DNA of 64,000 nt, taken from assembly GCA_022539475.1 (NCBI GenBank), contig VCMS01000021.1, positions 468,861 through 532,860 on the forward strand, written 5' to 3'. This stretch comes from Gracilaria domingensis. Lineage: Eukaryota > Rhodophyta > Florideophyceae > Gracilariales > Gracilariaceae. Under the pieces are notes generated by a model. It did no database searches, was not told where the DNA came from, and saw only the letters and a program-made list of their open reading frames with translations. Shown piece by piece: positions 1 to 64,000 of the stretch (its first letter is position 1; each line of letters starts with the position of its first letter). The position numbers were made by a program, and so were the translations under genes.

Positions 1-1106
1 ACGCAGAGTTACGCATGTTTTCACTTCTAAAACCGTGGAGTTGCTGACCGAAACTTGGAAACAAACGCTGCGAGGCATTGCCACAGGCACCAAAAGACAG
101 CTTTGCAACAAATGTGAGTGAAATACAGTGTGCGAAATAAGAATAGATCGAAAAATCTTTGTCGTTCGCAAGCCAAATGTCAGCAGCTGAGCCTGCGTTT
201 TGGCTTGCGACCTGAACAAAGAGCCCCCAAACCGCACATAGACACAATGGGTTCATCCGAGAATTAACACTACCCCCAAAACTGTTTCGGGTCTGTCGGC
301 CCCGAAACAGTTTCCCAAACGTTCTTGACATGTAAGCAAAAAGCATGTTGACGTTTATCTCGCATGTAAACACTTGTTTCCATGTGCGTGAGGATAGATA
401 TGACACCCTATCCTTCGAAAACTGTATGGGGTACCGGAAACGTGTTTCCCATATTTTGTGACGATCACAAAAATTAAAAAACTTCTTGCGAAACATATGC
501 TTTTTTGGGGTATGGATCAGCCACTTTGGACCTATGTAGAAAGCAAAGAATCATTCAACGTCGTTTTGTATTGCATCTTCTATCTACCAAGGAAGACGGA
601 AGACAATCTGGGTTTTCCATATTTAGTCAATCAACTCGATATAGCGTACCCCATACTCGGTTCCCCATATTTCAAGAAAATTGGTAATGTTTTGTTATAC
701 GGATGTCTCTACAGTCATTTCCTTGATTTTTTAATAAAATATGGGCAATAATCTGGGTTCCCCATATCTTTCGGGGGCTATATCGGTGAGCGCACCTTGC
801 CAGGGTGCACTGCACCTTCTGACAGGACTAGTGCACCCAGGGTGAGTGAGTGGGACCAGCGCACCCCGCCTCACCCAAAAAATTGTGAGGAAAATACCTC
901 ACCCTGGTGTCATGGGGCTAGTAAACAAGTATATGCCGCACCCTTTGCAAGCCGTGAGCCGCTGCACAGTTAAGTCTTTTCAGCCTCCTCAAAGGTCCAA
1001 CGACCTCGTTTTCCAAATTCCTTGGGAAGGTAGAGATTAAAACTTGTCACTGCACGTGCGAACTTTTCTCGTTTGCGATTGCTCTTTTGTTTCGTTCCGC
1101 GTCGTC
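1..1106. other. Intergenic, hairpins and short repeats
   Basis: No convincing gene. A 13-bp perfect inverted repeat (279-291 with 301-313, core AAACTGTTTCGGG) can form a hairpin. The word TTCCCATAT or TTTCCATAT recurs near 442, 612, 660 and 755. A second inverted repeat lies at 800-811 and 830-841 (CCAGGGTGCACT with one mismatch). The open frame at 458-751 lacks an ATG at its 5' end and resembles nothing I know. Confidence 0.5.
279..313. repeat. Perfect 13-bp inverted repeat (hairpin)
   Basis: Arms AAACTGTTTCGGG (279-291) and its exact complement (301-313) are separated by 9 bases. It is not beside a gene end, so it could be the foldback end of an unrecognised element. Confidence 0.6.
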
Positions 1107-1524
1107 ATGGGACCCGGGGGTCTGTTTGCCAGAGTTGCTCAATGGCTAGCCAATGAAATTATTGTCAAAGGCTTAGCGAACAACCCTGCTTTCCAACGTT
1201 TTGCCGTACGCTCGTCTCAACAAGCCAAAGAACTATCAAAGTCGGCGGCAGAAGCCGCAAAGAACATATCGGAAAGTGAGAGTTTTGTTCAAATAAGAAA
1301 GGTAAGACTTGTTTACTCCGTATAGAATAGACGTATTTTGCCCCAGTCAAATCCGATGTCGGTTTAATCTAACAACATTGCTTATTTCGCTTCGAATCCA
1401 GGAATCTGAGGCATTTCGGAACCAAGCCAAAGACTTCGCAAGTGCACTTCGAGAGGAAATTGAGGAGAGTGTTCGAAGAGCTGGACAGGGAAAAGATTCC
1501 CAAGCACCACCAACACGAAAGTGA
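1107..1524 (+). CDS. Small two-exon protein, 105 aa, function unknown
   Basis: Exon 1 is 1107-1301 and exon 2 is 1402-1524. The 100-bp intron starts GTAAGA, ends CCAG and keeps the frame (phase 0). Translation starts at the ATG of MGPGGLFARV; the open frame to its left has no convincing start. The first 35 residues include a hydrophobic stretch and the segment NPAFQRFAVRSS; the rest is helical and rich in Ala, Lys and Glu with a polar tail. Short proteins with a FQRFA(V/L)R segment occur in plants as uncharacterised, possibly mitochondrial proteins. That likeness is from memory and weak. Confidence 0.55.
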
Positions 1525-2787
1525 AAATTGCGTCATTCAACAACCTTGTCAAGTGGAACTTTCGAGCTTTTGCGATTCAATAGGCAGAGAAGATAATAAC
1601 ACAAGTGTTATGCGGATTCTATCGAATGTTTCAATGTCGTGCTCTTGATCCGCGCTGGATAGGGGTATTTCGGCTAATACAAACCATACCAAGTATGGGG
1701 ATGTCTGACGGACGCTCGCTGGAAGACGCTAGTGAACCGCATGCTTTGTGCTCTAATCCAATGTCTCCTGTGGGCAGTGTGTCATAGACCTCTGGGGTTT
1801 TTGTTCGACGTCATGATTTGGTTTACATTGCAACTCATCGCGGAACACCTTTCTGTCCTAGAACGGAAAGCAATCTGAATTTCAGAAACAAGGAGCCGCA
1901 AACATCCATCTAGATTGGTGCCAATTGAGTGCATGTAAACCGAGTTTTTCTGTTCCTGATGTGCATGGGTGATGCTGATGCAATCAGCAGCTACGTGGGT
2001 GGTATTTACTGTTCTTCCGTGGGGGTTTTCTTATTCTATCCCGCTGTCAACAAGTGGCCTCAGCCGGGTTTAAGAGTTGTTTTCGTCTTCGCCAAAGTTC
2101 GCATAGACATTTGGATTTCGCACGAAGTGGGCTTGCGCTAGCCATACTTAAGCCGTGAAAATTGTACTTGACTCCTCGCCATAAACTCTGAAGACAACAG
2201 CGTATGACTTTTCTCTTGCTGCAGCAATATCCGTCCGGGCATCAAGGGCCAAAGCATCCATCCGACTATGAGTAACGCCCTCTCTATCTTTTACGCGTGC
2301 AATTGTTCAATTACTACCTTGTGCAGTGAATATAGTTTATTAGCCTCAGATTTATATCATGTTTGAAGAATATCTTATCTTAATCCAATGCAGAAGAGAG
2401 TCTCATTCTTTGTAGAGTTAATGAATCGAAGATGAAATTCTAGAGGAAGCTGCCTCGATACAAGGATTAATTGTCGAACTTGCCGTAATGATGTACAATC
2501 AACACAATATGCCAGTTCGACAAATAAACTATAGATCAAGTCGATTTCCATTTCCCTAGTTTCTGCATACGTTGCTGGATATTAGGTGCCGTCGGTAGTC
2601 AGTCTCATAAGGATTGGAGCGCGTCCGCTGAGGTCTTGCTGTGTCCACCAGGTAAGCCGCGCTTGCCAGGACCAACCTTTGCTTAATGCTCGTTCTCATC
2701 ATGCACGCTGAGAGATAAACCCAAGACACCGGGACTACTCTTCTCGCAGACTGGATTACCTTTGCTGGCCGACACATTTTTCACGTC
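1525..2787. other. Intergenic, no gene recognised
   Basis: Only short unsupported open frames are present. A segment near 1655-1690, read on the minus strand, resembles the TTAGGCCGAAATACCCGT segment of the repeat at 12053-12070, so a decayed repeat copy may lie here. The last few hundred bases presumably hold the promoter of the XPD gene; no TATA box is clear. Confidence 0.4.
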
Positions 2788-5280
2788 ATGGTGCTGGTAG
2801 ATATTGACGGTCTGCAGGTCGTCTTTCCGTACCCGTCTCTGTATCCAGAGCAGTACAATTACATGGTGGAGCTCAAACGAGCTCTTGATTGCGGTGGACA
2901 TGCTCTTCTCGAGATGCCGAGTGGGACTGGGAAGACGATCACGCTGCTTTCTTTGATTACTGCGTTCCTTTCGACGAGAAGCGCCGACAAGAGCGTTCGA
3001 AAGTTCGTATATTGCACGCGAACTGTTGAGGAGATGCAGAAAGTAATGGATGAAATGAAGATTCTCGTCGCCAGTAGAGAAAAGGAGCTTGGAGTTCCGA
3101 ATGACCTTGTAACGGTTGGACTGGCCTCTAGAAGACACTTATGCATTCACGAATCCGTCAGTCGTATGGAAGGTTCTGCAGTTGATAGTGGTTGTCGAGC
3201 CCTTACTTCTTCTTGGGTGCGCGAAAGAATGGAAGATGACGAGGCAAGAACAGCACCTTTCTGTAAGTACTTCGAAACTTACGACCGTGAGGGTTTAGAT
3301 CATATCCTCGCTCCGGGAGTGTATAATCTTGTGGACCTTCGTGTCTATGGAAGCCGTCGTCGTTGGTGTCCGTATTTTTTGGCTAGACATTCTATTATGA
3401 TCGCTAATATACTGGTATACTCTTATCACTATCTCCTGGATCCCAAGGTTGCGGGGGTCGTGTCTTCCGAACTTCCTCCCGAGAGCATAATTGTGTTTGG
3501 TAAGCAAAAAATCTTCCCCCATATCCCATCGAGACCGTTTATCAAGTGTTTAACCGCGATCTGAATGACTACAGACGAAGCTCACAACATTGATAACGTT
3601 TGCATAGAAGCCCTTAGCGTGGATCTGGAGGAGCCCACGATACGTAGAGCGCTTAGAAATATCACTCAGTTGAATTCAGCAATATATCGGGCAAAGGAAT
3701 CGGCTGTGGAGAGATTGAAAGGGGAGTATCATCGTTTAGCCTCTGGTTTACCACTGGCTGAATTGAATGCTGAAGCTATTCGACCAGAAGAAGGTCATGT
3801 TTTCGCTGGTGGGGAAGAAATTCCTGCAGCTCCGGTTCTGCCAGGGGATGTGCTTCGAGAAGCAGTCCCAGATTCAATTCGTAAGGCGGAGGAATTTGTT
3901 GAGTTTCTGGACAGGCTGACAAGCTTTCTTGAGAAACGAGCGGATAGGGAAATTGTGACACAAGAGCAACCCATTCCTTTCCTGCGACAAGTTGCAATTG
4001 CATGTGGTGTAGAAGACAAAAAAGTCTTCAAGGCTACGTACGATCGTCTAATATCTCTGTTAATGACAGTTCATGTTGCGAGCTGGTCTGACTTCAGACC
4101 TTTGCTAACGGTGGGAGACTTCATTACTCTACTTGCTACCTATGAAAAGGAGGGAATGGCGGTAATAACAGAACCGTACAATGATTTCACAGGAGATTAC
4201 GAGCCAGTGTTGCGGTTGGCTTGTCTTGATGCATCTTTGGCAGTCCGTTGGGTTATGAACCGTTTCAGGACAGTGGTAATCACATCAGGAACTCTGAGCC
4301 CTCTCGATACATATCCCCGTATGCTTAACTTTTCCGTCGCCGTTTCGGCAAGTTTCAACATGTCCTTGGAAAGAAGATGTGTATGTCCGTTGATCATGAC
4401 ACGAGGATCAGATCAACTGGCACTTAGCTCGAAGTATAGTGCTCGCCAAACCTCCGATACTTCTCGAAATTACGGGCATGCCTTGATTGCCCTTGCAGGG
4501 TCTGTACCGGATGGCATCGTTGTGTTTTTTGTGAGCTATGTTTTTATGCAACAAGTGGTAAAGGTGTGGACAGAAGAAGGAAACCTTCTCGACGAAATAC
4601 GAAGATTGAAGCTTTTGTTCGTGGAAACTCAGGACCCTGTGGAAGCATCGCTTGCAATCAAAAACTACAAGGATGCCTGCGATAGCGGACGAGGAGCTAT
4701 TTTGCTTAGTGTGGCAAGGGGGCGCGCAGCAGAAGGCATAGATTTTGATGGACAGTACGGACGGGCAGTGATACTTTTTGGGGTCCCTTTCCAATATACC
4801 GAGTCCAGAGTGCTAAAAGCTCGGCTACGGTTTCTGGCAGAAAAGTACCAGATACAGGAGGACGACTTCCTTGTTTTCGATGTAAGTTTCGTCTTAATCT
4901 TTTTTCGAAGTCGTTTTCCAAGCTGCTGTGATGTGTTACGAGGGGAGATCTAACAGGTGGTTAATCAAATATGATAACAGGCAATGCGCCAGGCTGCTCA
5001 GTGTGCTGGGCGTGTGATCCGGAACAAGAACGATTACGGGATCGTTATCTTCGCGGACAAACGATTTACGCGCGCCAAACTAAGAGGCAAACTTCCAAAG
5101 TGGATTTCACAGTTTCTTTCTGTTGAATCCTTGGACCTTGACCTCGGCACCGCTATTGCGGAAGCACGTAATTTTTTGCTTGAGATGGCGCAACCAACGG
5201 CTGCAAAGTCCCGAGCGGAAGGGAGGCCACCAGAGAACTACGAATTCATTGGAAGCCGGGCAGCAGAAGACCACGCTTAA
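2788..5280 (+). CDS. ERCC2: XPD/RAD3/ERCC2 5'-3' DNA helicase of TFIIH
   Basis: ATP-dependent helicase subunit of TFIIH, opening DNA in nucleotide excision repair and supporting transcription initiation in the nucleus. Three exons (2788-3499, 3575-4881, 4981-5280) join into 772 residues, close to the family length of about 760. Walker A is MPSGTGKT (residues 43-50). The four Fe-S cluster cysteines are at about 119, 136, 159 and 194, followed by the DEAH box and motif VI QCAGRVIR. Intron 1 (75 bp) falls inside the first codon of the DEAH box and carries an in-frame TGA. Intron 2 is 99 bp with GTAAGT and AACAG ends. The start ATG matches the family N-terminus (V-D-G-L-x-V-x-F-P-Y). Identity is firm. 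Confidence 0.95.
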
Positions 5281-5663
5281 AAGAAAGGTAACACCCTACA
5301 GCCCTTACAATGTTTAATGAATTCGTTTATATGAGCGTCTATGATGTGGAAACGCCCGTCGACGAACTAATTATAATTTGCAAACTTACTACAAGGAACG
5401 AATCACTCCACAGCAGTAAATCACAAGGACGATATCTCTTTTTTCGCTCTTCGTACAGTAGCGGGAAGATGCCATCAATGATCCCCAGGAACAAAAACTG
5501 CCGGCAATAACTCTTTGACCCAGCGGCAGCGTGGGCCGAGAAACCAAATTATGGGTTGACAGATTACTCCAAAGCGGACTGCACATTCTGTGACAATGGA
5601 TACACCAAATGAAGATGCTTAACGTATAGTACGTGCACTCATCGTAGGCGTACCAAAACCAGC
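5281..5663. other. Convergent 3' region of XPD and UGPase genes
   Basis: Two genes end toward each other here. I see no gene, repeat or RNA, only likely 3' untranslated sequence. Confidence 0.5.
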
Positions 5664-7175
5664 TTAATGAGGAATTACATGCAGAGAACCAAGGACAACC
5701 TTGTTCTCAAGGACTGAGCCATCCGGAATCATGATAGTGTTTCCAGGGTTTGCTACGACGATTACGGTTCCTTTTAGAGTAGTATTAGCTCCGAAGTAGA
5801 CATCACCTGAGACAGTGAGATGGTCAAGCTCCAAGATATCTGGAATGCTTCCCAGACGCTCAAGATATTGCGCGACCTTCTTAAACTCCTTCCCAAGCTT
5901 AATCACAGGAGTTGTGGCAAATTGGCGAGCAGGGTTCATGACAAGCGATCCAGATTTCAGGTTATACATGTTGCTCTGAATGAGCATGAGATCGGAGGTG
6001 GACTTGACAGGAAGGAAGCGAGAACGAGGAACGTTGACACCGCACGCATTGTTGAAGTATCCAATGGCGGCACCAATTGCCGTTTCGAGCTGGATGACTT
6101 TAGTTCCCTTGACTTCCTTGTTGTTGACGATGATATCAAGTTTCATTTCGCCGGACTGCATGACGCGCTTGATTGCTCGCAGAGAGACCCAAATGTTGTT
6201 GGTGTTAAACACCTTGAACTTGGAAACCGACTTGAATTCTTCAATGTACTTGCTTGGGACCTGGGCGACCTCCAACAGGGACACTTTGCCATCATACGAG
6301 ATAATGGTACCACCCTTGATATCAGCACGGGTCTTGTCTGTGAGTTCCATGCAGTACTCGACTTCGCGATCAACAAGGTTCTTGAGAATGTTGAGGTCGA
6401 CAGTAGCGCCAAGATTGTCAACGTTAGAGACAAATATATATTCCTTGCCTTGTGCGAGAAGGGTATCAACCAAGCCCGAGGAGTAAATGGACTGGAAGAA
6501 ATCGCCATGACCTGGTGGGTACCAGTCCTCATGGGCATAGTTTTCGTGCGTGAGCGGCATCGGCTCGAGAGACTCCTTGACGATCCTGGGGTAGCGAGAC
6601 TGCTGGAAGGTAGTGATGGTAACACTGGTGTCCTGGTACTTGCGGATGATCTTTGCGGTCTCAGAATCAGTGTTAAAGGAGTTCATGAGCAGGAGCGGAA
6701 CGTTGGCCTTGGGATGGTTCTTGTTGAGCTGACCAATCTGCTGAACAATGAGGTCCAAGAAGGTAGTGTCGTCGCGCACTTCGATGACGCTCTTGGGCCC
6801 CTTGCAGCCCATGGAGGTTCCAAGGCCGCCGTTGAGCTTGAGCACAGCTAGCTTGGACAGCAGGTTGGCTTGCTCCTCGTCTGTGGCAGGCTGTGGCAGC
6901 GTGTCATACTTCTGTAGCATGTTTTCACTGGGCTGCTCGATGAGATCCCACTTGATTTCGGCCTTCTTGGAGCGTTCGCTCATGTAGCGGCCGTACAACT
7001 CGACGAAACCGACGGTCTCAGAGTCGGTCATCTTCTCGAGTTCAACGGCGGCCATCTGGTTCATGACGGTGAGCTTTTCGCTGACGGTGGAGGCGGCGGA
7101 TTTGTCCATGACGCCTTTGAAGTCCTGCAAAGAGCTGGAGTCGCGGTTCATGGCTGCTTTTCCGTTGGGCATCAT
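5664..7175 (-). CDS. UGP: UTP-glucose-1-phosphate uridylyltransferase (UGPase)
   Basis: Makes UDP-glucose from UTP and glucose-1-phosphate, feeding cell wall, floridoside and storage glucan synthesis in the cytosol. From the ATG at 7175 the protein is 503 residues, the usual eukaryotic length. The nucleotide-binding loop LKLNGGLGTSMGCKGPKS is at about residues 112-129. The C-terminal part ends in the left-handed beta-helix typical of the family. The frame stays open upstream to about 7538, but that part is a Pro/Arg/Ala translation of a G+C-rich tandem repeat and is probably 5' untranslated or promoter. No intron. It diverges from the PPR gene. Confidence 0.95.
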   Translation of the reverse strand: MMPNGKAAMNRDSSSLQDFKGVMDKSAASTVSEKLTVMNQMAAVELEKMTDSETVGFVELYGRYMSERSKKAEIKWDLIEQPSENMLQKYDTLPQPATDEEQANLLSKLAVLKLNGGLGTSMGCKGPKSVIEVRDDTTFLDLIVQQIGQLNKNHPKANVPLLLMNSFNTDSETAKIIRKYQDTSVTITTFQQSRYPRIVKESLEPMPLTHENYAHEDWYPPGHGDFFQSIYSSGLVDTLLAQGKEYIFVSNVDNLGATVDLNILKNLVDREVEYCMELTDKTRADIKGGTIISYDGKVSLLEVAQVPSKYIEEFKSVSKFKVFNTNNIWVSLRAIKRVMQSGEMKLDIIVNNKEVKGTKVIQLETAIGAAIGYFNNACGVNVPRSRFLPVKSTSDLMLIQSNMYNLKSGSLVMNPARQFATTPVIKLGKEFKKVAQYLERLGSIPDILELDHLTVSGDVYFGANTTLKGTVIVVANPGNTIMIPDGSVLENKVVLGSLHVIPH

Positions 7176-7905
7176 CGTGACTCCAATAGACGGGCGGAAT
7201 TGCGGCGGGAGTGCGGCGAGATCGCGGCAGAAGACTCCACGGGTGAAGCTGATGGAAAAGGGGCAGGTACGAACTGGGGCAGGTACCGAACAGAGGGGTG
7301 GGTGGAAAGGCGCCGGTGCGGAAGAAGGGCGGGCTGGAGGGCGGGCTGGAGGGCGGGCTGGAGGGCGGACCGGAGGGCGGGCTGTGGCGCGGCGAGGTGC
7401 GAGGCGGGCGGCCACGGGCGCGGCACATATACCAACGGTGCCGAAGGTAGCGCCGCGCGGCATTGGCGCGCGCGCGCGCGGGGCTGGGCAGAGAGCGGTG
7501 GTGGGCGGAGCGGTGTCAGTCGCACGCGCCAGCCGCACAAACGATTGGCGCGCTCTGCGCGTGAATCTTCCGATCTACCAGATCCGTGTCACGTCGCGCC
7601 GCTCGTGGCCACGTTGCGCGCGCGCCGTGAACAGGCGCGCGTGCTGGCGCGCGCGCTGGCGCGCGCGCGGAACAACGGCGCGCGCCGCGCCGCTTGGCGC
7701 GCGCGCATTGGCCGCGGCGCGTCGCGGCGCGGCGTGGCGGTGCTCGTGCCGCCGAAGCCGTCGATGATCCTCCGCATGCAGCCCGCATGATCTCGCGCCG
7801 CCGTTGCTCGCGCAGCCGTCGCGCTCGGCGCGTGTGAGTCGTGGCGCGTCGCCCCGGCCGCACATCGCCGCGGCGCATCGCTCCGCCCTCCACGCCCCCG
7901 CGCTC
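7176..7905. promoter_or_regulatory. GC-rich bidirectional promoter between UGPase and PPR genes
   Basis: About 730 bp separate the two divergent start codons. The base composition is extremely G+C- and CpG-rich (runs of GCGCGC), unlike the rest of the window. It contains the 12-bp tandem repeat at 7327-7386. No TATA box is evident, so this looks like a CpG-island-type shared promoter. Long open frames on both strands here arise from the composition. Confidence 0.55.
7327..7386. repeat. 12-bp tandem repeat, about 5 copies
   Basis: The unit GGGCGGGCTGGA repeats head to tail, with one diverged copy (GGGCGGACCGGA). GGGCGG is the classic Sp1-type GC box, so it may be a transcription-factor array; G-quadruplex formation is also possible. 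Confidence 0.75.
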
Positions 7906-10011
7906 ATGGCCGCCTTCGTCCTCGCGCTGCCGCGGCCGCGCCGCCGCGCCCGCTGCGCGCCGCCGCCCGCGCTCACCTTCGCCGCGCCGCCGCGCTGTCT
8001 GGCCGCCGCGTCCTCCAAGTCGTCGCGCCCGCTGCCGCCGCCTTCCGACTTGTCGCAGGCCATTCGCGACCGTGTGCCGGCGCGCATACTGCCCCTGCTG
8101 GCGGCGCGCCTGAACGACGCGCGTCACCCCCTCACCCCGCAGCTGTGGCGCCAGGCGCTCAACGCCTGTCTTACCGCACGGAACCCCAATGCAGTCGCGG
8201 CCGTGCTGTTCCGCGGGCTCAACTCCCCGCTGGCAATGCGCTTGCACATATCTTTCTTTGTGCAGCCGCTCAGGTTTCTCGCCTCTACCTCCAAGTGGAA
8301 TCTGGTCTTTCCGCTGCTTGATAGCATGTGGGCTGCCGCCAATGCAGTCGCCCCGGATGAGAAGCTCATCGTCAGTCTGGCCAATACCGCCGTCAATCGA
8401 AATAGTTACCGCGTCTCGCTCAAGCTCTTCGGTCTCATGCGTCACCACGGAATTGAAATGGGCCCGTTTTCGTACTCGGTGCTACTCAAGTCACATGGCC
8501 GCGCAAACAATGTTGTTGCCGTCAAGTCTGCGCTGGCAGAGATCAGTCACAGAGAGCTCCAAATGGATTCTGTGTTACTCAATTCCGCAATCGATGCTCT
8601 AGTGCGATGTAATGACCTTGCCACCGCCATGCGCATGCTGTCCGACGATGCCAACAAACCGCTGCTTGATGTCGCTAGCTACAACACCATCATCAAGGGC
8701 TTTGCGCGTCGCGGGCTCGTTGCAAATGCTTTCGGCGTCATAGATACAATGAAAGCTACCCGCTGTTCTCCGAACCAGGTCACCAGGAACACGTTGCTTT
8801 CCGCTTGTGTTCAAGCTGGTGACTTTGACAGAGCATGGCGCCTCATCGACGACAAAGAAGCTGGCTTGCCGCCCATCAACTCTTCTCCTACTACCCCCGC
8901 GCTTGATGCCTCCCCTGCTCCTCCACAGCGGCGTAACGCCGAACAGAATGACTCCTCTTCATTACAGTTGACCATAGCAATGACTTCCTTGATGTCTGGA
9001 CTGGCAGATGCCGGCAAGGTGGATGAAGCGCTTAAGCTGTTCAACCGAATGAAGGAAAAAAACATTCCGCCCTCTTCCATTACCTATGCCTCTATCATTT
9101 CGGCATGCTTCCGTAATAAGGAATGCGATCGCGCCAGGGAAATGTTCCAATCATTTGTTGATGATGACGTTATTTCGCTTGAAGTTTGCAATGCGTACAT
9201 GTCTGGTCTCTGCAATTCTAGACAGGCGGAGAATGTGCAACTGGCAGCAACTGTTCTAGGCGACATGCTTTCCCGAAAACTCCACGTGTTCCCTGACATA
9301 CATAGCTTCAATTGCCTGTTGGACGGCTTGGTTGGCATCAGCAATTTTGAGCAGGCGGAGCATACCATGAAGCTCATGCATGCGAATAAGGTCCGTCCCA
9401 CGATAGCATCGTTTACAATTCTAATGAAAGGTTACAGTGATAGTGGTCAGTACGGACAAGCCAAGCGAACGTTTCGTGAGCTTTCGCGCCGGAGAGTTCG
9501 GCCTGACCGCATTGCCCTCAACGCGTTCATAAACGTTTGCGTGCGGTCTGGTGACATGGCTGCAGCGGAGCATGTTGTTGGTTACATGGAGCAACGGAAA
9601 GGGGCAATCAGCCCAAGTGTTCAGAGCTACGGCCCATTGATTGCCTCATATATGCGTCACGGGAAGTTCGACCAGGGGTGGGAAAGTTACGAACGAATGC
9701 GTTCACAAGGAATTCCGCTGAACGAGTACTTAATGCAATACATGACGATTCAGCTGTCTCAAAATGATGGGCGGGTAAGAACAAAACAAGTGCAAACTTG
9801 CGCACAGCTTTTGAAGGATGGCTTGACTGATGGGATCAGTGTTAAACTGCTCCGAAAGTGTCGAAAAAAAATGCTGGCTGAGCTAAAGAGTAGACGAAGT
9901 CGGGAGGCTCTCAACCAATTAGCCAACGAACCAGAATTCCGACCTCCCAGCGAGCAAATATTTGATAGACATGGATGGAATAAGATTGACTCTGGGTGGC
10001 GTGTATTATAA
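7906..10011 (+). CDS. Pentatricopeptide repeat (PPR) protein, organelle-targeted
   Basis: Sequence-specific RNA-binding protein of plastids or mitochondria, acting in transcript processing, stability or translation. From the first true ATG (MAAFVLALPRPRRR) it is about 701 residues; the open frame to 7804 begins with TTG. Residues 1-60 are rich in Ala, Arg, Pro and Ser and lack acids, as in transit peptides. Then come repeated 35-residue helical hairpins with PPR signatures such as SYNTIIKGFARRG, TYASIISACFRNKE and SFTILMKGYSDSGQ. The arrangement is P-type; no E or DYW editing domain is seen. No intron. The RNA target cannot be predicted from sequence alone. Confidence 0.9.
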   Translation: MAAFVLALPRPRRRARCAPPPALTFAAPPRCLAAASSKSSRPLPPPSDLSQAIRDRVPARILPLLAARLNDARHPLTPQLWRQALNACLTARNPNAVAAVLFRGLNSPLAMRLHISFFVQPLRFLASTSKWNLVFPLLDSMWAAANAVAPDEKLIVSLANTAVNRNSYRVSLKLFGLMRHHGIEMGPFSYSVLLKSHGRANNVVAVKSALAEISHRELQMDSVLLNSAIDALVRCNDLATAMRMLSDDANKPLLDVASYNTIIKGFARRGLVANAFGVIDTMKATRCSPNQVTRNTLLSACVQAGDFDRAWRLIDDKEAGLPPINSSPTTPALDASPAPPQRRNAEQNDSSSLQLTIAMTSLMSGLADAGKVDEALKLFNRMKEKNIPPSSITYASIISACFRNKECDRAREMFQSFVDDDVISLEVCNAYMSGLCNSRQAENVQLAATVLGDMLSRKLHVFPDIHSFNCLLDGLVGISNFEQAEHTMKLMHANKVRPTIASFTILMKGYSDSGQYGQAKRTFRELSRRRVRPDRIALNAFINVCVRSGDMAAAEHVVGYMEQRKGAISPSVQSYGPLIASYMRHGKFDQGWESYERMRSQGIPLNEYLMQYMTIQLSQNDGRVRTKQVQTCAQLLKDGLTDGISVKLLRKCRKKMLAELKSRRSREALNQLANEPEFRPPSEQIFDRHGWNKIDSGWRVL

Positions 10012-10064
10012 GGATGTTCTTCCACAGGAAGATGTTGTACTGTTTACCAAACGGATCATACACA

Positions 10065-10835
10065 CTATGTATCGTTTCGATTACCTCCTGCTGTTTTCTG
10101 GAAAATGGCGACATTTCCCGTTTGGCCCCGTGTTATGCGTAATTCGTCATCGAGATACGTAATGTCGGCAATCTGAAAAGCGCGAAAGGTTTTCCAGTTA
10201 TCTGCAAACCAGCTGAAGAAACCGCACTTCACATTTTCCGGCTCCCAGATTTGACGCTCTTCACTCGTGGCTCTTAGTCGCCCTTGTACTTGGATATCCA
10301 ACGAGACTTCGTTTCCTATCACTGGAAGTTCGAAGGTAACGCTTTCTTCAAACGTACTCGTTCCATCCTCGCCGACGATAGTTTGAGTTATGTCCCCGAC
10401 AGTGGCGTTCGGCAACAAGCGCTGAAGACCTGTGACGCCACCAAAGTATCTTGTGATAGCGCTAGATGTGTACGCTAGACTCCATTGCCCGGAAAGTCTT
10501 GGGTCTTCTGTCGGAAATTGCGGCGGATAGTTGTCCTCAAGCGCCTCTATCACTTCTTCCAAGTCTGCTTCTTCGGCAGTCATTGTCTCAGCGTCTGGAT
10601 CAATGTCCAAACCTCGGTTGAAGCCTTGTAACCTATTGAAAAGTGTTTGCTTGAGGTCCGATACACTTGATTTGGGGCTTGGTGCGTCTTTCTGTTGAAC
10701 GCAAACAATCCGTGGTGCAAGCGACGGTCTTGGACGACATCGTACATACGCAAAAGTTTTCGCCGGACCGTCTTCTGTGCTTGGGATTTGCTGCTGGGGA
10801 CGACAAATCTGTAAAGTCGGAACAAAACCTACCAT
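10065..10835 (-). CDS. Plastid lipid-associated protein (PAP/fibrillin)
   Basis: Fibrillins are lipocalin-like proteins of thylakoids and plastoglobules that bind hydrophobic molecules and stabilise membranes under stress. The first ATG is at 10835 (MVGFVPTLQICRP); the longer frame starts with TTG. About 50 N-terminal residues form a basic, Ser/Pro-containing transit-type region. The fibrillin domain follows: a helix (LKQTLFNRLQGFNRGL), then the signature LSGQWSLAYTSS, a beta-rich core, and a C-terminal motif (ITYLDDELRITRGQTGNVAIFQK). 256 residues, typical length, no intron. It converges on the PPR gene with a 53-bp gap. Confidence 0.9.
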   Translation of the reverse strand: MVGFVPTLQICRPQQQIPSTEDGPAKTFAYVRCRPRPSLAPRIVCVQQKDAPSPKSSVSDLKQTLFNRLQGFNRGLDIDPDAETMTAEEADLEEVIEALEDNYPPQFPTEDPRLSGQWSLAYTSSAITRYFGGVTGLQRLLPNATVGDITQTIVGEDGTSTFEESVTFELPVIGNEVSLDIQVQGRLRATSEERQIWEPENVKCGFFSWFADNWKTFRAFQIADITYLDDELRITRGQTGNVAIFQKTAGGNRNDT

Positions 10836-11459
10836 TGTTGAAAGCAATGTACCAGAATGATATTGGGAAATATCTGTGTAGGCTGTAGATTAGTATTCCT
10901 TCTTATGCGTCTGGTTTCAGTTCGCGGCAGTACTGTCGAGGGAATGCAGATAGACACCAGCGTAACGTCCTGGATACCCTTCAACCTTTTCATGCACGGG
11001 ACCAAATGGGTTCCTGCCAGGAACAATTGGGTGCGGTGGGCGCGATGTGCGCATGTGCGGAATCCGCGCTGCGGATCAGCGGATCCAAGGGCGACCTCGG
11101 AGCTCGAACTGGCTGGATCAAACCAATTTGACTAATCATTTGTTGTCACGTAGGTAATTACAAATTATGCTGAACTTGCTGTATTCTTGTCGATATTTGA
11201 ATACAGAAATTTGAATTCGATCCGCTATCATCTTTGAATTGCACCTGAACCAGTGGGAGAATCTGCAAGCCGGAACGCACTTCATGTCATCATGAATGAT
11301 ACAATCAATCATCATGATGTCATGATCTGATTCCTGGTATACCCGCATTCGCAACCATGCACCTCAGCACGTTTCCGACTCACCAGTGAGCACGTCTTGC
11401 AAGTATCTGTCATTGGCATCGTTCAGCTTTCACAAAAATTGTACTGCCTGTTTCTGAAC
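10836..11459. other. Intergenic
   Basis: Upstream of the fibrillin gene (minus) and of the small gene at 11460 (plus). I see no further gene. A short inverted run around ATCATGATGTCATGAT (about 11310-11326) is palindromic. Confidence 0.4.
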
Positions 11460-11627
11460 ATGGGTAACAACAGTTCTAAAGCTGACAAAGCTTCAGGTGA
11501 TTCACAACCAATTGAGCAGGAAAACAAAGTTGCCCTTCCGTTCAGGATTCCGAATCCATTTAAGTTTGTATATGAAGTATTGCAAGCGTTTTTCAATGCT
11601 ATGGCATGGGCCTTTAACGACTTCTAA
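11460..11627 (+). CDS. Small protein with N-myristoylation-type start, 55 aa
   Basis: ATG at 11460 gives MGNNSSKADKASGD, a good N-myristoylation signal (Gly2, small residue at 5-6, Lys at 7). The polar first third is followed by a hydrophobic, aromatic tail (VYEVLQAFFNAMAWAFNDF) that could lie on a membrane. The frame continues upstream to 11397 without changing the argument for this start. No homolog is recognised. The short length makes coding uncertain, but the composition and the lipidation motif argue for a real membrane-tethered micropeptide. Confidence 0.45.
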   Translation: MGNNSSKADKASGDSQPIEQENKVALPFRIPNPFKFVYEVLQAFFNAMAWAFNDF

Positions 11628-11895
11628 GGTGAAGGAAAGTCTATCGTCTATTTTGTGATTCAAAAGGAATGAATCTAGTATCGGATTTCAAACCAAAAAC
11701 TGTGCTGACGCCCGGTCTCGAGTTGTTCGGTAAATTGATTCGATCTCTATTGCAGCACAGCTTTTTGTAAGGCATTCAACAGTGCTGCATGCTTCGGACA
11801 CGCATCCTTAACCCAAAACACTTTCCATTACCTGCGGACCGGGAGTGCTGAATGCTGCTGAGCATTATATCTTGAGGAATCGAACTTTGTCGAAA

Positions 11896-12075
11896 CGTTT
11901 ATGTTCGTCAGCGATGCGCCACGGACAGGATTTGGCTGTTGGTGAAAACATCAGAAATTGGCCTGAGATGATACAGGTACTGACGTACTCGCAAAGGCTT
12001 TTCTAGCGAGAGAGCGTCTCTTTGACGAGAAGCGCTCTATATTACGCCGGAATTAGGCCGAAATACCCGTAGAAA
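11896..12075 (+). repeat. Dispersed repeat, copy A, with internal hairpin
   Basis: Aligns in direct orientation with copy B (14355-14520). Shared blocks are GCGTTTATGTT, CTGTTGGTGA, AGAAA(T/G)TGGCCTGA, and a hairpin block ending CGCTCT followed by TA-TA-GCCGGAATTAG. The hairpin here is AGCGTCTC-loop-GAGAAGCGCT. Copies A and B bracket the broken ORF at 12348-13595. Confidence 0.55.
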
Positions 12076-12347
12076 GTGGCAAAGACAGAGAGAAGCACTG
12101 AACGCAATCTTTCTCTTCCCGTTTCTGTATGCCATCAAATGTTAGTTCGATCTCTGGAAATCATGGAAGCGACCTTTTGTATCAATGAATCGCTTCTAAG
12201 TAGGAAAACCAGCACCTTTCCGAAACGATCAGTAGATTTCCTTGATGTCGGCAAATTCATGTCTTTGTTTAAACTATGAACTCTGATACTTCTTGCATTT
12301 CTCGTACCACGGTTTCGATAAGTTGATAACTTCAAAGGACGCAGATG

Positions 12348-13595
12348 CTACGTTCTAACACGACAACAAGACTCAGCAGCAGAGAATCGCTTTGTCTCAC
12401 TACTCCTCTGTGAAAAGCCGAGCATATAGCGCCTGTAAGCTCCAACGAACTGGAATTTCTCACACGGATTGAACATATGCCCGAGTTCTAAATCAGAGTC
12501 CGACAAAGGAAGTTTCGATCGCAGGAAATGCCCATCTGCGGAAACAAGCTGTGCTGCACAACCACGACCCGTGGCTATTGGCTCACACAGATTAAATACC
12601 CCACGAACATGAGGATGGCTCTTCTCTCTGTATCGTAGGCACGCTTCCGTATGTGCGTCGCGCAACACCCGGTCCGAGGCACTGACGTAATGCAAACCAA
12701 GGTAATCGAGAATTGCCTGGCGAGGGACACCTTCAACCATGTTTGCACCCGGCCACTCTGCATCTGGTACAATGTACAAGCTTATGAGTCGTCGCATCTC
12801 ATCATGGAGAGGGAGGGCGTCAGAAATCATTGCCAAACCATCGGCGGTCAAAGGTACGACTGGATGAGCAATCACAACTACATCACCATTGATATTCGCT
12901 TCAAAATTGACTAGCGAAAGTTCTTGCATCCTTTCTTCGATTAAACGATCAACTAAAGCTTTTGATTCAGGACTCGGAAATACAGCAATGTACAAGCTGT
13001 TGTTCATCATAACTATCCATCGAATCATCACGAGAGTGTAACACTCCAAGGGCAATCCATCGACGAAACAAGACGGTAGCGTCACGGACGTGGAAGTCAC
13101 CATTTTCGGTCTCAAAGTTACCAATCATAGAGAGAGGTTTCTTGACGCATGTAGGAATCGGGGTGGTGTCATAAAAGACACATTTAAGGGTCGACAGTTT
13201 GACTTCTGAGATTCATTCAAAGATGAAAAGAGCTGTTTAGCACTCTTGAAGAACGTTTGAGCAATAATATCATCTGAAGTATCACGAGCAACCTTTTCAG
13301 CCAAAGAATATTGTTGTGTAAACGAATAGAAGAACTCAGATGTAGCATGCCCAATATCAACGGGAAGAGAAGAGCGTAGTTCAATCTCACCAACATGATC
13401 TCCAACTGGATTAGAATGAAACTTTTGCGGAATGGAGTTATCGTTAGGGAGTGGATCTACCGACTTGAAGTCCAAGCCAAGGTTGCCACGGGACTGGTTG
13501 CGAACACGGGGACGATTATTCCTGCGACGCCGAGCTCTTGTAACCTTAGGTTTGGGGGTAGAAGGTTGGTCACGGAAGGCTTGAAGTTTGGCCAT
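12348..13595 (-). pseudogene. Broken ORF of unknown family with Arg-rich N-terminus
   Basis: Coding-like sequence runs on the minus strand from MAKLQAFRDQ (13595) to 12348 but changes frame twice. The first frame is good to about 13210. A second frame reads well from about 13210 to 12990, while the original frame meets a stop at 13125. The first frame reads well again from about 13010 to 12348. The N-terminus carries a dense basic patch (RARRRRNNRPRVRNQSRGN), as in RNA-binding or capsid-like proteins; the remainder is unfamiliar. Either a decayed gene, two assembly indels, or an unrecognised intron. The flanking repeats favour a mobile or inserted origin. I do not assign a function. Confidence 0.4.
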
Positions 13596-14270
13596 TTCAG
13601 AGTTTAGTGAAAGGCAGTACAGAAAGAAAACTGGAAGATGGAAAACGATAGCGGAGAGAGCGGATTGAGCGGCGGTGGGAATGTAACCTTCTCCTGGGGT
13701 AGAAAAAGGGCGAACGTCCAATTTGTCGAGGGAGCAGAAAGTGGGGGACTCTACAAATGTTGCGCCGTGTTCGACGACGGCGGTTGACGCACTGGATGCG
13801 CTGCCGCCGCTGCCGCCGGCGCAGTACAAGGGTACGTGTAGTACTTCTCGAGCAACTTACAACTAGAAGTAAACTAATCTTTCTCAACGCCAGTCATCGA
13901 CTGTACGCGACGCAGCTTCCCCTTGGAGCCGTAAGAGCCCGTTCCGCAAATGCAACCTACCACCGGGGCCGCCACTGTGCTCGCCAGCGATCGCGCGGGA
14001 CACCAGCCTCACGCCGAGGCCGCGACACCGAGCACCGCTGACACAGCTTGTCTAGTCCCACTCCGGGACCAGAACAAGCTTCTTCGACAGATCTCATCAT
14101 AATTTTCGTACTCCATGTTTGCGTCCAGTTGGACCGGAATGGTTCGCAACTGTTGATTTGATTGAACGATATTGATCACTTCCTTATTGCGAACTCCGAA
14201 GAGGACCGGGTGTAGGGGACGTTTTCTTCCTCTTCGTGATTTGTTGCCAATGAGGCTAAGCAGATTTAAC

Positions 14271-14345
14271 TTCAAACGCTCGTTTTTCCAGCGAGAGAAA
14301 GTTTCTTTTTAAAAGAAACGCTCTACACGTCGATGTAGTGTTCCC
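14271..14345 (+). repeat. Partial repeat copy C with hairpin
   Basis: Contains CAGCGAGAGAAAGTTTCT, a T/A-rich loop and AGAAACGCTCT, then GATGTAGTGTTCCC. The same hairpin and the GATGTAGTGTTCCC tail recur at 14446-14553, so the region is a partial tandem duplication. Confidence 0.5.
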
Positions 14346-14354
14346 CCTTGTCTA

Positions 14355-14520
14355 GGCGTTTATGTTTGCCTGCCCTAAGCGAAAGAAAAGGTCTGTCTGT
14401 TGGTGAGATAGTTAGAAAGTGGCCTGAAAAGGTTTTGGCCCTCCTGGTGAGAGAACGTTTCTTTCAACAGAAACGCTCTGTAGTATGCCGGAATTAGACT
14501 ATTACACCCATAAACAGAGA
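14355..14520 (+). repeat. Dispersed repeat, copy B, with internal hairpin
   Basis: Second copy of the repeat at 11896-12075 (see there). The hairpin is GAACGTTTCT-TTCAAC-AGAAACGCTC at about 14453-14478. Confidence 0.55.
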
Positions 14521-14540
14521 GAGAGAGAGAGAGAGAGAGA
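14517..14540 (+). repeat. (AG)n microsatellite
   Basis: Twelve uninterrupted AG units directly follow repeat copy B. Confidence 0.9.
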
Positions 14541-14594
14541 TGTAGTGTTCCCATAAGCAAGGAGTACAAATGCATATTCCCGAATCTTTGACGT

Positions 14595-15941
14595 TCAAGT
14601 CGTAGCTTCATTGGAGTTGCTAGATACCTTGTAATCTAGAATGACCGGATAGTGATCACTGCCCTCCACATCGGGTCGCACGAAGCAGTCACTAAGAACA
14701 CCAAGTTCGAATGTCTTGCAGTCCATGAGATGATAATCTAATCGCCAGCCTTTCCCAGCCTCCTTCAGACGGGTTCCAAACCTTCGAGAATAGTAAGTAT
14801 ATCCCGGATAGTCCGTGTAGAGATTCCTCCAGCAGTCTACCCAACCAGTTCCACTCTCAAGTAAATGACCGAATTCCTTTCTCTCTTCCGGGGTATGCCC
14901 AGCACTTTTCTTATTTCCTTTGCTGTCGTGAATGTCAATTTCCTCGTGTGCAACGTTTAAGTCACCACAATACAAAACATTCCAGTCCTCCGCTGTGCGG
15001 TTGAGAAAGTCCCTCATCTTCGGCTCAAAGGTGGTCGTCCTGTAATCAAGACGCATCAACTTGCCGCCTGAGTTTGGAACGTACGAGTTTATGATTGCCA
15101 AGCGATTATTGAAGTACAGCGAAAGAACTCTTCCTTCCGCATCAGCAACCTCGTCCCCCATCCCTTCCTCAACTCTCTCGACTTTCAAATTCAGAGAATT
15201 GATGTTATCGTTAATGAACACGGCGACTCCGGAGTACCCTTTCTTTGCCCGAGAGTGATTCCAGTGCACGTCGTACCCTTCGATGGAGGGGATTCCATTC
15301 ATGGCTTGCTCACTCATTTTTGTCTCTTGAAGGCAGAGAACATGTGGGTTCTCCTTTTCCAGATACGACTGGAACGCTCCAGACTTAGAAATTGTTCTAA
15401 AGGATGCAACGTTCCATGTCACGACACGTAAGACTCCTGGGGGAATCTCGTATGGCCTATTGCAGTGGTCCTCAGGATAGACAGGTTTTGGAAGAACAAC
15501 CACAGAACCAGCCTTTTCGCAATCGACGACGTTGGAATCAACTTCCTCGGCGCTTTTCTTCTGCTTCACGGTTTTGGAATTTGCCCTCTTTGACTCAGTC
15601 CCTATTCTGCGAGGCTTCTTGCCTTTAGGCTCGTTCTCTTTCAGCGACCTCGGTGAAATTGATTCTTTCGTGGAGCCCTGGGTTCCATTTGCGTTCCCTA
15701 TTTCCAACTTCCCTTCTACATCTCTTTTTTTTCGCTTTCTGCCGGTTACCTTAGATAGTCCCTCGTCAGCGACAGAATCTGCGCTAGAAGACCCTTTTCG
15801 AAGGCATAGACGGGCACTGCGGCGCGGGGCTTGGGACATGCTTCGTTTGAGCACAAAAAGAGCTGATTTTGAATATCGTTGAACAGCAGGTCGCAAAGAA
15901 ACACAAGGAGCCCGTAAAGAAATGAACAAAATACTGTGCAT
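14595..15941 (-). CDS. APE1: AP endonuclease, exodeoxyribonuclease III family (APE1-like)
   Basis: Cuts DNA 5' to abasic sites in base excision repair. Start at the ATG of MHSILFISLRAP (15941), since the frame further upstream begins with TTG; a second ATG at 15839 (MSQAPRRS) could give a nuclear form without the leader. The N-terminal 35 residues are hydrophobic and basic with no acids, as in an organelle presequence, so dual targeting is plausible. About 110 Lys/Ser-rich residues follow, then the nuclease fold: VVTWNVASF, LQETK, YSGVAVF, GDLNVAHEEIDIHD, WRLDYHL and the catalytic GSDHYP near the end. 448 residues, no intron. Confidence 0.95.
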   Translation of the reverse strand: MHSILFISLRAPCVSLRPAVQRYSKSALFVLKRSMSQAPRRSARLCLRKGSSSADSVADEGLSKVTGRKRKKRDVEGKLEIGNANGTQGSTKESISPRSLKENEPKGKKPRRIGTESKRANSKTVKQKKSAEEVDSNVVDCEKAGSVVVLPKPVYPEDHCNRPYEIPPGVLRVVTWNVASFRTISKSGAFQSYLEKENPHVLCLQETKMSEQAMNGIPSIEGYDVHWNHSRAKKGYSGVAVFINDNINSLNLKVERVEEGMGDEVADAEGRVLSLYFNNRLAIINSYVPNSGGKLMRLDYRTTTFEPKMRDFLNRTAEDWNVLYCGDLNVAHEEIDIHDSKGNKKSAGHTPEERKEFGHLLESGTGWVDCWRNLYTDYPGYTYYSRRFGTRLKEAGKGWRLDYHLMDCKTFELGVLSDCFVRPDVEGSDHYPVILDYKVSSNSNEATT

Positions 15942-16557
15942 GAGAATAGCGAGCTCCTTCGAAGCCTGCAAAACCTCAAGGTATTCGCTTTGTTTGACGA
16001 TGAAATTCGATGCTGCGATGTTGGAGATGGAGCATCATCAGGATGATCCACACGAGCTACAAGGGTATATAGCTCCAAAAGATCGGATCTTCTTTTGAAG
16101 TCGTCTTTCCACAATATTGTCGTGAGACTTTTGCGGCATTTAATGTATATTTGCATTGCAACTTGCAATTTGCAAGTGTACACGTAGTCAATGCTTACGA
16201 GTATGTGTACTGCACATTGTGTAGGTCCCCATCTCGAGATGCACGTAAAAAACGATTAAGATGTTTAAAATATCTGAAATAATTTTAAGACGTTTTAAAC
16301 CATTGTAAAATCTCCATCTCATCAGTATTACTGATTCAGTACTGCTCGCACCTTTGGTGCCGTCAGAAGTTCTGACTCAGAACCGACGGTAGGTAAAAGT
16401 TCCCTGGGGAGTGATAGAGACAGCCAAAGGCTGTCTCGCTTCTGCAGCCAGAGCGCTCTTCTGCTTGGTGGAAACTGAGCCGAAAGAGATAAAGTTTTCT
16501 TTACCGTCAGAGCAACACAACGCATCGCCTTCTCTCACGCAGCCCGCAGGTGACAAT
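15942..16557. promoter_or_regulatory. Divergent intergenic region, APE1 / MED9-like
   Basis: About 615 bp between two divergent start codons. The stretch 16130-16320 is A+T-rich, with short TTTTAA and TGCA repeats. No gene or clear TATA box. It must hold both promoters. Confidence 0.4.
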
Positions 16558-17007
16558 ATGGCCACCAAAGAGCACAACACCGAGTCGTCTGAGAAAGAAC
16601 TCGAGTTTGTCAAACAGTTTCGTTTCATGGACATTGTAGCCCACGCCTTGCAAGAAGTGCAGGAAGGAGCTGACGAAACAGCCATAACGTCCGCATTGCG
16701 AACGCTTCAAGACAAGTTTGTCAGCTGCGACTCCACTCTCAAGGCTTTACCAGGCGGAAATTTAACTCAGCGGAACCAGATTGCCGAGATTAAACGTCTC
16801 AAGGAGAACCTTGAAAATAAGCAGTTTCTGTTGCAGCAGTTGTATAGCAAGCACGACCTCATATCTCGAGTACTGGCTCAGCGAGCAATTCCAGAGGCAA
16901 GGCCTGTCGATGGCGTTGATACAGAACTCGTTTTCCCTTCTCAAGAAAATAATGAAGGATTGGCAGTTGTAACGGAGGATGATCCTATGATGGGGCTGGG
17001 CATGTGA
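16558..17007 (+). CDS. MED9: Mediator complex subunit 9-like protein
   Basis: MED9 belongs to the middle module of Mediator, linking transcription factors to RNA polymerase II. The ATG at 16558 (context GACAATATGGCC) gives 149 residues. The region LRTLQDKFVSCDSTLKALPG followed by NLTQRNQIAEIKRLKENLENKQFLLQQL matches the MED9 pattern: a helix, then a short 'PG' turn and a second heptad helix ending in L-L-x-K-Y or similar. The acidic tail ends DDPMMGLGM. The upstream frame back to 16411 is open but less likely translated. Other small coiled-coil proteins could look similar, so this is a moderate call. Confidence 0.6.
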   Translation: MATKEHNTESSEKELEFVKQFRFMDIVAHALQEVQEGADETAITSALRTLQDKFVSCDSTLKALPGGNLTQRNQIAEIKRLKENLENKQFLLQQLYSKHDLISRVLAQRAIPEARPVDGVDTELVFPSQENNEGLAVVTEDDPMMGLGM

Positions 17008-17485
17008 GGCTGGTGACAAACAAATGCTCAAAACAATTTGCTCGCTTCGCTGTTCACACTTTGGGACTCGTTTTTCGGGGCGATGTCGATGTCAGGGTTT
17101 TGCCGAACGTTTTACGCAAGGAAGATGTGTATGATCGTGCTTCCCGAAAGCTTCCCTCGGCCGTTGATCCATTACTATGCTGAACGGTTACATGCTAGCA
17201 ACTTTTCACCTGTCGATCCTTGCTCATAACCAGTCGGTGCATTCTTCCAACTGCGTGAACCAAAGGTACTCTATTGAAACTAAACCTACGAAAACTAATG
17301 GACAGTATTTGGAAGGGTTGGGTGTGTTTCACAACTCTAGTCAATTTGTCGCTTTGAAGGAACGGAGCAGTATCTCATTGTAACAACACATGTCGGTCTC
17401 GACTTTTCTACAAAACATGCGAGGGGGCCTTGCCGTACAATAAGATGGATTTTATACTCATCACGGAATACAATCGATTCTGTGA
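17008..17485. other. Convergent 3' region
   Basis: Between the 3' ends of the MED9-like gene and MCM7. I see no gene or repeat. Confidence 0.4.
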
Positions 17486-19939
17486 TTATACTAATCTGAT
17501 TCTGTGTTCGGAGGTGTCATAAACCCAAATGTCCAAATCTTCGTATTGCTCAATCGTCTTGACGAGATCATCCCGTGAAAACCCGTGCTCGTCGCATAAC
17601 TTTTCAGCGGCGTCTATGTCGATCACTGTTCTGTTGTCCTTTTCCATGTGTTCACTGACTAGAGTATACAGCCTCCATATCCTACTATCCTCACTGTCGT
17701 CGCCTCCCATGTTCCTTTCCATGAAAAGGTCATCATCATCATCGTCTTCCTCCCGTCCTCTCTTCCCTTTGTTGCTCCCATCCTCTAACGAAGCCTGACT
17801 CGCGCTCATCAGACGAAGCGCCTCATGCAGGTCCTCCAGCTCAACTCGCTCACAAAGCCTCAGGCGGCAGAGCGCTTGGGCGAGGCGAAGGATGCTCAGC
17901 AGTTTTCTTGGTGAGGTGTACCCCTGTGCATCGCGCCCGTCTTCCACATCCTCCCCGCGCATGGCGACGTAGTTGTTCACCAAAAAGTCAGTTATTCGCC
18001 CGTCCTTGGGCACCACGGGGTTCACCTTTCGGGCAGCCGCAATGTGGGCACGAATAACTTTGGGGCTGATGGCTTCAAAACCTAGAGGAGGATGGGCGCC
18101 AGTTCTGTGCACATGGGTGACATGCCTCGCAAGGTGAATGTCATGCTCATAACTCGGAGCGTCAAGAAGAAGAAAGAGAAGGTCGAAACGAGAGAGCAGA
18201 GCAGCTGGGAGATTGATGTTCTCCGCAGGCGTTTTCGACTTGTTGTAACGCCCGTACGCAGGGTTAGCAGCGGCGAGAATGGAAGCCCTCGCATTGAGAC
18301 TGGTGGTGATGCCAGCCTTGGCAATGGATACGGTCTGTTGCTCCATGACTTCGTGAATGGCGGTACGGTCCACCTCGTTCATCTTGTCGAACTCATCGAT
18401 GCACGCGATGCCCATGTCGGACAGCACAAGCGCGCCACCCTCGAGCATGAGCTCGTTGGTGACGGGGTCGCGCATGATGGCGGCGGTGAGCCCGACGCCA
18501 GAGCTTCCCTTGCCGTTTGTGTACACGGCTCGCGGCGCTACCTTGGCAATGTGTTTGAGCAGCTGTGACTTGGCCACACCAGGCTCTCCCATGAGGCAGA
18601 TGTGCAGGTCTCCTCGCAAGCGCATGCCGTCCGGCAACTTTTTTGGCGGCGCGCCGAGTAAGAGTAGCAGCAACGCCTTCTTCACATCCACGTTGCCAAA
18701 GATCTCCGGGGCAATGGACTTGGCCAACTTGTCGTACACATCAGTATCATCGCGAAGCGCAACTAGAGCGGCATTGGTGTCGTCGTCCAGTTCAGTATCG
18801 TCATATGTCTTCTTCCGTTGAATGACGTGCGTGGCCTGCAGAAAGGTGTTTGCCAAAAAGCCTGCCTTGAGCGCCATATAGCCCGTAAACGGAGCCGGCA
18901 GAAAGATACCCGACACATCAATAGAATCGCCAGACGTACAGGTGCGCGTCAGTTCGGCATTAAGCTTGACATTGATTGTCCGCGGAATGCTTCCGATGGG
19001 CACCTGGTCGGCCGGTTCCTGCAACTTGAGCTCCTGATACTTGACAAACTTGCAACCTTTGTAGTTGGGAATAAGCTCCGTATTCTGCCCCGGCTGATGG
19101 TTTGGGGTGGGACACGATAACACAGGCATGTAGGTCTTGCCACCAACTTCTTGATACACCTCATAGCCGCACGAATGACAGGTATAGGTGGCGACCTGCA
19201 CGCGCGGTTTGACCTCGGTGATACGCGTGACAATGCCCGAAACGGTGAGCAATCGTCCCACGTGCTGCGAGCGTACCATGCGCACCGGTACGGACTTTTC
19301 GGCGGGCTGTGGAATGAGCAAGGTGTCAAACAGTCTGGTCATGGTAGCCGGCACTAGATTTCTGGGATCTGCGGCCGGTCCCGCTGGACGATTGACGTCC
19401 TGCACATCGGTGGCCGCCAAGGCAGCATTCTCACTCCTTTGCTGCGCGTCCCGAAACTGTTCCTCTCTCAAACGCCTGGTCTCCAACAGGGCGTCGACTC
19501 GATCACGTGCGCCGTGCAATGGGTTAGGATCAGCGGCTCGAAGATCTGCCAAGATTTCGTCGGCGGCTTCTGCAAACAGGTGGGTGTATCGAGTGGCATT
19601 GGCGACAATCTCTTCATGCAGCAAGGTGGAAATGCCGCCAGAATTGGCGGGCGCAAAGTTGGAAGCATCCAAACCCCATTTGTAAACGTCGTCGACAAAG
19701 ATGACGAGCGAGCGTCGCGAGCGCTCGTGAATTTGGTTGAGCTGCGTCATGTACTTGAGATTGGAGCCGGAAGTGAAATCATCGTCTGCAAAGCTCTTGA
19801 GAAACTCTTTGAGGCGTTGACGAATGATAGCGTAGTCCAGCGCGGCGGACGCGGGCGGCTGCGAAGCGGCGCCCGGGCGGCGCGCGGCGGCGCCGGCGCG
19901 CGTGGGGGTGGGCGTGAGCGTGTTCATGGAGGCCATCAT
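17486..19939 (-). CDS. MCM7: MCM7 replicative helicase subunit
   Basis: Subunit of the MCM2-7 ring that unwinds DNA at replication forks in S phase. The first ATG is at 19939 (MMASMNTLTP), giving 817 residues; the frame further out begins with TTG. It has an N-terminal domain, a zinc-binding segment (CHSCGYEV with a later Cys), and the AAA+ core. That core shows Walker A GEPGVAKSQLL, Walker B CIDEFDKM, sensor 1 AAANPAYGRYN and the arginine finger LLSRFDLLF. The phrases SEVKPRVQVATYTC-like and APEIFGNVDVKKALLLLLLG point to MCM7 among the paralogs. A run of acidic residues interrupts the C-terminal winged-helix part. No intron. Confidence 0.95.
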   Translation of the reverse strand: MMASMNTLTPTPTRAGAAARRPGAASQPPASAALDYAIIRQRLKEFLKSFADDDFTSGSNLKYMTQLNQIHERSRRSLVIFVDDVYKWGLDASNFAPANSGGISTLLHEEIVANATRYTHLFAEAADEILADLRAADPNPLHGARDRVDALLETRRLREEQFRDAQQRSENAALAATDVQDVNRPAGPAADPRNLVPATMTRLFDTLLIPQPAEKSVPVRMVRSQHVGRLLTVSGIVTRITEVKPRVQVATYTCHSCGYEVYQEVGGKTYMPVLSCPTPNHQPGQNTELIPNYKGCKFVKYQELKLQEPADQVPIGSIPRTINVKLNAELTRTCTSGDSIDVSGIFLPAPFTGYMALKAGFLANTFLQATHVIQRKKTYDDTELDDDTNAALVALRDDTDVYDKLAKSIAPEIFGNVDVKKALLLLLLGAPPKKLPDGMRLRGDLHICLMGEPGVAKSQLLKHIAKVAPRAVYTNGKGSSGVGLTAAIMRDPVTNELMLEGGALVLSDMGIACIDEFDKMNEVDRTAIHEVMEQQTVSIAKAGITTSLNARASILAAANPAYGRYNKSKTPAENINLPAALLSRFDLLFLLLDAPSYEHDIHLARHVTHVHRTGAHPPLGFEAISPKVIRAHIAAARKVNPVVPKDGRITDFLVNNYVAMRGEDVEDGRDAQGYTSPRKLLSILRLAQALCRLRLCERVELEDLHEALRLMSASQASLEDGSNKGKRGREEDDDDDDLFMERNMGGDDSEDSRIWRLYTLVSEHMEKDNRTVIDIDAAEKLCDEHGFSRDDLVKTIEQYEDLDIWVYDTSEHRIRLV

Positions 19940-20106
19940 CGCGACTGACTGACGACACAAGAAGAAGCGCAAGCAAGATCAAGACAGCCGCTCGCAGCGG
20001 AGATAGGTGTGTAGCCACGACGCAGTCACCGAGCAGGGGCGATTGAAGAGTATGAGCATCGAGTACGAGCGGCAAGCGCCCGTTCAACGTTTGCCGCGTT
20101 TCGGCG

Positions 20107-20120
20107 TTTTGGCGCCAAAA
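20107..20120. promoter_or_regulatory. Palindromic E2F/DP binding site
   Basis: TTTTGGCGCCAAAA is a perfect palindrome containing the E2F consensus TTTGGCGC on both strands, 168 bp upstream of the MCM7 ATG. MCM genes are classic E2F targets in animals, plants and algae, so S-phase control is likely. Confidence 0.8.
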
Positions 20121-20255
20121 AGAACGCCTTGCGATTTGCCGCCATTTTTGGTCTTACAGTGAAATGGCCCTGTTTCGCAGTTCGGCCGTCCGCCTTGGAC
20201 GTGCGCGTGACGCGTGAGCTTTTCAAAATGCAGCGCGCCTGTGTTGATCCATTAT

Positions 20256-20280
20256 TACGACTCGTAATTTACGAGTCGTA
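20256..20280. repeat. Inverted repeat, 12-bp arms
   Basis: TACGACTCGTAA, one spacer base, then TTACGAGTCGTA. Its core TACGACTCGTA recurs in the loop of the large palindrome at 39103-39207. Confidence 0.8.
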
Positions 20281-21058
20281 GCCTACGTAGGTCGTCGTTT
20301 GCGGCGCGACGCGATCTGAGGCACCACGTTCGTGGTTCGACACCCAGTGGCGACGTCCGTCCCCGTCGCCGCGGAGCTGGCGCGCAGGCACCGGTAGCGC
20401 CGCCGGTCGATCAGACACACAAGCTGCGCATATTCTGCGCAGAAGGTGACGAGCAATTGACATGATGGCAGCACATGATGGCCGGCGGGACACCAGCTCT
20501 GTCACATACGGAACGTTTCTATATTTGTACACACAGTCGGATAACAGTACACAGATTGGACAGATAGAGCGTTATCATTTACGGCAAACTGCTTAGAAGA
20601 TGATAAGAAGAGAACGTCACCAAATCTCCTAAGAACGATGACCACGGGTTACAAATGTCAGATTTTCATGTAAAGTCTAGTCTGTCTTGTTGTCTCGGTG
20701 AGCACTTGAAAGACATGATATGCGACATGCTCTTTCAAAACAAACTTTAGGCCGTGAAGCCCATAGATACCATAATCTTCACCTGTCTGTCGCAAATTCG
20801 AACATGGAATCCGAAAATGGAATCCGCATCCTTTTTCACCGGATCACTGATACTAGCCAACTGATCACCTGCTTATTTGCAGGTAGCGTGAACTCGACCT
20901 TTTGAAAGGGTAAAGTCTAAATAGACGAGGTTGCAACACTGTACCGCGTGAGCCGTCCGTGATAGAGCGCCGTGACATGCAATGAGGCGCATAATTTAGA
21001 TCTTAGCTTGACCATACTTAGTGAATCGATTTGCTGTCTCTCTAGCACCGCTTAGAAC

Positions 21059-22294
21059 ATGGAGGACCGCTCTTCAGCAAAGAAGGTCATGGCTACAGAT
21101 TCGGGAAGCAAATGTATGTCCTCGTTTCCTCTTCGTGCGGCTTTCTTCTTGGCTATCGCTCACATCTTTTGCACTGCTTCTGCGGCCTACCCTGCAAACA
21201 GGAGAGCTTCAATTACCACAAAACACGCCGATGTTCCAAGTTCACCCTCAGCCGTCTCTCATCGAACTATAGATCCCAGCAGAGACCCATGCGTTGGAAG
21301 GCCCACTCCAGTCCCTGTACCAACGAATCTATCTCGACCACCTTCTCTCTTCTTCCTACACATCCCGAAGACGGCGGGTACTTTAGTGTACAACATCGCC
21401 ATTCAATACGCAAACAAAACGAAAGGCCTAGCCTGCCAGTTTCTGTTTGACGGAAATCGATATTCATATGATCAGTATCAGCCCAGCTTCACTCCGGTTC
21501 CAGAATCGGCCACAAAGTCCCTTGAAGGACAAGCTTTGCAGGCATGGAAAGACAAGGATATGGTGTTGAAGACAGATTTGTACAAACAAGGAGCCTGCAG
21601 GAGCATTCGTGGACATGTGACATACTCTTTGCGTGACGTTATTAAGAAGCCCGTGGCGTCGATGACAGTTATGCGCCACCCTTTGGAGCGACTGGTGAGT
21701 ATGTTTGAGTTTGCCCTGATGATGATTGAAACTCAACCAAACAAGAGTGGATGGGATTCATGGCTGTCGGGAGTTACGCTAGAACATGAACTTGCCAATG
21801 CATCTTCAATCCTCAACAGAGGTTTCTATGATCAAAATGGGGAATGGATTGCGAAGGACAATATTGGGTTTTCCTTTCACTTCTATGGTGTGCTTCACCA
21901 GCTTTCTGGAATGCAGCCTGTGTTTCGAGATGTCGGGAAACCTAAATCATTCCGCATATCAAACGCAAAAGAGATGGCCGAGAAGGCCAAAGATAACTTA
22001 TGTTCCACACATATTCTCGGTGTTCAGAACAACATGAACGCCACACTGGACGTCATTTTCGATTACTTGCACCCTTACGCCCGGTGGAGTTCCGAAGAGA
22101 AGGAAACTGCAAAGCATACCATTGTGAACCGGAACAACCACAAGCGAGGCTCGCATATAACAGACTACGTTCCCAGGTCTGCTCTCAGGGAGCTCGAAAG
22201 GCGTCTCGGACACGAGATCGAAGTATATCATTTCGCTGAGGCTATTTTTGCGCATCGCCAATGGTTGCGCGATAGCAAGCAGATGAAATCGTAA
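21059..22294 (+). CDS. Golgi-type carbohydrate sulfotransferase
   Basis: Transfers sulfate from PAPS to a glycan, probably in the Golgi; in red algae such enzymes are candidates for sulfated galactan synthesis. ATG at 21059 gives 411 residues. Residues about 22-43 form one hydrophobic segment, so it is a type II membrane protein. The PAPS 5'-phosphosulfate loop is FFLHIPKTAGT (98-108) and the 3'-phosphate motif is VMRHPLERLVSMFEF (about 204-218). This pair is characteristic of the Sulfotransfer_2 / heparan-2-O type group. Several N-x-S/T sites are present. The exact sugar acceptor cannot be told. No intron. Confidence 0.85.
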   Translation: MEDRSSAKKVMATDSGSKCMSSFPLRAAFFLAIAHIFCTASAAYPANRRASITTKHADVPSSPSAVSHRTIDPSRDPCVGRPTPVPVPTNLSRPPSLFFLHIPKTAGTLVYNIAIQYANKTKGLACQFLFDGNRYSYDQYQPSFTPVPESATKSLEGQALQAWKDKDMVLKTDLYKQGACRSIRGHVTYSLRDVIKKPVASMTVMRHPLERLVSMFEFALMMIETQPNKSGWDSWLSGVTLEHELANASSILNRGFYDQNGEWIAKDNIGFSFHFYGVLHQLSGMQPVFRDVGKPKSFRISNAKEMAEKAKDNLCSTHILGVQNNMNATLDVIFDYLHPYARWSSEEKETAKHTIVNRNNHKRGSHITDYVPRSALRELERRLGHEIEVYHFAEAIFAHRQWLRDSKQMKS

Positions 22295-22500
22295 GCCTGC
22301 GTCCCTTCTGCGGCGAGCCTTTCTTAAGACAGAAGCAGACCCTCTGCCAGGAGATGTTGCGTCTCTTCCTCCAAATCATCGAAGAGCATATGGTTTTCAA
22401 GAACGTTATTGTCGAAGTTGGACGACCTAAGGACTGGGTCGATCTTGTTAACGCCGTTAGTCGAAAGTGAGAGAGGTGGTTATTGTCACTTTTTTATGAA

Positions 22501-23891
22501 TTAGGAGTCGCCACTGTTCTCATAGACTCGAACAAGGTCATCCATTGTAGCAGGAGCCAAGGTAACGGGACATTTCTGTGTTCTTTGTAGCTGGGATACG
22601 ATGCAGAGGTAACAGAACACATATCCTGAGGTTGCCTGAGGATCGAGAGTACAAGAGTCGCAGGAGGTTAGATATTGTCTGCGGATGGAGAAAAGCTCGT
22701 GGGAAGCTTATCAACGTACGCATGCGGTGGGATTCGTTCGATCTTGACGGCATATTGGACACTTTCCAGGTGCCGTTGCAAGTTCATGGCTGACATCAGT
22801 TGCAGGTTCAAGCGGAGCGGGCGGTGGAATAACTGCACTCATATCTCTTGGCGCAGCAGCCTAATCATGCATAAGCATCGCATCAATCATAATGTAGTGG
22901 AAGAGTTGTTGGTTAGAAATCTCTTTGTAAAACAAACACAACTATTCGAATGTCATCACCGTACCTCAGCTGCATAATAGTACTGAAGAAAGCGAAATCC
23001 AAATATGCTTACAAAGAATGCAATTCGAAGTACACCCATAATCCTTCCGAAGAAACTACCGATCATATGCAGGAAGGTTGTCTTTGGGCGACCAGAAGAG
23101 TCCAGGGCTACTATTGATAGCCGCAGAAGATCCGTTGCGCTTACGCGTCTCAGAATGAGGCCCTGTAACGCTAGGGATAAGTTGTAGTATTTCGTATGCC
23201 CGTATAAATAGGAGATGCCAAATACCATGTTGATCGCATCTACAACGGTGCGAATCTTTGGATAGTACATCATTACCTGTTGTTTAAACGCATCACTCCT
23301 TAAATAGCGAGGTGCTGCCTCTATGAAACGAATCAGAACTGCACGAAGACGCAGCAGACGTCTGAGAGCAATCGTAAGCTTAGAAATAGTTCTCTGCGCT
23401 CCTGATGAATGCGATCGAGCAGACCGAGAGGGGCTTGTCCTACGACTGTTTGCATTTCTTTCGTCGCCCAGAGGTTGAGAGAGGTGTAGCTCTTGCAGCA
23501 TGGCGGCCGCAGCTCCCCCAGTTCGAAGAGAATACCAGTTATCAAGTTTAGCGCGAATATGAGGCATGAGTACAGCACATACGACGCTACTCAGAATATG
23601 GCGAACTGAAAGCGGTGGATTATATACGTTTGGATCAAAAGAGGTTGATCTTCGAAGGGAGTAAAACGATTCAGAGAGGAGGGCAGCCTCAGTGCTTAAC
23701 TGGAAGGTCTCCAGGATTATGAGCAAGAAAGAGAACAGTTCATCCGACCAGTTTGCCAGTCGGAGGAGAGCAGGGTTCCGCATTGATACCACCTCTAAAA
23801 CGTAGCGGAAAGCTGGTCTCAAGGCATTGTCCAGTTGTTCAGCGGCATAAACTTCAAAGAATGAAGGTCTGACCGACGGTAGCTTGCTCAT
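22501..23891 (-). CDS. PEX12: Peroxin-12 (PEX12), peroxisomal RING E3 ligase subunit
   Basis: Membrane subunit of the PEX2-PEX10-PEX12 ubiquitin ligase that recycles the import receptor PEX5. Three exons, 22965-23891, 22720-22860 and 22501-22635, with introns of 104 and 84 bp (both start GTAC), all phase 0, giving 400 residues. The N-terminus PSFFEVYAAEQLDNALRPAFRY and SESFYSLRR match PEX12. Membrane helices lie in the middle and at the end of exon 1. The zinc-binding RING is in the last two exons: CPICRQDRTNPTAC, then SGYVFCYLC and KCPVT. As in other PEX12, not all zinc ligands are present. Start at MSKLPSVRPS; the frame upstream begins with TTG. Confidence 0.93.
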
Positions 23892-24623
23892 TGCAATAGC
23901 TTGCCTATTGATTGAGAACAGGATATCTCTTGAATGCACCAATTCGCCTCAATGTAGCGATGTCGCTCGCAAAGTTTTCTTCGCTCCGAACGATTAGGAT
24001 AGATATGTTTGTACTACAAAGTTCGTACGGTATATGAATTCTTGTAGAGATCTAAGATAGGATTTTGATGGCATGGATGCTCTACAATGTAGAGCCTACA
24101 TCGCGAAGTCTGCAATCTACCTACGTTACGTGCGCCCATCATGTGGGTAATTATGGCCCGCTTTTGACCATTTTGCACCACACCAGTGCTTTGTGTCACG
24201 TGGCCACGATTGCATATTTGAGCTGCTGCTCAGTGGAGGAGCCCCAACCTTCTCTATGCATCTCCCAGGTTTTCACTCGAGTTGGACTAGGAGACGTCTT
24301 GAAACGTGATTTATCGCAGGTACGAAGGTAGTTCGCTCCCAAGCGAATTAGAGCTTGGTGCACAGAATACGGAGCCTTAGAAGCTTTCAACCGTGTACAA
24401 TACATTTCATTGGGATACTCTGGCTCGCATTTTGTCTTTTTGGTTCGACGTTTCACCTGACTCTAGTTTGGCGCAGCTCTAGTTTTGGTCTTCAAGCGTG
24501 TGCGACCGTCTGTGTACACGGAAAGGGTTGAAAACGATTTACACACAATCAAAGTAAGATTACATTGCATCAACATTATTTCAGCTTGGAATGGTTTGTT
24601 GGCGGATAAATCAGAGGTCCGAG
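23892..24623. other. Divergent intergenic region
   Basis: Between PEX12 (minus) and the TatB-like gene (plus). No gene, repeat or clear promoter box is seen. Confidence 0.4.
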
Positions 24624-25445
24624 ATGGCCTTTGTTCCGTTCGTTGCCGTGTCGACTCAAGCTGCTGGTCTTCGGAAGTGCGGTCTTTGCGCTTGGCGTGG
24701 GGAACGATCTGTAATTGGGAAATGGTCTTCTTTCCGGGGCGAGACATTACCTCTGCATTTGCCTCCACGTCAATCACGGAAATCGTGGGATGTAGAGCAA
24801 TTCCGAGTGGTTCCGACAGCTTTGCTCAGTGGCGGTGGCTTTCTAGGGGTGGGGACTTCGGAAGTTGTTGTCATTCTTCTCGTCGGATGGTTGCTGCTAG
24901 GACCAGAAAAACTGTTTGCTCTAGCCAAGGACACTGGAAAAATCCTTGGTGAACTGCGAAGGACTGCGGACAAGGCCAAAGAGCAGTTTAACGAAGCAGT
25001 CGAACTCGATTTACTAGAAGCAGAGATGAGGAACAACAAAAATATGAAAACTTCCGAGGCAAGCGAGAATGGGGTAGGTTCACCGAATGAGGCATACAAA
25101 GACGATGGCGAACCAGAGCCTCTGAAAACGGCAGAGCTGGTGAACGAATTAAGCTCGCCCGGCAGTCAAACGATGCAAGCTATCGGTCTGGAAGAGAAAA
25201 GCGAAGAGGGCGTGAGAAGCGACGAGGTGGTAAGCACCGCATTTCTTGACCAACTGAAGCGAGTTGCCGACCCCGAGCAAAGCTCTCCCAGCGAAATTCC
25301 TGACCTGGAAATTGGCGAGGAGGAAGAAGTGAAGAGATTAGAGAAACAGTATTTGGAAGCCAAGCAACGACTGGAAAGGCGGAAAATCGAGGAACAGGAT
25401 CGACCTGAGCAGAACGAAAACAAGTCGGTTGTTGGGGAAAGGTAA
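24624..25445 (+). CDS. Plastid Tat translocase subunit, TatB/Hcf106-like
   Basis: Component of the twin-arginine system moving folded proteins across the thylakoid membrane. The ATG at 24624 (MAFVPFVAVSTQAAG) gives a transit-type N-terminus; an earlier in-frame ATG lies at 24591. After about 70 residues comes FLGVGTSEVVVILLVGWLLLGPEKL, the single membrane helix with the conserved acidic residue before it and the G-P hinge. An amphipathic helix (LAKDTGKILGELRRTADKAKEQF) follows, as in all TatA/TatB. A long acidic coiled-coil tail, longer than in Tha4, favours TatB/Hcf106. 273 residues. Confidence 0.85.
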   Translation: MAFVPFVAVSTQAAGLRKCGLCAWRGERSVIGKWSSFRGETLPLHLPPRQSRKSWDVEQFRVVPTALLSGGGFLGVGTSEVVVILLVGWLLLGPEKLFALAKDTGKILGELRRTADKAKEQFNEAVELDLLEAEMRNNKNMKTSEASENGVGSPNEAYKDDGEPEPLKTAELVNELSSPGSQTMQAIGLEEKSEEGVRSDEVVSTAFLDQLKRVADPEQSSPSEIPDLEIGEEEEVKRLEKQYLEAKQRLERRKIEEQDRPEQNENKSVVGER

Positions 25446-25869
25446 TTCAGAAGGGGGTTCTTTAGATGACGAAACATATTGAGAACAAGCTGCTGTTTGC
25501 TCTGTCTCTGTATATATTCGCATCCTATAATATGTATATATCGAACTGAGGTCAAAAGTATTGGCAGGCTCAGGAAACTGGATATGAGTAAGAGGGCTAA
25601 CCCTGGCTACGGTATAGCAGCGTGGGAAGATTAAAAGAAATAGCGGACTACGATGGCACTTGCTCGAATTTTGCTCGTGTGCGGTGCTTTCTATTAACAC
25701 CGTCTCATATTCAATCGCGATTATCGTTCTCCTAGAATATCTTCTGCGTTTGATCCCAGTATGGACCACGCATGAGTGTGGCTGTGTGTTCCATAAAAGC
25801 TTGAGAAAACAGAACACGCCGTGCTGAGCGTTGCAGGTAGCGGTAGAACAGATGAGCTGGCACGCAAAA
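25446..25869. other. Convergent 3' region
   Basis: Between the 3' ends of the TatB-like and BUD23 genes. It holds a short TATATA run (about 25511-25540) and otherwise nothing I recognise. Confidence 0.4.
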
Positions 25870-26706
25870 TCAAAATTGGACTCTTCGCTTCCTTCCCGTG
25901 TACTTGGAGTCAGGTCTGACCATATGACCCTGGCGCCGTCTTCTTTCCTTCTTCGATATAATCCAGTCCTTCTTAGTGACGGCATCGTTGGAGTATCTGT
26001 TTCCTTTCTTGCTCGACTTGCGATTGCCAACAGGCACGTTTTGATTACCCTCCACTCCAAGCGGCTTCGGCTGCACAGCGCCCTTAACTGGCGGACCCGC
26101 GGTCAAGCAGAGGTAGTACTTCTTGGCCTTGGCACTATTTGGGTAGTCAACCAACAAGCCGCCACTGAAACCGGCGCGCATGGCAGAGGCAACTAGCAGC
26201 TCAATCTGCGCAACATTCTCTGGATAGAACTGCAGCACAGCCCTTGCGCCGCGTCGCAACGTCGCATATAGCGAGGAGAAGAAGGCGTTAATTCGCTTGT
26301 GCGGATTATGATCCGAACGATCAGCATTGCACAACCACTGCACCGCCGAAACAGAAATGGCGCCGTCGTAGCACCCCATCCGAAACGCAACGCCATCACC
26401 GGCGTCAGCCAGGATCAAATCGCCGTCGACGTCGTTCTCCAGGGCGGTATCGAGCATGGCCTGAGACACGTCGAAGCCGACCCAGTGGTGGCCGGCCTGG
26501 GTGAGCACGTCGCCGGACAGACCTGTGCCTGTGCCGATGTCAAGTATCAGGCATGGTTCGTCGGCCGGCAGGGCGAGCAGCTCGACGCAGCGCTGCGCGA
26601 GCGTCTTCTGCACCGCGTTGATACGCGAGCTGGCGGCGTACTTGGCCGCGCCCTTCGCGGAGTAGAACTCGGTGGCCGGCCCGGCGTGCTCCGGACGGCG
26701 AGACAT
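25870..26706 (-). CDS. BUD23: 18S rRNA (guanine-N7) methyltransferase BUD23
   Basis: Methylates one guanine of 18S rRNA (G1575 in yeast) and helps export of the small ribosomal subunit. The ATG at 26706 (MSRRPEHAGP) matches the family start R-P-E-x-x-x-P-x-x-F-Y; the longer frame begins with GTG. 278 residues. The SAM-binding motif is LILDIGTGTGLSGD, followed by VGFDVSQAML and the signature GAISVSAVQWLCNADRS. The C-terminal WBS_methylT tail is basic (KKDWIISKKERRRRQG) and ends in KYTGRKRRVQF, as in yeast and human proteins. No intron. Confidence 0.95.
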   Translation of the reverse strand: MSRRPEHAGPATEFYSAKGAAKYAASSRINAVQKTLAQRCVELLALPADEPCLILDIGTGTGLSGDVLTQAGHHWVGFDVSQAMLDTALENDVDGDLILADAGDGVAFRMGCYDGAISVSAVQWLCNADRSDHNPHKRINAFFSSLYATLRRGARAVLQFYPENVAQIELLVASAMRAGFSGGLLVDYPNSAKAKKYYLCLTAGPPVKGAVQPKPLGVEGNQNVPVGNRKSSKKGNRYSNDAVTKKDWIISKKERRRRQGHMVRPDSKYTGRKRRVQF

Positions 26707-27723
26707 GGCGCGGCACAGCGGCACTTGGGTGACGGGGGCGCGCCGCGGCGGGGGCGTCGACGGCGCGCAGCCGTGCTGTACCAGTAGCTGCTGACCAGTA
26801 GTGCAGCAACTTGCACTTCAGCCGCTGCACCACGTCGGCCACGCGTGGGGATCAACGGCGGGCTACTCGCCGGGGCTACTCGCCGCAGCGACGCGTGCAA
26901 AATTTGCAAATGTTGCCGGCGAACGGTCACGTGTTTGCGGCGCGCGCGCGCCCGCAACGGCGGCAGCGGCGCACGCCATTGGGCGGCGCAGATACTCGCG
27001 CCATCGCGCGGCGCGGCAGCACATGCGCGCGTGCGCGCGACGCGCGCAAATTTAGCGCTGAGCTCGCTGGACGGCGCGCCATTCGCGTGCGCCATTCACA
27101 AGTAGATACAATATCTGCGCGCTCGCGCCCTGCGCCGTTCTCCGCCGCGCGCCCGTAGATCGCCGCCTTGGTCGCGTCTTCCTCGCCGCACGCAGCCGCC
27201 TCATTGAGCCTTTTTTCGGGCGCGCCATTTGCGTTTGCGTCGCGTGGTATCTGCGGCACATTTGTGCGCCTCGCCGGCCCGCCGCCTCCCGCTGCTTTGC
27301 CTTGCGCTGAGGTTGTCCTCGCCGCCGCGCGTTGGAAGCATTCCCCGCTGTATACGCACCTCATCCTCGCATCGATACAAGTCCTCGCTCCCCGCTATCG
27401 CGCTCTTCGTGTTGCTCTGCTGCAGAGAAGGTTGTCGCTGAAATCGCTTCGTCTTGTTCCCCGTCCCTTACGCGTCGCGTCCATTTCCATCCTCGTGTGC
27501 TCACAAGTTCACGTTCAAAGCCGGATACGCCCTTACCTGTCCTGAAACGCAAAGGGAGTGACCTTCGAGCCCCCTAAACTCGCCGCTGTTCCCACATCGC
27601 CCAATACCCCATCGCACAACTCTCGTCCGTTCTCAATCTGTTTCTCCTCATCGTCTCATCCTGTATCACTATATAGCCTTCCAACACCGTTACACTCGTG
27701 TTTTCCATCAATACCCCGTCATC
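26707..27723. promoter_or_regulatory. GC-rich bidirectional promoter, BUD23 / SerA
   Basis: About 1 kb between divergent genes. The BUD23-proximal two-thirds is CpG-rich (CGCGCG runs), like the UGPase/PPR promoter; the SerA side turns pyrimidine-rich. The open frames on both strands reflect composition. A TATA element is given separately. Confidence 0.5.
27670..27676 (+). promoter_or_regulatory. TATA element of SerA gene
   Basis: TATATAG lies 48-54 bp before the SerA ATG, a spacing that fits a short 5' leader. Confidence 0.5.
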
Positions 27724-29475
27724 ATGCAGCTTTGTTTTCTTTCGCCGTGCAACCCATCTTTTCTTTCTTCAACACCCTCGCGCTCTTCACTTCAATCTCG
27801 CCGTCCGCTGCGCATACTCTCCGCTCCCAAAATGGTTGCCGTCCCCGAAAAGGTCCCCACTTCCGCTCCCGTAACCGCCGATTCCATGTCCATCCTCTTG
27901 CCAGAGAAACTTTCCGACGCGGGTGTAACGCTGCTTTCCAACCGTTTCAACGTCGTCAAGAAGCTCGACCTTACCCCGGACCAACTGTTATCCGAGATTG
28001 CCAATCATGATGCCATTATCATCCGTTCGGGTACGCGCATGACGCGCGAGCTCATCGAAGCCGCTTCGAAGCTCAAGGTCATCGGTCGCGCCGGTGTTGG
28101 CGTCGATAACATTGACATTCCCGCCGCCACTGAGCGAGGTGTTCTTGTCGTCAACGCCCCTACTGGAAACTGTGTCGCCGCAGCTGAACACACTATCGCT
28201 CTCTTGTGTGGTCTAGCTCGTTTGATCTCTCCCGCTGACAGTACCATCAAGAACGGCGGTTGGGATCGTTCCAAGTTTGTCGGTGTCAGTTTGGTGGATA
28301 AGACCTTAGGTGTCGTCGGCTTGGGTAGGATTGGCCGAGAGGTTGCCAAACGTGGACGTGGACTCGGTATGAATGTCGTCGCGAGTGACCCCTTTGCTAG
28401 CGAAGAGGTGGCGGCCGCTATTGGAGTCACCTTGCTACCGTTTGAGCAGGTGTTAGAAAAGAGTGACTTCCTCACTCTTCACATTCCTCTCATTCCGTCT
28501 ACAAAGGGTATGATCAACTCCGAAGCGTTTGCCAAGATGAAGCCTGGCGCTCGCATTATCAACGCCGCTCGGGGTGGTATTGTGAACGAGACAGCTCTTC
28601 TTGAGGCTCTGGACTCTGGCAAGATTTCTGGAGCTGCGTTGGACTGTTTTGAATTTGAGCCCCCATCAAAACACCCTGACTCTATTTCTGCCAAGCTTGT
28701 GCAACATCCTGGAGTATTGGCCACTCCTCATCTTGGTGCTAGTACAAAAGAAGCACAACTAGATGTCGCAGTGGAGATTGCCACTGCAGTTCGGGATTCT
28801 CTGGATGGCGACGTTGTTCCTACGATGATCAACTGCCCTAACATTGCTCCAGAGGTGTTGAAGGCTCTAAAGCCACGTGCTCTTCTGTGTGAGGCTTTGG
28901 GGCGCCTTGCCTATTTCGTTTCTGGACGCATGTTACACGGAGAGGCTGTTGTAGACTACTTCATCCCATCAGCAAGTGAGGATACTAGAATCCTGCGCAC
29001 TGGACTTATCAAAGGACTCATGGAACCGGCGCTGGGTGTGAAAGTCACTATTGTTAACGCCGATAACGTAGCCAAACGCCACAACCTGAAGATAACAGAG
29101 ACAAATCACTTTTCGTCTGAAAGCATGGACAGCGAAGTAATCGTGACCGTTCGCAACTCTCCTCCTGTCGAAGGTCGTGTCACCAGCGGAAATCCACATG
29201 TAACTCGAATCGGTCGTTTCGAGGTTGATCTTCGTCTTGATGGGATAATCATGGCCTACAGTCAAGATGATCGACCAGGACAGATGGGTTTGGTCGGCAG
29301 TATTCTGGGCGACGCTGGTGTTAACATTTCTTCGATGACACTTGCACGAGACAAAAACAGCTCAAAAGCTCTCGTGCTTTTAGGCCTCGACTCTAGACCG
29401 AGTGAAGTGCTTGTGAAGCAAATTGAGAAGCTTGTAGATGATGAGGAACTGCGACCGATTGTGATGGAGTTCTAA
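27724..29475 (+). CDS. serA: D-3-phosphoglycerate dehydrogenase (SerA), plastid type
   Basis: Oxidises 3-phosphoglycerate with NAD as the first step of phosphorylated serine synthesis. 583 residues. Residues 1-37 look like a transit peptide (Ser/Arg-rich, no acids), ending near ILSAPKMVAV. The substrate domain is followed by the NAD-binding GVVGLGRIGRE (about 196-206), the catalytic region GARIINAARGGIVNE and the His-containing TPHLGAST. The long C-terminal part has the extra ASB domain and a terminal ACT domain (DRPGQMGLVGSILGDAGVNISSMTL), where serine usually inhibits. No intron. The ATG sits 48 bp after a TATA-like element. Confidence 0.97.
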   Translation: MQLCFLSPCNPSFLSSTPSRSSLQSRRPLRILSAPKMVAVPEKVPTSAPVTADSMSILLPEKLSDAGVTLLSNRFNVVKKLDLTPDQLLSEIANHDAIIIRSGTRMTRELIEAASKLKVIGRAGVGVDNIDIPAATERGVLVVNAPTGNCVAAAEHTIALLCGLARLISPADSTIKNGGWDRSKFVGVSLVDKTLGVVGLGRIGREVAKRGRGLGMNVVASDPFASEEVAAAIGVTLLPFEQVLEKSDFLTLHIPLIPSTKGMINSEAFAKMKPGARIINAARGGIVNETALLEALDSGKISGAALDCFEFEPPSKHPDSISAKLVQHPGVLATPHLGASTKEAQLDVAVEIATAVRDSLDGDVVPTMINCPNIAPEVLKALKPRALLCEALGRLAYFVSGRMLHGEAVVDYFIPSASEDTRILRTGLIKGLMEPALGVKVTIVNADNVAKRHNLKITETNHFSSESMDSEVIVTVRNSPPVEGRVTSGNPHVTRIGRFEVDLRLDGIIMAYSQDDRPGQMGLVGSILGDAGVNISSMTLARDKNSSKALVLLGLDSRPSEVLVKQIEKLVDDEELRPIVMEF

Positions 29476-29760
29476 GTTGCAGAGTATGCCGGCGTTGTAT
29501 AATGAAACCTTTTGCTCGCTGAACACTTGTTGAGTCTGTCGCATCTTTTTAATTTCTGTGCTTTCTTTTTGTGATGTATAGAATGCCGCCCACCCACGTT
29601 TCTGGTTTGTGTTTTAACTTGCTACGGACCTGGAATGTACGTCAGTCAGCTTCTTGCCATGACTGTCGGAAAACGTTTTAGTTCGTAGTCATTGTCAACA
29701 TTTGTTTCATTTGTTTGGTAGAGTCTTACACGTGAAGTGCGTTAAACGTCTTGATCGAGA

Positions 29761-31977
29761 TTATCGTTTACTACGTGGTTCATCTTGTGGAAGCCCAAAT
29801 GCGAAGCGAATTGTTCGTGAAGTAATCCTTTCCGCCAGGGAGACAGCCACTTCGAGACCCAGTCTTTGACTTTCAGGTTCTCTGAGAAACCTTCTCACTA
29901 TCGGAGACAACTTTGACGGACTGAATCCCTTGCTGCTACGTAAAATCTCTGCCATACGCTCCGCGTTCTCCATTGTTCGCGTTCTGGTCGGCGGTGGAAG
30001 TGCTCGCATGAACATGGGCAGTCGAAGACCCGCAGCTGCACCAGCCTGCGCAGCCATACCAACGTAGTATTTCGCTAGGTCCACACCCAGGGCATCCAGC
30101 TCTTCTGTGACTTCGTCTGCCAAGTTGTATCTTGCAAGTTTCCCTTGGGGCGACAATAAGAACGAGAATAACTGCTCCACTGCGACACTGACATCGTAGT
30201 CTCCAGCCGTAGACGCTGACTCTAACAAGCTTTCCAATCTATTCCACCGTGGATGGCCATTATCGAAGAGAAGGCATTGAAGAGCTTCTTGCAATTCAGG
30301 TGAAGGGTCTGTTAAGAGGCGAGAAGCAATATACGGATATGACTCTTTCAAAATCTTAAAGTTTGGATCAACCTGAATGGCAACCCCTTCCAAAACTCCC
30401 AAACATCGGATGATTGCAGTGTAATACGCAGGAAGACGAAATGGATATTGGTACATAACAGACCCCAGCTTGTCGATGACAGACTTGAAATTCAGTTCTC
30501 CGACCGACGCCCCCAACACATCCGGAAGAGCTTTGTTCAATGCTTCGATGATTGGCTCCAGATCCGTTTCAGGAGGCAAGAAACCTAGTCGTACGTATAG
30601 ATTTGCCAGCGCTGCAAAATCCCTATTTACCATATGTACAACAGCCTCAATGATGCCGTATCTTTGCGCTGGTTCCACTTCAGACATCATGCCGAAATCA
30701 AGGTAACACAAATTTCCAGTCGGTGTTGCTAAAAGGTTGCCAAGATGTGTATCGGCATGAAAGTAACCATTTTCCAACATTTGTCGAAGAGAGCACTGAA
30801 CCATAGCACGGACAAGTTCTTCAGAGCGCTCTCGAGTGAGTTTATCGCTATTCAGTCGAATACCCTCCATCCACTGCATAGTTATGACGCGTCGTTTCGT
30901 ATAGCGCCAGTATATCTTCGGCACGTCGACACCAGGCAAATCACCATACAATTCAAGAAATCTTTCCGCATTGCGAGCTTCTGAAAGATAATCTATTTCC
31001 TCGTAGATGAGCTTCCCAAATTCCTCCACAATGCTTTGGAGATCTATATCTCTCCCAGTGAGTTTCAAGATGCTGCTCAAGGTCCCGCTGAGATTGCGCA
31101 AAATGTAAATATCTAGGGCGATGATCTGTTCACAATCCGGTCTTTGAACCTTGACAGCCACTCTTTCTCCTGTCCCTCTCAACGTAGCGGTGTACACTTG
31201 CCCAATTGATGCGGCAGCCACGGGTGTTGGGTCGATGGATTCAAAAATTTGATCAACAGGTTTACCTAGTTCTTCTTCAATCAATCGAAAGGCAGTATCA
31301 TTTTCAAAAGGAGGAAGTCGATCTTGCAACTTTTGCAGTTCATCCAAATACTCTTTCGGAAGCAAATCAGGACGTGATGAAACAGCCTGGCCACCTTTGA
31401 TAATAGCAGGTCCAAGCGAAGAAACAATGCTCAAAAATTCCTTGGCGCGTTTAGGACGATTTTCCTCTTCGGCACCGAGTTGAAAATCCAAAACTATGCG
31501 CGATACAAACGAAGTAAGCGGGATGGCGATCTCCAGCTGTCTTCTGCGTACATAGAGCGAACGAGATTTAAAATACTGCACAGCCGATTGCGGGTCATAG
31601 CGCGGTCCTTCGTCGGCGCTTTTCGCAGCGCGTGCAGCCTGCTCCTCCACATCTTCCGAACTGGCTGCGACGCGCACAGCACGGGCAGGGCGGCTGTCGG
31701 ACGTGCGTTGTGTCGGAGATAACTTGCTCGACTTTGCCTGTTGACGCGCCTGTTCTAACAGTTGCTCAGCGCGCTGCAGTCGGGCGCGCACGGCGTTGGA
31801 GCGCTCGTTGGTCGAGAGCGCTTGCATAGTACATTGTGAGCGAGAGGCATAGGAGGTCACCTTGTGCGGGTTGCGAAACGTGGTAGCTCGACGGAGAACC
31901 CGAGCGGTGAGCGAACGCGCGGTGATGGCGGTAAGTGGCGATGTGGGCACCACTAACGCACAGACATATCTAGTCAT
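29761..31977 (-). CDS. ABC1/ADCK/UbiB-like atypical kinase, plastid type (ABC1K)
   Basis: ABC1K proteins act in plastoglobules and mitochondria on prenylquinone metabolism and photoprotection. The ATG at 31977 (MTRYVCALVVPTSPL) begins a basic transit-type leader; the frame runs a further 101 codons upstream through unlikely sequence. 738 residues. Family motifs: KGGQ with SSRPDLLP, the Ala-rich AAASIGQVY loop replacing the P-loop, VAVKVQRP, EIDYLSEARNAERF, MEGIRL, and the catalytic HADTHLGN and LDFGMMSE. The usual form is HADPHPGN, so two prolines are changed. A C-terminal extension of about 200 residues follows. No intron. Confidence 0.92.
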   Translation of the reverse strand: MTRYVCALVVPTSPLTAITARSLTARVLRRATTFRNPHKVTSYASRSQCTMQALSTNERSNAVRARLQRAEQLLEQARQQAKSSKLSPTQRTSDSRPARAVRVAASSEDVEEQAARAAKSADEGPRYDPQSAVQYFKSRSLYVRRRQLEIAIPLTSFVSRIVLDFQLGAEEENRPKRAKEFLSIVSSLGPAIIKGGQAVSSRPDLLPKEYLDELQKLQDRLPPFENDTAFRLIEEELGKPVDQIFESIDPTPVAAASIGQVYTATLRGTGERVAVKVQRPDCEQIIALDIYILRNLSGTLSSILKLTGRDIDLQSIVEEFGKLIYEEIDYLSEARNAERFLELYGDLPGVDVPKIYWRYTKRRVITMQWMEGIRLNSDKLTRERSEELVRAMVQCSLRQMLENGYFHADTHLGNLLATPTGNLCYLDFGMMSEVEPAQRYGIIEAVVHMVNRDFAALANLYVRLGFLPPETDLEPIIEALNKALPDVLGASVGELNFKSVIDKLGSVMYQYPFRLPAYYTAIIRCLGVLEGVAIQVDPNFKILKESYPYIASRLLTDPSPELQEALQCLLFDNGHPRWNRLESLLESASTAGDYDVSVAVEQLFSFLLSPQGKLARYNLADEVTEELDALGVDLAKYYVGMAAQAGAAAGLRLPMFMRALPPPTRTRTMENAERMAEILRSSKGFSPSKLSPIVRRFLREPESQRLGLEVAVSLAERITSRTIRFAFGLPQDEPRSKR

Positions 31978-32448
31978 GTTGACCGCAGCTCTGGTGTACG
32001 CTTCGTTCGTCAGGTATGAACGAGGTGGGCTGGGCGCGGCCGCGAGCGGTAGCAACGAAGAGCAACGCCGAGGCGCTCTGCGCGCACGCGCAGATTGAAC
32101 GCTCGCATGCGTTGCGTGCCCATTCCATTCACGGAGATGAGCGCGGTTCGTATTGGATGCAGCGCACAAAATGTAGCAACCCCCACGTGTGGCACGAGCA
32201 CACGTGTTCATACCGAGGTGCATTTCTGACCGCAATCTGCCCGCAGCTGCACGCGCATCAGCGCACCTCCACGACCACAAATTGCGCCTCCATGTCGCCC
32301 TCTCTTTCTTCGAGCTCAGCAGCGCTATGGTAGATAGGAAGGTAGACTACAACTACTAACGCTGAATCGCTGCATTCCGTCTCTTCCTCGTAGTTCTGCG
32401 TTCTGCTTCAGTTTACTGCACCTGGTTGATCTCTACGTACTTCTGAAT
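31978..32448. promoter_or_regulatory. Divergent intergenic region, ABC1K / small plastid protein
   Basis: About 470 bp, moderately G+C-rich near ABC1K. No TATA box or repeat is clear, and no gene is supported. Confidence 0.4.
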
Positions 32449-32804
32449 ATGGCTTTTATCTCCTCCTTCACCGGCCTTACCGTACGCAGTGCCACCAACA
32501 GGCGCGCCGTCTGCAATGCTGCGCCGCGTCGCGCGGCCAAGTGGTCCATGAGTGAAGAAGGAAAGGGCTTTGGAGGTGGTGAGGCAACCAGAGAGTAAGT
32601 TCATCAAGCACCTGTCTTCACCCAATATATTTTCACTAAGCTTTACTAACGCCTGCGCGTTGCGTTTCTCTTGCGCACAGTCCGGCTCCCACTGAGATCG
32701 ACCCGAATGATCCCAAGGGCAAGCAGAAGGCCATCCATGCGGCCGAGACTTTTACTGAGTATCAGGCACGCATGAAGCGTGAGGCTGCAGAGAAGAACAA
32801 GTGA
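32449..32804 (+). CDS. Small plastid-type protein, 89 aa, two exons
   Basis: Exons 32449-32594 and 32681-32804 flank an 86-bp intron (GTAAGT to CACAG, branch-like TTACTAACG at about 32643). The junction falls inside an Asp codon. The protein starts MAFISSFTGLTVRSATNRRAV, a transit-peptide-like leader with the early Phe typical of red-lineage plastid proteins. A charged, soluble domain follows: TEIDPNDPKGKQKAIHAAET then FTEYQARMKREAAEKNK. I do not recognise the family. The clean intron, leader and spacing make it a real gene; each exon alone looks too short to notice. Confidence 0.75.
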
Positions 32805-33479
32805 GCTTTGTGATCACCGTGCTTTTTCACTCGTGCATGTAGAAACGGCGGTTAACGTGTCTCTAGTCGTGTCGACAACGTGCCCAGTAAAAGTGAACAT
32901 TTGAACTCAAAACTCGTAGAACATTGTACCTACCGCACTTTCGTGCTCAGACGCATGCTGAATTGCTGCGTGATCATCACCGTGATGCCCACGTGCGTGT
33001 CTGTCAGAAACTGGGCAGTAATTTCTCATACTTTCAGCAGATCTACTGGTACCAAGGGTAACCTTGTCTTATAGAATTGCAGCACCCAACATCTCTCACG
33101 AATAACGACGATCCCCTTCACCGCTCGTTCTTGCGATCACGCCGGTGCATTGCGCAACACTTGACATTCACCATCTGTCCCCAAATGACAATTGTGCGGT
33201 CACAGCATTTCGACCTCCCAAATTTTGCCACTATTTGGCCCTACATACGGCATTCTGGCCCTTCACGGACAAAGTTCACCGTCGTTCCCATTGCCTGGTT
33301 TGGTGCTGTCGCACCCCGTACCAGCTCGCACACTCACCCCACGAGTATTCGTTCTGCCTATCAAGGTCCGAGCACGATAATTTCAGAGCGTGCCGATAAG
33401 GGTAGCTGCAACAGTCGCAACAGACCGCTGCAACTCAGTGATATTCTACCATCCCCATACCTGAATTGATCTTTTTGTC
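32805..33479. other. Intergenic
   Basis: No gene recognised. It should contain the promoter of the aldo/keto reductase gene. The open frames at 33077-33469 overlap in several phases and look random. Confidence 0.4.
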
Positions 33480-34727
33480 ATGACGCACGCCCATACCTCC
33501 CACAATACCTCCCCAAAGCTGCCGGCATTTGCCATCCCGTCCAATGCTGGTCTTCGCCGCACAGCGTGGGCTCCACGCACAGGCATGACGTCTTCAACCT
33601 GTCCAAGGAAATGTGTGGCAATGGTGGCAGAAACAAAAGCGCCAACCACCGACTACAAGATACGTCCCGTTGGAGACGCCGGCTTGGTCATGACCGAAGT
33701 CACGCTCGGAACAATGACGTGGGGTCATCAAAACACTGAGCAAGAGGCCCATGATCAGCTGGACTGTGCTTTTGAAAGAGGTGTGGTGGGCATTGACGGT
33801 GCAGAAATCTATCCTGTACCACCACGTGAAGAAACTTGCGCCGACACTGAGCGCATGATTGGCTCGTGGATCAAGAAACGCGGCGGTTCTTCCTTTCGAG
33901 AGAAACTTGTGATCTTTTCAAAGGTTGCCGGTGGTAACATAGGGGGAAGAACGATGTCGTGGATTCGAGGGAATGATAGAAAAGTGGACAAGAAAAACAT
34001 TCGGACTGCTGTGGAAGGCATCCTGAAACGACTGGGCACTGACTATATAGATCTTTTACAAATCCACTGGCCTGATAGGTACGTACCATTATTTGGAGCA
34101 GGTGCATACGATATCACGAAAGAAGTAGATGCCGTACCCTTCGAAGAGCAGGTTGCAGCCATGGATGAGCTAATTAAGGAGGGATTGATCCGAAACTACG
34201 GACTAAGCAACGAAACCGCTTGGGGTGTCTCGCAGTTCCACGCTGTAGCTCAAGCAAATGGGTGGGCAAAGCCAGTATCTATTCAAAACTCGTATAGTTT
34301 GATATACCGTGATTTTGACGGCCATTTGGCGGAGGTTTGTGCTGAACGAAACACAAACGTACCCCTCCTTGCCTACAGCCCTCTTGCCGGAGGTGCCCTA
34401 ACGGGAAAATACCTTGAACCACCATTTCCGAGTGATACAAGATTCGCATTATATCCAGGTTATATGGAACGCTTCCGAAGTAGTCTGGCCGCAGAGGCGA
34501 TTCGTGAGTACAAGCGTGTTGCTGACGAAGCAGGTCTTACTCTCACACAGCTGTCTCTAGCATGGTGCAAGAGTAGGTGGTTTGTCGCCAGCACGATCAT
34601 CGGTGCGACCAGTATAAAGCAATTGGAAGAAAATCTGGATGCATTTTCTGTGGACCTCGATCCAGCCGTCATTGAAGCTGTGGAGAAGGTCTACATGCGC
34701 TATCGAGATCCTTCTAAAACCTCGTAA
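33480..34727 (+). CDS. Aldo/keto reductase, Tas-like, probably plastid
   Basis: NAD(P)H-dependent oxidoreductase with an (alpha/beta)8 barrel; the substrate is unknown. 415 residues. The first 55 are Ser/Thr/Pro/Arg-rich with almost no acids, as in a transit peptide. The barrel starts with VMTEVTLGTMTWG. Catalytic residues are in GVVGIDGAEIYPVPP (Asp, Tyr), IFSKVAGG (Lys) and QIHWPDR (His). Later motifs are YGLSNETAWGV, IQNSYSLIYRD, PLLAYSPLAGGALTGKY and the nucleotide-binding TIIGATSIKQLEENL. The region GTMTWGHQNTEQEAHDQLD is typical of the Tas-like group, which includes plant chloroplast members. No intron. Confidence 0.92.
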   Translation: MTHAHTSHNTSPKLPAFAIPSNAGLRRTAWAPRTGMTSSTCPRKCVAMVAETKAPTTDYKIRPVGDAGLVMTEVTLGTMTWGHQNTEQEAHDQLDCAFERGVVGIDGAEIYPVPPREETCADTERMIGSWIKKRGGSSFREKLVIFSKVAGGNIGGRTMSWIRGNDRKVDKKNIRTAVEGILKRLGTDYIDLLQIHWPDRYVPLFGAGAYDITKEVDAVPFEEQVAAMDELIKEGLIRNYGLSNETAWGVSQFHAVAQANGWAKPVSIQNSYSLIYRDFDGHLAEVCAERNTNVPLLAYSPLAGGALTGKYLEPPFPSDTRFALYPGYMERFRSSLAAEAIREYKRVADEAGLTLTQLSLAWCKSRWFVASTIIGATSIKQLEENLDAFSVDLDPAVIEAVEKVYMRYRDPSKTS

Positions 34728-34882
34728 TCCGATTCCATTCCCGCGCTACTGTGCATCGGAAGCAGATCCCGAGTCCGCAAAGCACCCCATATAATCGCCG
34801 TTAGCTCTGTATGTAAGACTCAATCTCGCGTGAGTTTGCCCAGTGTGTCACCGTGAAGAGGTTATGACTTGTTGATCTCGTT

Positions 34883-36193
34883 CTAGAGAAGCACAAGAGT
34901 GTTTCTGTCTTTTGGAATAGGGCGACATTTCCAGTTGTAAAGATAGTAATTCAAGGTGCCATCCCCTATATGAAACTTCAGATCTTCAAAAAACTGAGCA
35001 TTCTGCGCAAGGTCCAGGGCATTGAATACGTCAAACTTGTTGTTATGAGCCAGCACCAAGGCGTCCTTCACGAGAGCCTGTATGGAGGTCTTTTTTGGCA
35101 CAATGCAAAAGGCGTAGGCTGCTTGAAGAGTTGTGTGCAAGGGATTGTTAATAACGCTCGATGGAAGTGAGTAGAAGGCAATCAGATCAGTAATATGCTT
35201 GGTTTCGGGGTCTTCAACCACATAGGTATAAATTACACCGTCACGAGGCAAGAGCCAATGTGAGAACTCGTCCTCGTCCATTTCAACGGTGAGCTGAAAG
35301 TCGGACATATACTCTCTCAGCAAAGCGCATGCTTGTGATACGTCGGCTTTGCACATAAGACGGATTCCAGGCACGTTTGTAGCAGAGGTGAGAGAATAAA
35401 GCTTGATGGTGCGTGCCATAGTCATGCGAGGTTTGAGCCTGGAGAAGCCAGTCTCGATGAGCTTCTTGGGGTTGAGCGATCGATGATAATAACGAGAGGA
35501 TGAGACAGGACGTGGCAATAAAGCACCAGCGGTGTACACCGCTTGCCAAATTCCAATGAGATTGACGCGTCGCGTGATCTCGCGGATAAGGACCGGGGCT
35601 AGTCTTTTGGATCGCAGCTTCTTGTGCACACAGAGAAAGTTAATTTCGACCATTCGCAGGGACGAGGTGTGAACATTAATGGTGGCCGGTATGGCGGTGA
35701 TGAACGCGACGAGCTTTTTATTGCTCTTCACGCGCACGCCGACATGCCAGTTCTCTTGCCAGCCCGGTGGAAGCAAAGCCCATCGCAGAAACTCGCGCGA
35801 ATAATCGAAGCGAAACATAGAGGCCCCATCTTCCACGTAGTTCTCGTTAAGAAGTCGGTACGTCTCCTCAAGCTGCTTGTCATCAGTGACATCGATGTCA
35901 CTCCACTCAAAGGAATCAATAAGCGCATATGGATGTTTGGGAACGTCTTCAAGCTTCTTGAGCTCGATAGGCTGTCCTTCATGCTCCATGGCCAACAACT
36001 CATTCTCCTGATTCATCTGCGGCACGGGCTGCGTGCTCCAGAACTTGTACTCCTTGGGCTTGTCGGCGATCGCAGTATTGCCCAGCAACTCGAGCAACTT
36101 TGCGTGCGCCTCGGCGCCCGAGAGCTGCACCTCGCGCACGGGCTTATTGGACGACGAGGCGGCATTGCCGGGGCGATGCGGACGATCGGCCAT
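34883..36193 (-). CDS. NMT1: Glycylpeptide N-tetradecanoyltransferase (N-myristoyltransferase)
   Basis: Attaches myristate to the N-terminal glycine of target proteins in the cytosol. The ATG at 36193 (MADRPHRPG) gives 436 residues; the frame beyond begins with TTG. Family features in order: KFWSTQPVPQ, ALIDSFEWSDIDV, YVEDGASMFRFDYS, WHVGVRV, the signature EINFLCVHKKLRSKRLAPVLI, YTAGALLPRPV, and near the end LKFHIGDGTLNYYLYNWKC. The C-terminus ends in Leu-Leu, whose carboxylate acts in catalysis in known NMTs. No intron. Two other genes of this window have Gly2 myristoylation motifs. Confidence 0.96.
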   Translation of the reverse strand: MADRPHRPGNAASSSNKPVREVQLSGAEAHAKLLELLGNTAIADKPKEYKFWSTQPVPQMNQENELLAMEHEGQPIELKKLEDVPKHPYALIDSFEWSDIDVTDDKQLEETYRLLNENYVEDGASMFRFDYSREFLRWALLPPGWQENWHVGVRVKSNKKLVAFITAIPATINVHTSSLRMVEINFLCVHKKLRSKRLAPVLIREITRRVNLIGIWQAVYTAGALLPRPVSSSRYYHRSLNPKKLIETGFSRLKPRMTMARTIKLYSLTSATNVPGIRLMCKADVSQACALLREYMSDFQLTVEMDEDEFSHWLLPRDGVIYTYVVEDPETKHITDLIAFYSLPSSVINNPLHTTLQAAYAFCIVPKKTSIQALVKDALVLAHNNKFDVFNALDLAQNAQFFEDLKFHIGDGTLNYYLYNWKCRPIPKDRNTLVLL

Positions 36194-36674
36194 GAGCTCA
36201 CAAACGCGCGCTGCTGCCAAAGCAAACGGAGCGCTCGATACGTACGTGTAGACTGCACGGTAATGTTAGATACCTTCGTATTCTATCGGCCGCGAATCTG
36301 CAAATCGGCGCGGCAGAATTTGAGACATGCGCGACCGCTGCGTGCGGGACGCGCAGCCGCACGGTCGAAAAAGCGCCGAAAAGTGCTCGGAAAAAGAGCG
36401 AAAAATCGTCGCCCACCTCGCAGCCGGAAGCAGTCCAAAAATAGATCGGGGTGCAAGATTGCCGCAGACGGCGGTCCGCCGTGCGGTCGGTCTGCTGCCG
36501 CGGTCACGCCCGCGCCGAGCGCGTCGTGCACCTAACGGCTGCGCCAACAAATGGCGTCCACGCGTCGCCGCACTCCGCCTCTGTTACAGACGTGCGGCTC
36601 GGCGTTCCCGTTCTACATAAGCGCCTCTCCGTCTCGACCCCTCGCGCCCGCGTCGAGCTCTCGCATCTCCCGCC
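36194..36674. promoter_or_regulatory. GC-rich divergent promoter, NMT / zinc-finger gene
   Basis: About 480 bp between divergent starts, CpG-rich from 36300. No TATA box is clear. Open frames in it are compositional. Confidence 0.45.
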
Positions 36675-37334
36675 ATGTCTGACCGACCGCCGTCGCCACA
36701 GCAACAACGCCCACAACAGCAGCACGCTTGCCCGTACTGTAGGCAGCAATTCGATACCTTCAGCACCGTCGTGGATCACCTTCATCGCAACGAATGCCAC
36801 CAAGTGTACACCAAGCCGTCTCCACCCCAAACCGCGCCCGCTTGCCAGCCCCCTTCTTCTCATCAAAGCGCGGCGGTGCTGCTGCACGCTTTAAACCCGG
36901 ATCTGCTGTGCGCGCGCGGCTCAACCACATGGGGGTCCGTATTCGCGCCGTCCATGCTGGAGCAAGTGTGGCTGCCGCAACTATGCGCCACGGCCAACAC
37001 GTCGACGCCCGACACCCGCGCCAACCCCCCGCCACCCGACGAAGCGCGCTCTCGCAGCCTGACGTGTCCGCACTGCGGCGCCGCGCTTTCCAACATCGGC
37101 AACCTCAACCGCCACATTCGCGCCGTTCATATCGACATCCGCCGCTTCAAGTGCGAGCACTGCGAGTGGGCGTTCCACCGGAGAAGCGAGCTCAAGTCGC
37201 ATGTGATGCGGGTGCACTTTGAGGTGAAGCCGCATCGATGCCGTTGGTGCGAGAAGTCGTACACGAGGAAGGAGCATTTGCAGAGGCATGTGCGTAGCGA
37301 CCACTCGCCGTCCAAGCGCCGCCCGCGCAGTTAA
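36675..37334 (+). CDS. C2H2 zinc-finger protein, 219 aa
   Basis: Likely nuclear DNA-binding regulator. One isolated finger (CPYCRQQF...HLHRNECH) lies at residues 19-41. Three closely spaced fingers fill the C-terminal half: CPHCGAALSNIGNLNRHIRAVH, CEHCEWAFHRRSELKSHVMRVH split by its usual linker, and CRWCEKSYTRKEHLQRHVRSDH. The middle is low complexity. The tail SPSKRRPRS is a possible nuclear signal. Coding sequence is G+C-rich, like its promoter. No intron, and the target is unknown. Confidence 0.85.
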   Translation: MSDRPPSPQQQRPQQQHACPYCRQQFDTFSTVVDHLHRNECHQVYTKPSPPQTAPACQPPSSHQSAAVLLHALNPDLLCARGSTTWGSVFAPSMLEQVWLPQLCATANTSTPDTRANPPPPDEARSRSLTCPHCGAALSNIGNLNRHIRAVHIDIRRFKCEHCEWAFHRRSELKSHVMRVHFEVKPHRCRWCEKSYTRKEHLQRHVRSDHSPSKRRPRS

Positions 37335-38767
37335 TTTGGACACACGGCGCTGCGCCAGTGCAAGGTGGCTACGCTACCTTTGGCAGTTACGTGCATGGAC
37401 GCGCGGCAGCACTGTCTCTTCGTGCCACGCCCATTACAGAACGCCACTGTCAGCACCGTGCCCAAAGCTTACCCCATGCTCCCGTCGCCGCCTTGAATCG
37501 CACCTGCCACACACCACAACTTATTCCATCACCTCACTAATCCTGCTCGAGCTCGAACAAGATCTTCTCGTTACGGTTAGCCACCATTCACGTTTTATAA
37601 ATGGCGGGAGGTCCAACACAGACAAGTCGCAAGACCGGTCTCGCAACTCTATTCTTGTTCATTATTGGCTAGCCTTTCGCAAGTATTCCGTTGCTACCCA
37701 CCACCCATACGCAATCACACCTTTCGATAATCATGTTCTTTTTCTTCATCGTGCGTACTGCTGTGCTTTGCACATGTGCAGTTCCAGATAGGCTGCCGTG
37801 ATGGTAGAGACACGCCTGTTCTCGACATATATAATGCCAACCAAACTGACTGCAATAAAAGTTTGTAATCGCCCTTGCATCACACTCTCTGCGACAGTGT
37901 TCGTCGTTTATTCATGGAGTTCTAAAGATGGAAACAACATTACATACCCAACCAATACCAGTGCGTAGAAAACGTATACCTTCAGCCTCCAACAGCCTGG
38001 ATACAGGCCGTTGTTTTGGTGCTGCTTTCCACTCGCAGCTGTTGCAAAATACTCATGAACAGCAAGTGTTTACTGTACTCTTGGGAGTCTAGGCATAACC
38101 GTGGTTTCTCAAAACCTTATCTTCGCATTATCACATCTATGTCTAATGACGAAATAGCACCAAGATGTAAAATGTGCAATAATCAAAGGGCTACAAGACC
38201 ATATTCCCGAGCCACTGAAGCGCCGTCTCACGATATCGTACGCGCACAATATGCACACAAGCTGTCGTTCGAGATGGAAGGGTTATCACATTCGGAACGA
38301 GGGAAAATCTTCCCCGAGGGTTCTCCTTGGTATCTCTGTTTGATCCTGACCCGGGAGCTTGCCTAAGATACTAATACTGGTACCCCTGGGATACACTACT
38401 AGTGGGCCCGTGATCATCCGGGATGTGTGACATCGAGGTCAAAATTTCGTCCAAACGCCTGTGACCATGGACTCCATGGCACGCACCGACAGAGAAACAC
38501 TTCCGGACGACGCGTTACAGTACTGGAACTGTAAAGGTTACAGTGTAATCTGTGTTCTTGCTTTCAAATTGTTTTCATAGGGGCGGAAAGTTTTCATTCA
38601 AAACGAGAAATCTTGACGAAGCATTCCGTCGCAATTTCGACGTTACTACCAGGGGTAGCCTTATAGCCTTCTATCCTTAGTAATAACAACAACTACAAGG
38701 GTACCAAGGCAGCCTTATACCCTTGTAGATCATCCAGCAAGTTGCTGGATCTTAAAACAAGATATTC
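37335..38767. other. Intergenic, no gene
   Basis: No gene recognised. An 11-bp perfect inverted repeat (CTACAAGGGTA at 38693-38703, complement at 38718-38728) lies just left of the hAT-type element. AATAAA at 37854 could serve the zinc-finger transcript. Confidence 0.4.
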
Positions 38768-38945
38768 TAGGGGCGTATTTGTGACTACCAAAATAGTAAA
38801 TTGAGTAGTCACTGGTCAACAAAATGGCAAATCGACTAGTCACAACGCTAAAAATAAGAAAAAAATAGGATGATAACTAGTTCTGCTAAAGTAGTCAGTC
38901 AATCTTTATTATTTGGCAAAATAGTCGGTCACAAATACGGCCCTG
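38768..38945. mobile_element. hAT-type miniature inverted-repeat element (MITE), 178 bp
   Basis: The left end TAGGGGCGTATTTGTGAC matches the complement of the right end (CAGGGCCGTATTTGTGAC) at 16 of 18 positions. The element is flanked by an 8-bp direct repeat AGATATTC at 38760-38767 and 38946-38953. An 8-bp target duplication and ends beginning (T/C)AGGG are hallmarks of the hAT superfamily. Several subterminal TAGTCAC-like words occur inside, as expected for transposase binding. It encodes nothing, so it depends on a partner elsewhere. Confidence 0.85.
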
Positions 38946-39059
38946 AGATATTCCGACCAGGAAGCCGCTGAGCCAGTCGCGTTATACAGCTGGCATCGTG
39001 CACACGCACAGCCACCCCGAGCAAAGCCCTCCACTCCGCGGGCGCCGCCCGAGTTTGCG

Positions 39060-39101
39060 TCGCCGCTCTCCTTCTCGTAGACTACGAGAAGGATAGCGGC
39101 G
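39060..39101. repeat. Imperfect hairpin
   Basis: GCCGCT-CTC-CTTCTCGTAG, one base, then CTACGAGAAG-GAT-AGCGGC. Two paired arms are separated by a 3-base mismatch. It abuts the larger palindrome to the right. Confidence 0.7.
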
Positions 39102-39102
39102 G

Positions 39103-39207
39103 CGTGCCGTCGGCTCTGTGAGAGCACTAGGCACGTGAGGCACTACGACTACGACTACGACTCGTAGTGCCTCACGTGCCTAGTGCTCTCACAGAGCCGA
39201 CGGCACG
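39103..39207. repeat. Large perfect palindrome, 46-bp arms, 13-bp loop
   Basis: Arm 39103-39148 is exactly complementary to 39162-39207; the loop is CTACGACTACGAC, itself a partial triplet repeat. No mismatch in 46 bp implies recent origin or active maintenance. It encodes nothing apparent. Confidence 0.9.
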
Positions 39208-40273
39208 TCGCAAGTTGGCTTTGCCAAACTTGGAAACCATGGTGTGTAACTCATGGTAAAAAGTTTTGCAGCGAAATATATTAATCTTTTATCGTATCAT
39301 CTCTCGAATCGAGAGTCTCGATGATACGTTGGATCGCACACGCACGAAAACCGTCTGCCATTTTGGCGCAGGCTAAACTGGAGTGTAGGAAAACGCCTCC
39401 AGGTGTGCCCTTCGTGCTACACTTGGCGCTTTCTATCTACTCATTCTTTATTTCTGCGCGGTACTGCGACCAAGTCCAGCTTTTCTTAACCGCAAGTTTT
39501 GGTGATGATGTCTCTTCACTGTTTGGTGTGATCATGATCATGATGACCATACAAAATTGAAATATCGATAAGAGCATTCATTTTCAAGGAGATTGAGGGG
39601 CTCGAAGCGCCGCGGTGGAGCGGGCGACAGCGTGGAATCAGAAGGGCCGAGAACAAGAGCGACTCAGATTGCTTGTACTGTGCAAAAGCTTCAAGGTCGG
39701 CACAAAGTTGATGCGCAATTATCAAGGGCACGCACACAAGTTTGCGTGTGCTTGAGCTGTGTGGCTTGGACGCAGAAGAATCTTTGAGATGATTCGAATA
39801 CGGAGGGGAAGCTGCGGCAGAGGACAAAGGAGAATAAAAAGCCCTAGATGGATGGAGTCACGTGAGCGCGCATTTGGCAAAACCCTAGGCATGTCGCGCC
39901 GTGATTGGCTGTTGTATTTGGACCGCCGCGGTGAAGGTACCCCTGACGGGCGCGTATGCCCGTGCATGCGTGGACAGCAGCGCCACGTGCGACGGCGTGC
40001 ATCGGCTTCCTGTCTATTCAAGCCAAGATTCGCGTGCGTCGCATGCGCTTACATGTGCAACGCGCGACACACGGCAGACGGCACGAAGCGGAGCGCGGTG
40101 CTTTGTTCGGTATCTTCTACCGTCGTCGTCCCTTTTCCATCTACTTTTCGTTGCCGTTTTATCGCTCCCTTGCAACCATTCCGTCCAACGCGTCTGACCG
40201 AGCGTCGTCCGCCAAGGGGCGCCAGCTGCTTTCTGGACTTTCTGAAACTGTTGCCTCCTGTTTCCGCCCCCTC
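39208..40273. other. Upstream region of the kinase gene
   Basis: The sequence AATAAAAAG at about 39833 is TATA-like, but it lies 440 bp before the chosen ATG, so the leader may be long or hold upstream ATGs. No separate gene is supported. Confidence 0.35.
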
Positions 40274-43037
40274 ATGGGCAATAGCTTCACCAAACATGCC
40301 CATCCTCCTCCGTCGCGCTCCCACGATGAAGATGGCGCCCGTCTGCTTGGCCTGCAGAACAACCTCAAGCAGAGTGAGATAGATACTTTAATTGATTATT
40401 ACAAGAAGATGGACCCAGAAAACGAAGGTTTGCTTCCTGAACAGTTCAAGCAAGCCACTGGGGATTTCTTTGCCACCGAGCTCACCATTGACCCTAAACT
40501 GGTGTTCAACATTTTCGACATTGCGGAAGGCGGTGTGCAGGGCCGTGTTACGCTCCGTGAATTCATCTTGGGTTATGCCGTTCTTTGTCGTGGCACCACC
40601 GAAAGTCGTCTTAACTATTTGTTTTCCATTTATGATAATTCTCAAGACGGAAAGGGCTTTCTCTCGAGAGATCAGCTATGCAGCGCCTTGAAGCTCGTGC
40701 AGAGAATTGCCTCTGAGCTCACGGACTCTGTAGAACAACTTGACGGCCGCGAAAATGAAACCCGGATCCAGGCCGTTGCCGACCAAATCATAGCCGACTC
40801 ATCAGACCCTAAGAACGAAGCCATTTCATACGCCGACTTTATTGAACAACTGAAGAGCGATGATAATGTGACAGAATGGCTCGATGAGCTACAGTCAGCC
40901 GCCGGTGAGCATTTGAAGTACATCGAAAAGCGCGAACTCGATCTTGCACAGCTAAATATGCAGAGAAATGGCCTTCTGCAAGCGGATACTTCTCCACATC
41001 CCCATGGTAGTATGGAGTGGAATGCGCCCTCTTCCACGCCTTCGTCCTCTAGCTCTGGAAAGCGACCTCGTATTCCAAAGCCCAAGAAACAAAAGCTTGT
41101 TCGACGCGATTTGAAACACCCTCGCCTGGATTTGCAGCGCTCCGCCTCTCGGAAAGACGACGCCGATGACGACGCTAACGAGGACTTGAATGCCGCCATG
41201 CCCTTTATCATCAATTATGACGACATCAAGTTTGGCAAGATTCTCGGAAGAGGTGCTTGCGCAACGGTATATGAGTGCCAGTGGATGCACGTCCCTGTGG
41301 CTGTGAAGGTTTTCAAAGACGGCCGTGGCGATGCGGCTGGTGTGGACAAGCTCTCCACTTCTGTCGAAGAGAGTCGAAGGGATGTTGTTGGTGATTACGT
41401 GGAGGAGTTTTGGCTGCTTTTGCAAATACGACATCCGAACTGCTTGCTTTACATGGGTATATGTTTTGAACCGGTGGTCTGCATCGTTACAGAGTTGTAC
41501 ACCGGTGGTTCGGTGGCTAATTATCTGCATGGTCCAAACCCCCGGCGCTTCGCTCCACAGAAAGCAGTTGAAATGCTATGTGGAGTAGCTCGTGGCATGT
41601 ACTATCTTCATGCCTCTTCACCACCAATTTTGCACAGGGACTTGAAAACCAGTAACATTCTTATCAACCAAGCACTAACTCATTGTGTGATTTGCGACTT
41701 TGGCCTCAGTCGGCAGTTTGTCAGCAATGCTTCTGGTGTGCATCTTAGTAGTTCTGGAAAGCCGGGAAAAGGGGGCATAGTCGGAACACCGTACACTATG
41801 GCGCCGGAGATAATGGAGCTCAAGCCATACACCCCGGCTGCCGACGTGTACTCGTTTGGAATCGTAATGTACGAGATGTACACTGGAAGGTTTCCGTTTG
41901 CAAAAAAGACGCCTATACAGGTCATGTTTCACGTTGTCGAAGGAAACAGACCGCCCTTTTGTGAGGAAGATCGAGTACCCAAAATTCTTGAGAACCTTAT
42001 CAAGAAGTGTTGGGCGCAAAACCCTGACGACAGGCCAAGTTTTGAGGAAATTCTGAACATACTAACGAGCGATACTCTTGCAACAGAACTCTCGCAGAGA
42101 CAGACAATGTCTGTTAAACGGCGAAGCCTCTTGGGATCTGCACATGAGGAACCAGATGAGGAACCAGATGAAGATGATCTTGCAAAGCGACTACTTGAAG
42201 CTGTGTACAGAGGGCAGACGGAGTTAGTTGGTCGGTTGATTGACAGAGGCGCAAAGGTGAACTACTCTGACTATGACAAACGAACCGCTCTTCATGTTGG
42301 TAGGTCGGCCAAACTTCCTTTCTCGTATCGAACGGTTTATGTCCATGAATCTTACTAACATTTAATGACTTTGTATTCTTGATCCGCTGATAGCCGCGGC
42401 AGAAGGGCGCACGGCATGCATTAGACTGTTAATTTCTGCTGGTGCGAGACTGTCGTTCGACAGGTGGAATAACTCACCCCTCGTTGACGCTATGAATTAC
42501 GCCAATCGATCGGGGGATAGTGAACCTATACGATTGCTGAGATCCATCGAAGGTAGAATCTCTGGCCATGTTGAGGGATCTGGCATTCTCGATTCTCATC
42601 ACAAAGAGAACTTGTTGAATCAAGCTGCCATGATCGCGGCCGCAGATGGTGATGTGGGCAGCATGTCCAAGCTCATCATGACGGGGTTAGATGTGAACTG
42701 CTCTGATTACGATCGCCGCACACCACTGATGGTAAGTTGTTGTACAGGATTTTCGCTCATCTCACGCCCAAAGGCAACGCGGTTCGCATTCATGTCTTTC
42801 TAACGGTTGGGAAACACTTGATACGATTCTGTGACGCAGGTGGCTTCTTCGGAGGGGCGTCGAGACATCGTGCAGTTACTGCTTCAGAACGGTGCTGATG
42901 TAGATCACCGTGACCGGTGGGGCTCAACTGCGATTCATGAAGCTGAAAGAGGAGGATATCATGATATCTTACAACTTCTCACATCCGCAGACAAAGGAGT
43001 TTCTGAGACATCACCGGTTGCAATGAGTGTATCCTGA
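40274..43037 (+). CDS. EF-hand / TKL (Raf-like) kinase / ankyrin fusion protein
   Basis: Three exons (40274-42299, 42394-42731, 42840-43037) give 853 residues; introns are 94 and 108 bp, the first with a perfect TACTAAC branch site. The start MGNSFTKHAH is a myristoylation-type N-terminus. Residues about 30-200 resemble the calcineurin-B EF-hand family (FNIFDIAEGGVQGRVTLREFI; YDNSQDGKGFLSRDQL); the canonical loops look partly degenerate. A basic linker follows, then a TKL kinase: LGRGACATVYE, VAVKVF, HRDLKTSN (about 454), DFGLS, APE. The C-terminus has ankyrin repeats (ALHVAAAEGRTACIRLL; DIVQLLLQNGADVDHRD). It probably senses calcium at a membrane, by inference. Some upstream frame is open to 39956. 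Confidence 0.88.
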
Positions 43038-43282
43038 ATACGAGTTGCAACATACAAGTGTACAGATTAACTACATCTCAATGGCAATCTAGACTGAAAA
43101 CATAAACAAGGAGTGAACACAGAAAAAAAGTTAGCATGCGGTAATTTAGAATTAGGTGTGATGCCCTATATTCATCTCAGATTCTCGACTGCTAAGTCCA
43201 GTTCCAGGAGATCTAATCACGGTACTCATATGTCCCTATCGACTCCATTTGGTGATCGTCATTGATTGTCCATAAGATCATA

Positions 43283-43566
43283 TCAACCTCTTGGATACGC
43301 AGGTGTCAACTTACCGAGAAACGAACCCGAATCTGCTAGTTTGCCATTTCTTGAAGGAACTGAATTATAAGCAGTTGACCGCGCGGTCTTTAGCGACGTC
43401 ATCAGCATCATCGGCCGAACCGAATCATCCTTTCCGGCAAGGAAACGCGGAAGAACGACGCTGAGGGAGTAGTCGACCATCTCGTTTAGTGCAAAGGGCA
43501 GTCGGATTGGGGACCCGCGAAGATAGATCTTCAGATTGCCATCGGGGGCATTTTCATCTGCCTGAC
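43283..43566 (-). CDS. Possible terminal exon of unknown gene
   Basis: On the minus strand, an acceptor-like TTAATGTCAG at about 43567 precedes an open frame reading ADENAPDGNLKIYLRGSPIR and on to LTPAYPRG, about 94 residues. Composition looks coding, with a fair mix of hydrophobic and charged residues. I could not find a confident upstream exon, so the gene may begin in the 43.6-44.1 kb region or be dead. Not assigned to any family. Confidence 0.3.
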
Positions 43567-43649
43567 ATTAAACTTTCGTTTGTGTAAGCCTCCAAAACAT
43601 GAATTTGTTTTTGGCGGGGCAGAGTCTGGCGGCAGGTGTGTAAGGCTAC

Positions 43650-43681
43650 GCACAGGTGCAAATTGTTAACTGCACCTGTGC
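43650..43681. repeat. 11-bp inverted repeat (hairpin)
   Basis: GCACAGGTGCA and its exact complement flank a 10-base loop. Confidence 0.75.
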
Positions 43682-44202
43682 AGCGCCGAATATGAGTTGC
43701 ATATCGTGCTCCTGTGGCCACCGAGGCTGACGATGTCGCCACAGCAGGCTCTAGACAAATTGGGCTCCCTCTGCATAAAGCAAAATGGTAGCTCAAAAGC
43801 AGTCGTCACATAGCAAGACCGCCAGTCACTTCTCCTGCCCTGTGGACGCTTTTGACGGATCACCGTGGTCCGAGCAAGTGGAATTCGGGTGTCCCTGTCT
43901 TCATAACTGGGATCTGCATGCTTTTCAACTCCACCAAGATTGTGCAAAGTGGAGCACTTTCTAGCGACCTTTGCCAAGGCACTCCTAGTTGGTAAAACTC
44001 TTGCTCATTGGACGCTTGAAGTGAATCTTTTAAGACAAATTGGAAACGAAGACATAGAGCGCCGTGAGCTTGTTCGCTCCACACCTCTCTGTAAATTATT
44101 CCACACCCATGAGCCCTTCTTTAATGTGAAAGCAACAGCAATCTAAGGAAATTGAAACTAGGCTGAAAGAAAGACTCAATTGCTGCAGTATTCTAAGCCC
44201 AG

Positions 44203-47200
44203 ATGGCAGAACCGAATCTCTCCGAGTTGGGTGTCAATGCGCAGAATGTAGAAGATGTGGAAGAAGCGATATTTGCACATGCAGAAGTCCAAGCCAGAAA
44301 TGCTGAGGAGCAAGAACTGGATTCTAACTTAGAAAAGCTGGACCAGGATTTGAAGTCTTTGCGAGCGGAGGAGAAGCTTCTTCTGCAATCATCCTTCTCC
44401 ACACGAACAAACCGCCGTTTGAGTCTATTCAAGAAAAGATTAGAGTAGTTCAAGGAAAAAGGATGAAACTCCTCGAAGCTAATGAAGCACGCCAAGAGAT
44501 CAGCAAGAAAACGAATCTGGTCCAAGCCGCTATCGCCGATGATGAACGGAAGCCTGGTGAATCTGAACATGATTTTCTTGTGAGGACGGGTCGCGTCACT
44601 CCATTTCAAGGGCAGTCCGAATATCAAGGGAGTCAGAATATAACTTCTGGCGTTGTTCGTCGAAGGGTAAAAGCTTCGTTGCAAGATGAAAATCGAAATG
44701 ATAAGGACGACGAAATGACAGTTGAAAAAGAAAGCGGGAATTCCACTAGACGCGGAAGATCGTCTCGTTTACGTGATTACTCGGGTAGACATGCTAAAGG
44801 GACAAAATGTAGTAGTTTGGAAGATGAAGATGAATATCGCCCAAGCGAATCGGAAGAAGAAGCTGATTATTCGGACGATAACAGTTCGTTGAGCCATATT
44901 GGCAAGGGCACAAAGAAGAAAAGAAAGGGAAATTTTGAAGAAGCTTTCGAATTTGCGGACGAAGAGGATGAAGAAAAGGAGTCTGAGGAATTTCAACAAC
45001 AGTCCACAGAAGGCGATGACTGGGTTATGGCTGAAGAGGAAGAAGTTGAACTTGACGGTGGCCTCAGAATGCCTTGTTCTATATATGATAAGCTTTTTGA
45101 CTACCAGAAGACAGGGGTAAGGAGATCTATTCACTGCGAGATTAACTTCCGTTTCGACTCTCCTCCATCAAGCGTGAAAAGCACTAACACTTTAATGGAC
45201 TATTCTGCGTGGGGCAGGTTCAATGGCTTTGGGAACTTCATACACAAGGGACGGGGGGTATTCTTGGAGACGAAATGGGCCTAGGAAAAACAGTTCAAAT
45301 TGTGGCGTTCTTGGCAGCCTTAAACTACAGTGGGAAGCTCCGGGGGTCTGTTCTTATTATAGCCCCAACAACAGTTTTGCGCCAATGGCTTCGAGAATTT
45401 CGTGCCTGGTGGCCTCGGTTTCGTGTTCGAATTCTCCATCACTCATACGAGCCACCAACCCAAAGAAAGAAAAAGAAAAGGAGAATGCACTCAAAGTATA
45501 ATCCTGAAAACATTGTCGGCGATGTCGTGAATGGTCGTCATGGCGTTCTCATCACCAGCTATGAGCAAGTGAGGAAAAATCACGCCATGTTAACAGAAAG
45601 GTTTCACTATGTATTCGCCGATGAAGGACACAAATTGAAATCTCCTGATGCAGAAATCACAATCACTTGTAAGAGATTCGACACTCCTCATCGAATAATC
45701 GTCAGCGGATCTCCATTGCAGAATCATCTGAAGGAGCTATGGAGTCTATTCGATTTTGTGTTTCCAGGAAAACTCGGAACGCTTCCTGTTTTTCAGGAAC
45801 AATTCGTCGTCCCAATTACCATGGGCGGGTATGCGACCGCGAGCAAGTCTCAAGTACACACAGCATACAAGTGCTCCGTAATATTGCGTGATTTGATATC
45901 GCCCTATCTTCTGCGAAGGTTGAAGAAAGATGTCGCGAAGCAGCTCCCGAAAAAGAGCGAACAAATTTTATTTGTTCGTTTGACTCCTGAGCAGCGCGAG
46001 AAGTACAAAAAGTTCTTAAAGTCCAGGTTTGTCCGACAAGTTCTGCAAGGCAAATTGAACCTCCTCTACGCTATTACTGCTCTTCGAAAAGTTTGTAATC
46101 ACTGCGATATTCCTCTGTTCCACAACGACCATGATGCGGATATATCAAGAGGAATAGTGGTTCTAGAAAACGCGAGCTTCAAACGTAAGAAGACTATCAA
46201 AGGCAGAGTTTTTCATTCCGTAGAAGATAAGGAGGAACGCCCGGTTGATTATGGAAATTGGCGACGATCAGGAAAGCTGATTGTCTTAAACCGGGTTCTA
46301 GAAGCATGGCACACTGCCAGAAGTAGAGTTCTTATCTTCAGTCAAACAAGGACGATGTTAGATATTCTCGAATCGTTTGTCAAAGAAAGGAACTACACTT
46401 ATCAAAGAATGGACGGTGAGACACCCGTTGGATCCCGCATGGAGCTTATAGATAATTTCAATAGTGACCAGACCATATTCATTTTTTTGTTGACAACCAG
46501 AGTTGGTGGTCTAGGAGTGAACTTGACTGGTGCAGACCGAGTGGTACTGTATGATCCCGATTGGAATCCAAGTGTAGACCTTCAAGCAAGGGAACGAGCC
46601 TGGCGCGTGGGACAAACGAAGCCAGTTACCGTATACAGGTTTGTCACAACTGGAACGATTGAAGAAAAGATCTATCACAGGCAGGTAAGTTTTATGTTTC
46701 GATTGAAGTTTGTGCACTTTGAAGGGAACGAAGTAGTTTGTTGACAGGGACTTTTTTCTTTCCACTACTGATATCGGTTCTACAGATATACAAACAGTTC
46801 TTGACGAATAAGGTTCTGAGCGATCCTCGTCAACGTCGGTTTTTCAAACCGAAACACATCAAGGACTTGTTCACTCTGGGACAAGACGACGACAATGGGA
46901 CTGAAACTGGGGATATCTTTTCTGGTACAAAAGCAAAAGAAATGAGAGCCTCCAAGGCTGCAGATATAGAAAATGGGGCGGATTCGGAGAAGAATGACAC
47001 AAACGGCACAAGCAATTCTGAGGATGGAAACGCAAAGCTGTTGAACTCTTTGTTGGACGACACTGCAGAAGGTCAGCTTTCGAGCACTATGAATCATGAT
47101 GCTATTCTAAACGCCGGAAACGAAGTTAAGGACGTCGGTGTGGTTGAATACGAAGCAAATAAGATCGCGCGAGAAGCAATAGAAGAGTTGAAACGCTCTA

Positions 47201-47592
47201 CTCGTCGACGAAGGCGGGCGGGTATCGCTGTTCCAACATGGACTGGTAAGTCCGGTTTAGCTGGATACGTGAACAGGTCAAGTACGACTGGAAGGTCGAG
47301 GGCGTCAACTCTTCTAAACAAGATCACAAAGCGGGAGGGAGGGAAAGTGAACGATTCAGGAACGACCGATTCTGCTCCATGCGCCCTTTTGCAGGACTTG
47401 ATTGATTTTCTGAAAGATCGAGGTGGTCAGTGCTCTTCAGCTGAAGTAGTCGAGAGTTTTAGGTCGCGAGTTCAAAATTCACCCGAGTCCCTGCAGCAAT
47501 TCAAATCCCTGCTGAAACAAGTTGCAACTCTTGTTAAAGGGGCTGGACCTGATGGATGCTCAGTCTGGAGGCTTACCAATTTTGACGAATAG
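44203..47592 (+). CDS. ERCC6: CSB/ERCC6/RAD26 SWI2/SNF2 translocase
   Basis: Remodels stalled RNA polymerase II and starts transcription-coupled repair. Introns 45117-45217 and 46685-46785 (101 bp each, phase 0) are clear. The N-terminal part is acidic and coiled-coil. The ATPase core shows [61 protein letters not shown] and [20 protein letters not shown], all diagnostic of CSB. The C-terminus has the winged-helix region [11 protein letters not shown]...LWRLTNFDE-like. One problem: the frame from 44203 stops at 44448 while the next frame is open well before its ATG at 44463, so a frame change lies around 44350-44440. It may be an unrecognised intron, an assembly error or a mutation. About 1,060 residues. 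Confidence 0.9.
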
Positions 47593-48215
47593 CTCGTACT
47601 AGCGTACCCCTGGTATCTTAAGAGGTAGATTTTTGACCAAGAGCTCAAGAAGACGATTTTGTTAGTTTCGGCAAGATGTGACAAGACTTCTTCTTCTTTA
47701 TTTTGGACAGTAGTTTCTTATTCCTAAACTACAGTAGAGCCTCAGAGGAGGTTCTCTCTCTTTAAAAGGTGACAAGACTTGTCTCAGGATGTCTGGCAGA
47801 AGTGTCGCACCCGCAACAGTTAACTGATTTCTCTGAAGAATTGATTACAAACTTATGAGCATAAATAAGTTTTGAATCGAGGGTGCAGCGAGAATCTGGG
47901 ATCATGTCGAACTATCAGAGTTTACTAAAAAAGAAAAGAGGGAAAATATGCATGAGCGTCATCTCTTGCGGTGACGCTCTTCTTGAAGAGAACTAGGTGC
48001 CTGTATGGATTGTCATCAATACTGCCCTCATTTGTTCCGATGGATCATGCATCATGTAAAGCCGTGCACCTTCGTATGTTTACAAATTATCTGAAGAAGA
48101 TACCGACGGTATTCGGGCCTGCTATCTCCGTCGACATTCCCACACTTCCCCCTTTCTGTACTTTGCACCCACATAACTTCATAGATAGATCAACGAGCGC
48201 ATTTGTTCCTGGACG
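47593..48215. other. Intergenic
   Basis: 3' flank of CSB. No gene recognised; A+T-rich in the second half. Confidence 0.4.
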
Positions 48216-48223
48216 ATAGTTCT

Positions 48224-51056
48224 ATTCCTAGTGTCTATCCCCCCTACCCTTTGGCCTCATATGAGGCCAAAATGTCGCCACCAAAATATTTGAAAATTTT
48301 AGCCGCCTTGGCCCAAATTCAATAATTCACTCGAATAAAGAGCTCTCTAGCTTATCTTCTTCTCTATATACTCTGCTTTCCGTCTTCAACACCAACCAGA
48401 AGTGCAGAAGCACGGATGTGTAAGTTCAAGCTTCGCTGAGATCAGTTCAAAATCTCAAAAACTCTTTCGGGAGCTCGTCTATTTCTATATCGCTTTATTC
48501 TAAGAACGCTTATTCACCCACTTAAACAACAGACAAACCAAGATGACATCTGTTGAAAGGGTTTTTCTATCACAGAATAAAAGTTCATTTAGCAAGCCAA
48601 CTGACGCAAAAAGAAATAGTACGAGGCAATCGGTACTAAAACTTTTGCTTTGTTTAAATATTAAAAGCTTCAAATAAATGCCCCAAGCAAAGTTTGACGC
48701 AAGATACTTTCTTCTTGTTTACCACTCTGCGTCCACAATGAATTGAAAGTCATGCAAGTGGTTTGAAAAGAAAACCCTTCCATTCAAACTGTGAGAAATA
48801 TCAACCTAATTCTTCCTATTCTGCAAACATTTGGAACAAATAAAATTTGACATAAAGGTAGATTTTCAAACCTTGCATCGACCTTACTAAGTAGCAACGG
48901 TAAGGGTCCCATCCTTCTTTATTCCCTTTCTTTTTGTTTGCATAACATTTATACCAGTTTCAGGTCTTTTAGAGTCAGAATTTTCTTTATCCGAATCCTC
49001 AAAAGCACTGGTAACCAGTCCTTTACAGCCCCGATTTTTCTGGATTAACTGACTCGCAAGTTGGCAAAAAATGCGGCGTAAGAGCCTTATGATTTCCAAT
49101 ACAGCGCTTGTAAGATTCCAGGCATGGACGACACAAATTGCAAAGAGAGATGTATTGATACGAAAATTCCATTCCTTGACTTCAAACGTCTTCTCAAGAT
49201 TCAAATCATCTTCGCAGCATCGATTGTTTTTTCAAGTTTAGAGCACCATTCATAATAACTTTTGCAAACCTCCGGAGTTGGAATGGATAGAGATACTGTT
49301 TTACGCTTTCCATTAACCATTCACCAACGGTCTCTCGAAACCGGAGTAGCTAGATTCGTGGACCTGTAAGTGCTTACAAAATATCTTCTTTCTCTGTCCA
49401 CCCACAAAACAGCCACTACACGCTGGTCAGAATCAGGAACGTTCCCAATCATAGAATAGTGTTCTCCACGTTGTGTCATTGTGAGTCCTGACAGATGCTT
49501 CATTGGAAACTTTCTCGTCGCTGTTTCTATGACCCCAATAAAGCGAAATCCTTTCTCCAAAAGCTTCACCGCGGTGTCAACGGATGCAAAATATCAATCA
49601 GCACAGATGAATCTATCCGTTCCAAACCAATCCTGAACAAGACACATCAGCACGGAAGTACCATGTTCGTTATGCTCAGTAAATTAGAGTTCAGATTTGA
49701 CAGAAGTTCACATACACATTTCGGTATTCAACATAAATCCGGTTTTTCCACAGCCTACCTTTTTGAATTTACAACCATTTTAAGGCTTTCGACCTAGAGT
49801 AAGATAATGAGGTAGGACAACACAGATCTAGTCTCCTCCAAGTCCATACCAACGTGACATACTTTTATCAACACATAAAGTGCTCCCTAGTGTGACAAAA
49901 GCCCTCCTATGGTTGTTAATTGCCTTCGAAAAACCAGTAACGAGCGACCATCTTGCTTCGTTCTCCACTTCATCTTCAGATTCCTCGCTGAAAACGAGAA
50001 ATCTCCTAATATTTCAAATCTGTTACGACCTATTGCTTTGCCTAATTTTCGTGGCTCAATATATTCAGAGTATGACTGAGAACTTCAGAATGATCGGCGG
50101 TCAGAAAATTGAAAGCGGGATATAACAATCATAATCCCAAAAAACCTCAAACTTTTTCCACCCGTAGTTTTCTTCAGTCTATGTCGTGACAGTCGTTGAT
50201 TAGTAGCGAATACCATGGTAGAGAGATGAGACATTGGAAACATCCACAGGAAAAAGTCATAGGGCGTTAAACCACTTGGAGCGTGACTCCGCGAGATGAA
50301 ATCTTCGGCTGGCCCAATGATCTTCCATCGGTGCATTTGCACTGAACCATTCACGTTCAGAGGTACATCATGTGAATTCCAGTTCATCGAATGAGCAGAC
50401 ACCACGTCACTCTGTGCCTCACGATCGGCAGCAGGAGGATGATGGCTGTGCTTATCTGTCACTGTATTGTCACTTGTCACATTGGATGGCTGAACGGTCT
50501 GATCGGTACGGCTATCAGTTTGAGCCTCCGTAATTTGCGCCATAGTAACGGTTCCTGCTACATCTTGTTGATTTGTAACCGTGACATGATCACCAACTTT
50601 GAGACTGCATATTTTCATTTCAGTCTGCTTGAAACGGCCTGGAAGCTCGAAGTTAACCGTGACAATTGTCTGTTTACGCCCATTTGTGACATTAGTGTTG
50701 ACTGCAGTGGTGGTTCCACTGACTAGTTTGGTTTTCCAAAGAGTGCCAAAGAAGCGTTTGCAGTCACTCTCGGATGTGACAAGGCGTTCACGTGCATGAA
50801 CTCGAGTGCCAACTTGTTTACGAAGGTCAACTGCTCTCGGCATGGTTGACAAATTTATTGCGGAAGGTTGCGATTGACGGTGTTGTTTCTCGGTTGATTG
50901 TTGACAGAAAGGGGATTAATGTTGACGCCTCAACAGAGGAGACTGTGAGCGAGCGTTGACAATTAACTAAGTGAAATTTTGGCAAAGATTATTAAGTTTA
51001 ATGTCAATTGTAATTCTGGCCTCATATGAGGCCATTTGTCGAATAGACACTAGACT
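48224..51056 (-). mobile_element. Decayed PiggyBac-like transposon with palindromic ends
   Basis: Both ends carry the self-complementary word GGCCTCATATGAGGCC (48253-48268 and 51018-51033). Further out the ends share the inverted 11-mer CTAGTGTCTAT. A direct repeat ATAGTTCT flanks the unit (48216-48223 and 51057-51064), so an 8-bp target duplication is possible. PiggyBac elements normally duplicate TTAA, so either the borders are wrong or the transposase remnant sits in another element. The boundaries are therefore approximate. Confidence 0.6.
48887..50843 (-). pseudogene. PiggyBac-family transposase remnant
   Basis: Three separate minus-strand pieces fit one transposase in order. The first (50085-50843) has a long variable N-terminus, then PSGLTPYDFFLWMFPMSHL, SLRFFGIMIVISRFQFS. 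The second (49321-49569) reads GFRFIGVIETATRKFPM and DRERRYFVSTYRSTNLATP. The third (48887-49204) reads KTFEVKEWNFRINTSLFAICVVHAW, split here only as a landmark. The intervals between them hold stops and shifted frames, and the DDD catalytic region is not intact. Not functional. Assignment to the DDE_Tnp_1_7 group is from recalled family patterns. Confidence 0.7.
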
Positions 51057-51064
51057 ATAGTTCT

Positions 51065-51668
51065 GGTGTTACCCGAACTACACCTTACACGTGTAAAATC
51101 TAAGTAAGGCACCCCCTATAATACAATCATTCTGAGCAGGTGCAAAATAAGTCCATACATATCACTCTCTCTCGTCGCAGTTATAATCCGCGTTGTAACA
51201 AAACAAGACCGTCCATGTGTGCAACAATAGTAAGGCAATTTAGCTCATTAGAGCATGAAATGGCAATTTATAATTATAATTGCTTTAATCGTCTACAGAG
51301 CCCCGACAAAGTCGTTCGAATCTTTGAACGTGTACGTGTGCGTATAACAAAAAGTATTCTTAGAGAACCGAAGCTTTCTCGTGTTCTTCTTAGAACGTAT
51401 CATCACACCTTCGCGGCTAGGACAGTGGGAAATAATTTAAAAAAAGTTCAACTTTCCGTCACTCAAAGTGCATAAAACTTTGTTACATAAAAGATGACAT
51501 AGTCACAATGACGTCCGCAAGATATAAACGTTAAAACTATTTCCACATCAGAGACACGGCAGCAGGGCGACTGGAAAGGGGTAGCCGCTTAGATGCCCAT
51601 GTCTCACTTCGTTCTGGGAAAAATTCAAAACGCAAATATTTAATTTTGAGCCGCACGCTGATTGTGAC
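51065..51668. other. Intergenic between transposon remnants
   Basis: A+T-rich, with one 111-codon plus-strand frame (51140-51475) lacking recognisable features. Probably non-coding. Confidence 0.35.
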
Positions 51669-52256
51669 TCAAATACTCCCCGCGTTCAACTGCCACACGT
51701 AGCATTGCCGCAGCGCGCCGAGCGAGCCTAGAACGGCTAAGCAACTCTTGGCGTTCTGGGTATTTCTGCAGCCAAAGTGCTTTGCGAAATTTGTGGGAGA
51801 CATAGCCGTTGCTCGTTGGCCTCCTAGGTTAGATCTGCGTTTGATTGTCATCTGGGGATTTCGGTTAATAAAATTCATAACGAACTTATTACCGGGGCGG
51901 TTGTTACGAAACCGTGTCTGTCTCTGGCGATTGATTGGCATTTTAGTGACGTAAAACTTGACCAAGTCTTTAAAATATTCTCGGGAGAGTGATGTGGCTT
52001 GGTTAGCGTAATATGTGGGGTCACTAGCTATGAGCTCTTCCTCATCGCTTGTGAAGGCAAAACTTAACGCGCTGCGCTTAGATTCGAGGTCAATGTCACT
52101 TCTAATTGCACGCTGTAGTTGCGACTTTGAGATTTTGAATCGTTTAGGCGTTGAACGTATAGAACGCTTGGTGGAGATACAAAAGGTTTTGGCAGCCAGA
52201 AGTGGGGAGTACTTGGACTTGTCTTTCAATGGGGCCACTACTCGGCGTTGAACCAT
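51669..52256 (-). pseudogene. Truncated pogo/Tigger-like transposase, N-terminal part
   Basis: 195 codons from a true ATG (52256). The phrase FRNNRPGNKFVMNFINRNPQ resembles the CENP-B type helix-turn-helix of pogo-like transposases (R-P-G-x-x-W/F-x-x-x-F-x-x-R-x-P). The catalytic DDE domain is absent and the last 25 residues look like flank. A solo DNA-binding fragment, or a decayed element distinct from the next one to the right, whose N-terminus differs. Confidence 0.55.
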
Positions 52257-52846
52257 CGCTGATTGGCCGCGGAGACTGAGAACAGTCTTTGAACAGCCGC
52301 TGGTGTCGTGAGCCGCCTGGTGGTTCTGGGAATGGGCAGTGGGATGCGGAAGTCCGTTCTAGTGGTAAATGAAGGTCGCTAAATTCGCAAATGGCGCCAG
52401 AATGCGACTTTTCAAACTCAAAGCGACTCTATGGGCTCATGAATGATACCGTGTGGCTTCGTTTCAAAAACTGTGCGCTTTTTTAAGGAATAATCTGTCC
52501 CAGAGTGTGGTCGCGGCCAAGTGGGAGGGTACCCGATGACACGCGCCTCGTACGTTCTGACAAGAACGCGTACTACGCGGTATACGTACGTGTACGGGTA
52601 CCCCTCTAAATGGTAAAACTTGGGACATCTACCAAAGATTTAAAAGCCTTTCATAGACCAGATCGTTTCTTTAATCTTATATTGTGCTAGATAAATTTGT
52701 CTCACTGAGAGGATTCAAAAGAGATGCCACTTGGCACCACAGATTCAAATTTGTATCCTGGCACCCACAAACACTAGCCATCTCATCGGCCTAGCCACAC
52801 CAATAAAATTGGTTAATTTGAGACAGCCACATCTCCCAAACCTGCC
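52257..52846. other. Intergenic
   Basis: No gene. An inverted pair GGGTACCCG (about 52526) / CGGGTACCC (about 52597) encloses GTACGT-rich sequence. Confidence 0.35.
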
Positions 52847-54884
52847 TCAACCACTAGCTCCACCACACCCTACTGTCACCTGCCGACGCGAATCGCGAAC
52901 TGCAGAAGCAGCTCTTTTGCCAAGCTCCTGCGCAAACTTTATCAGAACAACCTCTCTGCGTTTCTTTTCGGCTGCCAACTGCCTCTGTAGCCGTCTCGCG
53001 ACGGCTTCAAGGCGTTTCTTTATCTGTTCGCGCTCTCTAACCCTTTGCTGTTCAGCACGTTTGCGCTTTCGCTCCGCAGCATTACGCTCTGCTTTTAGAC
53101 GAGCATAGTCACGTTCCTTGGCTTTTCGGGCTTGCTCTTCGCTCTTTTCTTTCTAATATCGCAGCATTTCCTCCTCTCGTCCCTTTCGCCGACGCATTTC
53201 CTTCCCATGCGTTGGCAATTAAGCTGGCTGACCTGCATCAAGAAGTACAGGAGGTTGAGTGTTACGAACAGTATGAAGCTCGACGTTGGTTCCCGGACGA
53301 CATACTGACTGCATCAGAATGGAGTGTACTATCTCAGCCTCACCTAGTATCTCCGACATGGCTTTGGTTTTTAACTAATAGGCATCTTTACTTTCAAATA
53401 CGGCAGCAAGCTCCTTGTACGTCGACCTATCTGATTGCCGGGCCCGCACAGAATGCACTGTGCTCCCCTCACCCGCATAATTGGATTTCTCATTCTCACT
53501 GTTCACCAGGTCTTTCCTGTCATCTTGTTCAGTTCTAAACCTTTCAGGGAACGAACTGCAGGACGTAAATGTTCCGGTTTTGCGAAATTAATGCTGAATG
53601 TCTTCCACTGTTATGCACTCATGTGCACAAGCTGCGCATGCGAGGTTGAAATTCACTCTTGTGGTATCAACGAGTCCTTGCCGACAGAACTCGTCTCTAA
53701 GAACCCGCATGTTTGATTGAAAGTTTTGATTAATCTTCTGGTCCCAGGGCTGAACAAAATGGGACCTGTTTGCCGCATTAACAGCGGCATCAATATTGCG
53801 CTTTATGCAGTATTCAACCCAATCTGGATCTTTGCGGGATGAATTTCCGTCGAGAAAGAGAAGGTAAGAAGTATTATCCGGGAGGAAACGCGTCGCAGTA
53901 TATTCAATATGCCTCACAAAAGAGGACATGAGTGAACCCTCCATCGACCCATTGTCGGAGACTGTGATGACGCCATCTTCCGGAAACCATCCTGGTTTCG
54001 TAAACTTTCTATTTATGCCGGGGGAGTGCTGCGGAAAAAGAGCCTTCAACTGGCGCCCGCCAGTCACTAGGCTTTTTCTTTCCAGCCACGATAAAGTACG
54101 GCGATGCCTTTCGTCCTGCGACAGACGACGCAATTACGCAGGTAATGTGCTTCGATATTCCATGCGTAGATTTCACTCCCCGATGGCCGCCATCTTTTGT
54201 TGCTGACGATGGAAATACCTTCACGTGCTTTTTGAAGATGTTGTCAATGCCGGTCTCGTCCATGTTCCACATTCTGTGTCCGTCTGATAGTATTCCAGCG
54301 TGCTTCTTCCTAATTCTTTCCAGAACGGAAAGAAAATGTTTCAACATGGTCATAAGATTGCGCAGCGAGTTTTGCTTGCTCTCTGTTTTCTATGTGTTTG
54401 TAGGAGCTGTCACGGTTTAACGCCCGGTAGGTGCGTAGGGCATCATCGCTAGGTACACTTTGCTTGTACCCTTTACGTCCGTCTCCCGCAATGCCACTCA
54501 GCAAATGCTTGAAAGTAAAGTGGTCCACGGCAAACACTCTCTCTGCAGCTACAATGAGTCTCGAGTTCATCATTGAACGCTCTTCCGGCGTGATTGTCAA
54601 TGGCCGACCTGGACGTATGGAAGCCTTAACGATGGTGTCAAGTGCTGGGCTGTTGTTGTTTATCGCCTTTTTAATGCTACCAACTGTTGAGCGGCTGACC
54701 TTGTTATGCATGAGACAGCGCGCACACCGCAATCTTTCCGCAGAAGCTGCACGGCTGCCTTGCGATTAACAGCATCTTGAGACTGCTTGTCAATTCGCTT
54801 TTCATGATTGACTGCCTGCCGCCGCATTGAGAGCGGCATGTTAAGGAGGACAGTAGTGTAATGTAAGCGTGTGGCCATGTTCAA
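52847..54884 (-). pseudogene. Frameshifted pogo-like DDE transposase with basic coiled-coil tail
   Basis: One transposase can be followed across at least four frames. N-terminal part is 54660-54884; then RPGRPLTITPEERSMMNSRL (54310-54732); then MWNMDETGIDNIF with the first catalytic Asp (54009-54353); then VSDNGSMEG, LLFLDGNSSRKD and VQPWDQKINQNFQ (53588-54133). These are the D-D-D landmarks of Tc1/mariner-pogo enzymes. Farther on, 52847-53153 is open without an ATG and encodes a Lys/Glu/Arg-rich coiled coil (KERDYARLKAERNAAERKRK). Not functional as it stands. Confidence 0.7.
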
Positions 54885-55102
54885 TGTAGTGGTCAGTTAT
54901 ATGTAAAACTACAGATTTCTGAGAAATGGCGCCAGCATCCCTCAATGCTTTACCCCGGGGTAGTTCGGATTACGTGCGGCATGATGTTGGATGCAGAAGG
55001 AGGTGTTTCGGTCGGGACAGAAATGGCGGGAGATTGTCCCAAATAAACCCTTGTCCCAAGTTTAACATTCAGAGGGGTATGTCAATTTTCGCCAGGCCTC
55101 AG

Positions 55103-55840
55103 TTACAGAGTTAAGTGCCGCGTACGTGTAACTATGGCAACCTTTCGAAAACCAGCTATGACATGAGCTGGGTTACTCGAGCCAAAGATAGCAGATCCTG
55201 CAACTAAAATGTTTGCACCGGCCTTCACTACTCCTTTCACAGTACTCAGTCCAATACCCCCATCCACCTGTATCCCTATTCTTGGATACAACTCCCTTGC
55301 ATGTCGCACCTTATCAAGAACACCCCCCATAAACGCCTGTCCTCCAAACCCTGGCTCCACCGTCATCAACAATAACATGTCTACAACTCCTTCCTTCATA
55401 AGTGCTTCTACGACCTTTAGAGACGTATTCGGGCGCAACGCAACTCCAACCTGCATTCCCATCCTTTTAATTCGGTTACATAATTCCTTCAACACCACGT
55501 TCTCCTCCTCAGTTGGTACGTCGCACTTTTCTAGTCCCTTAGCCACACTCTCGATATGAAATGTGACTCCGTCTGCGCCTGCTTCTGCAAGGTCTTTTAT
55601 CCAGCGCCCAGGATCTGACACCATCAGATGACAGTCCAAAAACAATTTCGTATGCCTCCGCAACGCTTTCACAACAGGCGGTCCAACAGTAAGGTTCGCC
55701 ACAAAATGACCATCCATTACATCTATATGCAGCCACTCCGCTCCAGCCTCTTCCATTGCACTCGCTTCATCTGAAAGGCGAGCAAAGTCTGAAGCCAAAA
55801 TTGATGGCGCTATAATTAAACGAGAATCCATACTGAACAT
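55103..55840 (-). CDS. RPE: Ribulose-phosphate 3-epimerase, cytosolic type
   Basis: Interconverts ribulose-5-phosphate and xylulose-5-phosphate in the pentose phosphate pathway. Start at 55840 (MFSMDSRLIIAPSIL) or 55831; upstream the frame begins with TTG and would overlap the TATA box. 245 residues. Barrel motifs: APSILASDF, WLHIDVMDGHFVANLTVGP (Asp, His metal ligands), LDCHLMVSDPG, GVALRPNTS, LLMTVEPGFGGQAF and VDGGIGLSTV. There is no transit peptide, so it resembles the cytosolic isoform rather than the Calvin-cycle one. No intron. Confidence 0.97.
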   Translation of the reverse strand: MFSMDSRLIIAPSILASDFARLSDEASAMEEAGAEWLHIDVMDGHFVANLTVGPPVVKALRRHTKLFLDCHLMVSDPGRWIKDLAEAGADGVTFHIESVAKGLEKCDVPTEEENVVLKELCNRIKRMGMQVGVALRPNTSLKVVEALMKEGVVDMLLLMTVEPGFGGQAFMGGVLDKVRHARELYPRIGIQVDGGIGLSTVKGVVKAGANILVAGSAIFGSSNPAHVIAGFRKVAIVTRTRHLTL

Positions 55841-55886
55841 CGATAACTTCAGTAACGCCAAACCCGTCCTTCCCAGACACACCCCC

Positions 55887-55894
55887 CTTTTATA
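55887..55894 (-). promoter_or_regulatory. TATA box of the RPE gene
   Basis: TATAAAAG on the minus strand, 47-54 bp upstream of the first ATG (55840). It supports that start over longer ones. Confidence 0.6.
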
Positions 55895-56305
55895 CCTCAA
55901 TAAAAAAGAAGATTATGGCAATCCGAGTGAAGCTATAGAACCCGTTCACGTCATTTATGAAGCCAAAATGGCTCCTTTCATCCTGTATTCAAGCTCCCCG
56001 TAACTCGTACTTTACAACTACTTTACAACTCAGGTTCGAAACCAGTTTCATTCATTGTACACTTTCTACTCTTCCACCCACTTTTCATAAAACATCATCA
56101 CACTTTGTGGGTTGTCGTCTCATACAAGCCCTATCATTCATTCAGTACAATCACATATCATACATTTCGCTCACTTTCACAACGTGAACCATGTTCCCGT
56201 TCTGCGCTTCCCAACCGCTTGTACTTAAGTATCACTCTTTACCCCAGCAGTTCTCCGCCCCATCTTCCATTTCTATCGTCACACAAAAACAATCGAACAC
56301 TCGCA
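55895..56305. promoter_or_regulatory. Divergent promoter region
   Basis: About 410 bp between RPE (minus) and the reductase-like gene (plus). Pyrimidine- and CA-rich near the plus-strand gene. No repeat. Confidence 0.4.
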
Positions 56306-57208
56306 ATGAACTCCCAGTCCGACATGCCTCCGACTCCGCCTCCGAGTCCCAGATACTCTGACGTCCCTCAGGCCTCATCTCCCAGGCGAAGGACTCGGGC
56401 CGTTATTGTTGGAAGGGGGCGTATAGGTACCATGCTGGCTAACGAAGAAGATATGGTCATTTCCGCACACGAATTCTGCAGCATGGCTGCTACCTCTCAT
56501 CTTTCTGATGTACCGATACTAGTTTGTGGAAGAACGAACACCCTGGAGACCGTAATTCAGGCTTGCCCTTATTCGCTCAGAGAGAATCTCGTTTTCTTCC
56601 AGAATGGAGACATCATACCATTGGTTTCGAAGCTCGGTGTGGACAAATGTTCAAAAGTTGTCCTATACGTTGGTGTCCCCTCAAGAAACGCAGCTCCGCA
56701 GGATGGTGTCACTCCTGAAAGTCCAGATGGTCTCACTGTCGCAACAGGAAAGTGGGCCTCCAACGTTGCAGACAGATTTAGGTCTATGGGTCTCACTTGC
56801 GGGGTTGTCGACGAAGACACATTTCTCGTAAGCTATTATGAGAAGCTCGTGTGGCTATCATCGTTCAACATCGTCGGGGCCTGAAGAGGTTTCATTCCCA
56901 TGGACGTAGTCGCTACGGAGTGCAGTACGGTTGTGCTCACAATAATGAAAGAGCTGTTGAAGATAGTTTCGCTTAAGACAGGTACTACTTTCAACCTGGA
57001 AGAGACCGTTGGGCGACTTCTCGCATATGAGAAAACTCTCGTTGGCTTCCCTACTTCTTTCTCCGACTTTCCGTTTAGGAACGCGTACTTCTACGACTTT
57101 TCCCGCCAAGAAAGAAACATCGTAGGCGGTGACCCCGCTCCTTTTCATACAAACTACGTCAACGTTGTTAAGGAAAAGTTATCCCCCTCCCCATTCTCCC
57201 AGCTTTGA
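56306..57208 (+). pseudogene. Ketopantoate reductase-like gene with in-frame TGA
   Basis: ATG at 56306 (MNSQSDMPPT) starts a frame that stays open to 57208 except for one TGA at 56882-56884 (codon 193 of 301). The N-terminal Rossmann segment is RAVIVGRGRIGTMLAN. The C-terminal half has EKLVWLSSFNIVGA just before the TGA and helical ApbA/PanE-like sequence after it, including the Lys expected in catalysis. No GT-AG intron removes the TGA without also removing that motif. It could be a nonsense mutation, a read error, readthrough or selenocysteine. The family call is moderate and the substrate unknown. Confidence 0.5.
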
Positions 57209-57834
57209 GGTTAGAACACATGACTTTTCGGTGTTGTAAACCTTTTAGAGATAGTTAAACATAAAAGTTACTTTATCGACATGACCTGTTCCTATTACAT
57301 TACATATATTGTTCGTCCTTCTGTGGTTCAAATATGCCCCTTCAAATCCTACATCCCTTATCACTAATACCTGGCTAAGTTTTTGCTAGATGGAAAAGGG
57401 TCATTCCACATCATTAAAGTGCACGATACTAGTAAGGAAACAAGTACAAAATTGTGATATTTCTGAAGAACTAAGCCTTTGCAATACTTGGGGCACCCGT
57501 ATAAAGTAAGCTAAACCTTTTACGGGTTTCAACGCTTAATGGAGGTTGTTTTACTGATCTTGAAATCTAAGCTCATGTTGAAGATATTCATAGTTTTCTT
57601 TACCCACTTGAACCCGTACATATAATTTATGAGTAAATCATCCTTTCTTTACTGCAAATCGATGCAAAAGCTTCTCGTCGTAGTAACGTTTTAAAACAGT
57701 GCTACAATACCCGTATATGGTCGTTCTTAGACTATTTTTATACTACGAAACACCTTGTGAACATCAATCACATCCTTCTCATTCGTATACCCACACCCAT
57801 TTGCAAAACGAACCCTTTCGAAAGCTTTCAAAAC
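57209..57834. other. Intergenic
   Basis: About 625 bp, A+T-rich, no gene or repeat recognised. The promoter of the next gene should be here. Confidence 0.4.
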
Positions 57835-58707
57835 ATGTATAACTCAGAAGTTAGAGCCCAAGAAGTAACTCCTCAGCAGCTGGCTAACGAAATATTTGAA
57901 AATGGCTACGCCGTGATTAGTGATATTGACGGTACTCAGAAAAGAGCTGGGGAGAACATTCCTGCCGAAACAGTCAAATGCATGAAGTACATCAACGCAC
58001 GCGTTGGTTTCGGAATTGCTACTGGGCGAGATATAGAGGATGCCGAGAGTTTCATGGAGCACCTGGGTGGCTACACTTTTGGCATCTCTGGAAACCAAGG
58101 CGCACGGGTGAGATTATCCAATGTTACCGAAATTGATCAGGACCTTGACAGGGAAGGCTACGAAAGATGTGCAGCCGAACTTGAGAGACTTGCACTCTCC
58201 TTAAATGAATCGCACTGACTTCACGAAGAGCGTCAACAAGCAGTTGTGAGCACTAGAAAAGACAGTGGACTTCCTAACTTCACGTACAATGGACTGTCGA
58301 AGTGGAAAACAGAAGTTAAATCCGGTATTTCAAAAGTGTTGACATCCTTTCCGAACCTGGTTGCGTACCCTCAAGATGAAAACTGTGACATAGGGGACAT
58401 TCGTTTCACGAAAAATAGTGGGGCGCTAGCCTTGGTTGAAAACGACCTCGAGTTCGACACACATTTAATCGTTGCTTTCGAGAATGCTTCCAATGATGGC
58501 CCTCTATATGAAATGGCAACCCTGGCAGTTCATGTCAAGGGAGAAGACCATCCAGCAGCGGTAACATATCTTGTTGATGGGGTGGAGAACGTGCATGAGA
58601 CCATCAGAAGGGTGGCAGAACTGTACGGGTACAGAAAATATAAGTGTCAATGGTTTAGAAATGCTCTTGGAATTTGTTTCAAGTGCTACGATGCCTGTAA
58701 TACTTAG
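57835..58707 (+). pseudogene. HAD-superfamily phosphatase-like gene with in-frame TGA
   Basis: ATG at 57835 (MYNSEVRAQEV) begins a frame open to 58707 except for one TGA at 58216-58218 (codon 128 of 291). HAD motif I is AVISDIDGTQKR, motif II about IATGRDIEDAE; KSGISKVL-like Lys and GALALVENDLEFD follow. A type IIB cap, as in trehalose-6-phosphate phosphatase or other sugar phosphatases, seems likely. The sequence after the TGA is coding-like; the frame there starts with GTG, not ATG, so the two halves were one gene. AATAAA lies 21 bp after the final stop. Intact function would need the TGA to be read through. Confidence 0.5.
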
Positions 58708-58722
58708 CTATGATATGAGATC

Positions 58723-59295
58723 TCAGTAATAAAAGTGTTGTATATATCTCAATACCCTTTTATGATTCATGGTGGTTTTTATCGTGCTGCTTTTCCTCGT
58801 AGCCGTACAACAGAGCCACCAACATAAGTGTCGAATGCACATCCTCCACGCTTTCGAAAAACTTCGAATTGGCTCCGTGCGGCTTGTCGGCGTCATCACC
58901 TCACTCATAGCGCTCACCGTTCGTCGCTTGGAGGCCGGAATGCTGGCTGCCACCGGTTCCATCATTTTCTCATCCCAAGGAGCGGCCGTCCGGAGATCCT
59001 GGATATATTGTGGAAGATCCAGGCCCTCCGCCCGGTAAGGGTAGAACGTCTGACCGCTTCGACTGATGAGAATATTATGAACCACCACAAGACCTGTGTC
59101 CAATTGCTTCCCGTGCAACTCGCGGCGTAGAACACTTCCAATTCCATGCAACAACGCTTCCCCGACTATCACCTTTCCTTCATCCTCAATATCCATCTGC
59201 AGAGAAACCCGCATTCCACCTTGCAATAATCGAGTGCTCCGCCGAGTGCGAGGAGTCACGCTTTGCGTACGCTTTCGAACACGAGTTGGCTTCAT
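58723..59295 (-). CDS. Hypothetical protein, basic, 190 aa
   Basis: ATG at 59295 starts MKPTRVRKRTQSVTPRTRRS, a basic Ser/Thr/Arg region, then a mixed region (GKVIVGEALLHGIGSVLRRE) and a Cys/Trp-rich tail that looks less natural. A further minus-strand frame (59327-59593) starting MEVNECTLDYYAKHL might be its first exon: a GTAAGT donor at 59388 and an AG at 59305 would give an 84-bp intron, but the phases do not match. I do not recognise it. Confidence 0.3.
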   Translation of the reverse strand: MKPTRVRKRTQSVTPRTRRSTRLLQGGMRVSLQMDIEDEGKVIVGEALLHGIGSVLRRELHGKQLDTGLVVVHNILISRSGQTFYPYRAEGLDLPQYIQDLRTAAPWDEKMMEPVAASIPASKRRTVSAMSEVMTPTSRTEPIRSFSKAWRMCIRHLCWWLCCTATRKSSTIKTTMNHKRVLRYIQHFYY

Positions 59296-59651
59296 GTTGA
59301 ACAGCTATTGCAGTGAAACGTGTACATCAACAATACGCTCGCTCTGGACGATACAAGAACGGATGCGAGCCTTTAAATGGCGACTTACGCTGGGCACCCC
59401 CGCTTTCGGCAGCTCCTCCCAGCGCACTGCCAGTCTCGTCCGTGTCCTGTCCGTGGCCGCTCGCACACTGATTGTACGCTTTAGAGTCGTAGAGTTCGCG
59501 CAATGATGACTCACGCGAGCAATGGTCGCGTTCTCTAATCATGCTCTTCAAATGCTTTGCATAGTAGTCAAGAGTACACTCATTCACTTCCATGTACAGC
59601 CTACTCCCGCAAATACACGTGGACAGCGGCGCCAACGTACCGGCGGCCGGG

Positions 59652-60510
59652 TGTAGCGAAATCACTGCGGGGCGGCGTGTTTTGGGAGGTCCCGGGAAGG
59701 CGCCGGAATGTGGCCAGAACGTGCCCGCGGGCGGGGGGGGGGTCGGTCGTGTTAGGGTAGGTACCCTAACACGACCGGACCCCCCCGCCCGCGGGCATAA
59801 AATCGCACATTTTTCAAAAAATCGCCCAAAACGTGCCCGCGGACGGGGGGGGTCGGTCGTGTTAGGGTAGGTACCCTAACACGACCGGACCCCCCCGCCC
59901 GCGGGCATAAAATCGCACATTTTTCAAAAAATCGCCCAAAACGTGCCCGTGGGCGCGGGGGGGTCGGTCGTGTTAGGGTACCTACCCTAACACGACCGAC
60001 CCCCCCCCCCCCCGCCCGCGGCCACGTTCTGGCCACATTCTGGCACCCTCCGGAGACCTCCCAAAACACTCCTCCCGGCACTTCCTGTACCCACTGCGTC
60101 ACATTAGTGCACCATCCCGTCATCTTCACCCTCCAGACACTCCCTAATTTCCGGGATGGTGCACTGAGGTGACGCAGTGGGTACAGGAAGTGCCGGGAGG
60201 AGTGTTTTGGGAGGTCTCCGGAGGGTGTCAAAAAATCGTCCAAAACGTGCCCGCGGGCGGGGGGGGTCGGTCGTGTTAGGGTACCTACCCTAACACGACT
60301 GGACCCCCCCTCCCGCGGGCACGTTTTGGACGATTTTTTGAAAAATGTTCGTTTTTATGCCCGCGGGCGGGGGGGTCCGGTCGTGTTAGGGTACGTACCC
60401 TTACACGACCGGACCCCCCCGCCCACGGGCACGTTCTGGCCACATTCTGGCACCCTCCGGAGACCTCCGAAAACACTCCTCTCGGCACTTCCGGCAGTGA
60501 TTTCGCTGCA
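59652..60510. mobile_element. Nested foldback element, 859 bp
   Basis: Outer ends TGTAGCGAAATCACTGC and, inverted, TGCAGCGAAATCACTGC differ by one base, and complementarity continues inward through GTGTTTT-GGAGGT and GAATGTGGCCAGAACGTGCC. Inside are five G/C-rich hairpins: 59723-59796, 59835-59906, 59945-60022, 60229-60340 and 60359-60430. All share TCGTGTTAGGGTA and its complement. The centre (about 60040-60230) is a further long inverted repeat with ends ACCCACTGCGTCAC. No target duplication was found and there is no coding capacity. Confidence 0.8.
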
Positions 60511-60656
60511 CACGCCGTGCACATATATCAAGTATGTAATAGAGTGCTCATCCAGTGTTTCTTTCACGAGACTGAGGAAAGGAGGAAGGGCCTGTTCACC
60601 AATTTGGTCAAGAATCGACCTTGTGTCCGTACTTGAGAACATCTCTCTAACAGCAG

Positions 60657-63185
60657 TCATGTTTTTGAACTGGACATACTTGAAACACAATGTTGAAGAG
60701 CTCGTAAAGTGAAAGAACGCCCTCTCATTGCAAACCAAGGAAGCTGTGTGGAAGTTCCTGGTAAACCTGGATTACGCTGGTAAGGAGTATTGCCATTCCA
60801 TTGCTTTCTAACATGTCCGTGCTCAATGGAGCGAATAGTTTCCTCCACAGCCGTTGCTGTTCTTCTGGAAGTCTTTTTGTAGTGTCTCTTAAATAGAAGG
60901 TGTGCATGTTCGTATATGCCTGCGTCGTAGTACTTGATACTTCCCAGACGGCGAATATCGTCCACGAGATGATCGAGAAGATGAAACTTCAGAGTTCCCA
61001 GTCTGGAGGGATGAAAATCCGCCAGAGTCTTTGTTGCGGAACGCTTGAAGGCTTCAATCTCCGAACTAAGACACAGGAGAGAGCTTTCAGTCCAATAAGG
61101 GTCACGATTGTATCTGAATAAGGTCGAAAGCAAGTCCGAGTACTGAGAGAAAACGGTTGTGATTGGGGCAACGTCCTGTTCTCCACAGCATATGTCAAAG
61201 AATGCTCCTATGAAGGGGAAGACCATGTCAAGTGCTTTGTAGTTTTTGGCCTCCAGCATTCCACGGAGACCGTCTTTCGTGAAGATACCATTCAAAGATT
61301 TGCCTTTCTCCTGCGTGGAGAAATCGATATGTAAACCTTTGGCAGGAGAATCGCGTTCTATGGCAGCTAGAATTGCGTTTGCATGGTTCAGGAGTTGGGT
61401 GCGTATCGTTCGAAATGAACGCGATGTAGATGTTCCTATTGTGGTGCAGAGGGTGTCTGACTGCAGTCTCTCGATTGTGGCCGTTTTTATCAGCTTTGAG
61501 ATGCCGAGATGCAAGTTGTGTAATGGTTCGAATGAGAACAGACTGTATGGGGACAATCCCGGGATCATTCCAAGGCTTACAGAAGTTTCGAGGAACGAAG
61601 GAATGAGAGATATGGAATTTGAACGCATCAGAGTATCCGCTTGAGATCTCCTCTCCCTCGCACGACGTGGACGTCTTTCCGCCTCGTCTTTTTGTGCATG
61701 TTGCAAGATAGCTGTGTATGTCTTTCGGATGCTTTTCGTGTGCTTTTGAGAACGTCCGTTGAATGAGGTGGGAATAGGACTGCATAAAGATGAACGAGGG
61801 GCTTTGCATCTATGACACGGGCTTTCCGTTTTGGTCCCATGAAGAATAGACAGAATGTCCTTAGCCTCAGGAATATCCGCACAATAACTTGCAAGCAGAG
61901 GATGGCACACTCGACTTAGTTTGTCTTCGCCGATGAACTGAAAACCTTTCTGCGTGAGATTTAGAATGGGCTCCAGGACTTGAAGAAGAGATTCTTGAAG
62001 GATTTGCATCCTGGACTCGCGTAGAGACTTGCTAGAAACAAATGGCATTGCGTCTGCTTCAGATGCGGAAACCTCGATCAGTGTGGTAGGGAAGTATGCC
62101 ACTACTGTGAGGTCATCACGGATACACTTACGGCGAAGCTCGTCAGAGAAGTTGAGAAATATGAGGTGAAGAGGATAGGCGGTAACCGATGTTTGCTTTA
62201 GAATTGTTGAAGACTTATCGGTGTATACCTGCAGAAGACCTACGAAAGATTCACTGTAACTTATTTCTTGGGAGTACCACACTATTCTACTATCCAAAGA
62301 GCCCATGACTATTTCCTTAAGTTTTGAGGTGGCGTCTCTTGCGAGAGAGCCGGACATGGGGTGAGATATTTTCGTGGAGTGGGTCTGAGGTATAGGGTGG
62401 AAGAATGTGTTTTCGTTGTTAGCCAACTGGAGCTGTTTCACAAGTGTCTGAACGGGGTCTCTCGTGTAGAGGGTGGCGCTGAACTTACATTCTTCTGGCG
62501 AGACAGTTCTTCGATTGAAACCGTCCATTGAGGCGTATCGTTCGAAAATGGCGTTCTTCAGTTCTGTACAGCGCTTGGAACTTGTTATGGTCTCGTTCAA
62601 TCGCTTTTGCGAGAATCGCAGGTCCCGAAGTAGCCCAATTAGCTCGTCTGCCTCACGATGACCAAGGTTGGAAGCTACTGAAGCCAGACAAACCGTGAGA
62701 TAATCCATATGCAAATCACCGAGGGCCTCCTCAGAAGGCACTGGGCGGGAACTGCTTCCGTGTTCTCGCTCTAATGACGCGGGACCCGGGGAAGGAGAAA
62801 CACAATGCGAAGTGTCCGGAATGGGAGGGGCGCACGGAGTGGGGTCAACGATGTCCTCGGACACCGGAGGCTCTGGAAGGCGACAAGGGGCAGTGACCGT
62901 TTCGGAAGATGCGGGCGGGGGCGCGGAAAGCTTGAGACGCTTGCTTCTCCGAATGGGCCGGCTATTTTCGTCTTCCAGCGCTGCTTTCAGACGAAACGGG
63001 CAATGGTTGACATGCTGTTGAAGAGATAAGACTCCTCGGCGAGTAACGAAGGGGCACCCACGCTTCTTATGTGTACAGTAGTAGACCATGGGAAGAAGAA
63101 ATGAACGAGAAACGACGACAAAGACTGCAAGGGAAGGTTTTAAGAAGGAAGAAGGAGGTCGGGCGACAGTCAAGATCGACGTCAT
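60657..63185 (-). CDS. Plavaka/KDZ-like transposase
   Basis: 842-residue open frame, with a second in-frame ATG at 63089 (MVYYCTHKKRGC). An N-terminal zinc finger (CPF...HVNHCP) is followed by a Ser/Pro linker. The core matches the Plavaka pattern: LYTRDPVQTLVKQL, LLQVYTDKSSTILKQT, YPLHLIFLNFSDELRRK, CHPLLASYCADIPEAKDI, CHRCKAPRSSL and later FSFEPLHNLHLGISK and YYDAGIYEHAHLLFKR. The frame is intact over 2.5 kb, so the copy is fairly young. At its end a shifted frame (60540-60720) reads on in a coding-like way, suggesting a frameshift near the C-terminus or a longer protein. Confidence 0.75.
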   Translation of the reverse strand: MTSILTVARPPSSFLKPSLAVFVVVSRSFLLPMVYYCTHKKRGCPFVTRRGVLSLQQHVNHCPFRLKAALEDENSRPIRRSKRLKLSAPPPASSETVTAPCRLPEPPVSEDIVDPTPCAPPIPDTSHCVSPSPGPASLEREHGSSSRPVPSEEALGDLHMDYLTVCLASVASNLGHREADELIGLLRDLRFSQKRLNETITSSKRCTELKNAIFERYASMDGFNRRTVSPEECKFSATLYTRDPVQTLVKQLQLANNENTFFHPIPQTHSTKISHPMSGSLARDATSKLKEIVMGSLDSRIVWYSQEISYSESFVGLLQVYTDKSSTILKQTSVTAYPLHLIFLNFSDELRRKCIRDDLTVVAYFPTTLIEVSASEADAMPFVSSKSLRESRMQILQESLLQVLEPILNLTQKGFQFIGEDKLSRVCHPLLASYCADIPEAKDILSILHGTKTESPCHRCKAPRSSLCSPIPTSFNGRSQKHTKSIRKTYTAILQHAQKDEAERRPRRARERRSQADTLMRSNSISLIPSFLETSVSLGMIPGLSPYSLFSFEPLHNLHLGISKLIKTATIERLQSDTLCTTIGTSTSRSFRTIRTQLLNHANAILAAIERDSPAKGLHIDFSTQEKGKSLNGIFTKDGLRGMLEAKNYKALDMVFPFIGAFFDICCGEQDVAPITTVFSQYSDLLSTLFRYNRDPYWTESSLLCLSSEIEAFKRSATKTLADFHPSRLGTLKFHLLDHLVDDIRRLGSIKYYDAGIYEHAHLLFKRHYKKTSRRTATAVEETIRSIEHGHVRKQWNGNTPYQRNPGLPGTSTQLPWFAMRGRSFTLRALQHCVSSMSSSKT

Positions 63186-64000
63186 GCTGAGAGCTGAGAA
63201 CGGAGAATATATTTTGAGTTTAAATCACGTGCTTTCGTTCAAAAAGGAACGTAGGTACACGTCGACCTCAACACAAGGGTGTACTTCTCGTATTATCTAC
63301 CACTGGTTGTAAACCTGCGGTTTCCCAACATTGTACGCTGTACACTTGTCCAATCTCGCACAGAAAAATAAATCTCTTCCCTCCGCCGCCGCGGCCGCCC
63401 GTCCGACGTCCGACATTCTGTTACCGTCGTGATCCGTGCCATCCTCGCGTTCTACTCCGCTCCGTCGTACGTTTTTCCGCCCTCGCACTCGCTACGAAGT
63501 AGCGTGCTGAGAAAGAGAATGAAGTACACTTCATCTCTGCTTAATGGATTCCATTAAGCGGACATGAAGCGTACCTCATTCTCTTTCTCCGCCCTCGTCG
63601 GACGCCTCCATAAAGCGGACAGCATCCGTATCTCACGGATGTATTCCGTGCAGTCTTTCCGTGCAGTCTTTTCGTACGTGCTTCCATATCCTTCTACGTA
63701 TCTTTGTTCTAAACTAACCAATCCTCACCACGTCTCTTCGCGCTCTGCGACATGCAAACGGCAGGAAAAAGGCTTTGGGTTACTTTTGCGAGTTACTAGG
63801 TCTCTCGACTTTTCTTGCGCAACGTTTCTGTTTTGCTCTATCAATGGTACGTTCCATCGCATTTCAAATGTATCCAACGAAGCATTGACTAACTTATGGA
63901 TACTTTCTGCTTGCGTATACAGGTAAACGACCAATTTCATTTCGTCTCTCAAGATCGATCTCTGGCTGTTCGGGATAGGCGATTCTGGTATTTGGTTGGG
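63186..64000. other. Intergenic with a foldback
   Basis: Upstream of the transposase gene. It contains the 26-bp-armed hairpin at 63509-63589 and the short palindromic CGCTAC-GAA-GTAGCG at 63489-63503. No gene is recognised to the window end. Confidence 0.4.
63509..63589. repeat. Nested hairpin, 26-bp outer arms
   Basis: The outer arms 63509-63534 and 63564-63589 pair with two mismatches. Inside is a perfect GCTTAATGGA / TCCATTAAGC (63539-63548, 63550-63559). The whole 81 bases can fold into one long stem. Confidence 0.8.

Follow-up and report, generated by a model that had tools for sequence, protein, structure and literature searches.

Gene structure and domain organization

The stretch of Gracilaria domingensis DNA analyzed here, 64 kb in length and called the window below, encodes on its + strand a protein of exactly 853 amino acids, which runs from an ATG at 40274 to a stop codon ending at 43037 in three exons separated by two GT-AG introns (Table 1). 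An EF-hand-fold domain at the N-terminus is followed by a TKL-type kinase domain and then by ankyrin repeats, and the fusion of these three parts in one gene was confirmed. The EF region, the kinase, and the first ankyrin repeat lie together in exon 1 with no stop codon between them. Because they share one exon, the fusion of EF region and kinase is independent of splicing, which is needed solely for the later ankyrin repeats.

A preliminary description of this DNA had proposed a single chain with this order of domains and had suggested a search of the 853-residue product against Pfam. That search returned strong matches to PK_Tyr_Ser-Thr and Ank_2 and a weak one, below its cutoff, to EF-hand_7. 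Along with phmmer, it places the EF region (residues 17–215) before the kinase (residues 318–596) and the ankyrin repeats last, as proposed, and the stop-free exon agrees with a single chain. The ankyrin repeats score above the Pfam cutoff (Ank_2, E 1.4e-25, 90.1 bits, cutoff 27.3), with matches within residues 641–839.

Table 1. Positions of the kinase gene, its domains, and a neighboring gene in the window.
Feature	Position	Strand	Details
N-myristoyltransferase gene (context)	34883..36220	-	ORF of 445 aa; PF01233, E 3.5e-74 at C21:504358-504825
Exon 1	40274-42299	+	2026 nt, stop-free
N-terminal MGNSFTKHAH, N-myristoylation-type motif (G2, T6, K7)	40274..40303	+	Motif match
EF-hand-fold domain, NCS/calcineurin-B type, residues 17-215	40322..40918	+	phmmer, Foldseek, loop alignment; four helix-loop-helix units, 4 of 4 loops degenerate
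Linker, residues 216-317, Ser-rich, basic then acidic, low-complexity	40919..41224	+	Sequence
TKL (Raf/CTR1-like) kinase domain, residues 318-596	41225..42061	+	Pfam PF07714, structure matches, motifs
First ankyrin repeat, in the kinase exon	42194..42299	+	Pfam Ank_4 641-689; exon end 42299
Intron 1	42300..42393	+	GT-AG, 94 nt
Exon 2, ankyrin repeats	42394..42731	+	
Intron 2	42732..42839	+	GT-AG, 108 nt
Exon 3, final ankyrin repeats (ending near residue 839) and stop codon	42840..43037	+	

Kinase domain

The kinase domain matches PK_Tyr_Ser-Thr (PF07714) with an E-value of 2.7e-48. When the kinase region alone was compared with solved structures, the leading matches were CTR1 (6.6e-39), TAK1 (5.2e-38), B-Raf (2e-34), and MLK4 (2.7e-34), in line with the Raf-like type given in the preliminary description. 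The domain has the catalytic lysine (VAVK from residue 342), the HRD motif (HRDLKTSN from 454), and the DFG motif (from 475) of a TKL kinase, as well as MAPE from 509, and the protein is predicted to be an active kinase. In a kinase-domain tree of 14 rows, it fell among the remaining PF07714 rows, and the two rows labeled by eye as STE and CAMK stood separately (98/96).

Translation start and N-myristoylation motif

The reading frame is open upstream of 40274 to an in-frame ATG at 39956, and the choice of start therefore needed testing. The stretch 39956–40273 had a codon score of -0.21 per codon, as compared with a mean of -0.08 for the intergenic control and +0.02 for the EF region, where the other two frames scored -0.13 and -0.09. 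This score is a rough test, since its training set included part of the kinase of the same gene and one neighboring ORF. Because 39956–40273 looks noncoding by codon score, the ATG at 40274 is the likely start.

The resulting N-terminus, MGNSFTK, fits the strict myristoylation form MG-{EDRKHPFYW}-x-x-[ST]-K, which occurs at 2 of the 2150 ATGs in the window, counted over both strands; a looser, PROSITE-like form occurs at 23. The myristoylation-type start put forward previously is thus borne out at the level of the motif. An N-terminal myristoyl glycine is found in many members of the NCS/calcineurin-B superfamily, and the window protein may likewise be N-myristoylated. The only other strict match is at 11460 (+), where a 55-amino acid ORF begins MGNNSSKA.

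A gene for N-myristoyltransferase lies ~4 kb from the kinase gene, in divergent orientation. Its ORF carries both domains of the enzyme (NMT, 8.5e-76; NMT_C, 7.7e-72), and PF01233 has a single match genome-wide, the one inside this window. Such a neighborhood in a eukaryotic genome is weak evidence of function.

EF-hand-fold domain

The Pfam match of EF-hand_7 covers residues 110–191 and is weak (E 0.00038 when the N-terminus was searched by itself; 21.2 bits, cutoff 30). By phmmer against solved structures, residues 1–237 matched KChIP4 (3.7e-12, spanning residues 17–201), neurocalcin (6.6e-12), hippocalcin (1.4e-11), and calcineurin B (3.6e-7). Foldseek, run on a model of the N-terminus with a mean pLDDT of 58, returned KChIP1, NCS-1, and neurocalcin (E about 1e-4, probability 1.00, TM-scores below 0.5 by query length); confidence in the modeled EF fold is modest. 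These matches point to the four EF-hand helix-loop-helix fold of the NCS/calcineurin-B superfamily, the type originally suggested.

Members of this superfamily usually have two or more working calcium loops. None of the four EF loops of the window protein matches the canonical PS00018 pattern. Elsewhere in the genome, the pattern matched twice in each of calcineurin B, a calmodulin-like fragment, the kinase loci C5 and C62, and the paralog C104, once in C347, and not at all in C130 (these loci are described below). Loops 1 to 4 align as DPENEGLLP-EQ, GVQGR--VTLRE, DNSQDGKGFLSRDQ, and SDPKNEAISYAD in the window protein and as DEEGRGFLTREQ, YSTGEETLSLRE, DT--DSSGNLNAAE, and DLDRDGVIGFED in C104, whose canonical loops (DTDSSGNLNAAE and DLDRDGVIGFED) belong to the third and fourth EF-hands. 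Judged by pattern, the window protein would thus have none of the working loops usual for the superfamily and C104 would have two.

The preliminary description had taken the window protein itself to be a calcium sensor. We do not accept this for the window gene because C104 keeps canonical loops 3 and 4 and the window protein keeps none, all four of its loops departing from the pattern. Departure from the pattern does not prove that binding is lost; the sensor domain is degenerate and nevertheless probably calcium-independent. A pattern of conserved helices, as in a binding groove, with decaying loops was also considered and was unsupported, as identical columns numbered 14 of 80 in the flanks and 16 of 50 in the loops.

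Related loci in the genome

The window belongs to a genome of 77.9 Mb that very probably comes from a red alga, as the preliminary description had assumed: phycobilisome linkers are matched at 14 places, 10 of them outside contig C680, and C680 carries a Rubisco large subunit whose solved-structure matches are headed by 8bdb, followed by 1bwv and 1iwa (from the red algae Griffithsia and Galdieria). A counterpart of the window gene lies at C104, in which an EF-hand region (EF-hand_7, 6.9e-17 for the N-terminus alone) precedes a TKL kinase (9.7e-48) in one open frame. Since C104 repeats the EF-then-TKL arrangement within a single frame, this arrangement is not a local artifact. The stop codon of C104 directly follows the kinase, and its frame showed no MG start; among 145 ankyrin matches, from 150 scored out of 213 candidates, none lay at C104. 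In the 14-row tree, the window and C104 kinases group together (92/91) and C130 joins next (83/88); neither grouping was starred, and we therefore take both as moderately supported. C104 is a diverged paralog of the window gene and likely the calcium sensor of the pair. C130 appears to be a third paralog, with a kinase 39% identical and an N-terminus that is EF-like by eye. That N-terminus gave no EF-hand match by Pfam or phmmer, an hhalign probability of 0.3%, and a single-sequence model with a pLDDT of 41.5.

The EF-hand_7 family has 25 matches in the genome, and five of these fall at four kinase loci: C104 and C347, where the EF-hands come first, and C5 and C62, where they follow a TKL-grouped kinase. 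C347 (L029 1-3519 (-)) has an MGNA start and EF-hands before a Ser/Thr kinase that is CAMK-like by eye. C5 and C62 (L030 1206-3215 (+) and L031 1468-3456 (-)) each have a C-terminal EF pair with two canonical loops. Their kinases form a separate pair in the tree (100/99), which points to a second, independent fusion of TKL kinase and EF-hands. An incomplete, exon-wise comparison of positions revealed no gene with a CAMK kinase followed by EF-hands, as in a CDPK, among the 25 matches. This comparison covered 124 of 238 and 134 of 143 kinase candidates, with the C104 kinase missing from the former list, and the EF loci C152, C112, C2, C25:106173, C76, and C181 were judged by position only. Pattern searches for relatives outside the genome gave 279 matches in viral_contigs and 154 in genome_contigs, none of them confirmed; these collections hold viruses and prokaryotes, and the result therefore makes no statement on other eukaryotes.

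Comparison with known systems

NCS proteins and calcineurin B provide the best sequence and fold matches to the N-terminal domain, sharing its four EF-hand fold and an MG start, which calcineurin B of this genome also has. They are, however, stand-alone, calcium-binding proteins, whereas the domain here is fused and without canonical loops. In the plant CBL-CIPK system, a calcineurin-B-like and often myristoylated sensor is likewise paired with a kinase, of the SnRK3 type, as two polypeptides; the window protein differs in being one chain and in having a TKL kinase. In plant ankyrin-TKL proteins (ILK, or Raf group C1), a Raf-like kinase is joined to ankyrin repeats, as it is here. Their ankyrin repeats are N-terminal, rather than C-terminal as in the window protein, which in addition has an EF domain; the plant proteins are not known to have one.

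CDPKs also have an EF-hand domain and a kinase in one chain, and some CDPK and calmodulin-fused kinase groups are N-myristoylated (PMC5482843). Degenerate EF-hands, shared with the window protein, occur in CRKs and are described as likely making them calcium-independent (PMC11989534). The window protein has neither the CAMK-type kinase of CDPKs, nor EF-hands C-terminal to the kinase, nor canonical calcium loops; instead, its kinase is TKL and is preceded by an NCS/CNB-type EF region and followed by an ankyrin tail.

EF-hand-kinase fusions with N-terminal EF-hands before the kinase are already known from Phytophthora, where PITG_08008 consists of EF-hands, a PH domain, and a kinase, and is discussed under the CAMK family (PMC3019232). 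The EF-hands of PITG_08008 were reported to fit the consensus weakly and to be negative for 45Ca binding. The window protein resembles PITG_08008 in having EF-hands before the kinase and weak EF loops, and differs in its TKL kinase, its ankyrin repeats in place of a PH domain, and its NCS/CNB-type EF region. The preliminary description considered the order of domains unfamiliar. It is not unique, however: C104 likewise has EF-hands before a TKL kinase, and in PITG_08008 they are reported before a kinase discussed under CAMK. In searches of open-licence full text, the titles and abstract beginnings listed gave no description of an EF-hand-TKL-ankyrin protein, nor of a TKL kinase behind an NCS/CNB-type EF domain, with or without ankyrin repeats.

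Possible function and alternative explanations

The best explanation, and one we consider fairly probable, is that the gene encodes a TKL kinase made as one chain and N-myristoylated, and that the N-terminal NCS/CNB-type EF-hand domain of this kinase has lost its calcium-binding loops. The one-exon fusion, the identities of the domains, the degenerate loops, and the order in C104 are observed, and the presence of an N-myristoyltransferase gene agrees with this reading; lipidation, kinase activity, and regulation are inferred. The myristoyl group and ankyrin tail of the window protein would put the kinase at the membrane and on its partners, while its EF-fold domain would regulate the kinase or serve for docking with no need of calcium, much as the degenerate EF-hands of plant CRKs do. 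In C104, by contrast, calcium at the C-terminal lobe would switch the kinase, making it the calcium-responsive member.

Alternatively, the protein could be a working single-chain calcium-sensor kinase, in which the altered loops bind calcium noncanonically and so free the kinase from inhibition. The retained EF fold, the acidic residues persisting in all four loops, and the shared order in C104 with its two canonical loops are consistent with this. Against it are the lack of any canonical loop, the indels that loops 1, 2, and 3 show against C104, and the Ser in place of Asp at the first position of loop 4 in the aligned register, and we consider it unlikely. It is more doubtful still that the gene is decaying, its EF domain a relic and its kinase without a conserved role: all four EF loops are degenerate, but the frames of all three exons are open, the splice sites are GT-AG, the catalytic motifs are intact, and the terminal branch of the kinase (1.01) is no longer than the tree median (1.01). 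That two adjacent genes, for an EF-hand protein and a kinase, were misread as one is very improbable, as the low-complexity linker might allow it but the junction lies inside one stop-free exon, the codon score is in frame through the EF region, and the diverged paralog has the same order in one frame.

With the EF-fold domain read as calcium-independent, the window gene and C104 would be apparently calcium-uncoupled and calcium-competent versions in one genome, a natural pair for the effect of EF-hands on a TKL kinase. An NCS/CNB-type domain joined to a Raf-like kinase is also a concrete candidate for a route from calcium to phosphorylation in a red alga. CDPKs are the best-known fusions of EF-hands and a kinase, and reports on these in red algae differ: of four sequenced red algae, just one had an EF-hand-kinase fusion gene according to PMC5482843, and PMC8618852 states that CDPKs occur in red algae. 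Tentatively, red algae without CDPKs may have built calcium-to-phosphorylation relays on TKL kinases, by EF-then-TKL fusion (C104 and the window gene) and, separately, by TKL-then-EF fusion (C5 and C62), the window gene being a membrane-anchored, calcium-uncoupled branch.

Other features

Two inverted repeats lie upstream of the kinase gene. One, at 39099-39211 and ~1.1 kb from the start codon, has arms of 50 nt that are 98% complementary and spaced by 13 nt; the arms of the other, at 39058-39104, are 23 nt long. Downstream of the kinase gene is an exon for an SNF2-type helicase (45209-46744 (+); SNF2-rel_dom, 2.3e-78; Helicase_C, 4.6e-25). Two other kinase fusions were seen in the genome. One (L023 2754-5372 (-)) has an MGNG start and a TIR domain (TIR_2, 5.6e-10) followed by a TKL kinase, with a match of identical score at C457. 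The other (L027 2633-4621 (+)) has a kinase (PF07714 and PF00069 matches) and a PP2C phosphatase fused in a single frame.
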